Virus record (IMG/VR): IMGVR_UViG_3300034141_000025
Span: 1-42,039 of that record
DNA length: 42,039 nt
Reading direction: 5' to 3' (one strand)
DNA from: a virus
Each line of letters opens with the position of its first letter. Position 1 is the stretch's first letter. The position numbers and the translations under genes are program-made. The notes under the pieces were generated by a model. The model did no database searches. It was not told the DNA's origin and saw only the letters and a program-made list of their open reading frames with translations. Positions 1 to 42,039 of this stretch are shown here, in pieces.

Positions 1-39
1 TGTAGCATCCGCACCGATCTGTCAAGGGCCAGCCTATGA
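1..39 (+). CDS. C-terminal end of a truncated gene
   Basis: Reading frame 1 is open from the left edge and ends at a TGA (37-39), giving a 12-residue tail CSIRTDLSRASL. Its stop overlaps the ATG of the next gene in an ATGA arrangement, the usual coupling in this genome, so this is probably the end of a real gene. A lysis-cassette gene, for example an endolysin, would fit the position, but nothing in 12 residues identifies it. Confidence 0.4.
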   Translation, partial: CSIRTDLSRASL

Positions 40-434
40 GAACCGACGCAGCAGTTGCAGGGCTTGCCGGCATTGCCGCGTGGGTTTCCAGGGACATGAG
101 CGTCGCCTATGTGGGCGTTCCCCTGAATGTCGTGGTTGCATGCGTAGCGGGTGCCTATTCGTCTTTCAGCTTTGGCGATAAGGTTGAGCCACGCGGCGCA
201 ATGTTCCGGCTGTTCACTGCCTGCGTTATCCTGGGTTGCGCCCTGACTGCGTTGGTTCAGGCGGGCATAGGTCACTGGATGGGGCAGACGTTGAAAGATG
301 GCGCACAGGCAGGCATGGGGGCGATCATTTCCTGCTTGACGCGCTTTTGGGTTCCGTCCGTTATCGGGTTCATCAAGGACGGAACGTGGGTCGATTGGAT
401 TCCTTTTCTTCGACGTAATCGGGAGAGTAAGTGA
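36..434 (+). CDS. putative holin-like membrane protein
   Basis: A 132-residue protein with about three hydrophobic segments (roughly residues 22-42, 58-78 and 90-112) and a basic, charged C-terminus ending LRRNRESK. This matches class I holins, which make inner-membrane lesions that trigger lysis. Its place directly upstream of a spanin pair supports the lysis role. The ATG overlaps the stop of the preceding truncated gene (ATGA), and its own TGA overlaps the next ATG (TGATG), so the lysis genes look translationally coupled. The holin call rests on topology and context, not on a recognised signature. It could be an antiholin or an unrelated membrane protein. Confidence 0.6.
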   Translation: MRTDAAVAGLAGIAAWVSRDMSVAYVGVPLNVVVACVAGAYSSFSFGDKVEPRGAMFRLFTACVILGCALTALVQAGIGHWMGQTLKDGAQAGMGAIISCLTRFWVPSVIGFIKDGTWVDWIPFLRRNRESK

Positions 435-760
435 TGGAAATAACCGCTTGGATCATCAGCAGCACATGCCTGTTCCTCGTCAGTTTGACGATGATCGCGC
501 GAGCCAACGATCTGCGCTGGCGTAAAGGCATTCACTGGAATGCAAGATTGGTTGGCTTCATCCTGGTTGGACTCGCATGCGTCGGCATCATCGGGCATGA
601 GTTCATCGACAAGGATTGGCCGTCGCTGTACGAAGTTTTGTTTCGCGTCGGCTTGATGCTTGTGTTCGTGACCACGCCGTATCTGCCGCCGTGGTGGAAG
701 TGGATCAGCGGTTACGATTCGCGTCAGACGGAAGGCAGCGGTTGGGGCGATACGCCGTGA
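434..760 (+). CDS. small membrane protein of the lysis cassette
   Basis: A 108-residue protein with three predicted membrane segments (about residues 5-22, 38-56 and 70-90) and a polar C-terminal tail. It lies between the holin-like gene and Rz, and its ends overlap both neighbours. Phage lysis cassettes often carry a second small membrane protein at this spot, acting as antiholin or alternative holin; which applies here cannot be told. An in-frame GTG at 431 precedes the ATG at 434. I chose the ATG because it forms the TGATG overlap used elsewhere in the genome. Confidence 0.6.
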   Translation: MEITAWIISSTCLFLVSLTMIARANDLRWRKGIHWNARLVGFILVGLACVGIIGHEFIDKDWPSLYEVLFRVGLMLVFVTTPYLPPWWKWISGYDSRQTEGSGWGDTP

Positions 761-1140
761 AACCCGAAATCATCGTTTCGGTTTGTGTGGCCGTCGTCAT
801 GGCGCTTGCCGTGACGGTCGGCTATAACCACTACGAGAACCTTGTTGAGCGCGCCAAGCAGGGCGAGCAACGCAAGGAAACTGCCGTAGTAACGTCAGCC
901 ACGATAGGAGACGTACAGGCAACAACGCAGCAGCGTGAGCGCGTCGAGGTCGTCGTGACCCAGGGGCGGGATACGTGGACGCAGACCAAACAAGAGGAAG
1001 AACGCCGTGAACCCACGCTTCGCGCTCGTAGCGATACTGTTGTGCCTGACAGCGTGCGTTCGCGCGCCCGTGAAAGACGACTCGCCCGCGAACGATCTGG
1101 AAACGCTGGCGCTGGGAGTGAAACAAAACCTGCCGAGTAG
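757..1140 (+). CDS. Rz: Rz-like inner-membrane spanin (i-spanin)
   Basis: A 127-residue protein starting at a GTG that overlaps the upstream stop (GTGA). It begins KPEIIVSVCVAVVMALAVTVGY, a single N-terminal membrane anchor, followed by a long charged and helical periplasmic part rich in Gln, Glu and Arg. That is the architecture of lambda Rz i-spanins, which join an outer-membrane lipoprotein to fuse the two membranes in the last step of lysis. The decisive support is context: a lipoprotein gene starts out of frame within its 3' half, the classic Rz/Rz1 arrangement. Sequence similarity between Rz proteins is low, so topology carries the call. Confidence 0.75.
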   Translation: MKPEIIVSVCVAVVMALAVTVGYNHYENLVERAKQGEQRKETAVVTSATIGDVQATTQQRERVEVVVTQGRDTWTQTKQEEERREPTLRARSDTVVPDSVRSRARERRLARERSGNAGAGSETKPAE

Positions 1141-1372
1141 GGCGCTGTCCAACGGCAAGGTCTACTGCCTGGAGCTAGCGCGTACCGAGGGTCAGCAGGA
1201 CGATTGCGCTGCCGACCTGGAAGACAACGTGTACCTGCGTGAGCAGGATCGCGTGCGCGCCATCGGATTCGTTGATCGTTTTGTCGAGCGGTTGAAGCTC
1301 AGCCGGAATCCGTGCGGATGGTGGGAGCGGTTGCGTCGGGCAAAACGCTGCGCCGCTGGAAAAGCCGACTGA
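1007..1372 (+). CDS. Rz1: Rz1-like outer-membrane lipoprotein spanin (o-spanin)
   Basis: A 121-residue protein starting inside Rz in another frame. Its N-terminus is a lipoprotein signal peptide with lipobox LTAC (Cys17), and the mature part starts CVRAPVKDD. It should sit in the inner leaflet of the outer membrane and bind Rz across the periplasm. The first 134 bases overlap Rz and the rest runs on beyond it. At about 105 mature residues it is longer than lambda Rz1 and not strongly Pro-rich; it also has four further Cys residues. The C-terminal extension is of unknown function. Confidence 0.7.
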   Translation: MNPRFALVAILLCLTACVRAPVKDDSPANDLETLALGVKQNLPSRALSNGKVYCLELARTEGQQDDCAADLEDNVYLREQDRVRAIGFVDRFVERLKLSRNPCGWWERLRRAKRCAAGKAD

Positions 1373-1381
1373 TTTTTGTCC

Positions 1382-1441
1382 AAAAAATCCCCTACAGGGG
1401 GGTCCAGCGTAGAAGGGGGTTTCTACTGGCTGGACCCCCTG
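1382..1441 (-). terminator. hairpin pair, probable terminator of the leftward operon
   Basis: Two mutually exclusive structures overlap here. On the minus strand CCCC-TGTA-GGGG is followed directly by ATTTTTT, a short intrinsic-terminator-like element. A larger imperfect hairpin spans 1395-1441: GTAGAA/TTCTAC, TCCAG/CTGGA and a G-run against a C-run, with a small internal loop. The site lies downstream of the last leftward gene (ends 1781) and just after rightward Rz1, so it may stop transcription from both sides. Confidence 0.5.
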
Positions 1442-1450
1442 AAAAGTGAT

Positions 1451-1560
1451 TGTTCCACGCCGAAAACCGCATGTTCCACGCCGGATCGGCGATAGCCCGC
1501 CTATCTGCGCCGCTCCGCGCATCGTCCGCTTTAGGCTAGTACCCTAGCTCATACCCTAGC
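1451..1560. repeat. two short direct-repeat pairs in noncoding DNA
   Basis: The 12-mer TGTTCCACGCCG occurs at 1451-1462 and 1472-1483 (period 21). The 9-mer TACCCTAGC occurs at 1540-1548 and 1552-1560 (period 12). No gene is visible here. Closely spaced repeats of this kind can be protein-binding sites or part of an origin, but nothing decides between these. Confidence 0.45.
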
Positions 1561-1606
1561 GCGCGGCTTGTGTGGCGCATTTGACGGGCTGCTAGCGGCA
1601 TCCCAC

Positions 1607-1753
1607 AAACGAAAGCGCCACGCCATCCGAAAGGATCGCGTGGCGCGGGATTGTCCAGGGTTCGGACAGATGGCGCGGAGCTAGAAACGAAAGCGCCGCG
1701 CGATCCTTTCGGATCGCGCGGCGCGGGTTCGTCCAGGGTTCGGACGGATGGCG
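1607..1753. repeat. tandem 69-bp repeat, each copy carrying a strong hairpin
   Basis: Two 69-bp units (1607-1675 and 1685-1753) match at 59 of 69 positions. Each holds a GC-rich hairpin: 1615-1646 (one C-C mismatch, loop GAAA) and 1693-1724 (perfect 14-bp stem, loop TTTC). A stem pair that is A-T in copy 1 is G-C in copy 2, a compensatory change that points to conserved structure. Read as RNA, copy 1 shows a GAAA tetraloop on the plus strand, copy 2 on the minus strand. With transcription converging here, the pair could end or stabilise transcripts from both sides. Neither hairpin has a T-tract, so these are not standard intrinsic terminators. Confidence 0.75.
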
Positions 1754-1780
1754 GGTTAGGTGACTCTAAGCGATGGGGCG

Positions 1781-1921
1781 TTAGCTGTTGGTCAAAAGCT
1801 TGCGGACGTTACCCGCGACGCGTCGCAAATGTTGAACCATTGCCGCGTCCGTTTCGCTTGCGATGCGCTCCGCGAGATAGTCCAGGAACGCTAGCACGCG
1901 TGAATCATTCCGGCCGCTCAT
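1781..1921 (-). CDS. small hypothetical protein (46 aa)
   Basis: A 46-residue frame that starts MSGRNDSRVLAFLDYLAERI and ends KLLTNS. Its ATG overlaps the stop of the upstream gene in the ATGA pattern found throughout this leftward operon. The product looks like one or two amphipathic helices without a membrane segment. It is the last gene of the operon, followed by the repeat hairpins and a terminator-like element. I recognise no family. The call rests on the start/stop coupling and on codon-like composition. Confidence 0.5.
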   Translation of the reverse strand: MSGRNDSRVLAFLDYLAERIASETDAAMVQHLRRVAGNVRKLLTNS

Positions 1922-2256
1922 GCGTCAGCATCCGTGAAGACGAAAAACGCCATGACTTCATCGCCGTCATGGTCATCTGGCGTCGCGTCCAGGTTGCGAA
2001 ACGGACGCCCCGCGCCTTTCACGGCTGGCTTAACGTCACGGTTAATTGCGGCATGCGCGGCTTTGAACCATGCGTCGCCAATTGCGCCGCTATCGTCGCG
2101 CATGCGCTCATCGCTTCCCATAATTGCGCCTTGATTCAATTCGGAATGAAGCGCCGCGCGCAAGTCTGCAAAGCTAGTGTCAGGCGACACCGGCACTGAA
2201 ATATGCGCCAGGATTGCGCGTGGCTGATGGTTTGTCGTGATTGTAAGGTTGCTCAT
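1918..2256 (-). CDS. hypothetical phage protein (112 aa)
   Basis: Starts MSNLTITTNHQPRAILAHIS after a GGAG ribosome site seven bases upstream. A longer in-frame start nine codons earlier (2283) lies before that site and is less likely. The sequence is mixed alpha/beta and soluble, and ends in an acidic stretch followed by AFFVFTDADA. Its ATG overlaps the upstream stop (ATGA), and its own stop overlaps the start of the 46-residue gene. I do not recognise a family; a role in early host takeover would suit the context but is unsupported. Confidence 0.65.
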   Translation of the reverse strand: MSNLTITTNHQPRAILAHISVPVSPDTSFADLRAALHSELNQGAIMGSDERMRDDSGAIGDAWFKAAHAAINRDVKPAVKGAGRPFRNLDATPDDHDGDEVMAFFVFTDADA

Positions 2257-2639
2257 ATTGCCGCTCCAGATTCGCGCATCCAATGAATAACGTCATCCCG
2301 ATCTTTGCCGGACGGCATCGGCGCGCGATTGTCCAGGATCGCCAAACCGTATCCAATAGCGCCGCATTTGACGCGTAAAACCGTATCGGAAAGGTCCAGC
2401 ATTAACGCGGCTTGCGCTCGCGAGCTAGCGCGCGTGAATTGCATGTTGCCGTCCGCATCCATCGCGCAATACAACGGCGCGCCGATGCCCCAATATGCCC
2501 CGCCGGAGTCATACCCGCCGGAATCTAGCGCAACCTTAAACAAGCGGACGCTACGGGGCGTCATGTCCAGATGCCCGACAGTGTGACGCCCCATTGGCGC
2601 GCCGTATCGCGTGGAGACGTTGGGAAGCTTCATGGTCAT
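2253..2639 (-). CDS. conserved hypothetical phage protein (128 aa)
   Basis: Starts MTMKLPNVSTRYGAPMGR at an ATG overlapping the upstream stop (ATGA); a second ATG two codons on is equally possible. The segment with RYGAPMGR, then DSGGYDSGGAYWG and PLYCAMD, resembles a small conserved protein seen in many phages of Gram-negative bacteria, for which I know no assigned function. It is soluble with no membrane segment. It sits in the middle of the leftward operon, coupled on both sides. Confidence 0.7.
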   Translation of the reverse strand: MTMKLPNVSTRYGAPMGRHTVGHLDMTPRSVRLFKVALDSGGYDSGGAYWGIGAPLYCAMDADGNMQFTRASSRAQAALMLDLSDTVLRVKCGAIGYGLAILDNRAPMPSGKDRDDVIHWMRESGAAI

Positions 2640-3127
2640 ACGCTCCGCATCGCTTCGCACAAAAGGATGGTCGCCGTATCCGCATCGTGCAATGCACGCT
2701 CTGCCGTGCGACGCTTTGCGCCGATCATTTCGCGCAATTGCGCTTCATCGTCCAGGGTATTGACGAAAGCCCACATAGCTTTCTCACATGCGGCACGCGT
2801 GGAAAAATATCCCATGTCCGTGGATGCCGGCGACAGATGCACGCCGTCCGCGCGATGCACGTGGAAGGAATGGCCGCGTCCGTCCGCATCGCGAAAACCT
2901 TTCCTTTCCGTTGTAAGTGTCGCGAGATATAGCCCGCCGGAAATGTCGCGCGCCGACAGAATGCGGCATCCAAAGAATGCGAGCGTACCGGCATCGTAAA
3001 AATGCGTAACGTCTGCCGTTGCGGATTGGACGGCCGTTGCGATATGCGGCCGTCCGCTCATGGATTCAAACAAACGGATGCCAGCCGCGTCACAAACGGT
3101 TTTGATGGTTGCATGGTCCAGGTTCAT
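2636..3127 (-). CDS. hypothetical phage protein (163 aa)
   Basis: A soluble 163-residue protein beginning MNLDHATIKTVCDAAGIRLF. The central part (HFYDAGTLAFFGCRI, then a beta-rich region and FSTRAACEKAMWAF) resembles uncharacterised proteins that often accompany the RYGAPMGR protein encoded next to it. A good ribosome site (TGGAGCG) precedes the ATG, which shares a base with the upstream stop (TAATG). The C-terminal third is helical and charged. Function is unknown. The pairing with the neighbouring gene suggests the two act together. Confidence 0.7.
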   Translation of the reverse strand: MNLDHATIKTVCDAAGIRLFESMSGRPHIATAVQSATADVTHFYDAGTLAFFGCRILSARDISGGLYLATLTTERKGFRDADGRGHSFHVHRADGVHLSPASTDMGYFSTRAACEKAMWAFVNTLDDEAQLREMIGAKRRTAERALHDADTATILLCEAMRSV

Positions 3128-3237
3128 TAGAGTGCGCTCCAGAAAATATAGAAAAGAATTTCGATGGCCAGGAAAGTTAGCAGCGCATCACGGCGCGCCG
3201 TTTGGCGGTTGCGCTCCGCGCGTTCGCGTTTGGTCAT
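3127..3237 (-). CDS. micro-protein with C-terminal membrane helix (36 aa)
   Basis: A 36-codon frame starting MTKRERAERNRQTARRDALL and ending in a hydrophobic stretch (TFLAIEILFYIFWSAL). The N-terminus is strongly basic, so the helix should insert with the N-terminus in the cytoplasm. A GTG at 3255 would add six residues and overlap the upstream stop (GTGA). The stop shares a base with the start of the 163-residue gene (TAATG). It is one of three consecutive mini-genes for membrane peptides. No family is recognised. Confidence 0.5.
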   Translation of the reverse strand: MTKRERAERNRQTARRDALLTFLAIEILFYIFWSAL

Positions 3238-3251
3238 AGGTCCGCGCGTAA

Positions 3252-3341
3252 TCACGGCGACACGCTCGCGAGAATTGCGAAACCGGCGATTAGGCAAGCG
3301 GCCGAAAACAAAGCCGCGATATAGTCGGCGCGGGTTTTCAT
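3252..3341 (-). CDS. micro-protein, single membrane helix (29 aa)
   Basis: A 29-codon frame encoding a short polar start (MKTRADY) and one hydrophobic helix (IAALFSAACLIAGFAILASV). The ATG overlaps the stop of the gene before it (ATGA), and its TGA overlaps the alternative GTG start of the gene after it. There is little ribosome-site sequence, so translation would depend on coupling. No family is recognised. It might be part of a membrane-acting exclusion or lysis-control set, but this is speculation. Confidence 0.45.
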   Translation of the reverse strand: MKTRADYIAALFSAACLIAGFAILASVSP

Positions 3342-3514
3342 ACGATCACGCCCGCAAATGCGACGGCCGATGCCGTGATGCTGATGAGAGTGACGGCCAG
3401 GAATGCCACGCGCGCATCATGGCGCGGCTTATGGGCAATGGGACGCGGCTTGCGCGAGCGTTCCGCTACAGTCAAAGCGGACGGGCGATTAGCGTGTGAG
3501 CGGTTCGTATTCAT
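3338..3514 (-). CDS. small membrane protein with MNTNRS start (58 aa)
   Basis: A 58-residue protein with a long basic N-terminal half and a C-terminal hydrophobic helix (VAFLAVTLISITASAVAFAGVIV in two parts, about residues 37-58). The first ten residues, MNTNRSHANR, nearly repeat the start of the gene just upstream (MNTNRSNANT). This comes from a 30-bp DNA repeat covering both start codons. Its ATG overlaps the upstream stop (ATGA). No family is recognised. Topology suggests cytoplasmic N-terminus and membrane-anchored C-terminus. Confidence 0.5.
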   Translation of the reverse strand: MNTNRSHANRPSALTVAERSRKPRPIAHKPRHDARVAFLAVTLISITASAVAFAGVIV

Positions 3515-3738
3515 GCGGCACCATTGGCGCGCGTGATGGCATCGCGGCCGGCGGCTGTTACGTTGTCATTGCCGTCTATCAAGCCGCGACGGCAAAGCGA
3601 AATAAAACAGCCGGCGGGCCAATGCGCGAGACCGGCGTTGCCGGACACAAGCGAAATCAAAAGCGCCGCTTGCAACTCCCCGCCGCATTCTTTGGCCAGG
3701 GTAAGAGTGTTAGCGTTTGAGCGGTTCGTATTCATGCG
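3488..3738. repeat. 30-bp direct repeat covering two gene starts
   Basis: Positions 3488-3517 and 3709-3738 match at 28 of 30 bases. Each copy encodes, on the minus strand, the start codon and the first residues MNTNRS[H/N]AN of two consecutive genes. The copies are 221 bp apart. After the repeat the two proteins differ completely, so only the initiation region was copied or kept. Confidence 0.75.
3511..3735 (-). CDS. small hypothetical protein, possible winged-helix fold (74 aa)
   Basis: The first gene after the strong leftward promoter, with an untranslated leader of about 30 bases. It starts MNTNRSNANTLTLAKECGGE. The second half (ISLCRRGLIDGNDNVTAAGRDAI) resembles the wing region of small winged-helix proteins, where a 'GLI...vT..Gr' pattern is common. 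That is a weak hint only. It could be a regulator of its own operon, whose promoter carries a dyad. Its start region is duplicated at the next gene. Confidence 0.6.
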   Translation of the reverse strand: MNTNRSNANTLTLAKECGGELQAALLISLVSGNAGLAHWPAGCFISLCRRGLIDGNDNVTAAGRDAITRANGAA

Positions 3739-3773
3739 ATGGCCTATTGGCGGGATGCGTGAGTGGAGTAGCG

Positions 3774-3802
3774 ATTAGATCAGGTCCGGCAAATAGTGTC
3801 AA
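3774..3802 (-). promoter_or_regulatory. sigma70 promoter of the leftward operon
   Basis: On the minus strand TTGACA (3797-3802) is followed by a 17-base spacer and TCTAAT (3774-3779), 11 of 12 consensus bases at ideal spacing. Transcription should start near 3767, about 30 bases before the ATG at 3735. The -35 box overlaps a dyad that may be an operator. Confidence 0.75.
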
Positions 3803-3821
3803 CAAAAAGCGTCAACTATTT
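3791..3821. promoter_or_regulatory. operator-like dyad over the -35 box (copy 1)
   Basis: AAATAGT (3791-3797) and its reverse complement ACTATTT (3815-3821) flank 17 bases that contain GTGTCAAC and GCGTCAAC. The dyad overlaps the -35 box. A second copy with the same arms and spacing lies at 4065-4095. This looks like a binding site for a dimeric regulator, inferred from symmetry and duplication only. Confidence 0.5.
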
Positions 3822-4009
3822 GCGTACAGTTTCCAATTTTCTACCGCATGCCTCATGGACATTTCAGCCAGGGAAGCCGCTAGCTTGCGGTATGACTCGG
3901 CAATGTGCGGCGCATTGCATTCATCGGCGCGCATCAGGAACCATTCAAGCCGTTTCGCTTCATCGCGCGTTTGTTTCACGATGCGGTTAGGGATAGGGTA
4001 GCGTCGCAT
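3812..4009 (-). CDS. small helical hypothetical protein (65 aa)
   Basis: A 65-residue, strongly helical and charged protein (MRRYPIPNRIVKQTRDEAKR to ENWKLYANS) with no membrane segment. Its last codons run into the dyad that overlaps the -35 box of the next promoter, so that promoter begins within or right after this gene. It is preceded by the second, weaker copy of the promoter-leader module. I do not recognise a family. A small regulatory or inhibitor protein would fit its size and position. Confidence 0.55.
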   Translation of the reverse strand: MRRYPIPNRIVKQTRDEAKRLEWFLMRADECNAPHIAESYRKLAASLAEMSMRHAVENWKLYANS

Positions 4010-4047
4010 TGGATGGCCTCATGGCGGGATGCGTGGATGCATTGGCA

Positions 4048-4076
4048 ATGCTCGCATGTGCCGTAAATAGTGTCAA
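4048..4076 (-). promoter_or_regulatory. degenerate second copy of the leftward promoter
   Basis: The minus strand carries TTGACA (4071-4076) and, 17 bases on, GAGCAT (4048-4053), only 3 of 6 matches to a -10 box. The flanks match promoter copy 1 at the -35/dyad and at a shared leader near GATGGCC, with the same 59-bp distance between these landmarks. It may be weak, activator-dependent, or dead. A dyad copy (AAATAGT 4065-4071, ACTATTT 4089-4095) overlaps it. Confidence 0.4.
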
Positions 4077-4098
4077 CAAAAAAGCGGAACTATTTTAA

Positions 4099-4440
4099 AT
4101 GAAGCTAAAGAGTCTAGCGTCCAGGTTAAAGCGTTCATCAGACCGGCTGGCCATGCGTGAAGGATGGCGTGCGCATGATGTGTCTGCCCATGCGCGTGGA
4201 TATGGACGGGAGTGGCAAGCCGCGCGGCTTGAGTTCCTAGCAGCTAATCCGCTTTGCATCCATTGTCAGGAAAGCGGACGCGTCCAGGCGTCCAGGGTTG
4301 TAGATCACATAGTCCCGCATTGCGGTGATAGGCGGCTGTTTTGGGATCGCGACAATTGGCAAGCGTTGTGCATTGCGTGTCATAACGGATGGAAGCAACG
4401 CATTGACCATGCAATGAAATACGGACGGGATGCTAGCTAG
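4099..4440 (+). CDS. HNH endonuclease, packaging-associated
   Basis: A 113-residue protein with an HNH/zinc-finger domain: C53-x2-C56, VVDHIVPH (residues 67-74, with D69, H70 and H74), N86, and C91-x2-C94 followed by H95. HNH proteins encoded next to terminase genes in HK97-like phages stimulate or carry out cos cleavage together with the terminase. Here it lies about 200 bases upstream of the small terminase and diverges from the leftward operon. The ATG at 4099 follows a poor ribosome site. A start at 4153 (MREGW) would keep the full domain and cannot be excluded. Confidence 0.85.
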   Translation: MKLKSLASRLKRSSDRLAMREGWRAHDVSAHARGYGREWQAARLEFLAANPLCIHCQESGRVQASRVVDHIVPHCGDRRLFWDRDNWQALCIACHNGWKQRIDHAMKYGRDAS

Positions 4441-4560
4441 ATGGCCACACAATGCGATATGCAAGGCGCGCGGCGCTGCTATTCAATTCGCGCATGTCCA
4501 GGCAAGGCGAGCGCATACGCCATTGTGCGGCGAATTGACAGATGGCCAGGGGCGGGGTGA
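4441..4560 (+). CDS. possible 39-aa ORF in the HNH-terminase gap
   Basis: An ATG directly after the HNH stop opens a 39-codon frame rich in Cys and Arg (MATQCDMQGARRCYSI, ending RWPGAG). No good ribosome site is seen. This 198-bp gap (4441-4638) is also where a cos site would be expected, and the frame may be chance. At its end a small CCGC/GCGG hairpin is followed by eight T (about 4596-4617), which could be a weak terminator. Confidence 0.25.
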   Translation: MATQCDMQGARRCYSIRACPGKASAYAIVRRIDRWPGAG

Positions 4561-4638
4561 TAGTTCGGGCAAACCGGCCGGCGAAGACCGCCGTTCCCGC
4601 ATGTGCGGATTTTTTTCCTCATTGACAGTAAGTGACTC

Positions 4639-5139
4639 ATGCCAAATTTGACCGAAAAACAGGCCGCTTTTGTGTCAGGCAAGCTTGCCGGACTGCCACA
4701 TCGCGAGGCTGTCATTCATGCTGGGTATAGCGAAATGGGCGCGGATCAGACTGCGACCAAGCTGATGCGGCACCCTGGCATCAAGGCGGCACTGAAAGCT
4801 GGCAAGCGCAAGGCACCGGCAGCGCGTGGTGACAGCGAACCGGAAGACGGCGAGGGCGAGAGCGCAATGCTCGCGCGCAATGCGATGCCGCGCAGCGAAT
4901 ACGAAGACCCGCGTGACTTCCTCATGGACATGATGAACCACAAGCAGTTGCCTATCGCCGTGCGCGGCAAGGCGGCGCTTGACCTCATGCCGTACATGCA
5001 CGGCAAGGTGGGCGAGAAAGGCAAAAAGGCGTCAGCCAAGGAACGCGCGCAGGACATTGCCAGTGGCGGCGAGGGCAGTAACGTGGTGGACGCGGGCGGG
5101 CGGTTCCGAACCAAGGCTGCACCGGGCGCGCGTAGGTAG
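4639..5139 (+). CDS. terS: terminase small subunit
   Basis: A 166-residue protein. Residues 1-55 (MPNLTEKQAAFVSGKLAGLP, then HREAVIHAGYSE and ATKLMRHPGIKAAL) form the N-terminal helix-turn-helix DNA-binding region typical of Terminase_2/P27-like small subunits. The middle is acidic, followed by a helical part and a basic tail (KKASAKERAQ). The protein binds phage DNA at the packaging start and activates the large subunit. It follows the HNH gene, but unusually is separated from the large subunit by two virion-protein-like genes. The ribosome site is weak (AGTAAG). Confidence 0.8.
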   Translation: MPNLTEKQAAFVSGKLAGLPHREAVIHAGYSEMGADQTATKLMRHPGIKAALKAGKRKAPAARGDSEPEDGEGESAMLARNAMPRSEYEDPRDFLMDMMNHKQLPIAVRGKAALDLMPYMHGKVGEKGKKASAKERAQDIASGGEGSNVVDAGGRFRTKAAPGARR

Positions 5140-5177
5140 GGTATTCTGCCGGCACCTGTCAAGCCCTGGAGTGCCGC

Positions 5178-5459
5178 GTGAACATCCTGCCCGTTGGTTC
5201 CACCCAAGCCTCATCTGCCGATCAGACCTTTGGTGCGACCGGCCAAGTTCTGCTGTTCCTGACCGACGCGGATGGCGGCTACTCGCCTGTCGATGCGCAG
5301 GTCAATGTCGAATTCAAAGCAGCATCCGGCGTGTATATGCGCCAAGCGATGCTGTCGTACGAGAAGTCCAGCATGCTCATCAGTGCCATTGCCGGCACGG
5401 TGTTTCGCGTGACGCGCATCGCTGGCACGGTGGGTGTTGACGCGCAGGGCAACGCGTAA
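5178..5459 (+). CDS. beta-rich hypothetical protein, possible virion component (93 aa)
   Basis: A GTG start follows a GGAG site six bases upstream. The 93-residue product (MNILPVGSTQASSADQTFGA to GTVGVDAQGNA) is Gly/Ala/Ser/Thr-rich with alternating hydrophobic residues, as in small beta-sandwich virion proteins. It has no membrane segment. It is coupled by a TAATG overlap to the beta-helix protein that follows, so the pair may form a unit such as an adaptor plus spike. The family is not recognised. Confidence 0.5.
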   Translation: MNILPVGSTQASSADQTFGATGQVLLFLTDADGGYSPVDAQVNVEFKAASGVYMRQAMLSYEKSSMLISAIAGTVFRVTRIAGTVGVDAQGNA

Positions 5460-7306
5460 TGAACAGTCCCATCGGTAGCCCATTCGCACCGCCCGTCCAA
5501 AGCGTTCTCGCACGCGCTGTGCGAAAGGCTATCGGTGGGGCGGCAAAGATTTTTGACTTCTACGTCGATTCCACGCGTCCTAATGACGCGGGTGACGGCC
5601 TGACGCCGGCCACTGCGAAGCGCACGATTGCCGCCGTGATGGCGCTTGTGACCGGCCCTGGCAAGTCCGTGGGTTTGGTACGCGGCTCACGGTGGACGGA
5701 AACGGTGCTTCCGGTCTTCGACATGAGCATCGGCGTTACTGACGGCGTTGGTGCGCCACCGGTATTCGATTGCCGCGACGTTGCTACCGGGTGGACGCGG
5801 CACGATCCTGGCGCGTTGCCGAACGTCTGGAGCGTTTCGTGGACGCGTAACGGACCTGTTACCGGCTCCGACGACATCGGTTTGTGGGTTGACGAAGTTC
5901 GTCCGCGCCTCGCGAACACGCTGGGTGACTTGAACACGGGTGGCGGGTGGTTTGTATTCCCCGGCGACTCGCGCGCTATCACTGCGACCATCTACGTACA
6001 CTCGACGGTCGATCCGAACACGGATGGCAAGGTCCGCAAGATCGCCAAGCGCAACAGCGGTTTCAACTGGCATCCGCAGACGAGCGCAAGCACTGCGGTT
6101 GTTGCGCTGGAAGGTCCGATTGAAGTTGTCGGTGCGCTTGGTCACTACAACGCTGTCGCGGCTGGCCCTGGGTCCGTCAAGAAAATCGTGGCGCGCGACG
6201 GACACATCCATCACTTCGTTTCGTGCGCGGCGCTCAGCGAAGACCTCGTTGCCACGGCAGCGCGTCCCCTCTCAGACGGCATCCCGTTCACTGCGTACCG
6301 TGCAAATGGCGTGGGGTTCGATGCAGTGCGGCGTCGCTGCCACGTTTTGATGCCGGGTGGCGCGGCGCGCGAACTGGACGTTGGCTTCCATGCGCATAGC
6401 TCGACGGGCAACGCGCTGATTGACAGTTTCACCATCGAAGCCTGCACGGTGCGTGGTCGGTCGGGCATGTCGGCGGGCGCGCTTGTCCAGACGGCCCGTG
6501 ACTTCTACTTTGAAGACCCCCACACGTACGGCGTCGATCTGAACGCCATGCTGACGACGGTTGAGCGTGGTCACATCCACGACACAGGCGAGACGCCCTT
6601 GAATGGCGCGAGCGTCGGCATCCGCAAGACCAATCCCGATGACGCCGTAAACACTGTCAGTGACATGTGCATCCGGTTGATGAAGGGTATTGGCGCGACG
6701 GGTGCCGGTACTGGCCGCTTGGTCTTCAACCGATGCTCCGTACGCGTTGGCTCCAATGGGTTCAACGGTGGCGTCATCACCTTGAATCGCTGCATCGTGC
6801 ATTCCGATGCTCGCGCGCTGTCGTTCATCGACCCAGGTTACATCGGTGACTACAACGTGTTCTTCCCGTTCCCCGGTCAAGGCGAGCCGTGGTTCCACCA
6901 TTCGACCAACGGCCTGACAACGTACAACTCGCTGGTCAACTGGCGCACCTGGACGGGGCAGGATGCGAACAGCGTATTCGTCAAGGAAGCCGATCAGACT
7001 TCCGGCAATCAGTACGCGTTCTGGCTTGGCGTCAAGAACGGCACGGGCGGTCCTGAAGTTGGAGACTTCCGCATCAATCCCGGCGCGCGTGTGTACGGCG
7101 ATGGCGGCGACGCGCCCGACACGGCCTATATCGGCACCTTCGTGGACGGTACGCCAATCACCTACGGCGGCGCGCAGGCGCACTACAACCACAACACGCG
7201 TTCCGTGGTCGCAGGACCGGTTACACGGCGTCCCACGCTGCCTGCGGTGGGCGACACGGCGGGCGAGCATGCGCTAGCGATGGGAACCTGGAACTTCTAC
7301 CCGTGA
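5459..7306 (+). CDS. beta-helix tailspike/fibre-like protein
   Basis: A 615-residue protein. After about 40 N-terminal residues it has FDFYVDSTRPNDAGDGLTPA followed by a Thr-Ile helix, the entry signature of right-handed parallel beta-helix proteins (pectin-lyase-like) such as phage tailspikes and surface depolymerases. The rest is rich in Gly, Asn, Val and short strands, as expected for helix coils; the C-terminus is a separate region. Likely roles are host polysaccharide binding or cleavage. Catalytic residues cannot be assigned by eye. It sits between small and large terminase, an odd place for a spike, and overlaps the terminase start by four bases (GTGA). Confidence 0.6.
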   Translation: MNSPIGSPFAPPVQSVLARAVRKAIGGAAKIFDFYVDSTRPNDAGDGLTPATAKRTIAAVMALVTGPGKSVGLVRGSRWTETVLPVFDMSIGVTDGVGAPPVFDCRDVATGWTRHDPGALPNVWSVSWTRNGPVTGSDDIGLWVDEVRPRLANTLGDLNTGGGWFVFPGDSRAITATIYVHSTVDPNTDGKVRKIAKRNSGFNWHPQTSASTAVVALEGPIEVVGALGHYNAVAAGPGSVKKIVARDGHIHHFVSCAALSEDLVATAARPLSDGIPFTAYRANGVGFDAVRRRCHVLMPGGAARELDVGFHAHSSTGNALIDSFTIEACTVRGRSGMSAGALVQTARDFYFEDPHTYGVDLNAMLTTVERGHIHDTGETPLNGASVGIRKTNPDDAVNTVSDMCIRLMKGIGATGAGTGRLVFNRCSVRVGSNGFNGGVITLNRCIVHSDARALSFIDPGYIGDYNVFFPFPGQGEPWFHHSTNGLTTYNSLVNWRTWTGQDANSVFVKEADQTSGNQYAFWLGVKNGTGGPEVGDFRINPGARVYGDGGDAPDTAYIGTFVDGTPITYGGAQAHYNHNTRSVVAGPVTRRPTLPAVGDTAGEHALAMGTWNFYP

Positions 7307-9039
7307 GTGCAGTTCCAAAGTGGACGACGGCATGCCCCGACTGGCGATCACGTATCGTCAAGCGGGGCAAGATCGAAAACCTCGCTATCGCTCAGGAAAA
7401 GGGGATTCGCACGCGCGAGTCCCTTATTCCGTTTGCGCCGCTGTTCCCGGTCAACGCCGAGGAAGGGCTTGCGGTATTCGACGCGCTGCGCATGGTGGAC
7501 GCGGCGAATCAGCCGACGATGGGCGAAGTGTCGTTGCCGTGGATACGCGAATTCGTCGCACACATTTTCGGCAGCTATGAAGACACGGGTGTTCGCCACA
7601 TCAGCGAATACTTCATGCTCATCAGCAAGAAAAACGGCAAGTCGACCGACGCTGCCGCGATCATGCTGACGGCGCTCATCCTGAATTGGCGGCACGACGC
7701 CGAATACATCATTCTGTCACCCACAATCGAAGTGGCGAAGAACAGCTTTGAGCCTGCGGCGTCGATGGTGCGCGCCGATCCCGAGTTGTCGGAGCTATTG
7801 CACGTTCAAGATCACATTCGAACCATCACGCACCGTGCAACAGGCGCGACGCTCAAGGTGGTGGCCGCTGCAAACGAAACCGTGTCGGGCAAGAAAGCTG
7901 CCGGCGTGCTGATTGACGAATTGTGGCTGTTCGGCAAGATCGCGAACGCCGCGACGATGATCCGCGAGGCAACAGGCGGGCTTGCGGCGCGGCCGGAAGG
8001 CTTCATCATCTATCTGACGACGCAGAGCAACGAGCCGCCCGCTGGCGTGTTCAAGTCGAAGTTGGATTACGCGCGTGATGTGCGCGACGGCAAGATCAAT
8101 GACCCGCGTTTCTTGCCAGTTATCTACGAGTTCCCCGAGCCGATGCTTGAGGCGGGCGAACATCGCGATCCTGCAAACTTTTACGTGACGAATCCCAACA
8201 TGGGACTCTCCGTAAGCGAAAGCTACCTGCTACGCGAGTACGAAAAGGCGCAAATCACTGGCGAAGACGACGTTCGTGACTTCCTGGCGAAGCATTTGAA
8301 CGTCGAAATCGGCCTGAACCTGCGTGCAGACCGCTGGCCGGGTGCTGAGTATTGGGAGCAAGCACGTACCGAGTACCCTTTCACTTTGGACGACATACTG
8401 AGCCACTGCGAAGTCATTACCATCGGGATTGACGGTGGTGGCCTAGACGATCTGTTGGGGCTTGCTGTGTGCGGCAGACACGCCACAACACGCGAATGGT
8501 ACGTGTGGAATCGTGCATGGGCGCACCCGAGCGTGCTGACGCGGCGCAAGGACATCAACACCAAGTTGCAAGACTTTGCGAAGCTGGATCAGGTCACTTT
8601 GGTGGATCGCATAGGCGAAGACACAGAGGAAGTGGCCGAGATAGTTTCACGGTGCCATGAAAGCGGGTTGCTGTACCAAGTGGGCCTCGACCCGGCTTCA
8701 ATCGGTGGCATTTTGGATGCTATCTTGTCAAGAGGGGTAGATGAGGACAAAATGGTCGCAGTGAACCAGGGTTGGCGGCTCGCGGGAGCCATCAAAACGA
8801 CCGAACGCAAACTTGCGGAAGGCGTCTTAAAGCACCCCGGTATGGAACTGATGAATTGGTGCGTGGGGAACGCGAAGGTAAAGCTGGCAGGAAACGCGTT
8901 GGTCATCACCAAACAGGTTAGCGGTAGTGCAAAGATTGATCCGCTCATGGCGACCTTCAATGCAATCTCGCTGATGGCACTCAACCCCGAAGCGCAGAAA
9001 GACACATACGATTTCTCGCGCGTCCTAATAGCAGGCTAG
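7303..9039 (+). CDS. terL: terminase large subunit
   Basis: A 578-residue packaging motor and nuclease of the HK97-like Terminase_1 family. The ATPase half has a Walker A variant SKKNGKS (residues 108-114), LSPT at 138-141, and Walker B VLIDELW (202-208, with D205 and E206). The C-terminal RNase H-like nuclease shows ITIGIDGGGLDD near residue 375 and VGLDPASIGG near 455. It drives DNA into proheads through the portal encoded next and cuts concatemers. The start is a GTG overlapping the stop of the spike-like gene. Length is normal for the family. Confidence 0.95.
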   Translation: MSAVPKWTTACPDWRSRIVKRGKIENLAIAQEKGIRTRESLIPFAPLFPVNAEEGLAVFDALRMVDAANQPTMGEVSLPWIREFVAHIFGSYEDTGVRHISEYFMLISKKNGKSTDAAAIMLTALILNWRHDAEYIILSPTIEVAKNSFEPAASMVRADPELSELLHVQDHIRTITHRATGATLKVVAAANETVSGKKAAGVLIDELWLFGKIANAATMIREATGGLAARPEGFIIYLTTQSNEPPAGVFKSKLDYARDVRDGKINDPRFLPVIYEFPEPMLEAGEHRDPANFYVTNPNMGLSVSESYLLREYEKAQITGEDDVRDFLAKHLNVEIGLNLRADRWPGAEYWEQARTEYPFTLDDILSHCEVITIGIDGGGLDDLLGLAVCGRHATTREWYVWNRAWAHPSVLTRRKDINTKLQDFAKLDQVTLVDRIGEDTEEVAEIVSRCHESGLLYQVGLDPASIGGILDAILSRGVDEDKMVAVNQGWRLAGAIKTTERKLAEGVLKHPGMELMNWCVGNAKVKLAGNALVITKQVSGSAKIDPLMATFNAISLMALNPEAQKDTYDFSRVLIAG

Positions 9040-9042
9040 CCG

Positions 9043-10278
9043 ATGAGTGTTTTCACATGGTTGCGTGGCGGATGGCGTACTCACGGCCCGAGTGCTGTCG
9101 CACTGCCAGCCGCGTTTGACAGCTATGAATCTGACTCGCAGGAATCCGTAACCGCCGAACTGGCCATGCGCCTTTCGGCGGTTCACGCATGTATGCACAT
9201 CCGCGCGGAAACCATCGGCACCTTGCCGCTGCATATCCGTGACAAAAACAAGCAAGTCGTGCGGGATCACCCGCTCTACGACGTATTACACCGCTCGCCC
9301 AACGCGATGCAGACCGCTGCGGAACTCAAGTCGCAGACGACGGCCTGCGTGGACATGCACGGCAACCACTTCTCGCGCGTCGTGCGCCGGCCGAGCGATG
9401 GCAAGATCATTGCGCTTGAGCCATTCGATGATCCGCGTCAGATGGGCCTGGGCAAGACCAAGCGTGGAACCTGGGTCTACGAGTACGGTCCCGACAAGGA
9501 TCAATACACGCCGGCCGAAATCCTGCATCAAAAGGGCTTTGCGCTGCATGGCCACATGGGTCTGCCGCGCATCGACATTGGCCGGCAGATCATTGCCGCG
9601 CAGATGGCCGCGAACAAGTACGCGCTGACATCGTTTCGGCAGGGCATCAAGGTTGGCGGGTTCTTTGAAGTCGAAAAGAGCCTGACCGAACCGGAGAACG
9701 CGCAGTGGAAGCGCATTCTTGACGACTATTCCAAGCCCGAGAACAGCGGACGGTGGCTGACGTTGCTGCGCGGCATGAAGCCGATTGGTGGCGAGCAATT
9801 CCGCATCAAACCGGGCGATGCCGAGCTACTGGCGTCGCGTGGGTTCGGTATCGAAGAAATCTGCCGCCTTATGAACGTGCCGCCGCAGTTGATAGGCCAC
9901 ACGGACAAGGCGAGCAGTTGGGCGAGTAGCATTGAGAACATCAACCTGTTCTTCCTTGCGTATTCGATCATGCCAACCGTCGTACGCAGCGAACAGCGGT
10001 TGGAAAAGACGTTGCTGACATCGTATGACCGTGCTGCGGGCCTGGAGATTCGCTATTCGCTGCAAGGATTGCTGCGCGCCGACATGAAGACCCGTCAGGC
10101 GTTCTACGCATCTGCGCTGCAAAACGGCTGGCTCAGCCGCAACGAAGTACGTGATCTTGAAGAACGTGGCAAAATCGAAGGCGGCGACGAATATACCGTC
10201 CAAACCAACATGACTGCCGTGGGCAACACGGGTGAAGGAGCCAAAGATGAAACTCAAGCAACTAGCCCGTCCGTTTGA
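9043..10278 (+). CDS. HK97-family portal protein
   Basis: A 411-residue portal subunit. The N-terminus (MSVFTWLRGG) leads to AMRLSAVHACMHIRAETIGT and PLHIRD, hallmark segments of the HK97-type portal family, and the core includes FGIEEICRLMNVPPQLIGH with SSIENINLFFLAYSI. Twelve subunits form the ring at the capsid vertex used for DNA entry and tail attachment. The C-terminus is low-complexity (VGNTGEGAKDETQATS). The gene follows terL and its 3' end overlaps the protease gene by 32 bases. Confidence 0.95.
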   Translation: MSVFTWLRGGWRTHGPSAVALPAAFDSYESDSQESVTAELAMRLSAVHACMHIRAETIGTLPLHIRDKNKQVVRDHPLYDVLHRSPNAMQTAAELKSQTTACVDMHGNHFSRVVRRPSDGKIIALEPFDDPRQMGLGKTKRGTWVYEYGPDKDQYTPAEILHQKGFALHGHMGLPRIDIGRQIIAAQMAANKYALTSFRQGIKVGGFFEVEKSLTEPENAQWKRILDDYSKPENSGRWLTLLRGMKPIGGEQFRIKPGDAELLASRGFGIEEICRLMNVPPQLIGHTDKASSWASSIENINLFFLAYSIMPTVVRSEQRLEKTLLTSYDRAAGLEIRYSLQGLLRADMKTRQAFYASALQNGWLSRNEVRDLEERGKIEGGDEYTVQTNMTAVGNTGEGAKDETQATSPSV

Positions 10279-10900
10279 CATCAAAAGCATTGATGACAGC
10301 GGCACGTTCACTGGATACGGCTCGACGTTCGGTGACATGGACTATGGCCGCGACGTAGTAGTTGCTGGCGCGTTCTCCAAGTCGCTTGAAAGCTATGCGC
10401 AAAAGGGTCGCAAGATTCCGATGCTCTGGCAGCACAACATGCAGCAGCCGATTGGCGTGTATTCGGAGATTCGCGAAGACGAAAAGGGTCTGTTCCTTGT
10501 TGGCGAAATCAACATGGGCGTCACCCAGGGTCGCGAGTGCCACGCGCTGATGAAGCAAGGTGCGCTGACCGGCTTGAGCATCGGCTATTCGACCGTGCGC
10601 GATGAGTGGGATGACCGTGCAATGGTTCGCAAGCTGCTGCAAGTCGATCTGTACGAAGTTTCGCCCGTCACGTTCCCCATGAACGACAACGGGCGCATTG
10701 AAACGGTCAAGTCCCTTGCGGATTTGTCCACCCTTTCCGAGTGCGAAGAATACCTGCGTGATGCCGGTGGGTTTTCGCGTAAGGAAGCCACGGCTTTCAT
10801 CAGCCGTCTCAAGTCTGTCGCGACCCAGCGTGATGCTGGCAGTATCGACAACGCAAAACTGCAATCTGCGCTTGACACTCTCCGCTCCATCAAACTCTGA
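10247..10900 (+). CDS. prohead protease (HK97/S78 family)
   Basis: A 217-residue serine protease that matures the prohead by cutting the capsid delta domain. Visible family features are FTGYGSTFGDMDYGRDVV, the catalytic His in WQHNMQQPIG (H63), the catalytic Ser in GLSIGYS (S111), and the acidic residue in LYEVSPVTFPMN (E137). The ATG at 10247 is chosen because an AAGGAG site lies six bases upstream; a GTG at 10232 precedes that site. The C-terminal 60 residues are helical and could be a scaffold-binding tail. Confidence 0.95.
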   Translation: MKLKQLARPFDIKSIDDSGTFTGYGSTFGDMDYGRDVVVAGAFSKSLESYAQKGRKIPMLWQHNMQQPIGVYSEIREDEKGLFLVGEINMGVTQGRECHALMKQGALTGLSIGYSTVRDEWDDRAMVRKLLQVDLYEVSPVTFPMNDNGRIETVKSLADLSTLSECEEYLRDAGGFSRKEATAFISRLKSVATQRDAGSIDNAKLQSALDTLRSIKL

Positions 10901-10911
10901 GGAATACCAAA

Positions 10912-12306
10912 ATGTTCGGCATCAACAAGAAGCTCCACCCGCTCACCATCGCACTCGTTGCGCTGGCAGCACTCGTCTCCACGCTTGCCATCGGCAGCGC
11001 GGCACCCCTGCTGATCGGCGCTGTCATGCTGATGGCAACCACCGACCGTTCCGCGTTCGGCAACCTGTGCGATGGCAACCCGGCTGAGACGCTGGATGCC
11101 GTGGTCCGTGAACTCAAGGACCGCATGGGTACGTTCAGCACCATCAGCGGCGACCTTGCGGGCCTCAAGAACGAACTGGAAGCCAAGACGGCGCGTGCCG
11201 ACAACGGCCTCAAGGCGATCCAGACGACCGTCGATGAACTGATGACCAAGTTCAACGGCGTGCGCGGCGAAATGACCGACCTGGAACAGCGTATTGCCGG
11301 CAAGGCTGACGATGCGCGCAACGAAGGTCAGACCTGGGGCGAGCAGTTCATCGCTGGCGAGGGCTTCAAGTCGAAGTCCGAGGCGTACGGCGGCAAGCTG
11401 GGCGACAAGCGTTCGCTGGTGATGTCGGCCGAAGTCAAGCAGGTTACGTCCGCTGCGGCTGGCGGTCTGATCCGCTCGCAGCGCGAAGCCGAAGTCGTCC
11501 AGTTGCAGCGTGAGCGTCCGGTTGTGCGCGATCTGCTGCGCACCGTGCCGATTGCTACGTCGTCGGTTGACTACGCCGTGCAGACCACGCGTACCAACAA
11601 CGCTGCGCCGGTTGCCGAAGGTGCCAGCAAGCCGTACAGCGACTACGCGTGGGGTTCCGCCACCGCCGTCGTGCGCACGCTCGCCCACCTTGCCAAGATC
11701 ACCCGGCAGGCGATGGACGACGCGCCGCGTCTCGTTGGCGAAATCGACGCGGAAATGCGCTACGGCCTGGGCTTCGTGGAAGAACGCCAGTTCCTTTACG
11801 GTACGGGTGTTGGCCAGAATCTCCACGGCATCATGCCGCAGGCAACTGCGTTCGCGGTCCCGGCTGGCTTCCCGGTCATGGCCGGCGCGACGCCGATCGA
11901 CGTTCTTCGCATCGCCATGCTCCAGGCTTCCATCGGCCTGCTGCCGGCTGACGGTATCGTGATGAACGCGCTCAATTGGGCAATGATCGAACTGACCAAG
12001 ACGACGGACGGCGCGTACCTGTTCGCCAATCCGACCGGTCAGGTCGCGGCGCGTCTGTGGGGTCTGCCGGTCATCGCGACCCCGGCCATGACGGCGGGTG
12101 ACTTCCTGGTGGGCAACTTCGCCCTGGGTGCCACCGTGTATGACCGCATGGGCGTGGAAGTGCTTATCTCGACTGAGAACGTCGATGACTTTGAGCGCAA
12201 CCTTGCGACCATGCGCGCCGAGGAACGCGTTGCCATCGCTGTGAAGCGTCCGCAGGCGTTCATCAAGGGCACCTTCACCACCGCTCTTGCCGACGTAACG
12301 GCGTAA
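10912..12306 (+). CDS. HK97-fold major capsid protein with hydrophobic N-terminus
   Basis: A 464-residue capsid precursor. Residues 11-42 are strongly hydrophobic, enough for one or two membrane spans. A coiled-coil delta domain follows (about residues 58-135: LDAVVRELKDRMGTF to MTDLEQRIAGKADD). The HK97 fold is from about residue 150, with family features such as the ATSSVDYAVQTTR stretch, LAKITRQAMDDAP, and GTGVGQNLHGIM. The delta domain and hydrophobic leader should be removed by the protease encoded upstream. A strong GAGGA site eight bases before the ATG supports this start, so the hydrophobic leader is probably translated. Confidence 0.93.
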   Translation: MFGINKKLHPLTIALVALAALVSTLAIGSAAPLLIGAVMLMATTDRSAFGNLCDGNPAETLDAVVRELKDRMGTFSTISGDLAGLKNELEAKTARADNGLKAIQTTVDELMTKFNGVRGEMTDLEQRIAGKADDARNEGQTWGEQFIAGEGFKSKSEAYGGKLGDKRSLVMSAEVKQVTSAAAGGLIRSQREAEVVQLQRERPVVRDLLRTVPIATSSVDYAVQTTRTNNAAPVAEGASKPYSDYAWGSATAVVRTLAHLAKITRQAMDDAPRLVGEIDAEMRYGLGFVEERQFLYGTGVGQNLHGIMPQATAFAVPAGFPVMAGATPIDVLRIAMLQASIGLLPADGIVMNALNWAMIELTKTTDGAYLFANPTGQVAARLWGLPVIATPAMTAGDFLVGNFALGATVYDRMGVEVLISTENVDDFERNLATMRAEERVAIAVKRPQAFIKGTFTTALADVTA

Positions 12307-12313
12307 CGTAACT

Positions 12314-12343
12314 AACGGGGCGGCAGAACACGCCGCCCCGTTT
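12314..12343 (+). terminator. hairpin after the capsid gene
   Basis: A perfect 11-bp stem AACGGGGCGGC/GCCGCCCCGTT with a seven-base loop ends in TTT. The short T-tract suggests partial termination or 3'-end protection, which would make the capsid message more abundant than downstream messages. Confidence 0.65.
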
Positions 12344-12383
12344 CGCAACACCGCTTCAAACCCCCATCAACCGGAGTAGAGCA

Positions 12384-12695
12384 ATGAAAATCGAACTGAC
12401 CACTTCCGCGATCATCGGCACCAACCAGAACCCGCAGCCTGCGGGCAATGTCGTGGAAGTCGATGAAGCCGAAGGCAACGCGCTGGTGGCGTCGGGCTAC
12501 GCGAAGGAAACCCGCAAGGCTGTTACGAGCCAGGGCGAAACGCTCGACGCGCTGAACGACGCGAACCGTCTCCCTGCCGGCACCGTGGATCACGAAGGCA
12601 ACGCCGTGACCACTGCGACCGACAACGCGGCGCGCAACACCGAAGCGAACGCGGGCGGCACCAAGCGTGCTGGCCAGCCGACCGAACGCAAGTAA
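12384..12695 (+). CDS. small acidic head protein, hypothetical (103 aa)
   Basis: A 103-residue protein starting MKIELTTSAIIGTNQNPQPA after a CGGAG site. Residues 24-40 (VVEVDEAEGNALVASGYA) match the pattern of short phage proteins found between capsid and connector genes, in which a small strand-helix domain ends in 'L...G.A'. The C-terminal half is disordered and polar. It is probably a head-associated or accessory protein. The role is inferred from position only. Confidence 0.6.
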   Translation: MKIELTTSAIIGTNQNPQPAGNVVEVDEAEGNALVASGYAKETRKAVTSQGETLDALNDANRLPAGTVDHEGNAVTTATDNAARNTEANAGGTKRAGQPTERK

Positions 12696-12704
12696 GGCAC
12701 GACG

Positions 12705-13178
12705 ATGAAACTGATTACGCTTGAGCAGGCGAAGCAACACCTACGCGTAGACGGAGACGCCGAAAACGCACTGATCGAAGTGTATGCAAACGCTGCGGAA
12801 CGCTTGGTGGCTGAGTATGCCAACCGTAATCTCTACCCCAACGCAGGGGCGCTTGTCACTGCGTTGGGTTCTATTTCTGCGAACGTCAATGAGGCATACG
12901 CCAACTATGACGTTGCGCGACTCGCGGCCGATTCCGTGACGCACCCCGGCGAGCGAGACTTTGCTCGCGGCGCGGCGGTCATGGAACTCGACATGCGGAT
13001 GGCAGAGGCGCGGCGCACGCGGCACGGCATCGTGGCCACGGACGACATCATCGCGGCGATCCTGCTGACGCTGGGGACGCTCTACGGGAACCGCGAAGAC
13101 GTTAGCGAGGCGAGCGCGCGGGAAATCCCGCTCAACGCCCGTTGGATCATGGACAACCATCGGATGCTCGCGCGATGA
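12705..13178 (+). CDS. head-tail connector protein (gp6-like)
   Basis: A 157-residue protein with MKLITLEQAKQHLRVDGDAE at its start, the signature of the gp6-like/QLRG head-tail connector family. Its helical body ends with YGNREDVSEASAREIPLNAR, also family-typical. The central part carries an insertion of about 40 residues. Such proteins form a ring below the portal and gate DNA. Its stop overlaps the start of the next connector gene (ATGA). Confidence comes from both motifs and the gene order. Confidence 0.85.
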   Translation: MKLITLEQAKQHLRVDGDAENALIEVYANAAERLVAEYANRNLYPNAGALVTALGSISANVNEAYANYDVARLAADSVTHPGERDFARGAAVMELDMRMAEARRTRHGIVATDDIIAAILLTLGTLYGNREDVSEASAREIPLNARWIMDNHRMLAR

Positions 13179-13525
13179 GCCTCAACGCCGGCAAGCTCAA
13201 CCGTCGCATACGCATCAGCAAGCGTGTAACGACGCTGGACGCGCTCAATCAGCCGTCCGATACGTGGGAGACGCACGGCCTGTATTGGGCGGATGTGCGC
13301 GCTCCCACGGGGCTTGGCGTCATCAAGAGCGGTGCGGCCGGCGTGGACGTTGACATCAACGCGTACAGTATCCGTCTGCGCTTCGTGCGCGGCATCGACG
13401 CTGGCATGCGCGTGGAGTTGCTGGACGAACCCGGTGTCTATTTCAACATCCAGTCCGTGCGCAGCGACTACGCGCGCCGGGAGTGGACCGACCTCGTTAC
13501 AGCGGTTGGCGGAAACGATGGCTAA
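13175..13525 (+). CDS. head-tail adaptor / joining protein
   Basis: A 116-residue protein starting MSLNAGKLNRRIRISKRVTT, the typical opening of the SPP1 gp16-like head-tail adaptor family ('G.L..Ri.i'). It continues with WADVRAPTG and a beta-barrel pattern, then VRSDYARREWTDLVTA, also characteristic. It seals the connector and offers the tail-docking surface. It is coupled to the upstream connector (ATGA) and overlaps the next gene by eight bases. Confidence 0.85.
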   Translation: MSLNAGKLNRRIRISKRVTTLDALNQPSDTWETHGLYWADVRAPTGLGVIKSGAAGVDVDINAYSIRLRFVRGIDAGMRVELLDEPGVYFNIQSVRSDYARREWTDLVTAVGGNDG

Positions 13526-14051
13526 CGGCAGCAGCTTCGACGTTACTGACGCGATAGCGGGCCTGGATCGGCTCAGCAATGATGTGCGGGAAAAGCTGGC
13601 GCGCACGATGGCCTATCGCGGCGGCGAAGTGATCCAAAAGGAAGCGCGTTTGCGCGTGCCATCCAAGTTCGCTGGCGAATACAACCCCAAGTCGCGCGGC
13701 TCCCACGCTGCCGGCAAGCTGCGCGATTCGATTTACGTCGCGCGCAACAAGCGGTCAACCACATCAACATCGTTCGTCTACAGCGTGTCGTGGAATTCAA
13801 CCGATGGCAGTCCCAACAACGCGTTTTGGGGCAGGTTCATCGAATTCGGTTGGTACATGCGATACGCGTGGTTCGTTGACAAGAACGGCATGTACCACAC
13901 GATCAAGAGCCGCGAGTTGGCTGAGCCGATCCGTGTTCCAGCAACGCCCTTCCTGGGACCGGCGTATGACGCCAAGTTGCAGGATGTCCGTCGCGTTATG
14001 ATCCAGACGGGCCGAGACGAATTGCCCAAACTGCTGAGCATGGCCACATGA
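13518..14051 (+). CDS. HK97 gp10-like tail-completion protein
   Basis: A 177-residue protein of the HK97-gp10-like family. Family features are the helical N-terminus (FDVTDAIAGLDRLSNDVREK), KEARLRVPSK, GKLRDSIYVARNK, FIEFGW in the core, and a C-terminal ATPFLGPAYDAK motif. These proteins act at the head-tail joint or tail terminator. The region containing WYMRYAWFVDKNGMY is an insertion relative to the usual short core. The gene overlaps both neighbours. Confidence 0.85.
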   Translation: MANGSSFDVTDAIAGLDRLSNDVREKLARTMAYRGGEVIQKEARLRVPSKFAGEYNPKSRGSHAAGKLRDSIYVARNKRSTTSTSFVYSVSWNSTDGSPNNAFWGRFIEFGWYMRYAWFVDKNGMYHTIKSRELAEPIRVPATPFLGPAYDAKLQDVRRVMIQTGRDELPKLLSMAT

Positions 14052-14413
14052 ACATCAAGAGTGAACTGACGACGCTGATCCAGGCCGCGACCGGGCTTGT
14101 CGTGCATTGGGATACGACGCCGGAAGGCTTCATGCCGCCTGCGGGCGGTTTCATCGTTGCGCAGCAGATTGGCGGCGAACGCGAGTGGTACGTGGAGCGC
14201 GACACGCCCAAGAGCCACAACCATGCGCGCATCCAGTTCGTTTGCTACGCGAAGCGCCGCCTTGACGTTGATGCGATTGCCTGGAACGTGGAGAACACGA
14301 TTCGGCTGAGCAACCTGCTGGCGCAACCCTACGGCGCACCCATCGACGGCTATGAAAGCGCATTGGGCCTGCGGACCACCCTGCAACAGTTCGGCTTTCA
14401 GGTGCCTGTATAA
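14048..14413 (+). CDS. tail terminator/completion protein (DUF3168-like)
   Basis: A 121-residue protein between gp10-like and the tail tube genes, where lambda-like phages encode the tail terminator. The mixed alpha/beta pattern (IKSELTTLIQAATGLVVHWD, then FVCYAKRRLDVDAIAWNV and LRTTLQQFGFQV) suits the DUF3168/gpU-like fold, which caps the tail tube and stops its growth. The sequence match is loose, so position carries part of the weight. The start is coupled by ATGA. Confidence 0.65.
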   Translation: MNIKSELTTLIQAATGLVVHWDTTPEGFMPPAGGFIVAQQIGGEREWYVERDTPKSHNHARIQFVCYAKRRLDVDAIAWNVENTIRLSNLLAQPYGAPIDGYESALGLRTTLQQFGFQVPV

Positions 14414-14492
14414 CGGACGGGTGACGTAGCGGTACAATCAGCCACCCACTGCCCGTGTGCGTGGCATCCAACCATCTGTAGGGAGAATCACC

Positions 14493-15146
14493 ATGAGTTC
14501 CCGTTTTATCAACGGTGCAAAGTACGCCGTCTCGACCTCGCTTGGTGCTGCCGTTGCTATCACGGCGCTCACCAATGCCGAGCCTGCTGTCGCCACCACT
14601 GCCACGCCGCCTGCTGATGGCGCTGTGGTGCTTCTCGCTTCCGGCTGGACCGAACTCAACGAGTCCGTCGTCCGTGCCGATGCGCCGGGTGCCAACGCGT
14701 TCACGCTGGAAGGCATCGACACCGCTGACATCGTGCGTTTCCCGGCCGGCGAAGGCATCGGTGCCTACCGCACGGTGGGTGGTTTCGTTTCGCTCTCCCA
14801 GGTCCGCGACGTTGCGACCGAGGGCGGCGAGCAGAACTATTTCACGTATCAGTACGTGGAAGACCAGGGTGGCCGTCAGCGTCAGAAGCCGACCTTCAAG
14901 TCGCCCATGACCACGACGATCACGCTCGACTACGATCCGAACCTTCCGTGGTACGACACGCTGCGTGACCTCGACCGTCTCAAGGGCGTGGTTGTGCTGC
15001 GCGAGACGCTGCCGAACGGCGATGTCATTTTCTACGTCGGCTCCATTGCGTTCAACGGCGTGCCGTCGAAGACGATCAACGAGAACATGACGGTTGTCGC
15101 GTCGTTCTCGCTCCAGGCTGAACCCATCCGTTACGCTGCCGCGTAA
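14493..15146 (+). CDS. major tail tube protein
   Basis: A 217-residue beta-rich protein after a strong GGGAGA site. It starts MSSRFINGAKYAVSTSLGAA and contains FTYQYVEDQGGRQRQKPTFK and TTTITLDYDPN, common in lambda V-type tail tube proteins. ELPNGD-like and FNGVPSKTINENMTVVASFS segments complete the fold. It polymerises around the tape measure to form the tail tube. It stands alone between two gaps of 35-80 bases, as expected for a highly expressed gene. The preceding gap holds a TACAAT but no -35 box. Confidence 0.85.
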   Translation: MSSRFINGAKYAVSTSLGAAVAITALTNAEPAVATTATPPADGAVVLLASGWTELNESVVRADAPGANAFTLEGIDTADIVRFPAGEGIGAYRTVGGFVSLSQVRDVATEGGEQNYFTYQYVEDQGGRQRQKPTFKSPMTTTITLDYDPNLPWYDTLRDLDRLKGVVVLRETLPNGDVIFYVGSIAFNGVPSKTINENMTVVASFSLQAEPIRYAAA

Positions 15147-15180
15147 TTCCGTCAACGATCTATCACCCGAGTAGACCGCC

Positions 15181-15483
15181 ATGCTTACCCGTAACGTAAA
15201 TCCGATCATCCCCGTCGCGTTGACCCTGACGCGTAACGGGGCCGAACCCGTCAAGTTCAATGTCAACTTCCGCAACATGCGTACGTCCGAAGTGCAGGCG
15301 ATGTTTGCCGACGAATCTCTGACGCTCGCAGATGTGGTGTTGCGCCTTGTCGATTCCTGGGAAACGGAATTTCCGCTGGATGCGGAAGGTCTGAAAGACA
15401 TGGAAGACATTCACCCCGGCTTGGCCAAGGGGATTCTTTCGGCGTTCGGTGACGCGCGGCAGGTGGCAGTCGAAAAAAACTGA
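15181..15483 (+). CDS. tail assembly chaperone, short form (gpG-like)
   Basis: A 100-residue protein starting MLTRNVNPIIPVALTLTRNG. It sits between tail tube and tape measure, where lambda encodes G. The body (KFNVNFRNMRTSEVQAMFAD, then VLRLVDSWETEFPLDAEGL) is typical of short tail chaperones, which bind the tape measure before tube assembly. The last codons contain a slippery A AAA AAC just before the stop, so a fraction of ribosomes should make a longer G-T fusion. Confidence 0.85.
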   Translation: MLTRNVNPIIPVALTLTRNGAEPVKFNVNFRNMRTSEVQAMFADESLTLADVVLRLVDSWETEFPLDAEGLKDMEDIHPGLAKGILSAFGDARQVAVEKN

Positions 15484-15794
15484 GGGAGTCGGTGGACGTT
15501 CTGTATTGGCGTCCACCGACCGACTCTGATCTGCTAGCAACACCCTGGTACAAGCCCGAGGATTTCCCTGCACCGAATGCTGATGTATGGGACGAGAATT
15601 GGGACATCATGCAGTTGTTCGTCCGCTTCTCAACGCAATGGCGAGTTGGAATGTCCGGTCCCGTGTCCCTTGACTACACGATCTTTATTGGCGCGTTGGA
15701 GCGCAAGGGCTACACGGGCGACGCATTCGATGAGGCACTGGACAAGTTGGCAGTAATCGAAGCGCAAGCTCTTTACAACATCAACAAAAAGTGA
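15181..15794 (+). CDS. tail assembly chaperone, long frameshift form (gpGT-like)
   Basis: A -1 shift at 15474-15480 joins the 100-codon frame to the next frame (stop 15792-15794), giving about 204 residues. The T-part starts LRESVDVLYWRPPTDSDLLA and is helical, ending ALYNINKK. It has no ATG start: only a GTG at 15492 opens it, without a separate ribosome site. That favours expression by frameshift. In lambda the G and GT proteins act at a fixed ratio in tail assembly and are absent from virions. Confidence 0.85.
15474..15480 (+). promoter_or_regulatory. programmed -1 ribosomal frameshift site
   Basis: A AAA AAC in the zero frame is one of the most efficient bacterial -1 slippery heptamers. 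The zero-frame stop TGA follows immediately (15481-15483), and the -1 frame is open for another 104 codons. The site lies at the G/T junction in the standard gene order. Confidence 0.9.
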
Positions 15795-15817
15795 CCCCGC
15801 TACGGCGGGGTTTGCTT
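15794..15817 (+). terminator. hairpin with UACG tetraloop after the chaperone gene
   Basis: A 7-bp stem ACCCCGC/GCGGGGT closed by a C(UACG)G tetraloop, an exceptionally stable RNA loop, is followed by TTGCTTT. It starts at the last base of the chaperone stop codon. It should partly terminate transcription before the tape measure gene. Confidence 0.65.
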
Positions 15818-15830
15818 TGGAGAAATCACG

Positions 15831-18800
15831 ATGTCTGATGCACTTGGTACTGCCCGCGTAGACCTGGTAGTCAACACCGATTCGTTTATCGCGTCGGTGG
15901 ATCGCGCCAAGTCGAAGTTGACCGGGTTGGGCGATGAGGCGCAGGCCGCGTTCAACAAGTCCGATGAGAAGTCGAAGCGCGCTGCGGTGTCGCTCGCGCG
16001 CTATGTCGAATTGATGGGCAAGGGTGCGCTGGAAACGCGGCTGTTGCAGTCGGCGTTCCGTGGCATCGACACGACCGTGCTTGCGGAACTTGAGAAGCGC
16101 GCGGTTGGCGTACAGCACGGCATTGACAGTGCGAAGCGTGCCGCACAGGAATTTGAAGCAACTACCGCATTCCAGACCCAGGCGGCTGCGGCGCGTGAGT
16201 TGGTCCGTGCCAGCGAGTACGTGCGCTTTTGGGAAGACGCGCTTCAAGACGCCGACCGGGCGCAGACGAAGCTTGCCAGCCAGCGCAGTTTCATCAATAG
16301 CTTGCAGCAGCAGGCAATTGCGATCAACAAGACGAAATCCGAACTGCTGGAAATGAAAGCAGCGGAAATGGGCGTAACGGCCGAAGCCGCACCGTTCATT
16401 GCTCAGCTTAGGGCGCAAGAGCGTGCGCTTATGGCTACGTCGCGCGAACTCAACAAGTACGGCATGTCCGCCAAGGAAATGCAGTTTGCGTTGCGTGGTG
16501 TTCCGGCGCAGTTGACTGACATAACGGTATCGCTCGCTGGTGGCCAGAACCCACTGATGGTGCTGTTGCAGCAGGGCGGGCAGCTTCGCGACATGTTTGG
16601 TGGTCTGCGGCCGGCGTTCAGTGCGCTTGCAAGTTCGGTTGCCGGGTTAATTAACCCCTTTACGCTCGCGGCTGGTGCCGTCGCTGCGTTGGTCGCTGTG
16701 CAGGTATCTGTTGAGAGCGAAGCGAACAAGCTCAATCAGGCATTGATTCTTAGCGGCAACGCTGGCGGTCAGACCGCTGAGTCGATGCGTGATCTTGCCG
16801 AGAGCATATCGGAAGTTGGCACGGGTTCAACCGGGCAGGCTCTTGACGCGCTGCGCATGATCGTGGAAGGCGGCAAGGTTGCTATCGGCATGCAGGGCGA
16901 AGTCGCTGCCGCAGCCGTGGCCATGAGCAACGCCACGGGGCAGGAACTTTCCGAAGTCATTGCGAAATACAACGACATCGGCCGTGATCCGGTGGCTGCG
17001 TTGCAGTCGTTGGGTGCAGCACATGGTTTTGTCACACAAGAAATCTACAAGCAGGTTGTGCAGTTAGACGAGCAGGGCGACCGTGCTGGTGCTGCCGCCG
17101 TGCTTATGGCTGCGTATGCTGCCGATCAAAAGCGCGACGCTGCCGAAATCAAGGAAAAGCTTGGTTTGGTGACGGGCGCGTGGGACGCGATCAAGGAAGG
17201 CACGCGCAAGGCGCTGTCGGAAGCGAAGACGTATTTCGTCAATGCTGATCGCGATGCCAAGACGTTCTTTGAGAACGCCAAGAAATACGCAGCAGGCTTT
17301 ACCAACCTGATGGGCGGCGGCGGGCCTATGGGCGCGTACGGTTACGTTGCTGGCTTGGGGCAGGCTCCCGGTGCCGGCACGGGTGCCAACGCACCAGGAC
17401 CGTTGCCCGGTGTCGGCAAGGGATTGACGCCCGAGCAGTCACGCTTGCGTGCCGAGTACGACATTTTGCGCAGGGGCAATCAGACGCGCCAAGAGCGTCA
17501 GAAAATTGAAGAAGGCTTGCTGGAAACGGCACGCAAGCAAGGTGCTATTACTGCCGAAGAATACAAGACCGAACTGGCGCGGTCGCGCGCAGCATTTGCT
17601 GCTGCGTCGCCCAAGGGTCCGAAGCCGAAAAAGCCGCCTAGCACTCGTAGCGTGGACAACGCCGATCTGCGCGCCGATCTGGACGCCATTAGGCAGACGT
17701 TGCAGATTGAGCAGGATGCGATTGCCAACAGCCGTCGTGTCACGGAAGCGGAATTCAACGCAAAGCAGATCAGCGTTGAGGAATACTACCGTCGCACGCG
17801 TCAGGCGATGGAAGGTGATGCGCAGTTGCAGGAACGCGCGATTGTGCAGCAGCTTGAAGTGCTGCGTGGTCGCAAGGCGTCGGGCGCTGACGCCATCAAC
17901 ATCACCAAGCAGATCGCTGCTGCGGAAGCGGAACTTACGCGCGCTCGCGCCAAGGCGACGACTGATCTTGATGTCCTGGCGAAGCAAGAGCAGGACGTTT
18001 ACCGTCAGCGCGAGTTGGCCTACAAGGAATTCCAGTCGGGGCTTGCCGAAGTCACGCTTGGCATCGAGCGCGACACCAAGGCGCAAATCCTTCGCGTCAC
18101 TGTGGGCCAGAAAGCCTACGAGACGGAAATGGCACTCGCGGAAGTCTACGAGCGCACGCGGCTTGCGTTGAAGGCGCTCAACGAGGAACGCGAGCGCAGC
18201 AACATGTCGCCCGCCGATTTTGAGCGGCGCAAGCGTGACATTGAGCGGTCCCAGGAAGACCAATTGGAAGCCGTACGCAGGGGTCGCGCTGCGGTGGCGA
18301 TTGAGCAGGGCGAATGGCTCAACGGCCTGACCACGGGCATACAGGATTGGATCGACGCGCAAAGCGATGTCGCGGGGTCGATCCATAGCATCACGACCAA
18401 GGCGCTTGATAGCACGGCTGACGCGCTCGCTAACTTCGTGGCAACCGGCAAGCTGGAATGGCGCGATCTGCTGTCGTCCATTCTGAAAGACATCCTGCAA
18501 TTCATGGCCAAGCAGGTTGTGATGCAGTTTGCGCAGCAGTTCCTTACCGGTTTTCTTGGTAACGGCGCGGGCGCATCGACAAGTCAGGTTGGCAGCGGTC
18601 AGGATTTTGGCAATTACGCAGCCAAGGGTGCGTACTTCGCGGGCGGTGAAGCCAATTTCTTCGCCAAGGGTGGCGCGTTCACCAACAGCATCGTCAACCG
18701 TCCCACGGGCTTCAAGTTCGGCAAGGGTGGCCAGTTCGGTGTCATGGGTGAAGCGGGGCCGGAAGCGATCATGCCGCTCAAGCGTGGCCCTGACGGTTCG

Positions 18801-19034
18801 CTTGGTATCCAGTCGCACGGCAAGAGCGGTGGCGGCAACACCGTGACAGTCAACGTCACCACCGTGGTCAACAGCGATGGCACTGCGTCCAGCAAGACGG
18901 ACATGCAGGGCGATGAGGCGCGGTTGTACGCGAAATTTGGCGAGGAAATGCGCAACATTGCCGAACAGCATTTGCAGCGGTCGCTGATGCCGAACGGAAC
19001 GCTGTATAACGCTGGCATTACATCGGGAGCATAA
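15831..19034 (+). CDS. tail tape measure protein
   Basis: A 1067-residue protein, the longest gene, directly after the tail chaperones. The N-terminus (MSDALGTARVDLVVNTDSFI) and the helical body are typical of lambda H-like proteins. A hydrophobic zone (about residues 235-295, ALASSVAGLINPFTLAAGAV) includes the segment GVPAQLTDITVSLAGGQNPL just before it, a hallmark of this family. The C-terminal part has Lys/Glu-rich coils and then a Gly-rich end (FAKGGAFTNSIVNRPTGFKF). By the usual rule of about 1.5 angstrom per residue the tail would be near 160 nm. It sets tail length and enters the host envelope on infection. Confidence 0.95.
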   Translation: MSDALGTARVDLVVNTDSFIASVDRAKSKLTGLGDEAQAAFNKSDEKSKRAAVSLARYVELMGKGALETRLLQSAFRGIDTTVLAELEKRAVGVQHGIDSAKRAAQEFEATTAFQTQAAAARELVRASEYVRFWEDALQDADRAQTKLASQRSFINSLQQQAIAINKTKSELLEMKAAEMGVTAEAAPFIAQLRAQERALMATSRELNKYGMSAKEMQFALRGVPAQLTDITVSLAGGQNPLMVLLQQGGQLRDMFGGLRPAFSALASSVAGLINPFTLAAGAVAALVAVQVSVESEANKLNQALILSGNAGGQTAESMRDLAESISEVGTGSTGQALDALRMIVEGGKVAIGMQGEVAAAAVAMSNATGQELSEVIAKYNDIGRDPVAALQSLGAAHGFVTQEIYKQVVQLDEQGDRAGAAAVLMAAYAADQKRDAAEIKEKLGLVTGAWDAIKEGTRKALSEAKTYFVNADRDAKTFFENAKKYAAGFTNLMGGGGPMGAYGYVAGLGQAPGAGTGANAPGPLPGVGKGLTPEQSRLRAEYDILRRGNQTRQERQKIEEGLLETARKQGAITAEEYKTELARSRAAFAAASPKGPKPKKPPSTRSVDNADLRADLDAIRQTLQIEQDAIANSRRVTEAEFNAKQISVEEYYRRTRQAMEGDAQLQERAIVQQLEVLRGRKASGADAINITKQIAAAEAELTRARAKATTDLDVLAKQEQDVYRQRELAYKEFQSGLAEVTLGIERDTKAQILRVTVGQKAYETEMALAEVYERTRLALKALNEERERSNMSPADFERRKRDIERSQEDQLEAVRRGRAAVAIEQGEWLNGLTTGIQDWIDAQSDVAGSIHSITTKALDSTADALANFVATGKLEWRDLLSSILKDILQFMAKQVVMQFAQQFLTGFLGNGAGASTSQVGSGQDFGNYAAKGAYFAGGEANFFAKGGAFTNSIVNRPTGFKFGKGGQFGVMGEAGPEAIMPLKRGPDGSLGIQSHGKSGGGNTVTVNVTTVVNSDGTASSKTDMQGDEARLYAKFGEEMRNIAEQHLQRSLMPNGTLYNAGITSGA

Positions 19035-19037
19035 GAC

Positions 19038-19385
19038 ATGCCGCAGACTTTTACTTGGCGAGTGCATGCCGACGCGTCGGGTAGCGGCACCTTTGGTGTC
19101 AATACGGCGCAGTTCGGTGATGGCTATTCGCAGCGCGTGCAAAAGGGTATCAACAACGAGTCGCAGTTGTGGTCGGTCACGGTGGCTGGCTTCAAGCCGG
19201 AAGTCATGCCCGTGCTGAACTTCATTCGTGCGCATGAGGGTGCTGTCGCGTTCTACTGGACGCCGCCGCTGGGCGAACGCGGCCTGTACGTCTGCGGCAC
19301 CTACACGCCGCGCGATCAAGGGGGTGGGCTTTACACGCTCACTATGGAATTCATGCAGGTTTTCGATAACGTGGGTTCGCCGTAA
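19038..19385 (+). CDS. minor tail protein M-like
   Basis: A 115-residue protein starting MPQTFTWRVHADASGSGTFG, with AQFGDGYSQRVQKGINN and VAFYWTPPLGERGLYVCG, the signature of the lambda M family. In lambda, M joins the tail tip complex between tape measure and L. The gene comes directly after the tape measure gene, and its stop overlaps the next start (TAATG). Length matches the family. Confidence 0.93.
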   Translation: MPQTFTWRVHADASGSGTFGVNTAQFGDGYSQRVQKGINNESQLWSVTVAGFKPEVMPVLNFIRAHEGAVAFYWTPPLGERGLYVCGTYTPRDQGGGLYTLTMEFMQVFDNVGSP

Positions 19386-20080
19386 TGGTGATGATGACGC
19401 CCGTCAATCCTGTTAACCCGATCAACAGCCAGGTTCAAAAGCTGGAGCCGGGTGCGCTTGTCCAGCTTTACGAACTGGACGCCACGCTCATTGGTGGCGG
19501 CATCCTGCGGTTCCATTCCATGCACGCCGCCGAAATCATGTGGCAGGGCGTGGAGTACGCACCGTGGCCGATCAACGCGGAAGGCTTTGAGCGCACGGGC
19601 GCGCAGCAGCCTGCGCCGCGTGTCCAGGTGGGCAATGTCGATGGCAGCATTTCGGTGCTGTGCCTGTCCTTCGATGACATGGTAGGCACCACGTTTATTC
19701 GGCGTCGCACGTTTGAGCAGTACCTTGACGGCCAGCCGACTGCCGATCCAACTGCGGAGTTCGCACCGGAAGTGTGGTTCGTGGATCGCAAGGTTTCGGA
19801 AACGCCCGAAGTTGTCGAATTTGAACTGGCGTCCGTGCTTGACTTCCGTGGCCTGCGCCTACCGGGCCGGCAGATCATTGCGAACCAATGCACCTTTGTG
19901 TATCGCGGCGATGGCTGCGCTTACATGGGACCGCCCGTAGCTGACGCCCTGGACAACCCTACGAGCGACCCCGCCTTGGACCGCTGCGGCAAGCGTCTGT
20001 CGTCGTGTAGGATGCGCTTGTGGCCTGACGGTATTCTCAACTACGGCGCGTTTCCTGCGGCCGGATTGGTGCGGACATGA
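19385..20080 (+). CDS. minor tail protein L-like (metal/Fe-S binding)
   Basis: A 231-residue protein of the lambda L family. The N-terminal part binds the tail tip (LEPGALVQLYELDATLIGGG, then GQPTADPTAEFAPEVWFVDR). The C-terminal part carries four cysteines (C169, C178, C201 and C208) in NQCTFVYRGDGCAYM and DRCGKRLSSCRMR; in the family these hold an Fe-S cluster. The order M-L-K-I-J is intact around it. It starts at an ATG overlapping the M stop and ends overlapping the K start. Confidence 0.93.
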   Translation: MVMMTPVNPVNPINSQVQKLEPGALVQLYELDATLIGGGILRFHSMHAAEIMWQGVEYAPWPINAEGFERTGAQQPAPRVQVGNVDGSISVLCLSFDDMVGTTFIRRRTFEQYLDGQPTADPTAEFAPEVWFVDRKVSETPEVVEFELASVLDFRGLRLPGRQIIANQCTFVYRGDGCAYMGPPVADALDNPTSDPALDRCGKRLSSCRMRLWPDGILNYGAFPAAGLVRT

Positions 20081-20817
20081 ACAACGAAACTCTTGCCGAA
20101 TTCAAAGCGCATGCCGTTGCGGAATATCCGCGCGAGGCGTGCGGCTTCATCGTCGTGGTGCGTGGTCGCGAGCGGTTCGTTGCTGCCCGCAACGTGGCAG
20201 AGAAACCGGGCGATCAGTTCGTCATTCCCGCCGAGGATTATTCCATTGCTGCGGACCTGGGCGAAATCGTAGCGGTGCTGCATTCGCATCCGAACATGCC
20301 GCCGACGCCAAGCCCTGCTGATCTTGTGTCGTGTGAGAACACCGACCTTGAGTGGATCATCGTCAACGTGCAGCGCGACCACACGGGCGAAGTGGTCTGC
20401 GGCGACACGCACACATTCCGCCCGAGCGGTTACAAAGCGCCGCTGGTGGGACGCGTGTTCACGCATGGCGTGCTGGATTGCTACGCGCTCTGCCGCGACT
20501 ACTACGTGCGCGAGCATGGTTTGGATATTCCAGACTTCCCGCGCGACGATGAGTGGTGGAACAAGGGCCAGAATCTCTATCGCGATCAGTTCGCGTCGGT
20601 CGGGTTCCGCGAAATCACGCGCGAGCAGTTGAAGCCCGGTGATTCGATCCTCATGGCGATCCGCTCGCCCGTGGAGAACCACGCCGCGATCTACCTGGGC
20701 GATGGTTTGATCCTGCATCATCTGCATGGCCGGATGTCCAGCCGCGACTACTACGCGAGCTACTTCCAGGAATGCACCACCACGTACCTGCGGCATGAGG
20801 CACTGAACAATGACTGA
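20077..20817 (+). CDS. tail tip peptidase K-like (JAMM + NlpC/P60)
   Basis: A 246-residue two-domain enzyme. The N-terminal JAB/JAMM metalloprotease domain has E20, the HSHP motif (H69, H71), S79 and D82, a complete zinc site. The C-terminal NlpC/P60 peptidoglycan hydrolase domain has the catalytic Cys in DCYALC (C135) and His in NHAAIYLGDG (H202), with H214 as possible third residue. Lambda K has the same layout and works in tail tip assembly and wall penetration. All catalytic residues appear intact. Confidence 0.93.
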   Translation: MNNETLAEFKAHAVAEYPREACGFIVVVRGRERFVAARNVAEKPGDQFVIPAEDYSIAADLGEIVAVLHSHPNMPPTPSPADLVSCENTDLEWIIVNVQRDHTGEVVCGDTHTFRPSGYKAPLVGRVFTHGVLDCYALCRDYYVREHGLDIPDFPRDDEWWNKGQNLYRDQFASVGFREITREQLKPGDSILMAIRSPVENHAAIYLGDGLILHHLHGRMSSRDYYASYFQECTTTYLRHEALNND

Positions 20818-21490
20818 TGAAGTCCGCACCATCCGTCTCTACGGTAAGCTGGGAAGCCGGTTCGGCCGCGTGCATCAGATGGCCGTTGAGAGCATGGCCG
20901 AAGCCATCCGTGCGCTCTCCACGTTGCTTCCCGGCTTCTCTGCGTACATGACGCAGGCAAAGGACCGTGGAGAGGCGTACGCCGTCTTCTACGGGCGTCG
21001 CAACCTGTGCGTAGAGGAATGCGCCGGTCCCGCGCCGGAAGGCGTGGACATCCGCATAGCGCCGGTCATCATGGGCGCGAAGAAACAGGGTTGGGGCAGC
21101 ATCATCGCGGGCGCGATCCTCATTATCGTGGGCTACGCGCTTTCCGGTTACACGGGCGGCGCGTCGATGATCCTGGTGAAGTACGGTTGGGGCTTGGTGA
21201 TCGGCGGCGTCGTGCAGTTGCTCACGCCAACGCCCAAGACCGACAAGCCGGCTGAGCGCACCGAGAACACACCCGGTTACGCATTCAACGGCCCCATCAA
21301 TACGCAGGCGCAAGGGCATCCGGTGTCCGTACTGTACGGCGAGTTGATCGTGGGCAGCGCAGTGCTTTCCGCAGGCATCAGCGTGGTCGATCAAGCCATC
21401 GTCCCGGCTGGTGGTGGCGGCGGCGATCCGTCGAAGTGGGGCGGCGGCTCCGCACCGTGGCATCTGGAATGGGTGACTCAAGTCCAATGA
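20810..21490 (+). CDS. tail tip assembly protein I-like
   Basis: A 226-residue protein of the lambda I family. The ubiquitin-like N-terminus (VRTIRLYGKLGSRFGRVHQM, then EAIRALSTLLPGF) is followed by two hydrophobic helices (about residues 96-145) and the typical KTDKPAERTENTPGYAFNGP segment. A Gly-rich end contains WGGGSAPWHLEW. In lambda, I is needed for J to be placed in the tip but is not in the virion. The start overlaps the K gene by eight bases and the stop overlaps J (ATGA). Confidence 0.92.
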   Translation: MTDEVRTIRLYGKLGSRFGRVHQMAVESMAEAIRALSTLLPGFSAYMTQAKDRGEAYAVFYGRRNLCVEECAGPAPEGVDIRIAPVIMGAKKQGWGSIIAGAILIIVGYALSGYTGGASMILVKYGWGLVIGGVVQLLTPTPKTDKPAERTENTPGYAFNGPINTQAQGHPVSVLYGELIVGSAVLSAGISVVDQAIVPAGGGGGDPSKWGGGSAPWHLEWVTQVQ

Positions 21491-24400
21491 ACAATCTAAT
21501 TCGCGGCAGTGGCGGAAAGAGCGGCGAAGAAAGCCGTTCACCCATCGAAGCACCAGACAGCCTGCGCAGCGTCGCGTTTGCGCGCGTGCTTGACCTTGTG
21601 AGCGAGGGCGAGATTCAGGGGTTCGCCAATGCCGAGCAACCGCTTACGTGCATCTATTTCAACGAGACTGCTGTCGCCAACATCGACAACACCCTGAACT
21701 TCAAGAACCTGCAAATCGAGTTCCGTTCCGGTACGCAGACGCAGGGCTACATCAAGGGCTTTGACTCTACGGAGAATGAGATTGGCGTCGGCGTGGAGTT
21801 GAAGCACGACACGCCCTGGACGCAGCAGATCAGCAACATCAACATTGACGCCGTGCGCATCCGACTGAGCGTGCCGGCGCTGAGCCTTGTTGACACCGAG
21901 ACGGGCGACACCAAGGGCTACAGCATCCAGTACGCCATCGACCTGAACACCAATGGCGGCGGTTTCGTACAGGTGTTCCGCAGCGCGTTCACCGGCAAGA
22001 GTTCCAGCAAGTACGAGCGCACGCACCGCATTGAGTTGCCGCCGTCGCCTACTGGCTGGCAGGTCCGTGTGCGCCGCATCACGTTCAACACGGATGCCGG
22101 CAACATCCAGGACATGACCATTGTCGAGTCCTTCGCGGAAATCGTTGACGTAAAGCTGCGCTACCCGATGTCCGCTGTCGTGGCCGTGACCATCGACGCC
22201 GAGCAGTTCAACAACATCCCGTCGCGTGCGTACCGGCTCAAGGGTCGCATCATCCGCGTGCCGAGCAACTACGATCCGGTGACGCGGCTCTATAGCGGCA
22301 TCTGGAATGGCACCTTCAAGCCGGCGTACAGCAACAACCCGGCGTGGGTGTTCTACGACATGGCGACCAACAAGCGGTACGGCTTGGGTAAGCGCGTGCC
22401 GGAAAACTTGATTGACAAATGGGCGCTCTACGCAATTGGCGTCTACTGCGATGAGTTGGTGCCGGATGGTTTCGGTGGAACGGAGCCGCGCTTTACCTGC
22501 AATATCTATCTGCAAACGCAAGCCGATGCGACGCGTGTCATGCAGGATTTGGCCACCGTGTTCCGTGGCATCCAGTACGTGTCGGGCGCAGCGTTGACGG
22601 CGGTTGGCGATATGCCGCAGGACGCGATCTACACGTACACGCGCGCCAACGTCATCGACGGGCGTTTCACCTACGCTGGCAGCAGCCAGAAAGTGCGGCA
22701 CACGACTGCGCTGGTAACGTGGAACGACATGAACAACTTTGGCCGCGCCAAGGTTGAGTACGTCGAGGATGAGGAAGGCATCGCGCGCTACGGCGTGCAG
22801 CAGACCGAAGTGGTCGCGATGGGCTGCACTTCGCGCGGGCAGGCACGCCGCCTGGGGCGCTACATCCTGGCCACCGAACGCTACGAGACGGACACGATCA
22901 CTTTTGAAGTGGGGCTTGACGGCACCATCGTTGCGCCGGGTTCCATCATCGCCGTGTCCGATCCGCTGCGTGCAGGCCGGCGCATGGCGGGACGCATCGC
23001 GGGCGGCACTGCCAGCGTGTTGAAGGTCGATCAGTTGCCCGAGAACGTCGCGTTCGGTGACAAGCTGACGATCATCCTGCCGTCAGGCATGCCGCAGATG
23101 CGCATTGTCACGACGGTCAACGCGCTGACGCGCGAGATTACTGTCAGTGCGCCATTCTCCGACGCGCCGCAAGTCAATTCCGTGTGGCTTGTCGAGACGC
23201 TGAACGTCAACGCGCAGACCTATCGCGTTATCTCCGTTGCCGAAAAGGAACAGACCAAGTACGTCATCACGGCGTTGCAGCATGTCCCCGGCAAGTACGA
23301 TTACGTCGAGTTGGACATTCCGATTGACGAGCCGCCGATCAGTGACAGCGATGCTGTGCTGCGCGCTCCGACGTTTGTCACCTTGCAGAATGCCGTGCAA
23401 TACAGCCACGACACGGCGCACAACGTCATCACCGCATCGTGGGAGAACGTGCCGGGTGCGACGAAGTACGACATCCAGTGGCGCAAGAGTGATGGCGCGT
23501 GGACGGCACCGATCCGCAAGAGTGAGAACACCGACGATTGGGAAGGTGCGTTCGCGGGCAGCTACATCGTGCGCGTCGCGCCAGTGAATGCGCGTGGCAT
23601 CGTCGGCAAGCACGCTACGTCCGAGCAGATCACGGTGGGCGATCCGGTATTGCCGATTGTAAACTTGGCGATCAATGACGGCGTGGTCATCGTTGACTGC
23701 CGTTTCGCGCAGTTCCGTTTGCTGCTGGACGAAGACGTTACGCTGGTGCTGTTCACCAACGTCGCGCCGCAAGACACCATCCTCATCGAAGTCACGATGG
23801 GCGGCAACGGCATGCACACGATGGCGCTTGGCTCAAGCGTCGTGCCGATTGACGGCTTGCCGTACGTGCCGACCGCTGCTGTAGGCGCTACGGATGTGCT
23901 GGGCCTGACCACCACGAACCAGGGCGGCACATGGCGCATGGCGTTGCAGAAAGCCTTTGGCGGCGGCACGCCGCTGACCGCTACGATCACGCCTGATCCA
24001 ATCTCCGCGTCGCATGTGAGCGCGCCTAGTGCTCCAGTCACAGTGACGATGGCGGGCGGCACAGGTCCGTACACGGCGATTTGGTCGCGTACCGACGACA
24101 CCCCTGGCACCACGTTCCTTATCGCCAACGGAAATACGTTAACGCCGACGCTTTCGATGCCGGCTGGCGACACCTACGCGTACATGGCGCAGACATGGGC
24201 TGTGCTGGTTACGGATACCGCTACCGGCTTCGTTGCGCAGGCGTCCGTCAACGTCATCTTTGAGCGCACGCCGGCTGACGGTGGTGGCGAGACGGGCGTA
24301 TTCCAAGCCAGCATCAATGGTGACTTCTACGGTTCGTGCCATGCTACGGGCGGCAATCCCTGTTCGCCCGCGACCACGGTTACGGCAAGCCCCATCGGCG

Positions 24401-24621
24401 GCACCGCGCCCTTTACGTATCAGTGGGCGCGTGTTGATGGCGCGGGCGGTGCAAACTTCATGGCCGACAATCTTACGTACGCCAGCGTCACGTTCTACAT
24501 GGGCAATGCGTCGTCCAACCTTGGGCGCACGCAGACATGGGAATGCACGATCACTGATGCGGAGAACTTGGTTGCGAAGGGGTTGGCGGAAATCACGCTG
24601 GAACGGACCAATGACGCATGA
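21487..24621 (+). CDS. central tail fibre / host specificity protein J-like
   Basis: A 1044-residue protein of the lambda J family. It starts MNNLIRGSGGKSGEESRSPI, with the diagnostic DSLRSVAFARVLDLVSEGEI early on and NNPAWVFYDMATNKRYGLGK near residue 280. Fibronectin-like repeats follow in the middle (ATKYDIQWRKSDGAWT). The last 220 residues form two Ig-like or PKD-like domains (GGTGPYTAIWSRTDD and GGTAPFTYQWARVDG, each ending in VIFERT or ITLERT). J forms the tip and recognises the receptor, so the C-terminus probably sets host range. The ATG overlaps the I stop. Confidence 0.93.
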   Translation: MNNLIRGSGGKSGEESRSPIEAPDSLRSVAFARVLDLVSEGEIQGFANAEQPLTCIYFNETAVANIDNTLNFKNLQIEFRSGTQTQGYIKGFDSTENEIGVGVELKHDTPWTQQISNINIDAVRIRLSVPALSLVDTETGDTKGYSIQYAIDLNTNGGGFVQVFRSAFTGKSSSKYERTHRIELPPSPTGWQVRVRRITFNTDAGNIQDMTIVESFAEIVDVKLRYPMSAVVAVTIDAEQFNNIPSRAYRLKGRIIRVPSNYDPVTRLYSGIWNGTFKPAYSNNPAWVFYDMATNKRYGLGKRVPENLIDKWALYAIGVYCDELVPDGFGGTEPRFTCNIYLQTQADATRVMQDLATVFRGIQYVSGAALTAVGDMPQDAIYTYTRANVIDGRFTYAGSSQKVRHTTALVTWNDMNNFGRAKVEYVEDEEGIARYGVQQTEVVAMGCTSRGQARRLGRYILATERYETDTITFEVGLDGTIVAPGSIIAVSDPLRAGRRMAGRIAGGTASVLKVDQLPENVAFGDKLTIILPSGMPQMRIVTTVNALTREITVSAPFSDAPQVNSVWLVETLNVNAQTYRVISVAEKEQTKYVITALQHVPGKYDYVELDIPIDEPPISDSDAVLRAPTFVTLQNAVQYSHDTAHNVITASWENVPGATKYDIQWRKSDGAWTAPIRKSENTDDWEGAFAGSYIVRVAPVNARGIVGKHATSEQITVGDPVLPIVNLAINDGVVIVDCRFAQFRLLLDEDVTLVLFTNVAPQDTILIEVTMGGNGMHTMALGSSVVPIDGLPYVPTAAVGATDVLGLTTTNQGGTWRMALQKAFGGGTPLTATITPDPISASHVSAPSAPVTVTMAGGTGPYTAIWSRTDDTPGTTFLIANGNTLTPTLSMPAGDTYAYMAQTWAVLVTDTATGFVAQASVNVIFERTPADGGGETGVFQASINGDFYGSCHATGGNPCSPATTVTASPIGGTAPFTYQWARVDGAGGANFMADNLTYASVTFYMGNASSNLGRTQTWECTITDAENLVAKGLAEITLERTNDA

Positions 24622-24890
24622 GCAAGGCATCAGTCCGTGGCATGTTCATGCTGCTGGGTGGCGGCGCAGCGTACATCGGTGGCTGCGTGCTGCTGACGGA
24701 AGACGGCGTTGCGCTGCTGACTGAAAGCGGCGTGCAGTTGCACCTTGAGCAATGCCCTGGCGATGCTGTCGATCCATGCCCGAACTACACGAAGCCCGCA
24801 AACAATGCGGTCAATGTCACTTTGGATCAACCAATCGCCCGACTGGACGCCAACGGCGTGAACATCACCATCTGTGAGGAAATTCAATGA
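24618..24890 (+). CDS. small tail-associated protein (90 aa)
   Basis: A 90-residue protein coupled to J by ATGA. A hydrophobic start (MFMLLGGGAAYIGGCVLL) is followed by a duplicated pattern LLTEDGVALLTESGVQLHLE, which appears in small proteins downstream of J in other phages. The rest has paired Cys (CPGDAVDPCPNYTKP) and a final beta-like segment with NITICEEI. It could be a fibre adaptor or tail tip accessory; function is unknown. Confidence 0.6.
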   Translation: MSKASVRGMFMLLGGGAAYIGGCVLLTEDGVALLTESGVQLHLEQCPGDAVDPCPNYTKPANNAVNVTLDQPIARLDANGVNITICEEIQ

Positions 24891-25726
24891 GCGGCACGAT
24901 CAGCGGCGTCAGTAATCCCCCAGGCTGCCGCGTCGTGGTGCTTACCGACGCGGGCGGCGTGTTCGTCGCGTCTACGATAAGCCACGCCACAACAGGTGCG
25001 TTCTCGTTTACGTCGATCCCTAACGGCAATTACGCTGTCGTGTTCTTGGATGTGCAGGGGACGTTACGTGGGCGCATTGCGCATACCAACGTCAATGTCA
25101 TAACGCCTGTGACTAGCGTTTCGCATTTGCCGCTTAGCGCCGATCTTACAGACACGCGCGGCCTGGTGTGGCAGGCGATGAATGGTGCGGCGGTCAGTGG
25201 CGGCAAGCTGGTATTGAGCGGCGCGAACTGGATCAAGACCACTGGCAACGTCACGGCTTTTGACATCGGGCAAGGTGAACGGGAAACCGCTGTTGAATTT
25301 TGTGTCGAAGCGTTCGTTACCGTTAGTGTCCGTGCGGAAGCCCCGGTGTTTGCGAAGTGGGGCAATGGCGGCACTTCGTATTTCTTTGGCTTTAACGAAG
25401 TTGGAAAGCCCGTGATGTACTACACGCGGGCAATCAACAACCTGGGGCAATACATCATAGGCACTGCGGTTGCTCCACTTGGCAGCGAGTTCCACGTTGC
25501 GTTCTATAGCAAGGGAGAATATTTTTACGTTGCCATTAACGGCGTGCCGGAACCGATGGGGTACTCATTCGGCTTTCTTACTACCAATCAACCCAACACC
25601 ATTGGCGCGATCAATGGCGGCGGTTCGTATTTCAAGGGTGCGATCCGCGACGTACGCGTACACAACGACAAGTCGATTTATGGCAGCACGAATTTCACCC
25701 CGCCTAGCCCGCCACTTGGCGACTAG
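24887..25726 (+). CDS. LamG/concanavalin-like tail protein with Ig-type N-domain
   Basis: A 279-residue protein in the fibre region. Residues 1-60 (SGTISGVSNPPGCRVVVLTD, then FSFTSIPNGNYAVVFLD) resemble a carboxypeptidase-regulatory-like beta-sandwich. The C-terminal 180 residues resemble a LamG/concanavalin-type lectin fold (FAKWGNGGTSYFFGFNE, then FHVAFYSKGEYFYVAINGVP, and AIRDVRVHNDKSIYG at the end). Such modules bind sugars, so a receptor-binding role is likely. It is coupled to the preceding gene by ATGA. Confidence 0.65.
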   Translation: MSGTISGVSNPPGCRVVVLTDAGGVFVASTISHATTGAFSFTSIPNGNYAVVFLDVQGTLRGRIAHTNVNVITPVTSVSHLPLSADLTDTRGLVWQAMNGAAVSGGKLVLSGANWIKTTGNVTAFDIGQGERETAVEFCVEAFVTVSVRAEAPVFAKWGNGGTSYFFGFNEVGKPVMYYTRAINNLGQYIIGTAVAPLGSEFHVAFYSKGEYFYVAINGVPEPMGYSFGFLTTNQPNTIGAINGGGSYFKGAIRDVRVHNDKSIYGSTNFTPPSPPLGD

Positions 25727-25744
25727 CGACACAGGAGCGTACAA

Positions 25745-28651
25745 GTGGGCGACAAGATCAGCCAATTGCCGCAACTCGCCAACGGTCAGCACGTTGAAAA
25801 CGACGATCTGATTCCCGTTGTAGTTGATGGCGTGACCATGCGTGTCAGCCGTACGCAGTTGTTGCGCAACGCGCACTTCCAGTCGGGATTCGCTGCGTTT
25901 GGCGACCATCCGGTTGACTACTACTTTTGGAACTACACGTATCCGAATGGCAACAGCTACATCACGCTCAACAAGACCACTGCCGACAATGACGCGTCGC
26001 ATGTGTTCTGTCAGGGTGGCCGTGCAAAATGGGAAGTGGGCGCAACCACGGAAGACCCCGGTGCATCGCCGCGATACCACATCAAGAAAGTTCGCAACCC
26101 GACATCCAACCCAGCGGACGATCAGTTCATTGACCTGTTCATCACTGACTATGACAGCGAAACGCTTTGGGTTGTTACCAAGCTTGGTATAGGCGGCGTG
26201 CCGCAAGAAAAGCTGCATGTCATCCAGACCAACGTAACGAGCGGGCGACTCATCGCGCAGCTTGAGAACTACAACAATACCGGCAGCGGCTCGCAGTCAA
26301 CGGCCTGGGTCTTCAAGGGTGCGTCGGGCGGCGTGAGTTGGGTGTTTGGTAATGACTTGGGGGAGAATGGCGGCAACAACTGGTTTATTTCGCCGTACAA
26401 CGGTGGCATCAGCATGTTCGGCACCGCACATGGCGTAGCGGTGGGCGGAACTACGGTTGAATCCACCGAAGCATTCCGTGTCGATTCAACCACGGGCGGC
26501 TTCCTCATGCCGCGCCTTACCACTGCGCAGCGTGACGCAATGGGTGGCAAGAACAGTGGCTTGATGATCTTTAACATCACCACCGGTACGCACGAATACT
26601 GGAGCGGTCCCGACGCAGCGTGGAAGACATTGGGTGGCGGCACGGGTGGTACGGGCGGCACGGGTCCGACGTACGTTGCAGCGACCGAATCGTCCGACGG
26701 TTTGATGTCGGCTGCTGACAAGACGAAGTTGAACACGGTTGCGCCCAACGCAAACAACTACGTGCCGCCTAGCACTTGGCCGGCAACGATGATCGCGGAA
26801 GACGCCACGCATCGTTTCGCAACGGACGCCGAGAAGTCAGCGTGGAACGGCAAAGCGTCTGCTGCCGACATCGCGACCGCGAGTACCGCAGATCGGGCGC
26901 GTGCAAACCACACGGGTACTCAGCCTGCGTCCAGCATCGACCAAGACACCGCGCGACGTTTCGTTAGCGACGCTGAGATTGCGTACTGGAACGGCAAGCA
27001 GTCGCCCGCCACCACGCTTGCCGGGTACGGCATTGGCGATGCGATGACGGCCACTGCGATCAACAATGCGTTGGCTGCAAAGCTCAATTCGTCTGCGGTC
27101 AGCGCGTACGGCTTGACGCTCATTGATGACGCTGATGCCCCTACGGCCCGTGCGACGCTGGGCCTGGGTACGGCGGCGACCACTGCTGCGAGTGCGTACG
27201 CAACCGCAGCGCAGGGAACCAAGGCTGACAATGCGCTTCCTGCTGCTAGCGTCAGCGCGTACGGCTTGACGCTGGTTGATGATGCCGACGCCGCTACGGC
27301 CCGCGCGACGCTGGGCCTGGGAACCGCTGCAACAACTGCTGCGAGTGCCTACGCCACCGCTGCACAAGGTACGAAGGCTGACAACGCGCTTCCGTCTGCC
27401 AGCGTGTCCGCGTTCGGCCTCACGTTGATTGATGACGCTGATGCTGCAACCGCTCGCGGCACGCTGGGCCTGGGTACGGCTGCAACCACTGCTGCGAGCG
27501 CATACGCAACCGCTGCGCAGGGCGCGAAGGCTGACACTGCGGTACAACCTGCTGCGTTGTCGAGCTACCAACCGCTTGACCAACAACTGACCGATCTTGC
27601 GGCGCTTGTCTATACGGGCAACGCCGGCAAGGTGGTGAAGGTCAACGCGAGCGGCACGGGTTGGGAAGTGTCAACCGACCTTACCGGTAGCGGTGGCGGT
27701 GCGCCTGCCGGTGCTGCTGCCGAAGTTCAGTATCGCGCGAACGCAACCACATTTGGCGCGGCGGCACGCACCCTGGTTGACGCCAATGGCGATCTGATCG
27801 GAATGGACGCCACCACCGTGGCTACGCCTGCGGTGGCGGGTGGTACGCGCTTCATGCGCAACATCGCCAATCGTCGGCATGGCGCTGTGATTTCACCTAA
27901 CGGCTGGGACTACACGCAGCAGCCGCACATTGGCCGCAATCAAATCGTGCAGTGGATCGCGTTGGGTACGGGTGGCACGCCTACTGCAATCGGCATGTCT
28001 GCCCCGACCGGGCTTGGCACTGGCACTGGCACCACGCCGAGCGCCACCAATCGCTATGGTCGCATCAAGCGCACCGAGTATTTGATTACCGTCGCCGCAG
28101 CGGGTGCGGTGTCAGGCTTGCATACAGGTGGTGCAACCAACAACCGGTGGACGCGTGGCAATGGCTCCACGGACGGCGGGTTCTTCCACATTTTCCGTGG
28201 CGGGCCTGCGACGGGCGTTGCGGGTAACACTGCGCATCGTTTCGCAATGGGCATGTCTGCCAACGCGGCTGCACCGACCGACGTAAACCCGTCAACCATC
28301 GTCAACAGCATTTTGCTTGGGTATGACTCTGCCGATACGCAGTGGCAGATCATCAGCCACAACGGTACGGGGGCTACCAAGGCTCCTTTGGGTGTCAACT
28401 TCCCCAAGCCGACTGCTGACCGCGCTTCGCTCTTGGAACTCACGCTTTACTGCGCGCCTAGCGATACGGTTGTCTACTACCAAGTCCAGGACATCATTTC
28501 GGGGGCAATCGTGTCGGGAACTATTGCTAGCATCGCCCTGCCGGCTGCAACGACGTTCATGGGGCCGCGCATGTATCACAGTGCGGGCGGGGCCAACACG
28601 GTGTCAGGCGTGTCGTTCGTGGCCATGTACATCGACACCGAGTTCTACTGA
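25745..28651 (+). CDS. tail fibre protein with 51-residue repeats
   Basis: A 968-residue fibre starting at a GTG twelve bases after AGGAG. The N-terminus (GDKISQLPQLANGQHVENDD, then DLIPVVVDG) is a common fibre-attachment opening. A middle zone has the TTAQRDAMGGKNSGLMIFN motif frequent in fibres and the WNGK/ADIATAST-type triple-helix stalk. Three tandem 51-residue repeats cover about residues 452-604. The last 270 residues (from RRHGAVISPNGWDY) form a beta-rich tip that probably binds the receptor. It is the last gene of the rightward virion block and ends at a strong bidirectional terminator. Confidence 0.85.
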   Translation: MGDKISQLPQLANGQHVENDDLIPVVVDGVTMRVSRTQLLRNAHFQSGFAAFGDHPVDYYFWNYTYPNGNSYITLNKTTADNDASHVFCQGGRAKWEVGATTEDPGASPRYHIKKVRNPTSNPADDQFIDLFITDYDSETLWVVTKLGIGGVPQEKLHVIQTNVTSGRLIAQLENYNNTGSGSQSTAWVFKGASGGVSWVFGNDLGENGGNNWFISPYNGGISMFGTAHGVAVGGTTVESTEAFRVDSTTGGFLMPRLTTAQRDAMGGKNSGLMIFNITTGTHEYWSGPDAAWKTLGGGTGGTGGTGPTYVAATESSDGLMSAADKTKLNTVAPNANNYVPPSTWPATMIAEDATHRFATDAEKSAWNGKASAADIATASTADRARANHTGTQPASSIDQDTARRFVSDAEIAYWNGKQSPATTLAGYGIGDAMTATAINNALAAKLNSSAVSAYGLTLIDDADAPTARATLGLGTAATTAASAYATAAQGTKADNALPAASVSAYGLTLVDDADAATARATLGLGTAATTAASAYATAAQGTKADNALPSASVSAFGLTLIDDADAATARGTLGLGTAATTAASAYATAAQGAKADTAVQPAALSSYQPLDQQLTDLAALVYTGNAGKVVKVNASGTGWEVSTDLTGSGGGAPAGAAAEVQYRANATTFGAAARTLVDANGDLIGMDATTVATPAVAGGTRFMRNIANRRHGAVISPNGWDYTQQPHIGRNQIVQWIALGTGGTPTAIGMSAPTGLGTGTGTTPSATNRYGRIKRTEYLITVAAAGAVSGLHTGGATNNRWTRGNGSTDGGFFHIFRGGPATGVAGNTAHRFAMGMSANAAAPTDVNPSTIVNSILLGYDSADTQWQIISHNGTGATKAPLGVNFPKPTADRASLLELTLYCAPSDTVVYYQVQDIISGAIVSGTIASIALPAATTFMGPRMYHSAGGANTVSGVSFVAMYIDTEFY
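27098..27556 (+). repeat. three in-frame 153-bp repeats in the fibre gene
   Basis: Units begin at 27098, 27251 and 27404, each 51 codons. The protein unit opens VSAYGLTLIDDADA and contains TARATLGLGTAATTAASAYA. The copies differ mostly at synonymous sites. Such repeats form the fibre shaft and can expand or contract by recombination. Confidence 0.85.
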
Positions 28652-28663
28652 GTCCCATAAGAA

Positions 28664-28697
28664 AACCCCGCACCGTGGGGGGGGACGGTGCGGGGTT
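28664..28697. terminator. bidirectional terminator between fibre and polymerase blocks
   Basis: A perfect 13-bp stem AACCCCGCACCGT/ACGGTGCGGGGTT has a loop of eight G. On the minus strand it is followed by TTTTCTTA, a good intrinsic terminator for the leftward genes; on the plus strand only TT follows. It lies between converging genes. Confidence 0.8.
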
Positions 28698-28761
28698 CCA
28701 GGGATGTCGCAACCGGGGAGAGTCCGACGCGGCAAATGTTAGAGGGGACGACGTTGGTTTG

Positions 28762-29088
28762 TCAACCGGAACCACCCGAGAACCGAGTTGCCAACGCCGC
28801 CCCCAAGTCGATACCCATACGCTCGCACAGGTCAAGAATCCGTAACGTAGCGTCTGCCAGGGCATCCGGCAAGCCCGTGCCGTGCATGGCGTGCCTATCG
28901 ACGCCGCGCCCTATGGTCATCTGCACGCGATTGAGCGTGGTGATTATTTCTATTTCCGACACGCTGCTGGCCAACAGGTCCGTCTTGAAGTGCGGCAGCT
29001 TCGTGTACGCATTGGCCATGCGCTGCAACTCTGCGATGTGCAACTCAACGTAGGTCCGGTCCTGCTGTTGCTGGCTGAGACGGCTCAT
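28762..29088 (-). CDS. MazG-like nucleotide pyrophosphohydrolase-like protein
   Basis: A 108-residue helical protein whose C-terminal part (GLPDALADATLRILDLCERM, then GIDLGAALATRF) matches the final helices of small MazG-like proteins common in phages. Such enzymes hydrolyse noncanonical or alarmone nucleotides. The usual catalytic ExxE helix is not clear: ELHIAELQRMANA near residue 15 and SVSEIEIITTLNRV near residue 43 are candidates. It is the last gene of the leftward replication operon and is coupled to the polymerase (ATGA). Confidence 0.6.
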   Translation of the reverse strand: MSRLSQQQQDRTYVELHIAELQRMANAYTKLPHFKTDLLASSVSEIEIITTLNRVQMTIGRGVDRHAMHGTGLPDALADATLRILDLCERMGIDLGAALATRFSGGSG

Positions 29089-31154
29089 TGTGCTTTCTTC
29101 CTTTTGTCGTAGGTCTTGCGGTCGATTTCGTACGCTTGATCGTCGCCCGTGTAGTCACGCATGTCGCTCACGAGTGTGATCCATATTGAATCGCTCTCTG
29201 CGTGGTGCCAGTAACGCACCGGAATGCCGATGTCGGCCAGCATTTCCATAGCAACGGCTTGATACTTGCCATAGTCGATGTCGGTCGGGCATTCGGTCGG
29301 CAGTTCCATGCACGGCATCGCACCGTCGCTGCCAGCCACCTTGCTGGCACCCTTGACGTAGCGGATCACGCCGCCATTGGTGCTGTAGTACCAACGCACA
29401 GCCTTGCCAAGATAGACGGGCATACCATCCATGAAGTTGACACCCTTGCCTTCCGTGAAGCCGAGCGCCGGCCAATATTCGCCACCACCCTTAACCTGAC
29501 GGACCACCACGAATTTGCGGATGTCCTTGCACTGGCTGATCGTCTGCCACGGATCGGTGCCGTCCTTGAGATAGGCAATAACCGCATCGCCGCAGATTTC
29601 CTTGTCGGGGGTCTTGCCCTGGGGGCCGCTCAAAACGCCGCCCTGCTGGAACACGCCCTTGCGCTTGACCTTGCCATCCGTGGTGATCGCGACGTAGTTG
29701 TTGACATCGCGAAAGTGGATGCTGCGGTAATGCGTGTATTCCATTTCAAGCCCGGTGCGTTTCTCCCACCACTCCACGTTGCTGCGCGCTATCGGGGCGA
29801 GCATGCGTGGCACGCGAAGCACGATGCCATCGGTGTTGGCGCTCACAACCTGGATGCCGCTCAGTTCCATCATTTCGATGAGCATGAGCAAATCAAGCTG
29901 GCCGGTCATGGTCACGCGAATGCCAAGCTCCGGTGCGTAGAGCGGCGCGCTGTACTTGGAGAACAGCTTGCCGAACGTGCCGTTGAGGAAAATCTTGAGT
30001 CCGTCAGCCGAAGTCTTCGCGTCAACGTATAGCTGCCGCGTTTCTTCGTCTTCGATGTATTTCATCAAGTGTTCCAGGCGCTCCGCTTCCGCTTTGTCCT
30101 TCAAACGCGTGTCGTAGAACTCACGGTAGATTTTGAGGAACGCGGGGCCAACCTGCGTGGGGAACATGCCCATCGTCAGGATCAGCGAGGGGTAGTAGCT
30201 TTTAACGTCAACGTCCCACAACTCGTAGGCGTCGTCGGCGTAGTAGCCAACGCCAGATTCCTGCGAGTGCAGACCGCCGATGCCAAGCTTGTAGGTGGCT
30301 TGGCCGATGCGAATGGATGTCTGCTTGATTTCGACGGGTATCTGCACGCCAGTGCGCACGCCGGTTTCCTCGCCGTGCAGCAAGATCGCTTCCTCGCGAT
30401 CGGTCACTTCAAAATCAGCCGTGCGCAAATTCGCCAGCAGCGTCTTGAGTGCCGGCGTGGCGAACTCCACGTACGCGGGTGGTTCGTACTTGAACTTGAA
30501 GCCGTGCGGGATGTATCGCTTGTCAGGCCGGAAGTCGAGTCGCGCTTTAATCGCGGCTTCCGCCATCTGCGCGTCCGATTTGCTGCGAAGGTCGGTGCGC
30601 AGTTTGTCGCCTACCATCTTGCGCAGTGCGATGCGATCCTTCACTTCCTGCCGCAGCAGATGCGTCACGGTCAGATCGTTGCCGCAGTATTCTGTCAACA
30701 GGATGCGTTGGATCGGTTCAATCAATCCCGAGGGATCAATCGGCAAGTCCTGCATCCTGGGCGCGTGCAAACGTCCCGCGTACAACTTGAGGCTCAAGCG
30801 CACGCCGGGTGCCACTTCCATCAAGTCAACGTGGTCGAGCCATTCCGGCTTGACGATGCCGTACTCGCGTTCAAAGTCCCACGGCTTTAGGCCGCGCACG
30901 ATGATGTGATCGTTGAGTTCTTTCAGATCGTTGCAGGTTGCGCCAGTGAGCGCGTACAGCAGCATCGGCAGGTCATACCCGCCACCGTTGTAGGTGTAGA
31001 TCGTGACAGCCGCGAGCAGGTTTACAAGCGCCTGCCGGTCCAGGTCGTGACCTTCGTACATGGGGAAGTCGTAGAACTGCCCGTCAAGCAACACCTTGAC
31101 GAGAAAATAATTGCGGTAGCACTCAATGTCGAGTTCGGCAGCGGGACGGATCAC
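29085..31154 (-). CDS. family B DNA polymerase with 3'-5' exonuclease
   Basis: A 689-residue replicative polymerase. Exonuclease motifs: DIE (D9, E11), YNGGGYD (N56, D61) and YCGND (Y156, D160). Polymerase motifs: A DVKSYYPS (316-323), B K387-IFL-NGTFG, C ANTDG (439-443), so both catalytic Asp (D316 and D442) are present. Motif C has NTDG in place of the usual DTDS, and motif B reads NGTFG instead of NSLYG. The exonuclease motif starts only nine residues in, so the N-terminus is minimal. It starts at a GTG overlapping the upstream stop. It should copy the phage genome with the SSB-like protein encoded upstream. Confidence 0.88.
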   Translation of the reverse strand: MIRPAAELDIECYRNYFLVKVLLDGQFYDFPMYEGHDLDRQALVNLLAAVTIYTYNGGGYDLPMLLYALTGATCNDLKELNDHIIVRGLKPWDFEREYGIVKPEWLDHVDLMEVAPGVRLSLKLYAGRLHAPRMQDLPIDPSGLIEPIQRILLTEYCGNDLTVTHLLRQEVKDRIALRKMVGDKLRTDLRSKSDAQMAEAAIKARLDFRPDKRYIPHGFKFKYEPPAYVEFATPALKTLLANLRTADFEVTDREEAILLHGEETGVRTGVQIPVEIKQTSIRIGQATYKLGIGGLHSQESGVGYYADDAYELWDVDVKSYYPSLILTMGMFPTQVGPAFLKIYREFYDTRLKDKAEAERLEHLMKYIEDEETRQLYVDAKTSADGLKIFLNGTFGKLFSKYSAPLYAPELGIRVTMTGQLDLLMLIEMMELSGIQVVSANTDGIVLRVPRMLAPIARSNVEWWEKRTGLEMEYTHYRSIHFRDVNNYVAITTDGKVKRKGVFQQGGVLSGPQGKTPDKEICGDAVIAYLKDGTDPWQTISQCKDIRKFVVVRQVKGGGEYWPALGFTEGKGVNFMDGMPVYLGKAVRWYYSTNGGVIRYVKGASKVAGSDGAMPCMELPTECPTDIDYGKYQAVAMEMLADIGIPVRYWHHAESDSIWITLVSDMRDYTGDDQAYEIDRKTYDKRKKAQ

Positions 31155-31342
31155 TTCTCAACTCCAATGTATGCGGTACGGCGGATGCTGCTGTTGTTGT
31201 CCCACTGCACTTCCGTGCATTGCCCGCGAAAGATGCCACCGATAAAAACCATCTGGCCAACGCACGGAACATCCGCCAAGCGCACGTACGCTTCGCCGCC
31301 GTAGCCGTACTCGCTGATAAAAACCAAACGTACGTGTTCCAT
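31151..31342 (-). CDS. small hypothetical protein upstream of the polymerase (63 aa)
   Basis: A 63-residue beta-rich protein starting MEHVRLVFISEYGYGGEAYV after a GGGAGAG site. An upstream in-frame start lies before that site and is rejected. The pattern suggests a small barrel (LVFISEYG, MVFIGGIFRGQCTEV, TAYIGVE). It is the first gene after a hairpin that separates it from the SSB-like gene, and its stop overlaps the polymerase GTG. No family is recognised; a polymerase accessory role is only a guess from position. Confidence 0.6.
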   Translation of the reverse strand: MEHVRLVFISEYGYGGEAYVRLADVPCVGQMVFIGGIFRGQCTEVQWDNNSSIRRTAYIGVEK

Positions 31343-31359
31343 CACTCTCTCCCATAGCA

Positions 31360-31387
31360 ACGGGGCGCACCTTGCGATGCGCCCCGT
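31360..31387 (-). terminator. hairpin between SSB-like and polymerase genes
   Basis: A perfect 10-bp stem ACGGGGCGCA/TGCGCCCCGT with an eight-base loop lies in the 52-bp gap after the SSB-like gene. No T-tract follows on the minus strand. It may act as an attenuator or 3'-end stabiliser, keeping polymerase levels below SSB levels. Confidence 0.55.
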
Positions 31388-31394
31388 GCGGTTC

Positions 31395-32318
31395 TTACGA
31401 CTGGATCATGTAACCCTGGGCGATCATCGCTTCATCGGTCCAGCCAGCGGCAATCATCTGTTCGCGGCTGACCCCCTGGGCCTTGGGCGTCATCGTGTGG
31501 ATCGGGCCAGTCGGCGCGGGCGGGGCCGGCAGCGGGGGCGGCGGGATCGGCGCAGCAGCCTGCGTGGGAGCCGGTACGGCAGGCGCGGCCGGGGGTGGCG
31601 GTGCGATGCCAGCGGTGGGAGCCGGGATGCCCGTAGACGGCGCGGGAATGCCGGGTGCTGCGGGAGCGCCACCACCCATCGGCGTGAGGCTGGCACCGGG
31701 CGGCAGGTAGTCGGGGATCGGCGTCGCGCCAAGCGTTTTCTGCGCGTCGGGACCACCAACGATTTCGTCGCCGTACGCCACGAACTCAACGATGTTCGGG
31801 CTGATGAAAAGCCCCGGCACGTTCTTGGGATCGGTGGGCAGCACGCCGTTGCCACGGATCGTGCCGACGACGCGGATGTAGTAACCACGCTTGATGACTT
31901 CGTTCGGGTTCGGAATCTGCTGCGCCGGATCGTACTTGCCACGGTGGAAGCACTTGGGCAGGTAACGCGTACCCATCTTGACGATCCAGTGGCCGGGGAA
32001 CCCAGGCTTGTCGGCAACGCTCTTGCCGTTGTTGTCCACGCCATCACCGTTCTGAATCTTGAACGCGAAGCGTGGATGCGTGATAGCACCATCGGCACCG
32101 ACAAGATGCGGGAACTCCGCACGCGCCGCGTCGTAGATCATGCCGTAGAACGCCGGCCAGTTCGGATCGTCCTTGGCGAACGCGACCGCGATGAAGCATT
32201 CCTTGACCGGCGTCCCATCATCATTGGTTTTGGGCTTGCCGGTGTTGTAGTCGTTGACCGCTTCCAGTGCGAACGAACCCTGGACAAGCCGGCCAACGGG
32301 GGAAGTGAACTCACGCAT
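31395..32318 (-). CDS. SSB-like protein (DUF2815-type) with Pro/Ala-rich linker
   Basis: A 307-residue protein after an AAGGAG site. The N-terminal 200 residues are an OB-fold-like domain (REFTSPVGRLVQGSFALEAV, then ECFIAVAFAKDDPNWPAFYG and GYYIRVVGTIRGNGV) of the DUF2815 type, related in role to T7 gp2.5 ssDNA-binding proteins. A linker of about 75 Pro/Ala/Gly residues follows. The C-terminal tip (SREQMIAAGWTDEAMIAQGY) is helical and conserved-looking rather than the acidic tip of most SSBs; it could be a protein docking site. It is next to the RecB-like nuclease, as is common for this pair. Confidence 0.75.
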   Translation of the reverse strand: MREFTSPVGRLVQGSFALEAVNDYNTGKPKTNDDGTPVKECFIAVAFAKDDPNWPAFYGMIYDAARAEFPHLVGADGAITHPRFAFKIQNGDGVDNNGKSVADKPGFPGHWIVKMGTRYLPKCFHRGKYDPAQQIPNPNEVIKRGYYIRVVGTIRGNGVLPTDPKNVPGLFISPNIVEFVAYGDEIVGGPDAQKTLGATPIPDYLPPGASLTPMGGGAPAAPGIPAPSTGIPAPTAGIAPPPPAAPAVPAPTQAAAPIPPPPLPAPPAPTGPIHTMTPKAQGVSREQMIAAGWTDEAMIAQGYMIQS

Positions 32319-32321
32319 TTG

Positions 32322-33434
32322 TTACTCCTTGGAAAAAGCCTTGCGGGCTTGGAATTTGTCAGCCTTGCGCAGCTTCACGCCGGTTGACGGTTTGTGGACG
32401 AACGGTGCCAGCACGCCAGCGGGCAGCAGCTTGCGGACCTTGGCGGGGCTAAGCGGTTTGACGGGTTGCGTGACGGTGACACCAAACAACGGCGCGAGTC
32501 CAATGATGCTTTCCGCACCACCTTCAACGTAACGCTCGCGCGCATACGTCGCTTCCAGTGACCAACCAGGAAGCACCTTGCCGTCCTTAATCATGTGTTC
32601 GGCCTGACCTTCCAGACCGCTGATACGTGCGGCAAGTCGCTTCTCAGCATCTTTCAGCTTTGACAGTTCGCTTGCCACCTGTAGCGGTTCCAACTCCAAC
32701 GGCACGCTGCTGTAGGAAAGTTCCAGCGCCGTGTACGCCGACGCCTGCAACGCCACGCACGTATGCCTGCCGGGACAGTCAACGCAACCGGGGTTCGGCG
32801 TGCAGGGTGGAAGGGGCTGCATTGCGAAGTAGGCAGCGACGCGAAGCTTCTCAGCAAACGGGTACAGGTTTTCCAGCTTTGTCGTCCAGGTGCGCACCGG
32901 CCCGTCGCGATGGTTGCTGCGCGGCTGCACGATCTGCAACTCAACGAGCGTATCGGGCGGCAGCTTGAGTTGATGGGCGATGCTGACCGCATAGCAAATC
33001 AACTGCCAGTTCTCCATGACTTCGACGTAGCGAAAGCCGTACTTGAAGTCGCGCACGCGCAGCAAGCCCGGTCGATAGCTCCACGCATCAGGTGTGCCGC
33101 GCATGCCAGGATAGATCGCGTCGCAACTTACCGGCTGTTCCACGTACCACTCAGCGTCGTCGGCGCGTCGCATGCCGTCGATGTAAAGATCAACCGCATC
33201 AAACATGTCCTCATCGCACACACGGTTGTTAGGCGAGAGCGTGTCAACAGGTGGCGTACGTCCGTGCCACATTTCCGCAGCCAGCCAGTGCGCTGCGGTG
33301 CCATCCTCGCGTACATCGTTGTCAGCTTCGTCAGGGATGTCGGGGTACGCCGCAACCATCGCGACGTACCCCTGACAAACAACCCACGTTGCCGCACCCG
33401 ATGGCCGCAAATACGGAACGCGGGCCGTGTGCAT
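32322..33434 (-). CDS. RecB/Cas4-like PD-(D/E)XK exonuclease (DUF2800-type)
   Basis: A 370-residue nuclease. The core has REDGTAAHWLAAEMW (residues 42-56), GTPDAW (113-118, D116) and RVRDFKYG (D129, K131), followed by NWQLICYA, together a complete PD-(D/E)XK site. Cys20 and C217, C220 and C226 are placed like the four ligands of a Cas4/AddB-type 4Fe-4S cluster. The C-terminal 100 residues are helical (coiled coil around LSKLKDAEKRLAARISGLEG). It probably resects DNA ends for recombination or host DNA breakdown. Three bases separate it from the SSB-like gene. Confidence 0.8.
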   Translation of the reverse strand: MHTARVPYLRPSGAATWVVCQGYVAMVAAYPDIPDEADNDVREDGTAAHWLAAEMWHGRTPPVDTLSPNNRVCDEDMFDAVDLYIDGMRRADDAEWYVEQPVSCDAIYPGMRGTPDAWSYRPGLLRVRDFKYGFRYVEVMENWQLICYAVSIAHQLKLPPDTLVELQIVQPRSNHRDGPVRTWTTKLENLYPFAEKLRVAAYFAMQPLPPCTPNPGCVDCPGRHTCVALQASAYTALELSYSSVPLELEPLQVASELSKLKDAEKRLAARISGLEGQAEHMIKDGKVLPGWSLEATYARERYVEGGAESIIGLAPLFGVTVTQPVKPLSPAKVRKLLPAGVLAPFVHKPSTGVKLRKADKFQARKAFSKE

Positions 33435-33437
33435 GGC

Positions 33438-34121
33438 TTAGCCCGCGACGCCGAGAGCGCCGGCAATCGCTGCCTGGATTTCCCCGATCTTTTCGTCCGT
33501 GGCATGCGCAAGGTTCTGCATGCTGCCGTCAGCGATCTGGAACGCGGCGAGCGTCTGCGTCACCCACGCTGCATCGACACGGCCAGCCGGGTTGGCTTCG
33601 CTGATGAGGTGCGGCGCGAGCCACGCCACGAACTGCTGATAGCGGGACGGTGCGGCCGGCGCGGGCGGCGGCGGGACGGCAGGCGCGGGCGGTGCCGGCA
33701 CGGGTGCAACAGCGACGGGCGGCGCGGGGACGGCGGCAGGCGTAGCCGGTGCGCCAGCGGTGACACGGATCGCATTGGCAACACGCTGGAAGGTCAGGTC
33801 ATCGACGCCACGACGCTTCTTGAAGCTGCCATCCGCGTTCTTGCCCTTGGTGCTGGCGTGGATGCGCTCATCCCAAGGCAGGCCGGTGCTGTCAACTTCG
33901 ACGTTTTCGACGGTGGCGAGCGCGTCAGCGACGGGCGATGCAACCGCATCCATGCGCGGTGTACCGGCCATGTCCGCCAGGGCGGTCGGGCTGATGCTGC
34001 CAATATCGTCGGTCAGCTTGAACTGAGTGCGAATGGCGTCGATGGCGTCAAGCGCCACATCCTGCGTGGCGTCGAGCGCCAGGGTGATGACGAGCGCAAG
34101 GGAAAGCTTGTTCTGTTGCAT
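33438..34121 (-). CDS. conserved phage protein with Pro-rich linker (227 aa)
   Basis: The first gene of the leftward replication operon. Residues 1-115 include GLPWDERIHASTKGKNADGS followed by FKKRRGVDD, a short motif I associate with conserved phage proteins near recombination genes. A Pro/Ala/Val linker (about residues 122-160) leads to a helical C-terminal domain (YQQFVAWLAPHLISEA). The Pro-rich linker resembles that of the SSB-like protein two genes on, so the two may work in one complex. The GGAG site precedes the ATG by six bases. Biochemical role is unknown. Confidence 0.6.
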   Translation of the reverse strand: MQQNKLSLALVITLALDATQDVALDAIDAIRTQFKLTDDIGSISPTALADMAGTPRMDAVASPVADALATVENVEVDSTGLPWDERIHASTKGKNADGSFKKRRGVDDLTFQRVANAIRVTAGAPATPAAVPAPPVAVAPVPAPPAPAVPPPPAPAAPSRYQQFVAWLAPHLISEANPAGRVDAAWVTQTLAAFQIADGSMQNLAHATDEKIGEIQAAIAGALGVAG

Positions 34122-34214
34122 GGGTGGCTCCGTTGGGTGGTTGAGGTGGCGTGCTTGCCACGGAGCGGACGTTAGCCCATGATTGACACCATTGCAACCC
34201 CCGGAGAGAAAAAA
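34122..34214. promoter_or_regulatory. divergent control region of the early genes
   Basis: This 93-bp gap separates the leftward replication operon (start 34121) from the rightward early genes (start 34215). For the rightward side TTGCCA (34155-34160), 17 bases, and CATGAT (34178-34183) match 9 of 12 consensus bases. For the leftward side TTGACA boxes lie at 34216-34221 and 34238-34243, but no good -10 box follows at 16-18 bases. A third TTGACA, on the plus strand, is at 34183-34188. Confidence 0.45.
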
Positions 34215-34412
34215 GTGTCAACAGTCGAATGGGAAAGTGTCAACGGCCCGGTACAGCCGGCGTTCGGGCTGGATGTGCTGGTTTTCAGCGAGGTCACGGG
34301 CGAGTGGGACAAGGGCCGGCGTATCGGTACGGGCTGGGTCCACAAGGACAGCACGCCGTTCCGCGCCGCAACACATTGGCGGTTCTTCGTCGCACCGGAT
34401 GCGACGCCATGA
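34215..34412 (+). CDS. small DUF551-like protein (65 aa)
   Basis: The GTG at 34215 follows GGAGAG by six bases, the best ribosome site in the area; an ATG at 34179 would lie inside the predicted -10 box. The 65-residue protein has LDVLVFSEVTGEWDKGRRIG and ends THWRFFVAPDATP, matching the DUF551 pattern ('VL.......W', then 'THW...P.P') of small phage proteins. Function is unknown. Its stop overlaps the next start (ATGA), and the next gene is a second protein of the same type. Confidence 0.6.
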   Translation: MSTVEWESVNGPVQPAFGLDVLVFSEVTGEWDKGRRIGTGWVHKDSTPFRAATHWRFFVAPDATP

Positions 34413-34618
34413 AGACGACGCAACTTGAGTGGTACACGCTGGGCGAAAAGTTGCCGCCGACTGGCGAAGACGTAGTGTTCATCGTCAAATACAAGGGCGG
34501 ACACGCGCTGATGTTCGGTATGTACCACGCGGATCGCAAAGTATTTTACGTAGATGATGGCAACATAATTACCGACGGCATTTTCATGTGGGCCGAAGTG
34601 AAGGACTACCCTCTGTGA
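34409..34618 (+). CDS. small DUF551-like protein, second copy (69 aa)
   Basis: A 69-residue protein starting MKTTQLEWYTLGEKLPPTGE. The W...LPP.GEDV opening and final FMWAEVKDYPL fit the DUF551-type pattern. Together with its upstream neighbour it forms a tandem pair, possibly an old duplication. Its stop overlaps the GTG of the helicase, so all three are probably translated as one unit. The function of this family is unknown to me. Confidence 0.6.
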   Translation: MKTTQLEWYTLGEKLPPTGEDVVFIVKYKGGHALMFGMYHADRKVFYVDDGNIITDGIFMWAEVKDYPL

Positions 34619-36300
34619 GCCGTCTGCGTGGCTTCCAGAATGAAGTAAAGCAACAGGCGTACGCCGCGTGGGCAGCGGGCGCGAAGGTTGTCATGCCGGT
34701 CATCCCCACGGGTGGTGGCAAGACCGTGCTGATGGGTGACGTTGCGCGCGAGTACGCCGGGTTCGGGTGTGCCGTGGCGCATCGTGCAGAACTCGTATCG
34801 CAGATCAGCGTGGCGCTTGCGACGGAAGGCGTGCGGCACGACATCATTGCGCCGACCAACACGGTACGTGCCATCGTTGCGGAACACATGCGCGAGACGG
34901 GGCGCAGCTACTTTGACAGCCGTGCGAAGTGGCGCGTTGCATCCGTTGACACGCTGCTGCGTCGCGACCTTGATAGCAACTGGACGCGTCAGGTGGGCAT
35001 GGTCTTTCAGGACGAAGGGCATCACGTACTGGAAGACAACAAGTGGGGCCGCGCGTTTGCGCTGTTCCCCAACGCCTATGGGTTCTTCCCGACCGCTACG
35101 CCGCTGCGCGCTGACGGCAAGGGATTGGGGCGTGGCCAAGGCGGGCTAGTCGATGCCCTGGTAGTCGGTCCCGGCATGCGCTGGATGATTGACCAAGCGT
35201 ACCTGACCGACTACGAGATTCGCGCGCCCAAGGTCGAAGACCTGGAACTTGATGACATCAAGGTTGGCGACAACGGCGAGTTCGGTGAGGAAGCGCGCCG
35301 CCGCGTCAAGCAATCGACGCGTATCGTCGGTGACGTAGTTCAAACGTATCTCACATACGCGCGTGGTAAACGCGGCATCACCTTCGCGGTTGACATTGAG
35401 CATGCCGACAAGATCGCTGCCGAATACAACGCCAACAACATTCCTGCCGTGGTGGTGCATGCCAACACATCCGACGCCGACCGACTCAAGCACATGCGCG
35501 AGTTCCGTGAAGGCAAGTTGTTGCAGTTGGTCAACGTCGATCTGTTCGGTGAGGGCGTGGACGTTCCCGCATGCCAGTGCGTGAGCATGGCGCGGCCGAC
35601 CGCATCGTATGGGCTTTACGTGCAGCAGTTCGGGCGTGCGCTGCGTCTGATGATTACCAAGCTGCAAGCGCAAATGTGGGACAGCTTTGACGTTGCGACG
35701 CGCAAGCACATCCTGGCGCAGAGCGAGAAGCCTGTTGCCATGATCTTTGACCACGTAGGCAACGTGATTCGCCACGGTGGACCGCCCGACTGGCGCAAGG
35801 GTGATTGGTCACTGGAAGCACGCTCGCGCAAGCAACGCGCTACAGACGGCATCCCGACGCGTGTATGCGTTTCGCCCATGTGCCAGCAGCCATACGCACG
35901 CATGCTGCCGCAGTGTCCGTACTGCGGCGTCGAGCCGCCACCACCGGCTGACCGTAGCCGTCCCGAGTTTGTCGATGGGGACATGGTGCTTTACACGCCG
36001 GAACTGTTGAAGGAACTGTTCGGTGCGATTGACAAGGTTGACGGCCCGCCGCATCTGCCGATGAATGTAGGACGGCCCGCTGCGGTCAGTATCCTGCGGC
36101 GTCATGCGGAACGGCAGGATGCACAACGCATGCTGCGCGAGACGATGGAACTCGTATTGCCACCCAATATGGATGAACGCGTGGCCAACCGGCGGTTCTT
36201 CCTTGACTTTGGCATTGACACACTTTCGGCAAAGGCGTTAGGATCAGCCGACGCGTTAAATTTACGTCAACGAATCATAGACAAGGTGACAGCGAAATGA
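34615..36300 (+). CDS. SF2 DNA/RNA helicase with zinc finger
   Basis: A 561-residue superfamily 2 helicase. Motif I PTGGGKT (31-37), motif II DEGHH (133-137, a variant of DEAH), motif III TATPLR (160-165), and in the second RecA domain LFGEGVDVP and QQFGRALR (motifs V and VI). After the core a four-Cys zinc finger reads CVSPMCQQPYARMLPQCPYC (about residues 412-431). It is the best candidate for the replicative or recombination helicase. No separate primase is visible in the window. The start is a GTG overlapping the upstream stop. Confidence 0.88.
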   Translation: MSRLRGFQNEVKQQAYAAWAAGAKVVMPVIPTGGGKTVLMGDVAREYAGFGCAVAHRAELVSQISVALATEGVRHDIIAPTNTVRAIVAEHMRETGRSYFDSRAKWRVASVDTLLRRDLDSNWTRQVGMVFQDEGHHVLEDNKWGRAFALFPNAYGFFPTATPLRADGKGLGRGQGGLVDALVVGPGMRWMIDQAYLTDYEIRAPKVEDLELDDIKVGDNGEFGEEARRRVKQSTRIVGDVVQTYLTYARGKRGITFAVDIEHADKIAAEYNANNIPAVVVHANTSDADRLKHMREFREGKLLQLVNVDLFGEGVDVPACQCVSMARPTASYGLYVQQFGRALRLMITKLQAQMWDSFDVATRKHILAQSEKPVAMIFDHVGNVIRHGGPPDWRKGDWSLEARSRKQRATDGIPTRVCVSPMCQQPYARMLPQCPYCGVEPPPPADRSRPEFVDGDMVLYTPELLKELFGAIDKVDGPPHLPMNVGRPAAVSILRRHAERQDAQRMLRETMELVLPPNMDERVANRRFFLDFGIDTLSAKALGSADALNLRQRIIDKVTAK

Positions 36301-36575
36301 CAAACGCAGTAGACGTTCTGATCGTGGGTGGCAGCGCAAATGGCACCATCGTGTGCATGCCGCTGGACAGCACGCGCATTGAGTTGGGCGCTGAGCGTTA
36401 CACCCCGGCCCCGTACACGATGGAAGACGGCAAGGCGTACTGGATCGCCTACCCGTTCTCCGCAAACCCGGCTGACATCCCGAGCGACGCAACCACGGTC
36501 GCAGCGATCCAGGCGAGTCCCATCAAACCGGCGTGGGATTTGAACCGCCCGCCTATCTCTGGAATAGTCACATGA
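36297..36575 (+). CDS. hypothetical protein (92 aa)
   Basis: A 92-residue protein coupled to the helicase (ATGA). The sequence starts MTNAVDVLIVGGSANGTIVC and looks like a small beta-rich domain, with an aromatic region (YTMEDGKAYWIAYPF) and a Pro-rich end. No nucleotide-binding or metal motif is evident, and the early GGS is not a Rossmann signature. It is part of a chain of four coupled genes between helicase and VRR-NUC. Unknown function. Confidence 0.6.
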   Translation: MTNAVDVLIVGGSANGTIVCMPLDSTRIELGAERYTPAPYTMEDGKAYWIAYPFSANPADIPSDATTVAAIQASPIKPAWDLNRPPISGIVT

Positions 36576-36808
36576 GCCTCGTTGACACCATCCGCAGCGC
36601 ACGCACCGCGCACATCACGCAGTTCGGCGTGCCACCCAACGCCGTGTTCCTTGGCGAGCATGAAGCGGACAGCCTGCAATCCGACCTTGCCTTTAGCCAG
36701 CGGTTCAAGGCAAAGGACGACAAGCATGAGATTGATGGCATGCGCATTTTCATCGTCAAGTCCAAGTCGCACCTGACCGTGTGCAACACGCCCGAGGCTC
36801 CCCGATGA
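36572..36808 (+). CDS. hypothetical protein (78 aa)
   Basis: A 78-residue protein starting MSLVDTIRSARTAHITQFGV at an ATG overlapping the upstream stop. It contains FLGEHEADSLQSDLAF followed by DDKHEIDGMRIFIVKSKSHL, the pattern of short phage proteins of unknown function with one helix and a small sheet. The longer frame from 36533 is rejected because the ATGA overlap fits the local pattern. No active-site motif is visible. Confidence 0.6.
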   Translation: MSLVDTIRSARTAHITQFGVPPNAVFLGEHEADSLQSDLAFSQRFKAKDDKHEIDGMRIFIVKSKSHLTVCNTPEAPR

Positions 36809-36987
36809 AGGTACACATGGTTTGCTACAACGCCCTGGGTGCATGCGCAGTGGCCAGCAGCGGCAAGGATACGAACGCGCCTGCCATCTACGCAGATGAG
36901 GATGCCGCCAACGCGCGCCGCGATGAACTGATCGCTGCGAACGGCAATGGCGCAGAGTTCGTGGTCATAGGAGTCGAGCCGCTGTGA
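36805..36987 (+). CDS. small hypothetical protein (60 aa)
   Basis: A 60-residue protein starting MKVHMVCYNALGACAVASSG. It has a strand-helix-strand pattern, with IYADEDAANARRDELIAANG as the helix and FVVIGVEPL as the last strand. Similar short proteins report in many phages as hypothetical. Both ends overlap neighbours (ATGA upstream, GTGA downstream), which supports translation. No function can be assigned. Confidence 0.55.
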   Translation: MKVHMVCYNALGACAVASSGKDTNAPAIYADEDAANARRDELIAANGNGAEFVVIGVEPL

Positions 36988-37478
36988 ACCTGTCAACGTG
37001 GGCAAAGAAATGGAACGTGCCGGATGAGGCGTTGCTTGATCTGCGCACGCAGCTTGGGTTGATGCACTTTGCGGTCGAGCCTTCCATCAAACCCACGGGC
37101 AAGCACGGCAGCGAAACCCGTCAGCAGGATTTGGTGCGCCTGGAAGCGCCTACAAAGAACGTGTGGTTGACACGAAACAACGTGGGCGCTCTAATTGATG
37201 ACAGAGGCGTGCCGGTGCGGTACGGCTTGTGGAATGAATCGAAGCAACAAAACACCGTGACAAAATCGTCGGACCTAATTGGTATCAAGCCGATACTCAT
37301 TGGTCCGCATCATGTAGGTCAGGTGATCGGTCAGTTCGTCGCGCGCGAAATGAAGCACGAAGGCTGGCACTTTACTGGCGACAAGCATGAGCAAGGACAG
37401 TTGAATTTCATCAACTTCGTACTGGCAAAAGGCGGCGATGCGGCATTCGCAACCGGGCCGGGATCATTTGACCCATAG
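36984..37478 (+). CDS. VRR-NUC-type nuclease
   Basis: A 164-residue protein starting at a GTG overlapping the upstream stop. After a short N-domain, NVWLTRNNVGALIDDRGVPV, SSDLIGI (D97), FVAREMKHEGW (E122, K124) and GQLNFINFVLAKGGDAAF (Q139) give the VRR-NUC arrangement of the PD-(D/E)XK fold. Phage VRR-NUC proteins are thought to resolve branched DNA or act with a helicase. The helicase four genes upstream is a natural partner. The catalytic residues look complete. Confidence 0.8.
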   Translation: MNLSTWAKKWNVPDEALLDLRTQLGLMHFAVEPSIKPTGKHGSETRQQDLVRLEAPTKNVWLTRNNVGALIDDRGVPVRYGLWNESKQQNTVTKSSDLIGIKPILIGPHHVGQVIGQFVAREMKHEGWHFTGDKHEQGQLNFINFVLAKGGDAAFATGPGSFDP

Positions 37479-37489
37479 GGAGAACTGCA

Positions 37490-38116
37490 ATGCCCAAGAT
37501 CGTTGATACACGCGCAACACTGCTAGCCCAGGCTGCAAAGCTTACGGGCAAGTTCGGCTCCACCAACCTGACGCGACGCATGGTGGCGAAAGCTGCCGGT
37601 GTGAGCGACGGACTCGTCACGCATCACCTTGGCAACGTCGAGGAAATGCGCAAGCTGGCCAAGCGTGAAGCGAAGCGGCTCAACATCGTGGAACCGGACA
37701 AGGCGAAGCAAGAGGCAATCGGCGTCAAGCTCCGTGCGCACGGGCCGCGTGAGGCGACGCGCAAGGCTGCTGCCAAACGCGAAACCATCGCGGTGAAAAA
37801 GTCCGCTGCTACGAAAAAGTCCCCTGCGAAGGTAAGCAAGGTGGCCGCAAAAAAGTCTGTGGCTGTCGCGAAGAAAGCAACTGCGCCTGCCAAGCCATCA
37901 CGCTCGCGTGCAGTCGCGAAACGGGCTTCGCCTGTTGACACGCTGTACGTTGCCGCGTCGTCCCTGCCCGTTGAAGTGCCACCGCCGCGCATCCAGGTTG
38001 ACGGTGCGAACGCCAAGCCTGTCAGCGCCGCACGTGCGCCTAAGGCACCGCCCATCCCCGTGCCGATCCCGACGCCGCCGCAGGTATCAGTTGTGAGCGG
38101 CGAAGTCCAGCACTAA
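37490..38116 (+). CDS. TetR-type HTH protein with histone-H1-like tail
   Basis: A 208-residue protein. Residues 5-60 (TRATLLAQAAKLTGKFGSTN, then LTRRMVAKAAGVSDGLVTHH) match the N-terminal helix-turn-helix of TetR regulators. The usual TetR ligand domain is missing. Instead residues 85-145 are Lys/Ala/Ser-rich (TKKSPAKVSKVAAKKSVAVA) like histone H1 or bacterial H1-like proteins, followed by a Pro-rich acidic-free end. It could be a DNA-compacting or transcription-silencing protein. The gene is last before a strong terminator. I infer DNA binding; partners and targets are unknown. Confidence 0.7.
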   Translation: MPKIVDTRATLLAQAAKLTGKFGSTNLTRRMVAKAAGVSDGLVTHHLGNVEEMRKLAKREAKRLNIVEPDKAKQEAIGVKLRAHGPREATRKAAAKRETIAVKKSAATKKSPAKVSKVAAKKSVAVAKKATAPAKPSRSRAVAKRASPVDTLYVAASSLPVEVPPPRIQVDGANAKPVSAARAPKAPPIPVPIPTPPQVSVVSGEVQH

Positions 38117-38143
38117 GTTCCGGCGCGATCCGTTGCGTGCCTG

Positions 38144-38170
38144 ACCCCGGTCTTTTGGCCGGGGTTTTTT
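38144..38170 (+). terminator. intrinsic terminator
   Basis: A stem ACCCCGGTC/GGCCGGGGT (one T-G wobble) with a four-T loop is followed by TTTTTT. It ends the early operon after the TetR/H1-like gene, just before a new promoter. Confidence 0.9.
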
Positions 38171-38174
38171 ATTG

Positions 38175-38203
38175 TTGACACTTCTCTGCGCACGGGTTAT
38201 TGT
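38175..38203 (+). promoter_or_regulatory. sigma70 promoter for the right-end genes
   Basis: TTGACA (38175-38180), a 17-base spacer and TATTGT (38198-38203) match 10 of 12 consensus bases. The start would be near 38210, with a GGGGAGA ribosome site and the ATG at 38229 right after. It lies directly behind a strong terminator, which fits a new transcription unit. Confidence 0.75.
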
Positions 38204-38228
38204 CGCCCTACCAACGGGGAGACATGAC

Positions 38229-38333
38229 ATGAAGTTCCGCTTTGACATCAAGAGTTACTACCTGGGGATGTTCGCAATGGGCGTCATCAGTCTCGTCATC
38301 GAATACCTGGGGAGCGGTTCATGCGCGCTCTGA
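38229..38333 (+). CDS. small membrane protein (34 aa)
   Basis: A 34-codon gene with one hydrophobic helix (YYLGMFAMGVISLVIEYLG) after a polar start MKFRFDIKS. It is the first gene after the promoter at 38175 and has a strong GGGGAGA site six bases upstream, better than most in this genome. Its 3' end overlaps the next gene by 13 bases. No family is recognised. Confidence 0.6.
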   Translation: MKFRFDIKSYYLGMFAMGVISLVIEYLGSGSCAL

Positions 38334-38599
38334 TCGCAGCATTGCGTCCGACCCCGCAGCAGCGTCTTGACGATCTGATCCGGCTTGTGGCCACGCTCAG
38401 GGGCGAAGCCGAAGCATGGCGGGTGCGTCACGACTACCACTGTCAGCGCGTGGCGCATATCGACCCCCACGTAGATTGGTGGGGCTTCGCACATCACAAG
38501 CAGGCTTGCCACGACGCGCAGATCGAATTGAGCGCGGTGAACAACAAGGCGAGCAAGTACGCATCCAAGCTGGAAGAACTGATGGGGAGCCTGACGTAA
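38321..38599 (+). CDS. hypothetical helical protein (92 aa)
   Basis: A 92-residue, mostly helical protein starting MRALIAALRPTPQQRLDDLI. It has a His/Trp-rich middle (HCQRVAHIDPHVDWWGFAHH) that could bind metal, then a C-terminal amphipathic helix. Helix-rich small proteins of this kind are common in phage early regions and have no known role. It overlaps the upstream membrane protein gene and is coupled downstream (TAATG). Confidence 0.6.
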   Translation: MRALIAALRPTPQQRLDDLIRLVATLRGEAEAWRVRHDYHCQRVAHIDPHVDWWGFAHHKQACHDAQIELSAVNNKASKYASKLEELMGSLT

Positions 38600-38778
38600 T
38601 GGATCGTGGCTATGCTGGCGATAAGAAAGGACAAGGCTACGGTCGCAAGTTGCCAAAACGTGCCGTGTGTCCTTCCTGCGGCAAGCGTGGTCTTACGCAA
38701 TGGAAGCCAACTGCGCTGCTTAGTTTTCACAGGCAGTGTCAATTTTGCTTGCGGCAAGAAACAAAGCCCATTTCTTAG
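38599..38778 (+). CDS. small zinc-ribbon protein (59 aa)
   Basis: A 59-residue basic protein with two CxxC knuckles: CPSCGKRGLTQW and QCQFC (Cys24, Cys27, Cys47 and Cys50), a zinc ribbon. The start MDRGYAGDKKGQGYGRKLPK is Gly/Lys-rich. The fold suggests nucleic acid or protein binding. The ATG shares a base with the upstream stop (TAATG). It is the first of several CxxC proteins encoded in this section. Confidence 0.65.
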   Translation: MDRGYAGDKKGQGYGRKLPKRAVCPSCGKRGLTQWKPTALLSFHRQCQFCLRQETKPIS

Positions 38779-38788
38779 AGAGCATCCA

Positions 38789-38968
38789 ATGGAACATGAT
38801 CGCGTGGTGGACGTACAGATCAATCATCGGCGCTATGGCGTGCAGCCGCAGCGTCATTCCTGGGAAATCGTGGTGATCCGCGAGAGCGGTCAGCGGGAAG
38901 TGGCGGAACGCTTCACCCGCGAGGCTGCTGCGGAGTTCGCCAACTACATGCGGGGAGAGGGCGCATGA
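38789..38968 (+). CDS. small hypothetical protein (59 aa)
   Basis: A 59-residue protein starting MEHDRVVDVQINHRRYGVQP. The pattern is three strands followed by a helix (EVAERFTREAAAEFANYMRG), reminiscent of small phage domains of unknown function. The longer frame from 38606 would overlap the zinc-ribbon gene entirely and is rejected. The stop overlaps the next start (ATGA). Confidence 0.6.
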   Translation: MEHDRVVDVQINHRRYGVQPQRHSWEIVVIRESGQREVAERFTREAAAEFANYMRGEGA

Positions 38969-39543
38969 AGTGTCCGATCTGCCAGAGCAATTTCGTGACG
39001 GTCACGCACACTGGCGTCAATTCGTGCCTGACCTGCAAGTACGAGTGGCGGCGCGTCGAGTCGGACGAAATTGAACTCAACGAATGGCGGCGCATGGGTG
39101 AAGTGATCGCTACGTGCGGCGTGCAAGCGTTGCTGTTCGCTGACTTCAACAACGTGCGCGTATCGCGATGCGCCGGGAACATCTTGGACGCGCAAGCGCC
39201 GAAGCCCGAACCGGTGGTCACTGGCGTGGACATGGGCGGGACTGACGGCGATATGTCGATGGAAGCAACGATAGCTGACGGTAACATTGTTGACGTTGTG
39301 TGCCGTGGCGCGTGGCAGATGAACAACAACTGCAAGCGTTGCAAGCGATGCCTGCCGTGGAAAAGCGTTGCGCATAATGCGCACTATCGCAACTTGGACG
39401 AAGCCGCTGCGCGTGACGTTTACCAAGTGGAATGGGATTCGCCTGACCCCGTGCCGTATCCGTACGCAGCAAAGATGCGCTACGGCTGTGTGGATCACGA
39501 AGCATTTGAGCGCAACATGCCGACATGGCATGCCGTCCGCTGA
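38965..39543 (+). CDS. zinc-ribbon protein with Cys-rich C-domain (192 aa)
   Basis: A 192-residue protein. The N-terminal 25 residues are a zinc ribbon (CPICQSNFVT, then NSCLTCKYEW). A middle helical and linker region follows. The second half contains MNNNCKRCKRCLPWKS, with a Cys triplet, plus CVDHEAF near the end. It could be two fused modules. Such ribbons in early phage genes often bind host RNA polymerase or nucleic acids, but no specific target can be named. Coupled to both neighbours (ATGA, TGATG). Confidence 0.6.
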   Translation: MKCPICQSNFVTVTHTGVNSCLTCKYEWRRVESDEIELNEWRRMGEVIATCGVQALLFADFNNVRVSRCAGNILDAQAPKPEPVVTGVDMGGTDGDMSMEATIADGNIVDVVCRGAWQMNNNCKRCKRCLPWKSVAHNAHYRNLDEAAARDVYQVEWDSPDPVPYPYAAKMRYGCVDHEAFERNMPTWHAVR

Positions 39544-39758
39544 TGCACGCGTCCGGTGAGTTCTTCGCGCCGCGTCGGCGCAAGGCGATGCTTGGGGTTC
39601 ATTGCATTGAAGGCGAAACGGTCACGCTGGAAGACATCGCGCGCCGCATCGGCACCGAGAGCATGCGGATAGCACGCAACAGGCTGACGCGAGCGCGTAG
39701 GTGTGCAGGCAAGCAACCCGTTACATGGCAACACATCCTGGGAGAGTCCAATGCGTGA
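39543..39758 (+). CDS. small HTH-like protein (71 aa)
   Basis: A 71-residue basic protein starting MHASGEFFAPRRRKAMLGVH at an ATG overlapping the previous stop (TGATG). Residues 31-55 (TLEDIARRIGTESMRIARNR) look like a helix-turn-helix: 'T..dIA..iG....ta..rl'. A DNA-binding role is plausible. The longer frame from 39525 is rejected by the overlap pattern. The next gene starts within its last three codons. Confidence 0.55.
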   Translation: MHASGEFFAPRRRKAMLGVHCIEGETVTLEDIARRIGTESMRIARNRLTRARRCAGKQPVTWQHILGESNA

Positions 39759-39915
39759 ATCCAAGCAGTTCTACGATGCGCTCTGGCAGTTGCATCGCGA
39801 GCGTGGCGGCGGGTGGATTCCGACCGCTGACGTACGCAAGCTAGCAGCAACGATGCGACCGCGCATGCCGCCAATCCCCATGCCACCTATCCCACGCCCG
39901 AGGGCAACGACATGA
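39751..39915 (+). CDS. small hypothetical protein with Pro-rich tail (54 aa)
   Basis: A 54-residue protein starting MRESKQFYDALWQLHRERGG after a strong GGGAGAG site. A helical first half is followed by a Pro/Met/Arg tail (MRPRMPPIPMPPIPRPRATT). It starts within the last codons of the HTH-like gene and ends overlapping the next gene (ATGA). No family is recognised. Confidence 0.5.
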   Translation: MRESKQFYDALWQLHRERGGGWIPTADVRKLAATMRPRMPPIPMPPIPRPRATT

Positions 39916-41123
39916 GTGATCCCAACGTAGAAGCCGTACGGCGCAAGCTGGAAGAACGGTCGGCGGTCGGCATTGCAAAGTACGGCACCACGACAGCGCG
40001 TGATGATCTGACGCTGCGGGAATGGTTGGTGCATCTGCAAGAGGAATTGATGGACGCTGCGGTGTATATCGAAGCTGCGTTGTCACAACCAACACCCACG
40101 CTCGCGCAGTTCACGCGCGCCACTAGCGCAGCGACCCACAACCATCTGTGCGCATCGCGCTACAGGCATCGTGACGGTCGGCCGTATACGTGCAACTGCG
40201 GTGGTGCGCAGGCACGCGAGGACACCCCTGCGGCGGTGGATGCGCTGCGGGTCGATCATGCCATGGTCGATGCAGGGGCTAAGGCGCTCGCGGAATTGAT
40301 CGGTGGACACCCGGAACACTGGGTCCAGTACCGCAACGAATCACGCGCGTGTCTTGCTGCCGCCCTCGCAGCACCCCACCCGCCCGAGGCCGCGCCACAT
40401 GAGGGCGATGAGGCGGTGCAGCGATTCCGCAAGCGGCCGGTGGTTATCGACGCGATGCTGTTTGACGGAACAGCCGAGGCCGCGTCAGTCATAGCCCGAT
40501 GGGCGAACGCGGGCGACGCACCGGACGACGACCCCACAGTCAGCTATTTGGTCAGCGACGCCGAACCGGGGCGCGCGTTCGACATGGTGATTCAGACGCT
40601 AGAGGGCGGAATGTCGGCCAGCGTTGGCGACTGGATCATCCGGGGCGTAAAGGGCGAGTTCTATGCCTGCAAGCCCGACGTTTTCGCGCTCACCTACGAG
40701 ACGAAAGCCACACCCCCGGCCGCGCAGGCGAGCGACACGGGACGCGGCGAGGCGATTCCGAATGCCGAGGAAGGCGACTTCGATTGTCCAAGGGCCGCAG
40801 CCGCCCGTGCCTGCCCGTGCGGATTCTGCCGCGCACTCACCCACCCGGCGATGCAGGCGAGCGAGGGGGCGGATAGCGCGCGGCCTGCGTTCCAGCGCGG
40901 CGACCGCGTGATGCGTCAAAACGAGCATGGTGCCCGTTGGCCGGTGACGATTCGACGCGCCGAGACGCGATGGTCGAACGGCGTCGGATACGTGTACTAC
41001 GACGTGAAAGACGACGACGGCACCAAGCGTTGTGGCGTACCGGCTAACGAGCTTCGCGCGCCCGATGAACTGGACCTCCGCGCAGCCGCCCGCGCCACAC
41101 AGGAGCCGCGCCGTGATCTTTGA
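39912..41123 (+). CDS. three-module phage protein: MazG-like, RKKPV-type and SH3-like parts
   Basis: A 403-residue fusion. Residues 1-58 (VEAVRRKLEERSAVGIAKYG, then LREWLVHLQEELMDAAVYIE) match the N-terminal part of MazG-like or 'E-helix' phage proteins. Residues about 168-265 (RFRKRPVVIDAMLFDG, then GDWIIRGVKGEFYACKPDVF) are a small phage domain often found alone. The end (RGDRVMRQNEHGARWPVTIR to DDDGTKRCG) resembles an SH3-like barrel. Linkers are Ala/Pro-rich and GC-richer than neighbours, suggesting recent shuffling. Functions of the last two modules are unknown. Confidence 0.7.
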   Translation: MSDPNVEAVRRKLEERSAVGIAKYGTTTARDDLTLREWLVHLQEELMDAAVYIEAALSQPTPTLAQFTRATSAATHNHLCASRYRHRDGRPYTCNCGGAQAREDTPAAVDALRVDHAMVDAGAKALAELIGGHPEHWVQYRNESRACLAAALAAPHPPEAAPHEGDEAVQRFRKRPVVIDAMLFDGTAEAASVIARWANAGDAPDDDPTVSYLVSDAEPGRAFDMVIQTLEGGMSASVGDWIIRGVKGEFYACKPDVFALTYETKATPPAAQASDTGRGEAIPNAEEGDFDCPRAAAARACPCGFCRALTHPAMQASEGADSARPAFQRGDRVMRQNEHGARWPVTIRRAETRWSNGVGYVYYDVKDDDGTKRCGVPANELRAPDELDLRAAARATQEPRRDL

Positions 41124-41478
41124 ATGCGAGCGTTGCGATCAGCCGGTGATCGTCAGCACGTATGCGCGGCAGCGGATGGAGACGCCCCAGGCTGAGCGTT
41201 GCCGCAAGTGTGGGGCCGTGCATTCGATTCTGCGGGGCAGCGCGAGCATCATCAGTCCGGTGATGGCTCCGATAGACGCGGCGGGCCGTGTGTCGCCCTG
41301 GATGCTGCCGTGGACGCGTCCGGTGGCTAGGGGTTGGTACGAATGCAGGTTCACGGATGTCGAGCCGCGCGTGTTGCGGCTATGGTGGAACGGGCTTTAC
41401 TTTGTCAGCATGGATACGTGGAGTGGCAAGCGTATCCGCATGCAGACGTTCCTATCATGGCGGGGGAAGTGGCAGTGA
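41113..41478 (+). CDS. zinc-ribbon hypothetical protein (121 aa)
   Basis: A 121-residue protein starting at a GTG seven bases after AGGAG; an ATG at 41032 is too far upstream of that site. The N-terminal zinc ribbon has CERCDQPVI and RCRKCGAVH. The C-terminal half (ARGWYECRFTDVEPRVLRLW, then WNGLYFVSMDTWSG) is a small beta domain that recurs in phage proteins. No function is known. It overlaps the fusion gene by 11 bases and the next gene by four (GTGA). Confidence 0.65.
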   Translation: MIFECERCDQPVIVSTYARQRMETPQAERCRKCGAVHSILRGSASIISPVMAPIDAAGRVSPWMLPWTRPVARGWYECRFTDVEPRVLRLWWNGLYFVSMDTWSGKRIRMQTFLSWRGKWQ

Positions 41479-41768
41479 GGTTCGTGCCAACGTCAATGTT
41501 CGATGCTGAAATGCGGCACGCCAACGCGCTACTTGACGCGCTAGACAACTATCAGCATCAAATAGAACGTGTGTTCCTGTATGGCGAGAGTGCCGGTGGG
41601 CCTGACCGTGCTGCATCGGACGCCACGCAGGCGTTCGTCAAACTCAGGGCAACGCGCATTTGCAACAGCATTCTTTCGACTGACACGATAGGGCCGGGAC
41701 ACATGCGCAATTACAAAGGACCGGAGCGCAAGCGTTCCGGCAAGCACAAACCTGACAGGTGGGCATGA
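41475..41768 (+). CDS. hypothetical protein (97 aa)
   Basis: A 97-residue protein from a GTG that overlaps the upstream stop, five bases after a GGGGAAG site; an internal ATG at 41496 is an alternative. The helical first half (FDAEMRHANALLDALDNYQH) is followed by a basic C-terminus (NYKGPERKRSGKHKPDRWA), which could bind nucleic acid. No family is recognised. Confidence 0.55.
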   Translation: MRFVPTSMFDAEMRHANALLDALDNYQHQIERVFLYGESAGGPDRAASDATQAFVKLRATRICNSILSTDTIGPGHMRNYKGPERKRSGKHKPDRWA

Positions 41769-42022
41769 TGCGCAAGGCAGTGGTGGTTGAGTTGCAGGCT
41801 GAGCGTGCCAAGCGTGTCCGTGAAGCTGCGAGGCGTCGTGCCGTTGCGATTGAGCGGATGATGTACGTGTGGCTTGACCTGGACGCCGTTATCGTGCGTA
41901 AGGCAACCCGGTGCCTGCTACATGGACGGTTCAGGCTCGCGGCGTGGTGGTTCAGCCAGCGTGAGTCAGAGGAAGCGTTTGCTCTACGGGCGGATAGTGG
42001 GTCGGCCAACGGGAGAGGGTAG
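41765..42022 (+). CDS. hypothetical basic protein (85 aa)
   Basis: An 85-residue protein, strongly basic in its first half (ELQAERAKRVREAARRRAVA), with an aromatic middle (MMYVWLDLDAVI) and a polar end. The ATG at 41765 overlaps the upstream stop (ATGA); the next codon is also ATG. A long amphipathic helix is likely. No family is recognised. Confidence 0.5.
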   Translation: MMRKAVVVELQAERAKRVREAARRRAVAIERMMYVWLDLDAVIVRKATRCLLHGRFRLAAWWFSQRESEEAFALRADSGSANGRG

Positions 42023-42025
42023 GGC

Positions 42026-42039
42026 ATGTCGTTTCGTAA
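42026..42039 (+). CDS. start of a gene cut by the right edge
   Basis: An ATG follows GGGAGAGG by about eight bases, directly after the previous stop. Only MSFR is visible before the window ends. Direct joining of the right end to base 1 does not continue this frame into the gene fragment at 1-39, so sequence seems to be missing between the ends, or they are not adjacent. Confidence 0.35.

Follow-up and report, generated by a model that had tools for sequence, protein, structure and literature searches.

Classical TetR repressors (PF00440) contain a helix-turn-helix (HTH) fold and a ligand-binding/dimer domain. The HTH fold is common to the phage protein described here, whereas the ligand/dimer domain is absent from it. 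By its sequence, this protein (mini-TetR) belongs to a known, uncharacterised phage family, phrog_8723 ('putative TetR regulator'), whose members in many phages have a ResIII helicase and a phrog_93 nuclease as neighbours. Relatives in named phages were often labelled 'putative TetR transcriptional regulator' and showed the gene order helicase, nuclease and mini-TetR. A single HTH was present in Klebsiella phage JD001 (92 aa) and Pseudomonas phage Psp6, and a tandem HTH in Shewanella phage SppYZU01 and Acinetobacter phage Scuro (about 166 aa). Outside this family, disordered Lys/Ala/Pro-rich tails were described for AlgP and PhaF of Pseudomonas, and the tail of AlgP contains 25 perfect KPAA repeats over 154 aa (PMC9239181). 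CarD of Myxococcus xanthus is a transcription factor in which a disordered basic DNA-binding tail boosts activity, and HMGA- and H1-like domains were functionally equivalent in CarD according to work cited in the same study (PMC4374960). In the literature searched, we found no account of a phage TetR protein that has an H1-like tail, none of Stenotrophomonas phage Silvanus, and no target or mechanism for phage 'TetR regulators' devoid of a ligand domain.

In our study, the mini-TetR gene was found in a viral DNA stretch of 42,039 nucleotides, the whole of which is called the window. The right half of the window showed no DNA similarity to named phages by megablast. A 615-aa ORF without PHROG or Pfam match was present at 5459-7306, just ahead of the large terminase gene. 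The features of the mini-TetR operon were as follows.

34588-36300, plus strand: ResIII/Helicase_C DNA helicase (family matches), same operon as mini-TetR
36984-37478, plus strand: phrog_93 endonuclease (phrog_93 match), directly upstream of the mini-TetR gene and conserved beside mini-TetR genes
37490-38116, plus strand: mini-TetR gene with a basic tail, an ORF of 208 aa with an ATG start
37505-37675, plus strand: TetR-type HTH unit, residues 6-62
37676-37741, plus strand: conserved post-HTH segment, residues 63-84 (EPDKAKQEAIGVKLRAH)
37742-37939, plus strand: Lys/Ala-rich, H1-like disordered tail, residues 85-150
37940-38113, plus strand: Pro-rich C-terminal region, residues 151-208
38042-38056, plus strand: conserved K-x-P-P-[IL] motif, residues 185-189
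38143-38166, plus strand: intrinsic terminator closing the operon, a 10 bp stem followed by a T-run
38175-38203, plus strand: sigma70-type promoter TTGACA-17-TATTGT of the next operon

The endonuclease is presumably VRR-NUC-like. The mini-TetR ORF was preceded by the Shine-Dalgarno-like GGGAGA. The match to phrog_8723 (4.5e-8) extended over residues 6-95 and covered the HTH unit, whereas Pfam recognised TetR_N at residues 11-51 (E=2.7e-4) with 21.1 bits, which for this protein alone is just below the Pfam cut-off of 24 bits. A profile of 18 family members matched TetR structures in the PDB with a best E-value of 1.4e-11, over the N-terminal ~60-90 residues only. The AlphaFold2 model contained a four-helix HTH unit (helices 7-22, 29-36, 40-47 and 50-63) with a pLDDT of 90-96 at residues 11-70, followed by more helices up to about residue 103; beyond that, the confidence was low except at residues 181-200. 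Nearly all of the 50 best Foldseek matches in the PDB were named TetR-family regulators, aligned over ~45-85 residues with E-values from 7e-3 to 9e-2, and these modest values (best 6.6e-3) are probably due to the mostly disordered query. The original prediction of a TetR-type HTH was borne out by all of these matches and by the structure model. Its further claim that the C-terminal ligand-binding/dimer domain is missing was confirmed as well, since the PDB and Foldseek matches ended after the HTH and the remainder was predicted to be disordered.

The segment that follows the HTH (residues 63-84) was kept in the four tail-bearing relatives and loosely in the tailless ones. The next 66 residues contained 27% A, 21% K, 11% S, 9% R and 8% P, with a net charge of +17; their 16 Lys compare with at most 9 per 66-residue stretch in any other ORF of the window. 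This tail was predicted to be disordered (pLDDT about 50-56). The original prediction had described a single 60-residue Lys/Ala/Ser/Pro tail of the histone H1 type, of which the composition held and the length did not: the post-HTH region is 124 residues long, and its Lys/Ala part is followed by 58 Pro-rich, almost neutral residues, which the first reading of the sequence had missed. In the alignment of the four relatives, the K-x-P-P-[IL] motif was present in every tail-bearing protein, within a region where the pLDDT rose to 74-82 (residues 181-200). Across the four phages the sequence of the tail drifted, while its composition and its net charge (+14 to +24) were kept. Drift in a basic tail whose end motif is conserved would fit a flexible linker that binds DNA and leads to a docking motif, and the conserved Pro-rich C-terminus is probably such a motif.

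Three architectures were found at one locus, namely one HTH, two HTHs, and one HTH followed by a basic tail. The last was present in the window phage, IMG/VR 34141 (L005), Silvanus gp044 (L001/L035) and IMG/VR 5289 (L015). The domain pair, for which the original prediction had suggested a search in phage proteins, occurred in three relatives, at the same locus and with HTH, basic tail and K-x-P-P-[IL], which argues that the architecture is not due to chance. Silvanus gp044 (QYW02518.1, 'hypothetical protein') resembled the window protein in its HTH, basic tail, K-x-P-P-L motif, position at the operon end and terminator, whereas the two proteins were only 38% identical and a different operator-like word was present at matching places. 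The regulators of JD001, SppYZU01 and Scuro likewise contained a homologous HTH, were devoid of a ligand domain and were located downstream of helicase and nuclease; they end after one or two HTHs, whereas the window protein adds the basic tail and the Pro-rich C-terminus. Tandem TetR-HTH proteins were encoded at the same phage locus as follows.

L002, 5767-6267: tandem TetR-HTH protein
L018, 6001-6501: tandem TetR-HTH protein
L007, 4776-5279: tandem TetR-HTH protein
L024, 1430-1942: tandem TetR-HTH protein

The AlphaFold2 model of a tandem member contained two HTH units, and the linker at about residues 56-71 was weakly predicted. The second HTH and the tail may reasonably be regarded as alternative means by which an HTH devoid of the TetR dimer domain gains further DNA contacts.

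For membership in phrog_8723 we chose, as a criterion of our own, a gene position next to the replication-module helicase and nuclease, and both of these were present beside the gene in the window. At 14 viral loci, which were found by searching with the neighbouring nuclease and not with mini-TetR, a mini-TetR ORF was located downstream within about 2 kb in 13. No close protein relatives were found in bacterial genomes by these scans, and the plasmid matches were rejected as relatives, being merely weak similarities to TetR HTHs. Enc34 ORF2, a 'putative transcriptional regulator' of a related replication module, was also rejected because the family profile did not match it. Most of the tailless relatives contained a sigma70-like promoter with 17-bp spacing close upstream of the gene. 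Some of these promoters contained palindromes, such as TTGACG-aacccggcactacgggt-TAGTAT in SppYZU01, and a 9-bp perfect inverted repeat was present over the -10 element of the mini-TetR promoter in L010. To judge from the sequences, an own promoter with palindromes is the layout of self-regulating repressors.

The mini-TetR gene was expected to end the operon in front of a strong terminator, and it does so in the window, with the terminator in the matching place in Silvanus and L015. In the closest relative (L003, IMG/VR 34141, 4609-4860), an extra 83-aa ORF overlapped the mini-TetR stop ahead of the terminator. The promoter after the terminator was found at the same place in L005, Silvanus and L015.

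In the Silvanus genome, the decamer GGGTTTCACT was found at 11 sites with at most one mismatch, against 2.05 expected. Nine of the 11 sites were located at most 70 nt upstream of annotated gene starts (p=3e-8), a compartment that makes up 9.5% of the genome, and so were all six exact copies (p=7.5e-7). The decamer was identified through its genome excess and its copy at the promoter after mini-TetR, so that this one copy is not independent in the location test, whereas the remaining copies are. An inverted pair of sites 36 bp apart (29804/29840) was present at the start of the helicase operon, a 28-bp imperfect palindrome (34011/34029; shuffles, 9/200) covered the promoter that comes right behind the mini-TetR terminator, and the sites at 44730 and 45263 were located between the -35 and -10 elements of two leftward promoters. 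Some sites (29840, 32104) were in leaders and not on promoters. The L015 contig repeated the pair, the palindrome and the 32104 site at the same places. A second motif, AACCTGTAACC, was rejected as a dispersed operator, being a local repeat block; its repeats were found in both orientations at 40855-41068, between the primase and endolysin genes, and are possibly an origin or late control region. A further word of the Silvanus genome, CGCCAGGG, was found in 31 copies against 3.3 expected, all of them in coding sequence.

The Silvanus decamer was absent from the window and from L005. The over-represented word of the window was GTTGACAC(T); the 8-mer was present in 14 copies against 1.7-3.4 expected, about half of them in coding sequence. 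The 9-mer GTTGACACT was found at six sites against 0.46 expected, and five of the six (34214, 34236, 38174, 3795 and 4069) were at regulatory positions matching those of Silvanus, with the copy at 38174 beginning the promoter after the terminator. The operator-like sites at the other positions were as follows.

34183-34189, plus strand: TTGACAC where the helicase operon starts, forming an inverted pair with 34214-34222 at a distance of 32 bp
34214-34222, minus strand: GTTGACACT where the first gene of the helicase operon starts, kept in L020
34236-34244, minus strand: GTTGACACT, 22 bp from the 34214 site, with one mismatch in L020
3795-3803, minus strand: site in the leftward promoter TTGACA-17-TCTAAT, with an ATG ORF 60 nt downstream
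4069-4077, minus strand: site in a second leftward promoter-like copy, 60 nt upstream of an ATG ORF

TTGACAC was exact in L020 at five of the eight aligned places, compared with 17.8% for all aligned 7-mers (binomial ~0.006, by hand). The word GTTGACACT was absent from Silvanus and L015, and the cross-lineage controls were zero. At matching places, among them the operon start and the promoter after the terminator, the tail-bearing phages thus contained dispersed operator-like sites that are specific to each lineage. An own repeated site per lineage at matching positions is what would be expected if the operator had changed along with the regulator. No convincing palindromes were found at the window promoter. 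The region 3735-4110 of the window contained two leftward promoter-like leaders with a common GTTGACACTATTT and a leader end ATCCCGCCA..AGGCCATC before the ATG; the two leftward promoters of Silvanus had a similar leader, CCGCC...GAGGCCAAC. No homology was found between the leftward early proteins of the window and of Silvanus, the promoter and leader layout alone being common. In SppYZU01 and JD001 no dispersed motifs stood out. Ahead of its terminase genes, Pseudomonas phage Psp6 (L039) contained clustered ATCTCTATC at 24042-24060 and 24240-24255, where one pair of copies made up a perfect palindrome.

Mini-TetR is a candidate owner of these sites because it was the only recognised HTH (among the 20 small Silvanus proteins checked, with no other HTH recognised among the window proteins checked), its gene lies between two sites, and its operon begins at one. 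The sites may instead belong to another, unrecognised phage regulator, or be only sigma70 elements of the host, with the targets of mini-TetR elsewhere. A family match is lacking for many small phage proteins, and Pfam-type searches can miss DNA-binding proteins, so that another protein could own the candidate sites. The window word also contains the sigma70 -35 consensus hexamer TTGACA, and some of its copies may be mere promoter elements; no -10 element was seen by inspection at the right distance from 34214 and 34236. The Silvanus decamer, however, is not a sigma70 element, and in both lineages such sites stand on either side of the mini-TetR operon, which makes this alternative unlikely, though one to be taken seriously.

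A role in replication, in which the protein would bind near the origin and aid the helicase, nuclease and primase encoded in its module without promoters as its target, is suggested by the constant helicase and nuclease neighbours and the often close primase. The repeated sites, however, were scattered over several promoters and leaders and did not form one cluster, and we regard this role as improbable.

Improbable to about the same degree is a nucleoid-type function, in which a weakly specific HTH and an H1-like tail would coat or bridge DNA, silence the host or organise phage DNA for packaging. The composition of the tail and its net charge of +17 agree with it, and AlgP and PhaF tails of such type bind DNA (PMC9239181). 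The window tail is disordered and Lys/Ala/Pro-rich as in AlgP and PhaF, whereas it contains no KPAA in its 66 aa and the folded part of the window protein is an HTH. The shortness of the tail, its lack of KPAA arrays and the absence of any tail in most family members speak against this function, and the dispersed promoter sites favour sequence-specific control. For the coating or compaction of DNA in the original prediction no supporting evidence was found, and the comparisons point instead to control of the phage early promoters; nothing was found that links the protein to host DNA, as host-gene silencing would have it, and no evidence pointed to a packaging switch.

An activator that drives the shift to the next gene set, such as the post-terminator operon, is the least probable of these readings: promoter sites are compatible with either sign and the Silvanus sites 29840 and 32104 lie in leaders, off promoters, but sites between the -35 and -10 elements of near-consensus promoters better suit occlusion.

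We therefore favour, with moderate confidence, an early-gene regulator that binds lineage-specific operators, probably as a repressor, with a tail that adds DNA affinity. The comparative evidence, namely the HTH-only relatives, the sigma70-like promoters before most of them and the lineage-specific repeats at matching positions, points to sequence-specific control of early promoters that belong to the phage. The gene that closes the early helicase-nuclease operon would encode a transcription regulator with a TetR-type HTH and no ligand/dimer domain, which would bind a short lineage-specific operator at the early sigma70 promoters of the phage itself. Binding would most likely repress these promoters, among them those of the mini-TetR operon itself (feedback) and of the operon that follows it. 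As a disordered extension, the Lys/Ala tail would bind DNA non-specifically and thereby increase the DNA affinity of a single HTH, and so would do the job of the dimer domain in ordinary TetR proteins, for which the second HTH seems equivalent in the tandem relatives; palindrome binding is less obvious for a protein without a dimer domain. CarD may serve by analogy as a precedent for a basic disordered tail boosting a transcription factor, whereas its folded domain binds RNA polymerase and not DNA, and its tail contains AT-hooks, unlike the window protein (PMC4374960). The tail may also allow sliding or spreading of the protein along the DNA around its sites, which is a mild form of the coating first proposed. 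A wider reading, which we offer as speculative and rather unlikely, is that, in a regulator design specific to phages, the TetR dimer domain can be replaced interchangeably by a basic H1-like tail or by a second HTH, that the operators co-diverged at fixed positions of the early regulon, and that the tail may spread the protein, so that one factor represses and organises the genome.

The HTH part is not unique, as the family is already annotated in many phages; to our knowledge, the operator proposal for the tail-bearing variant is new. Phage 'TetR regulators' without a ligand domain are common, and short operator sequences and a promoter map are here proposed for the tail-bearing form. One HTH, two HTHs and an HTH with a tail at one locus form a natural comparison for a DNA reader without a dimer domain, and, if the proposal is true, an H1-like tail would act as an affinity booster in a virus.
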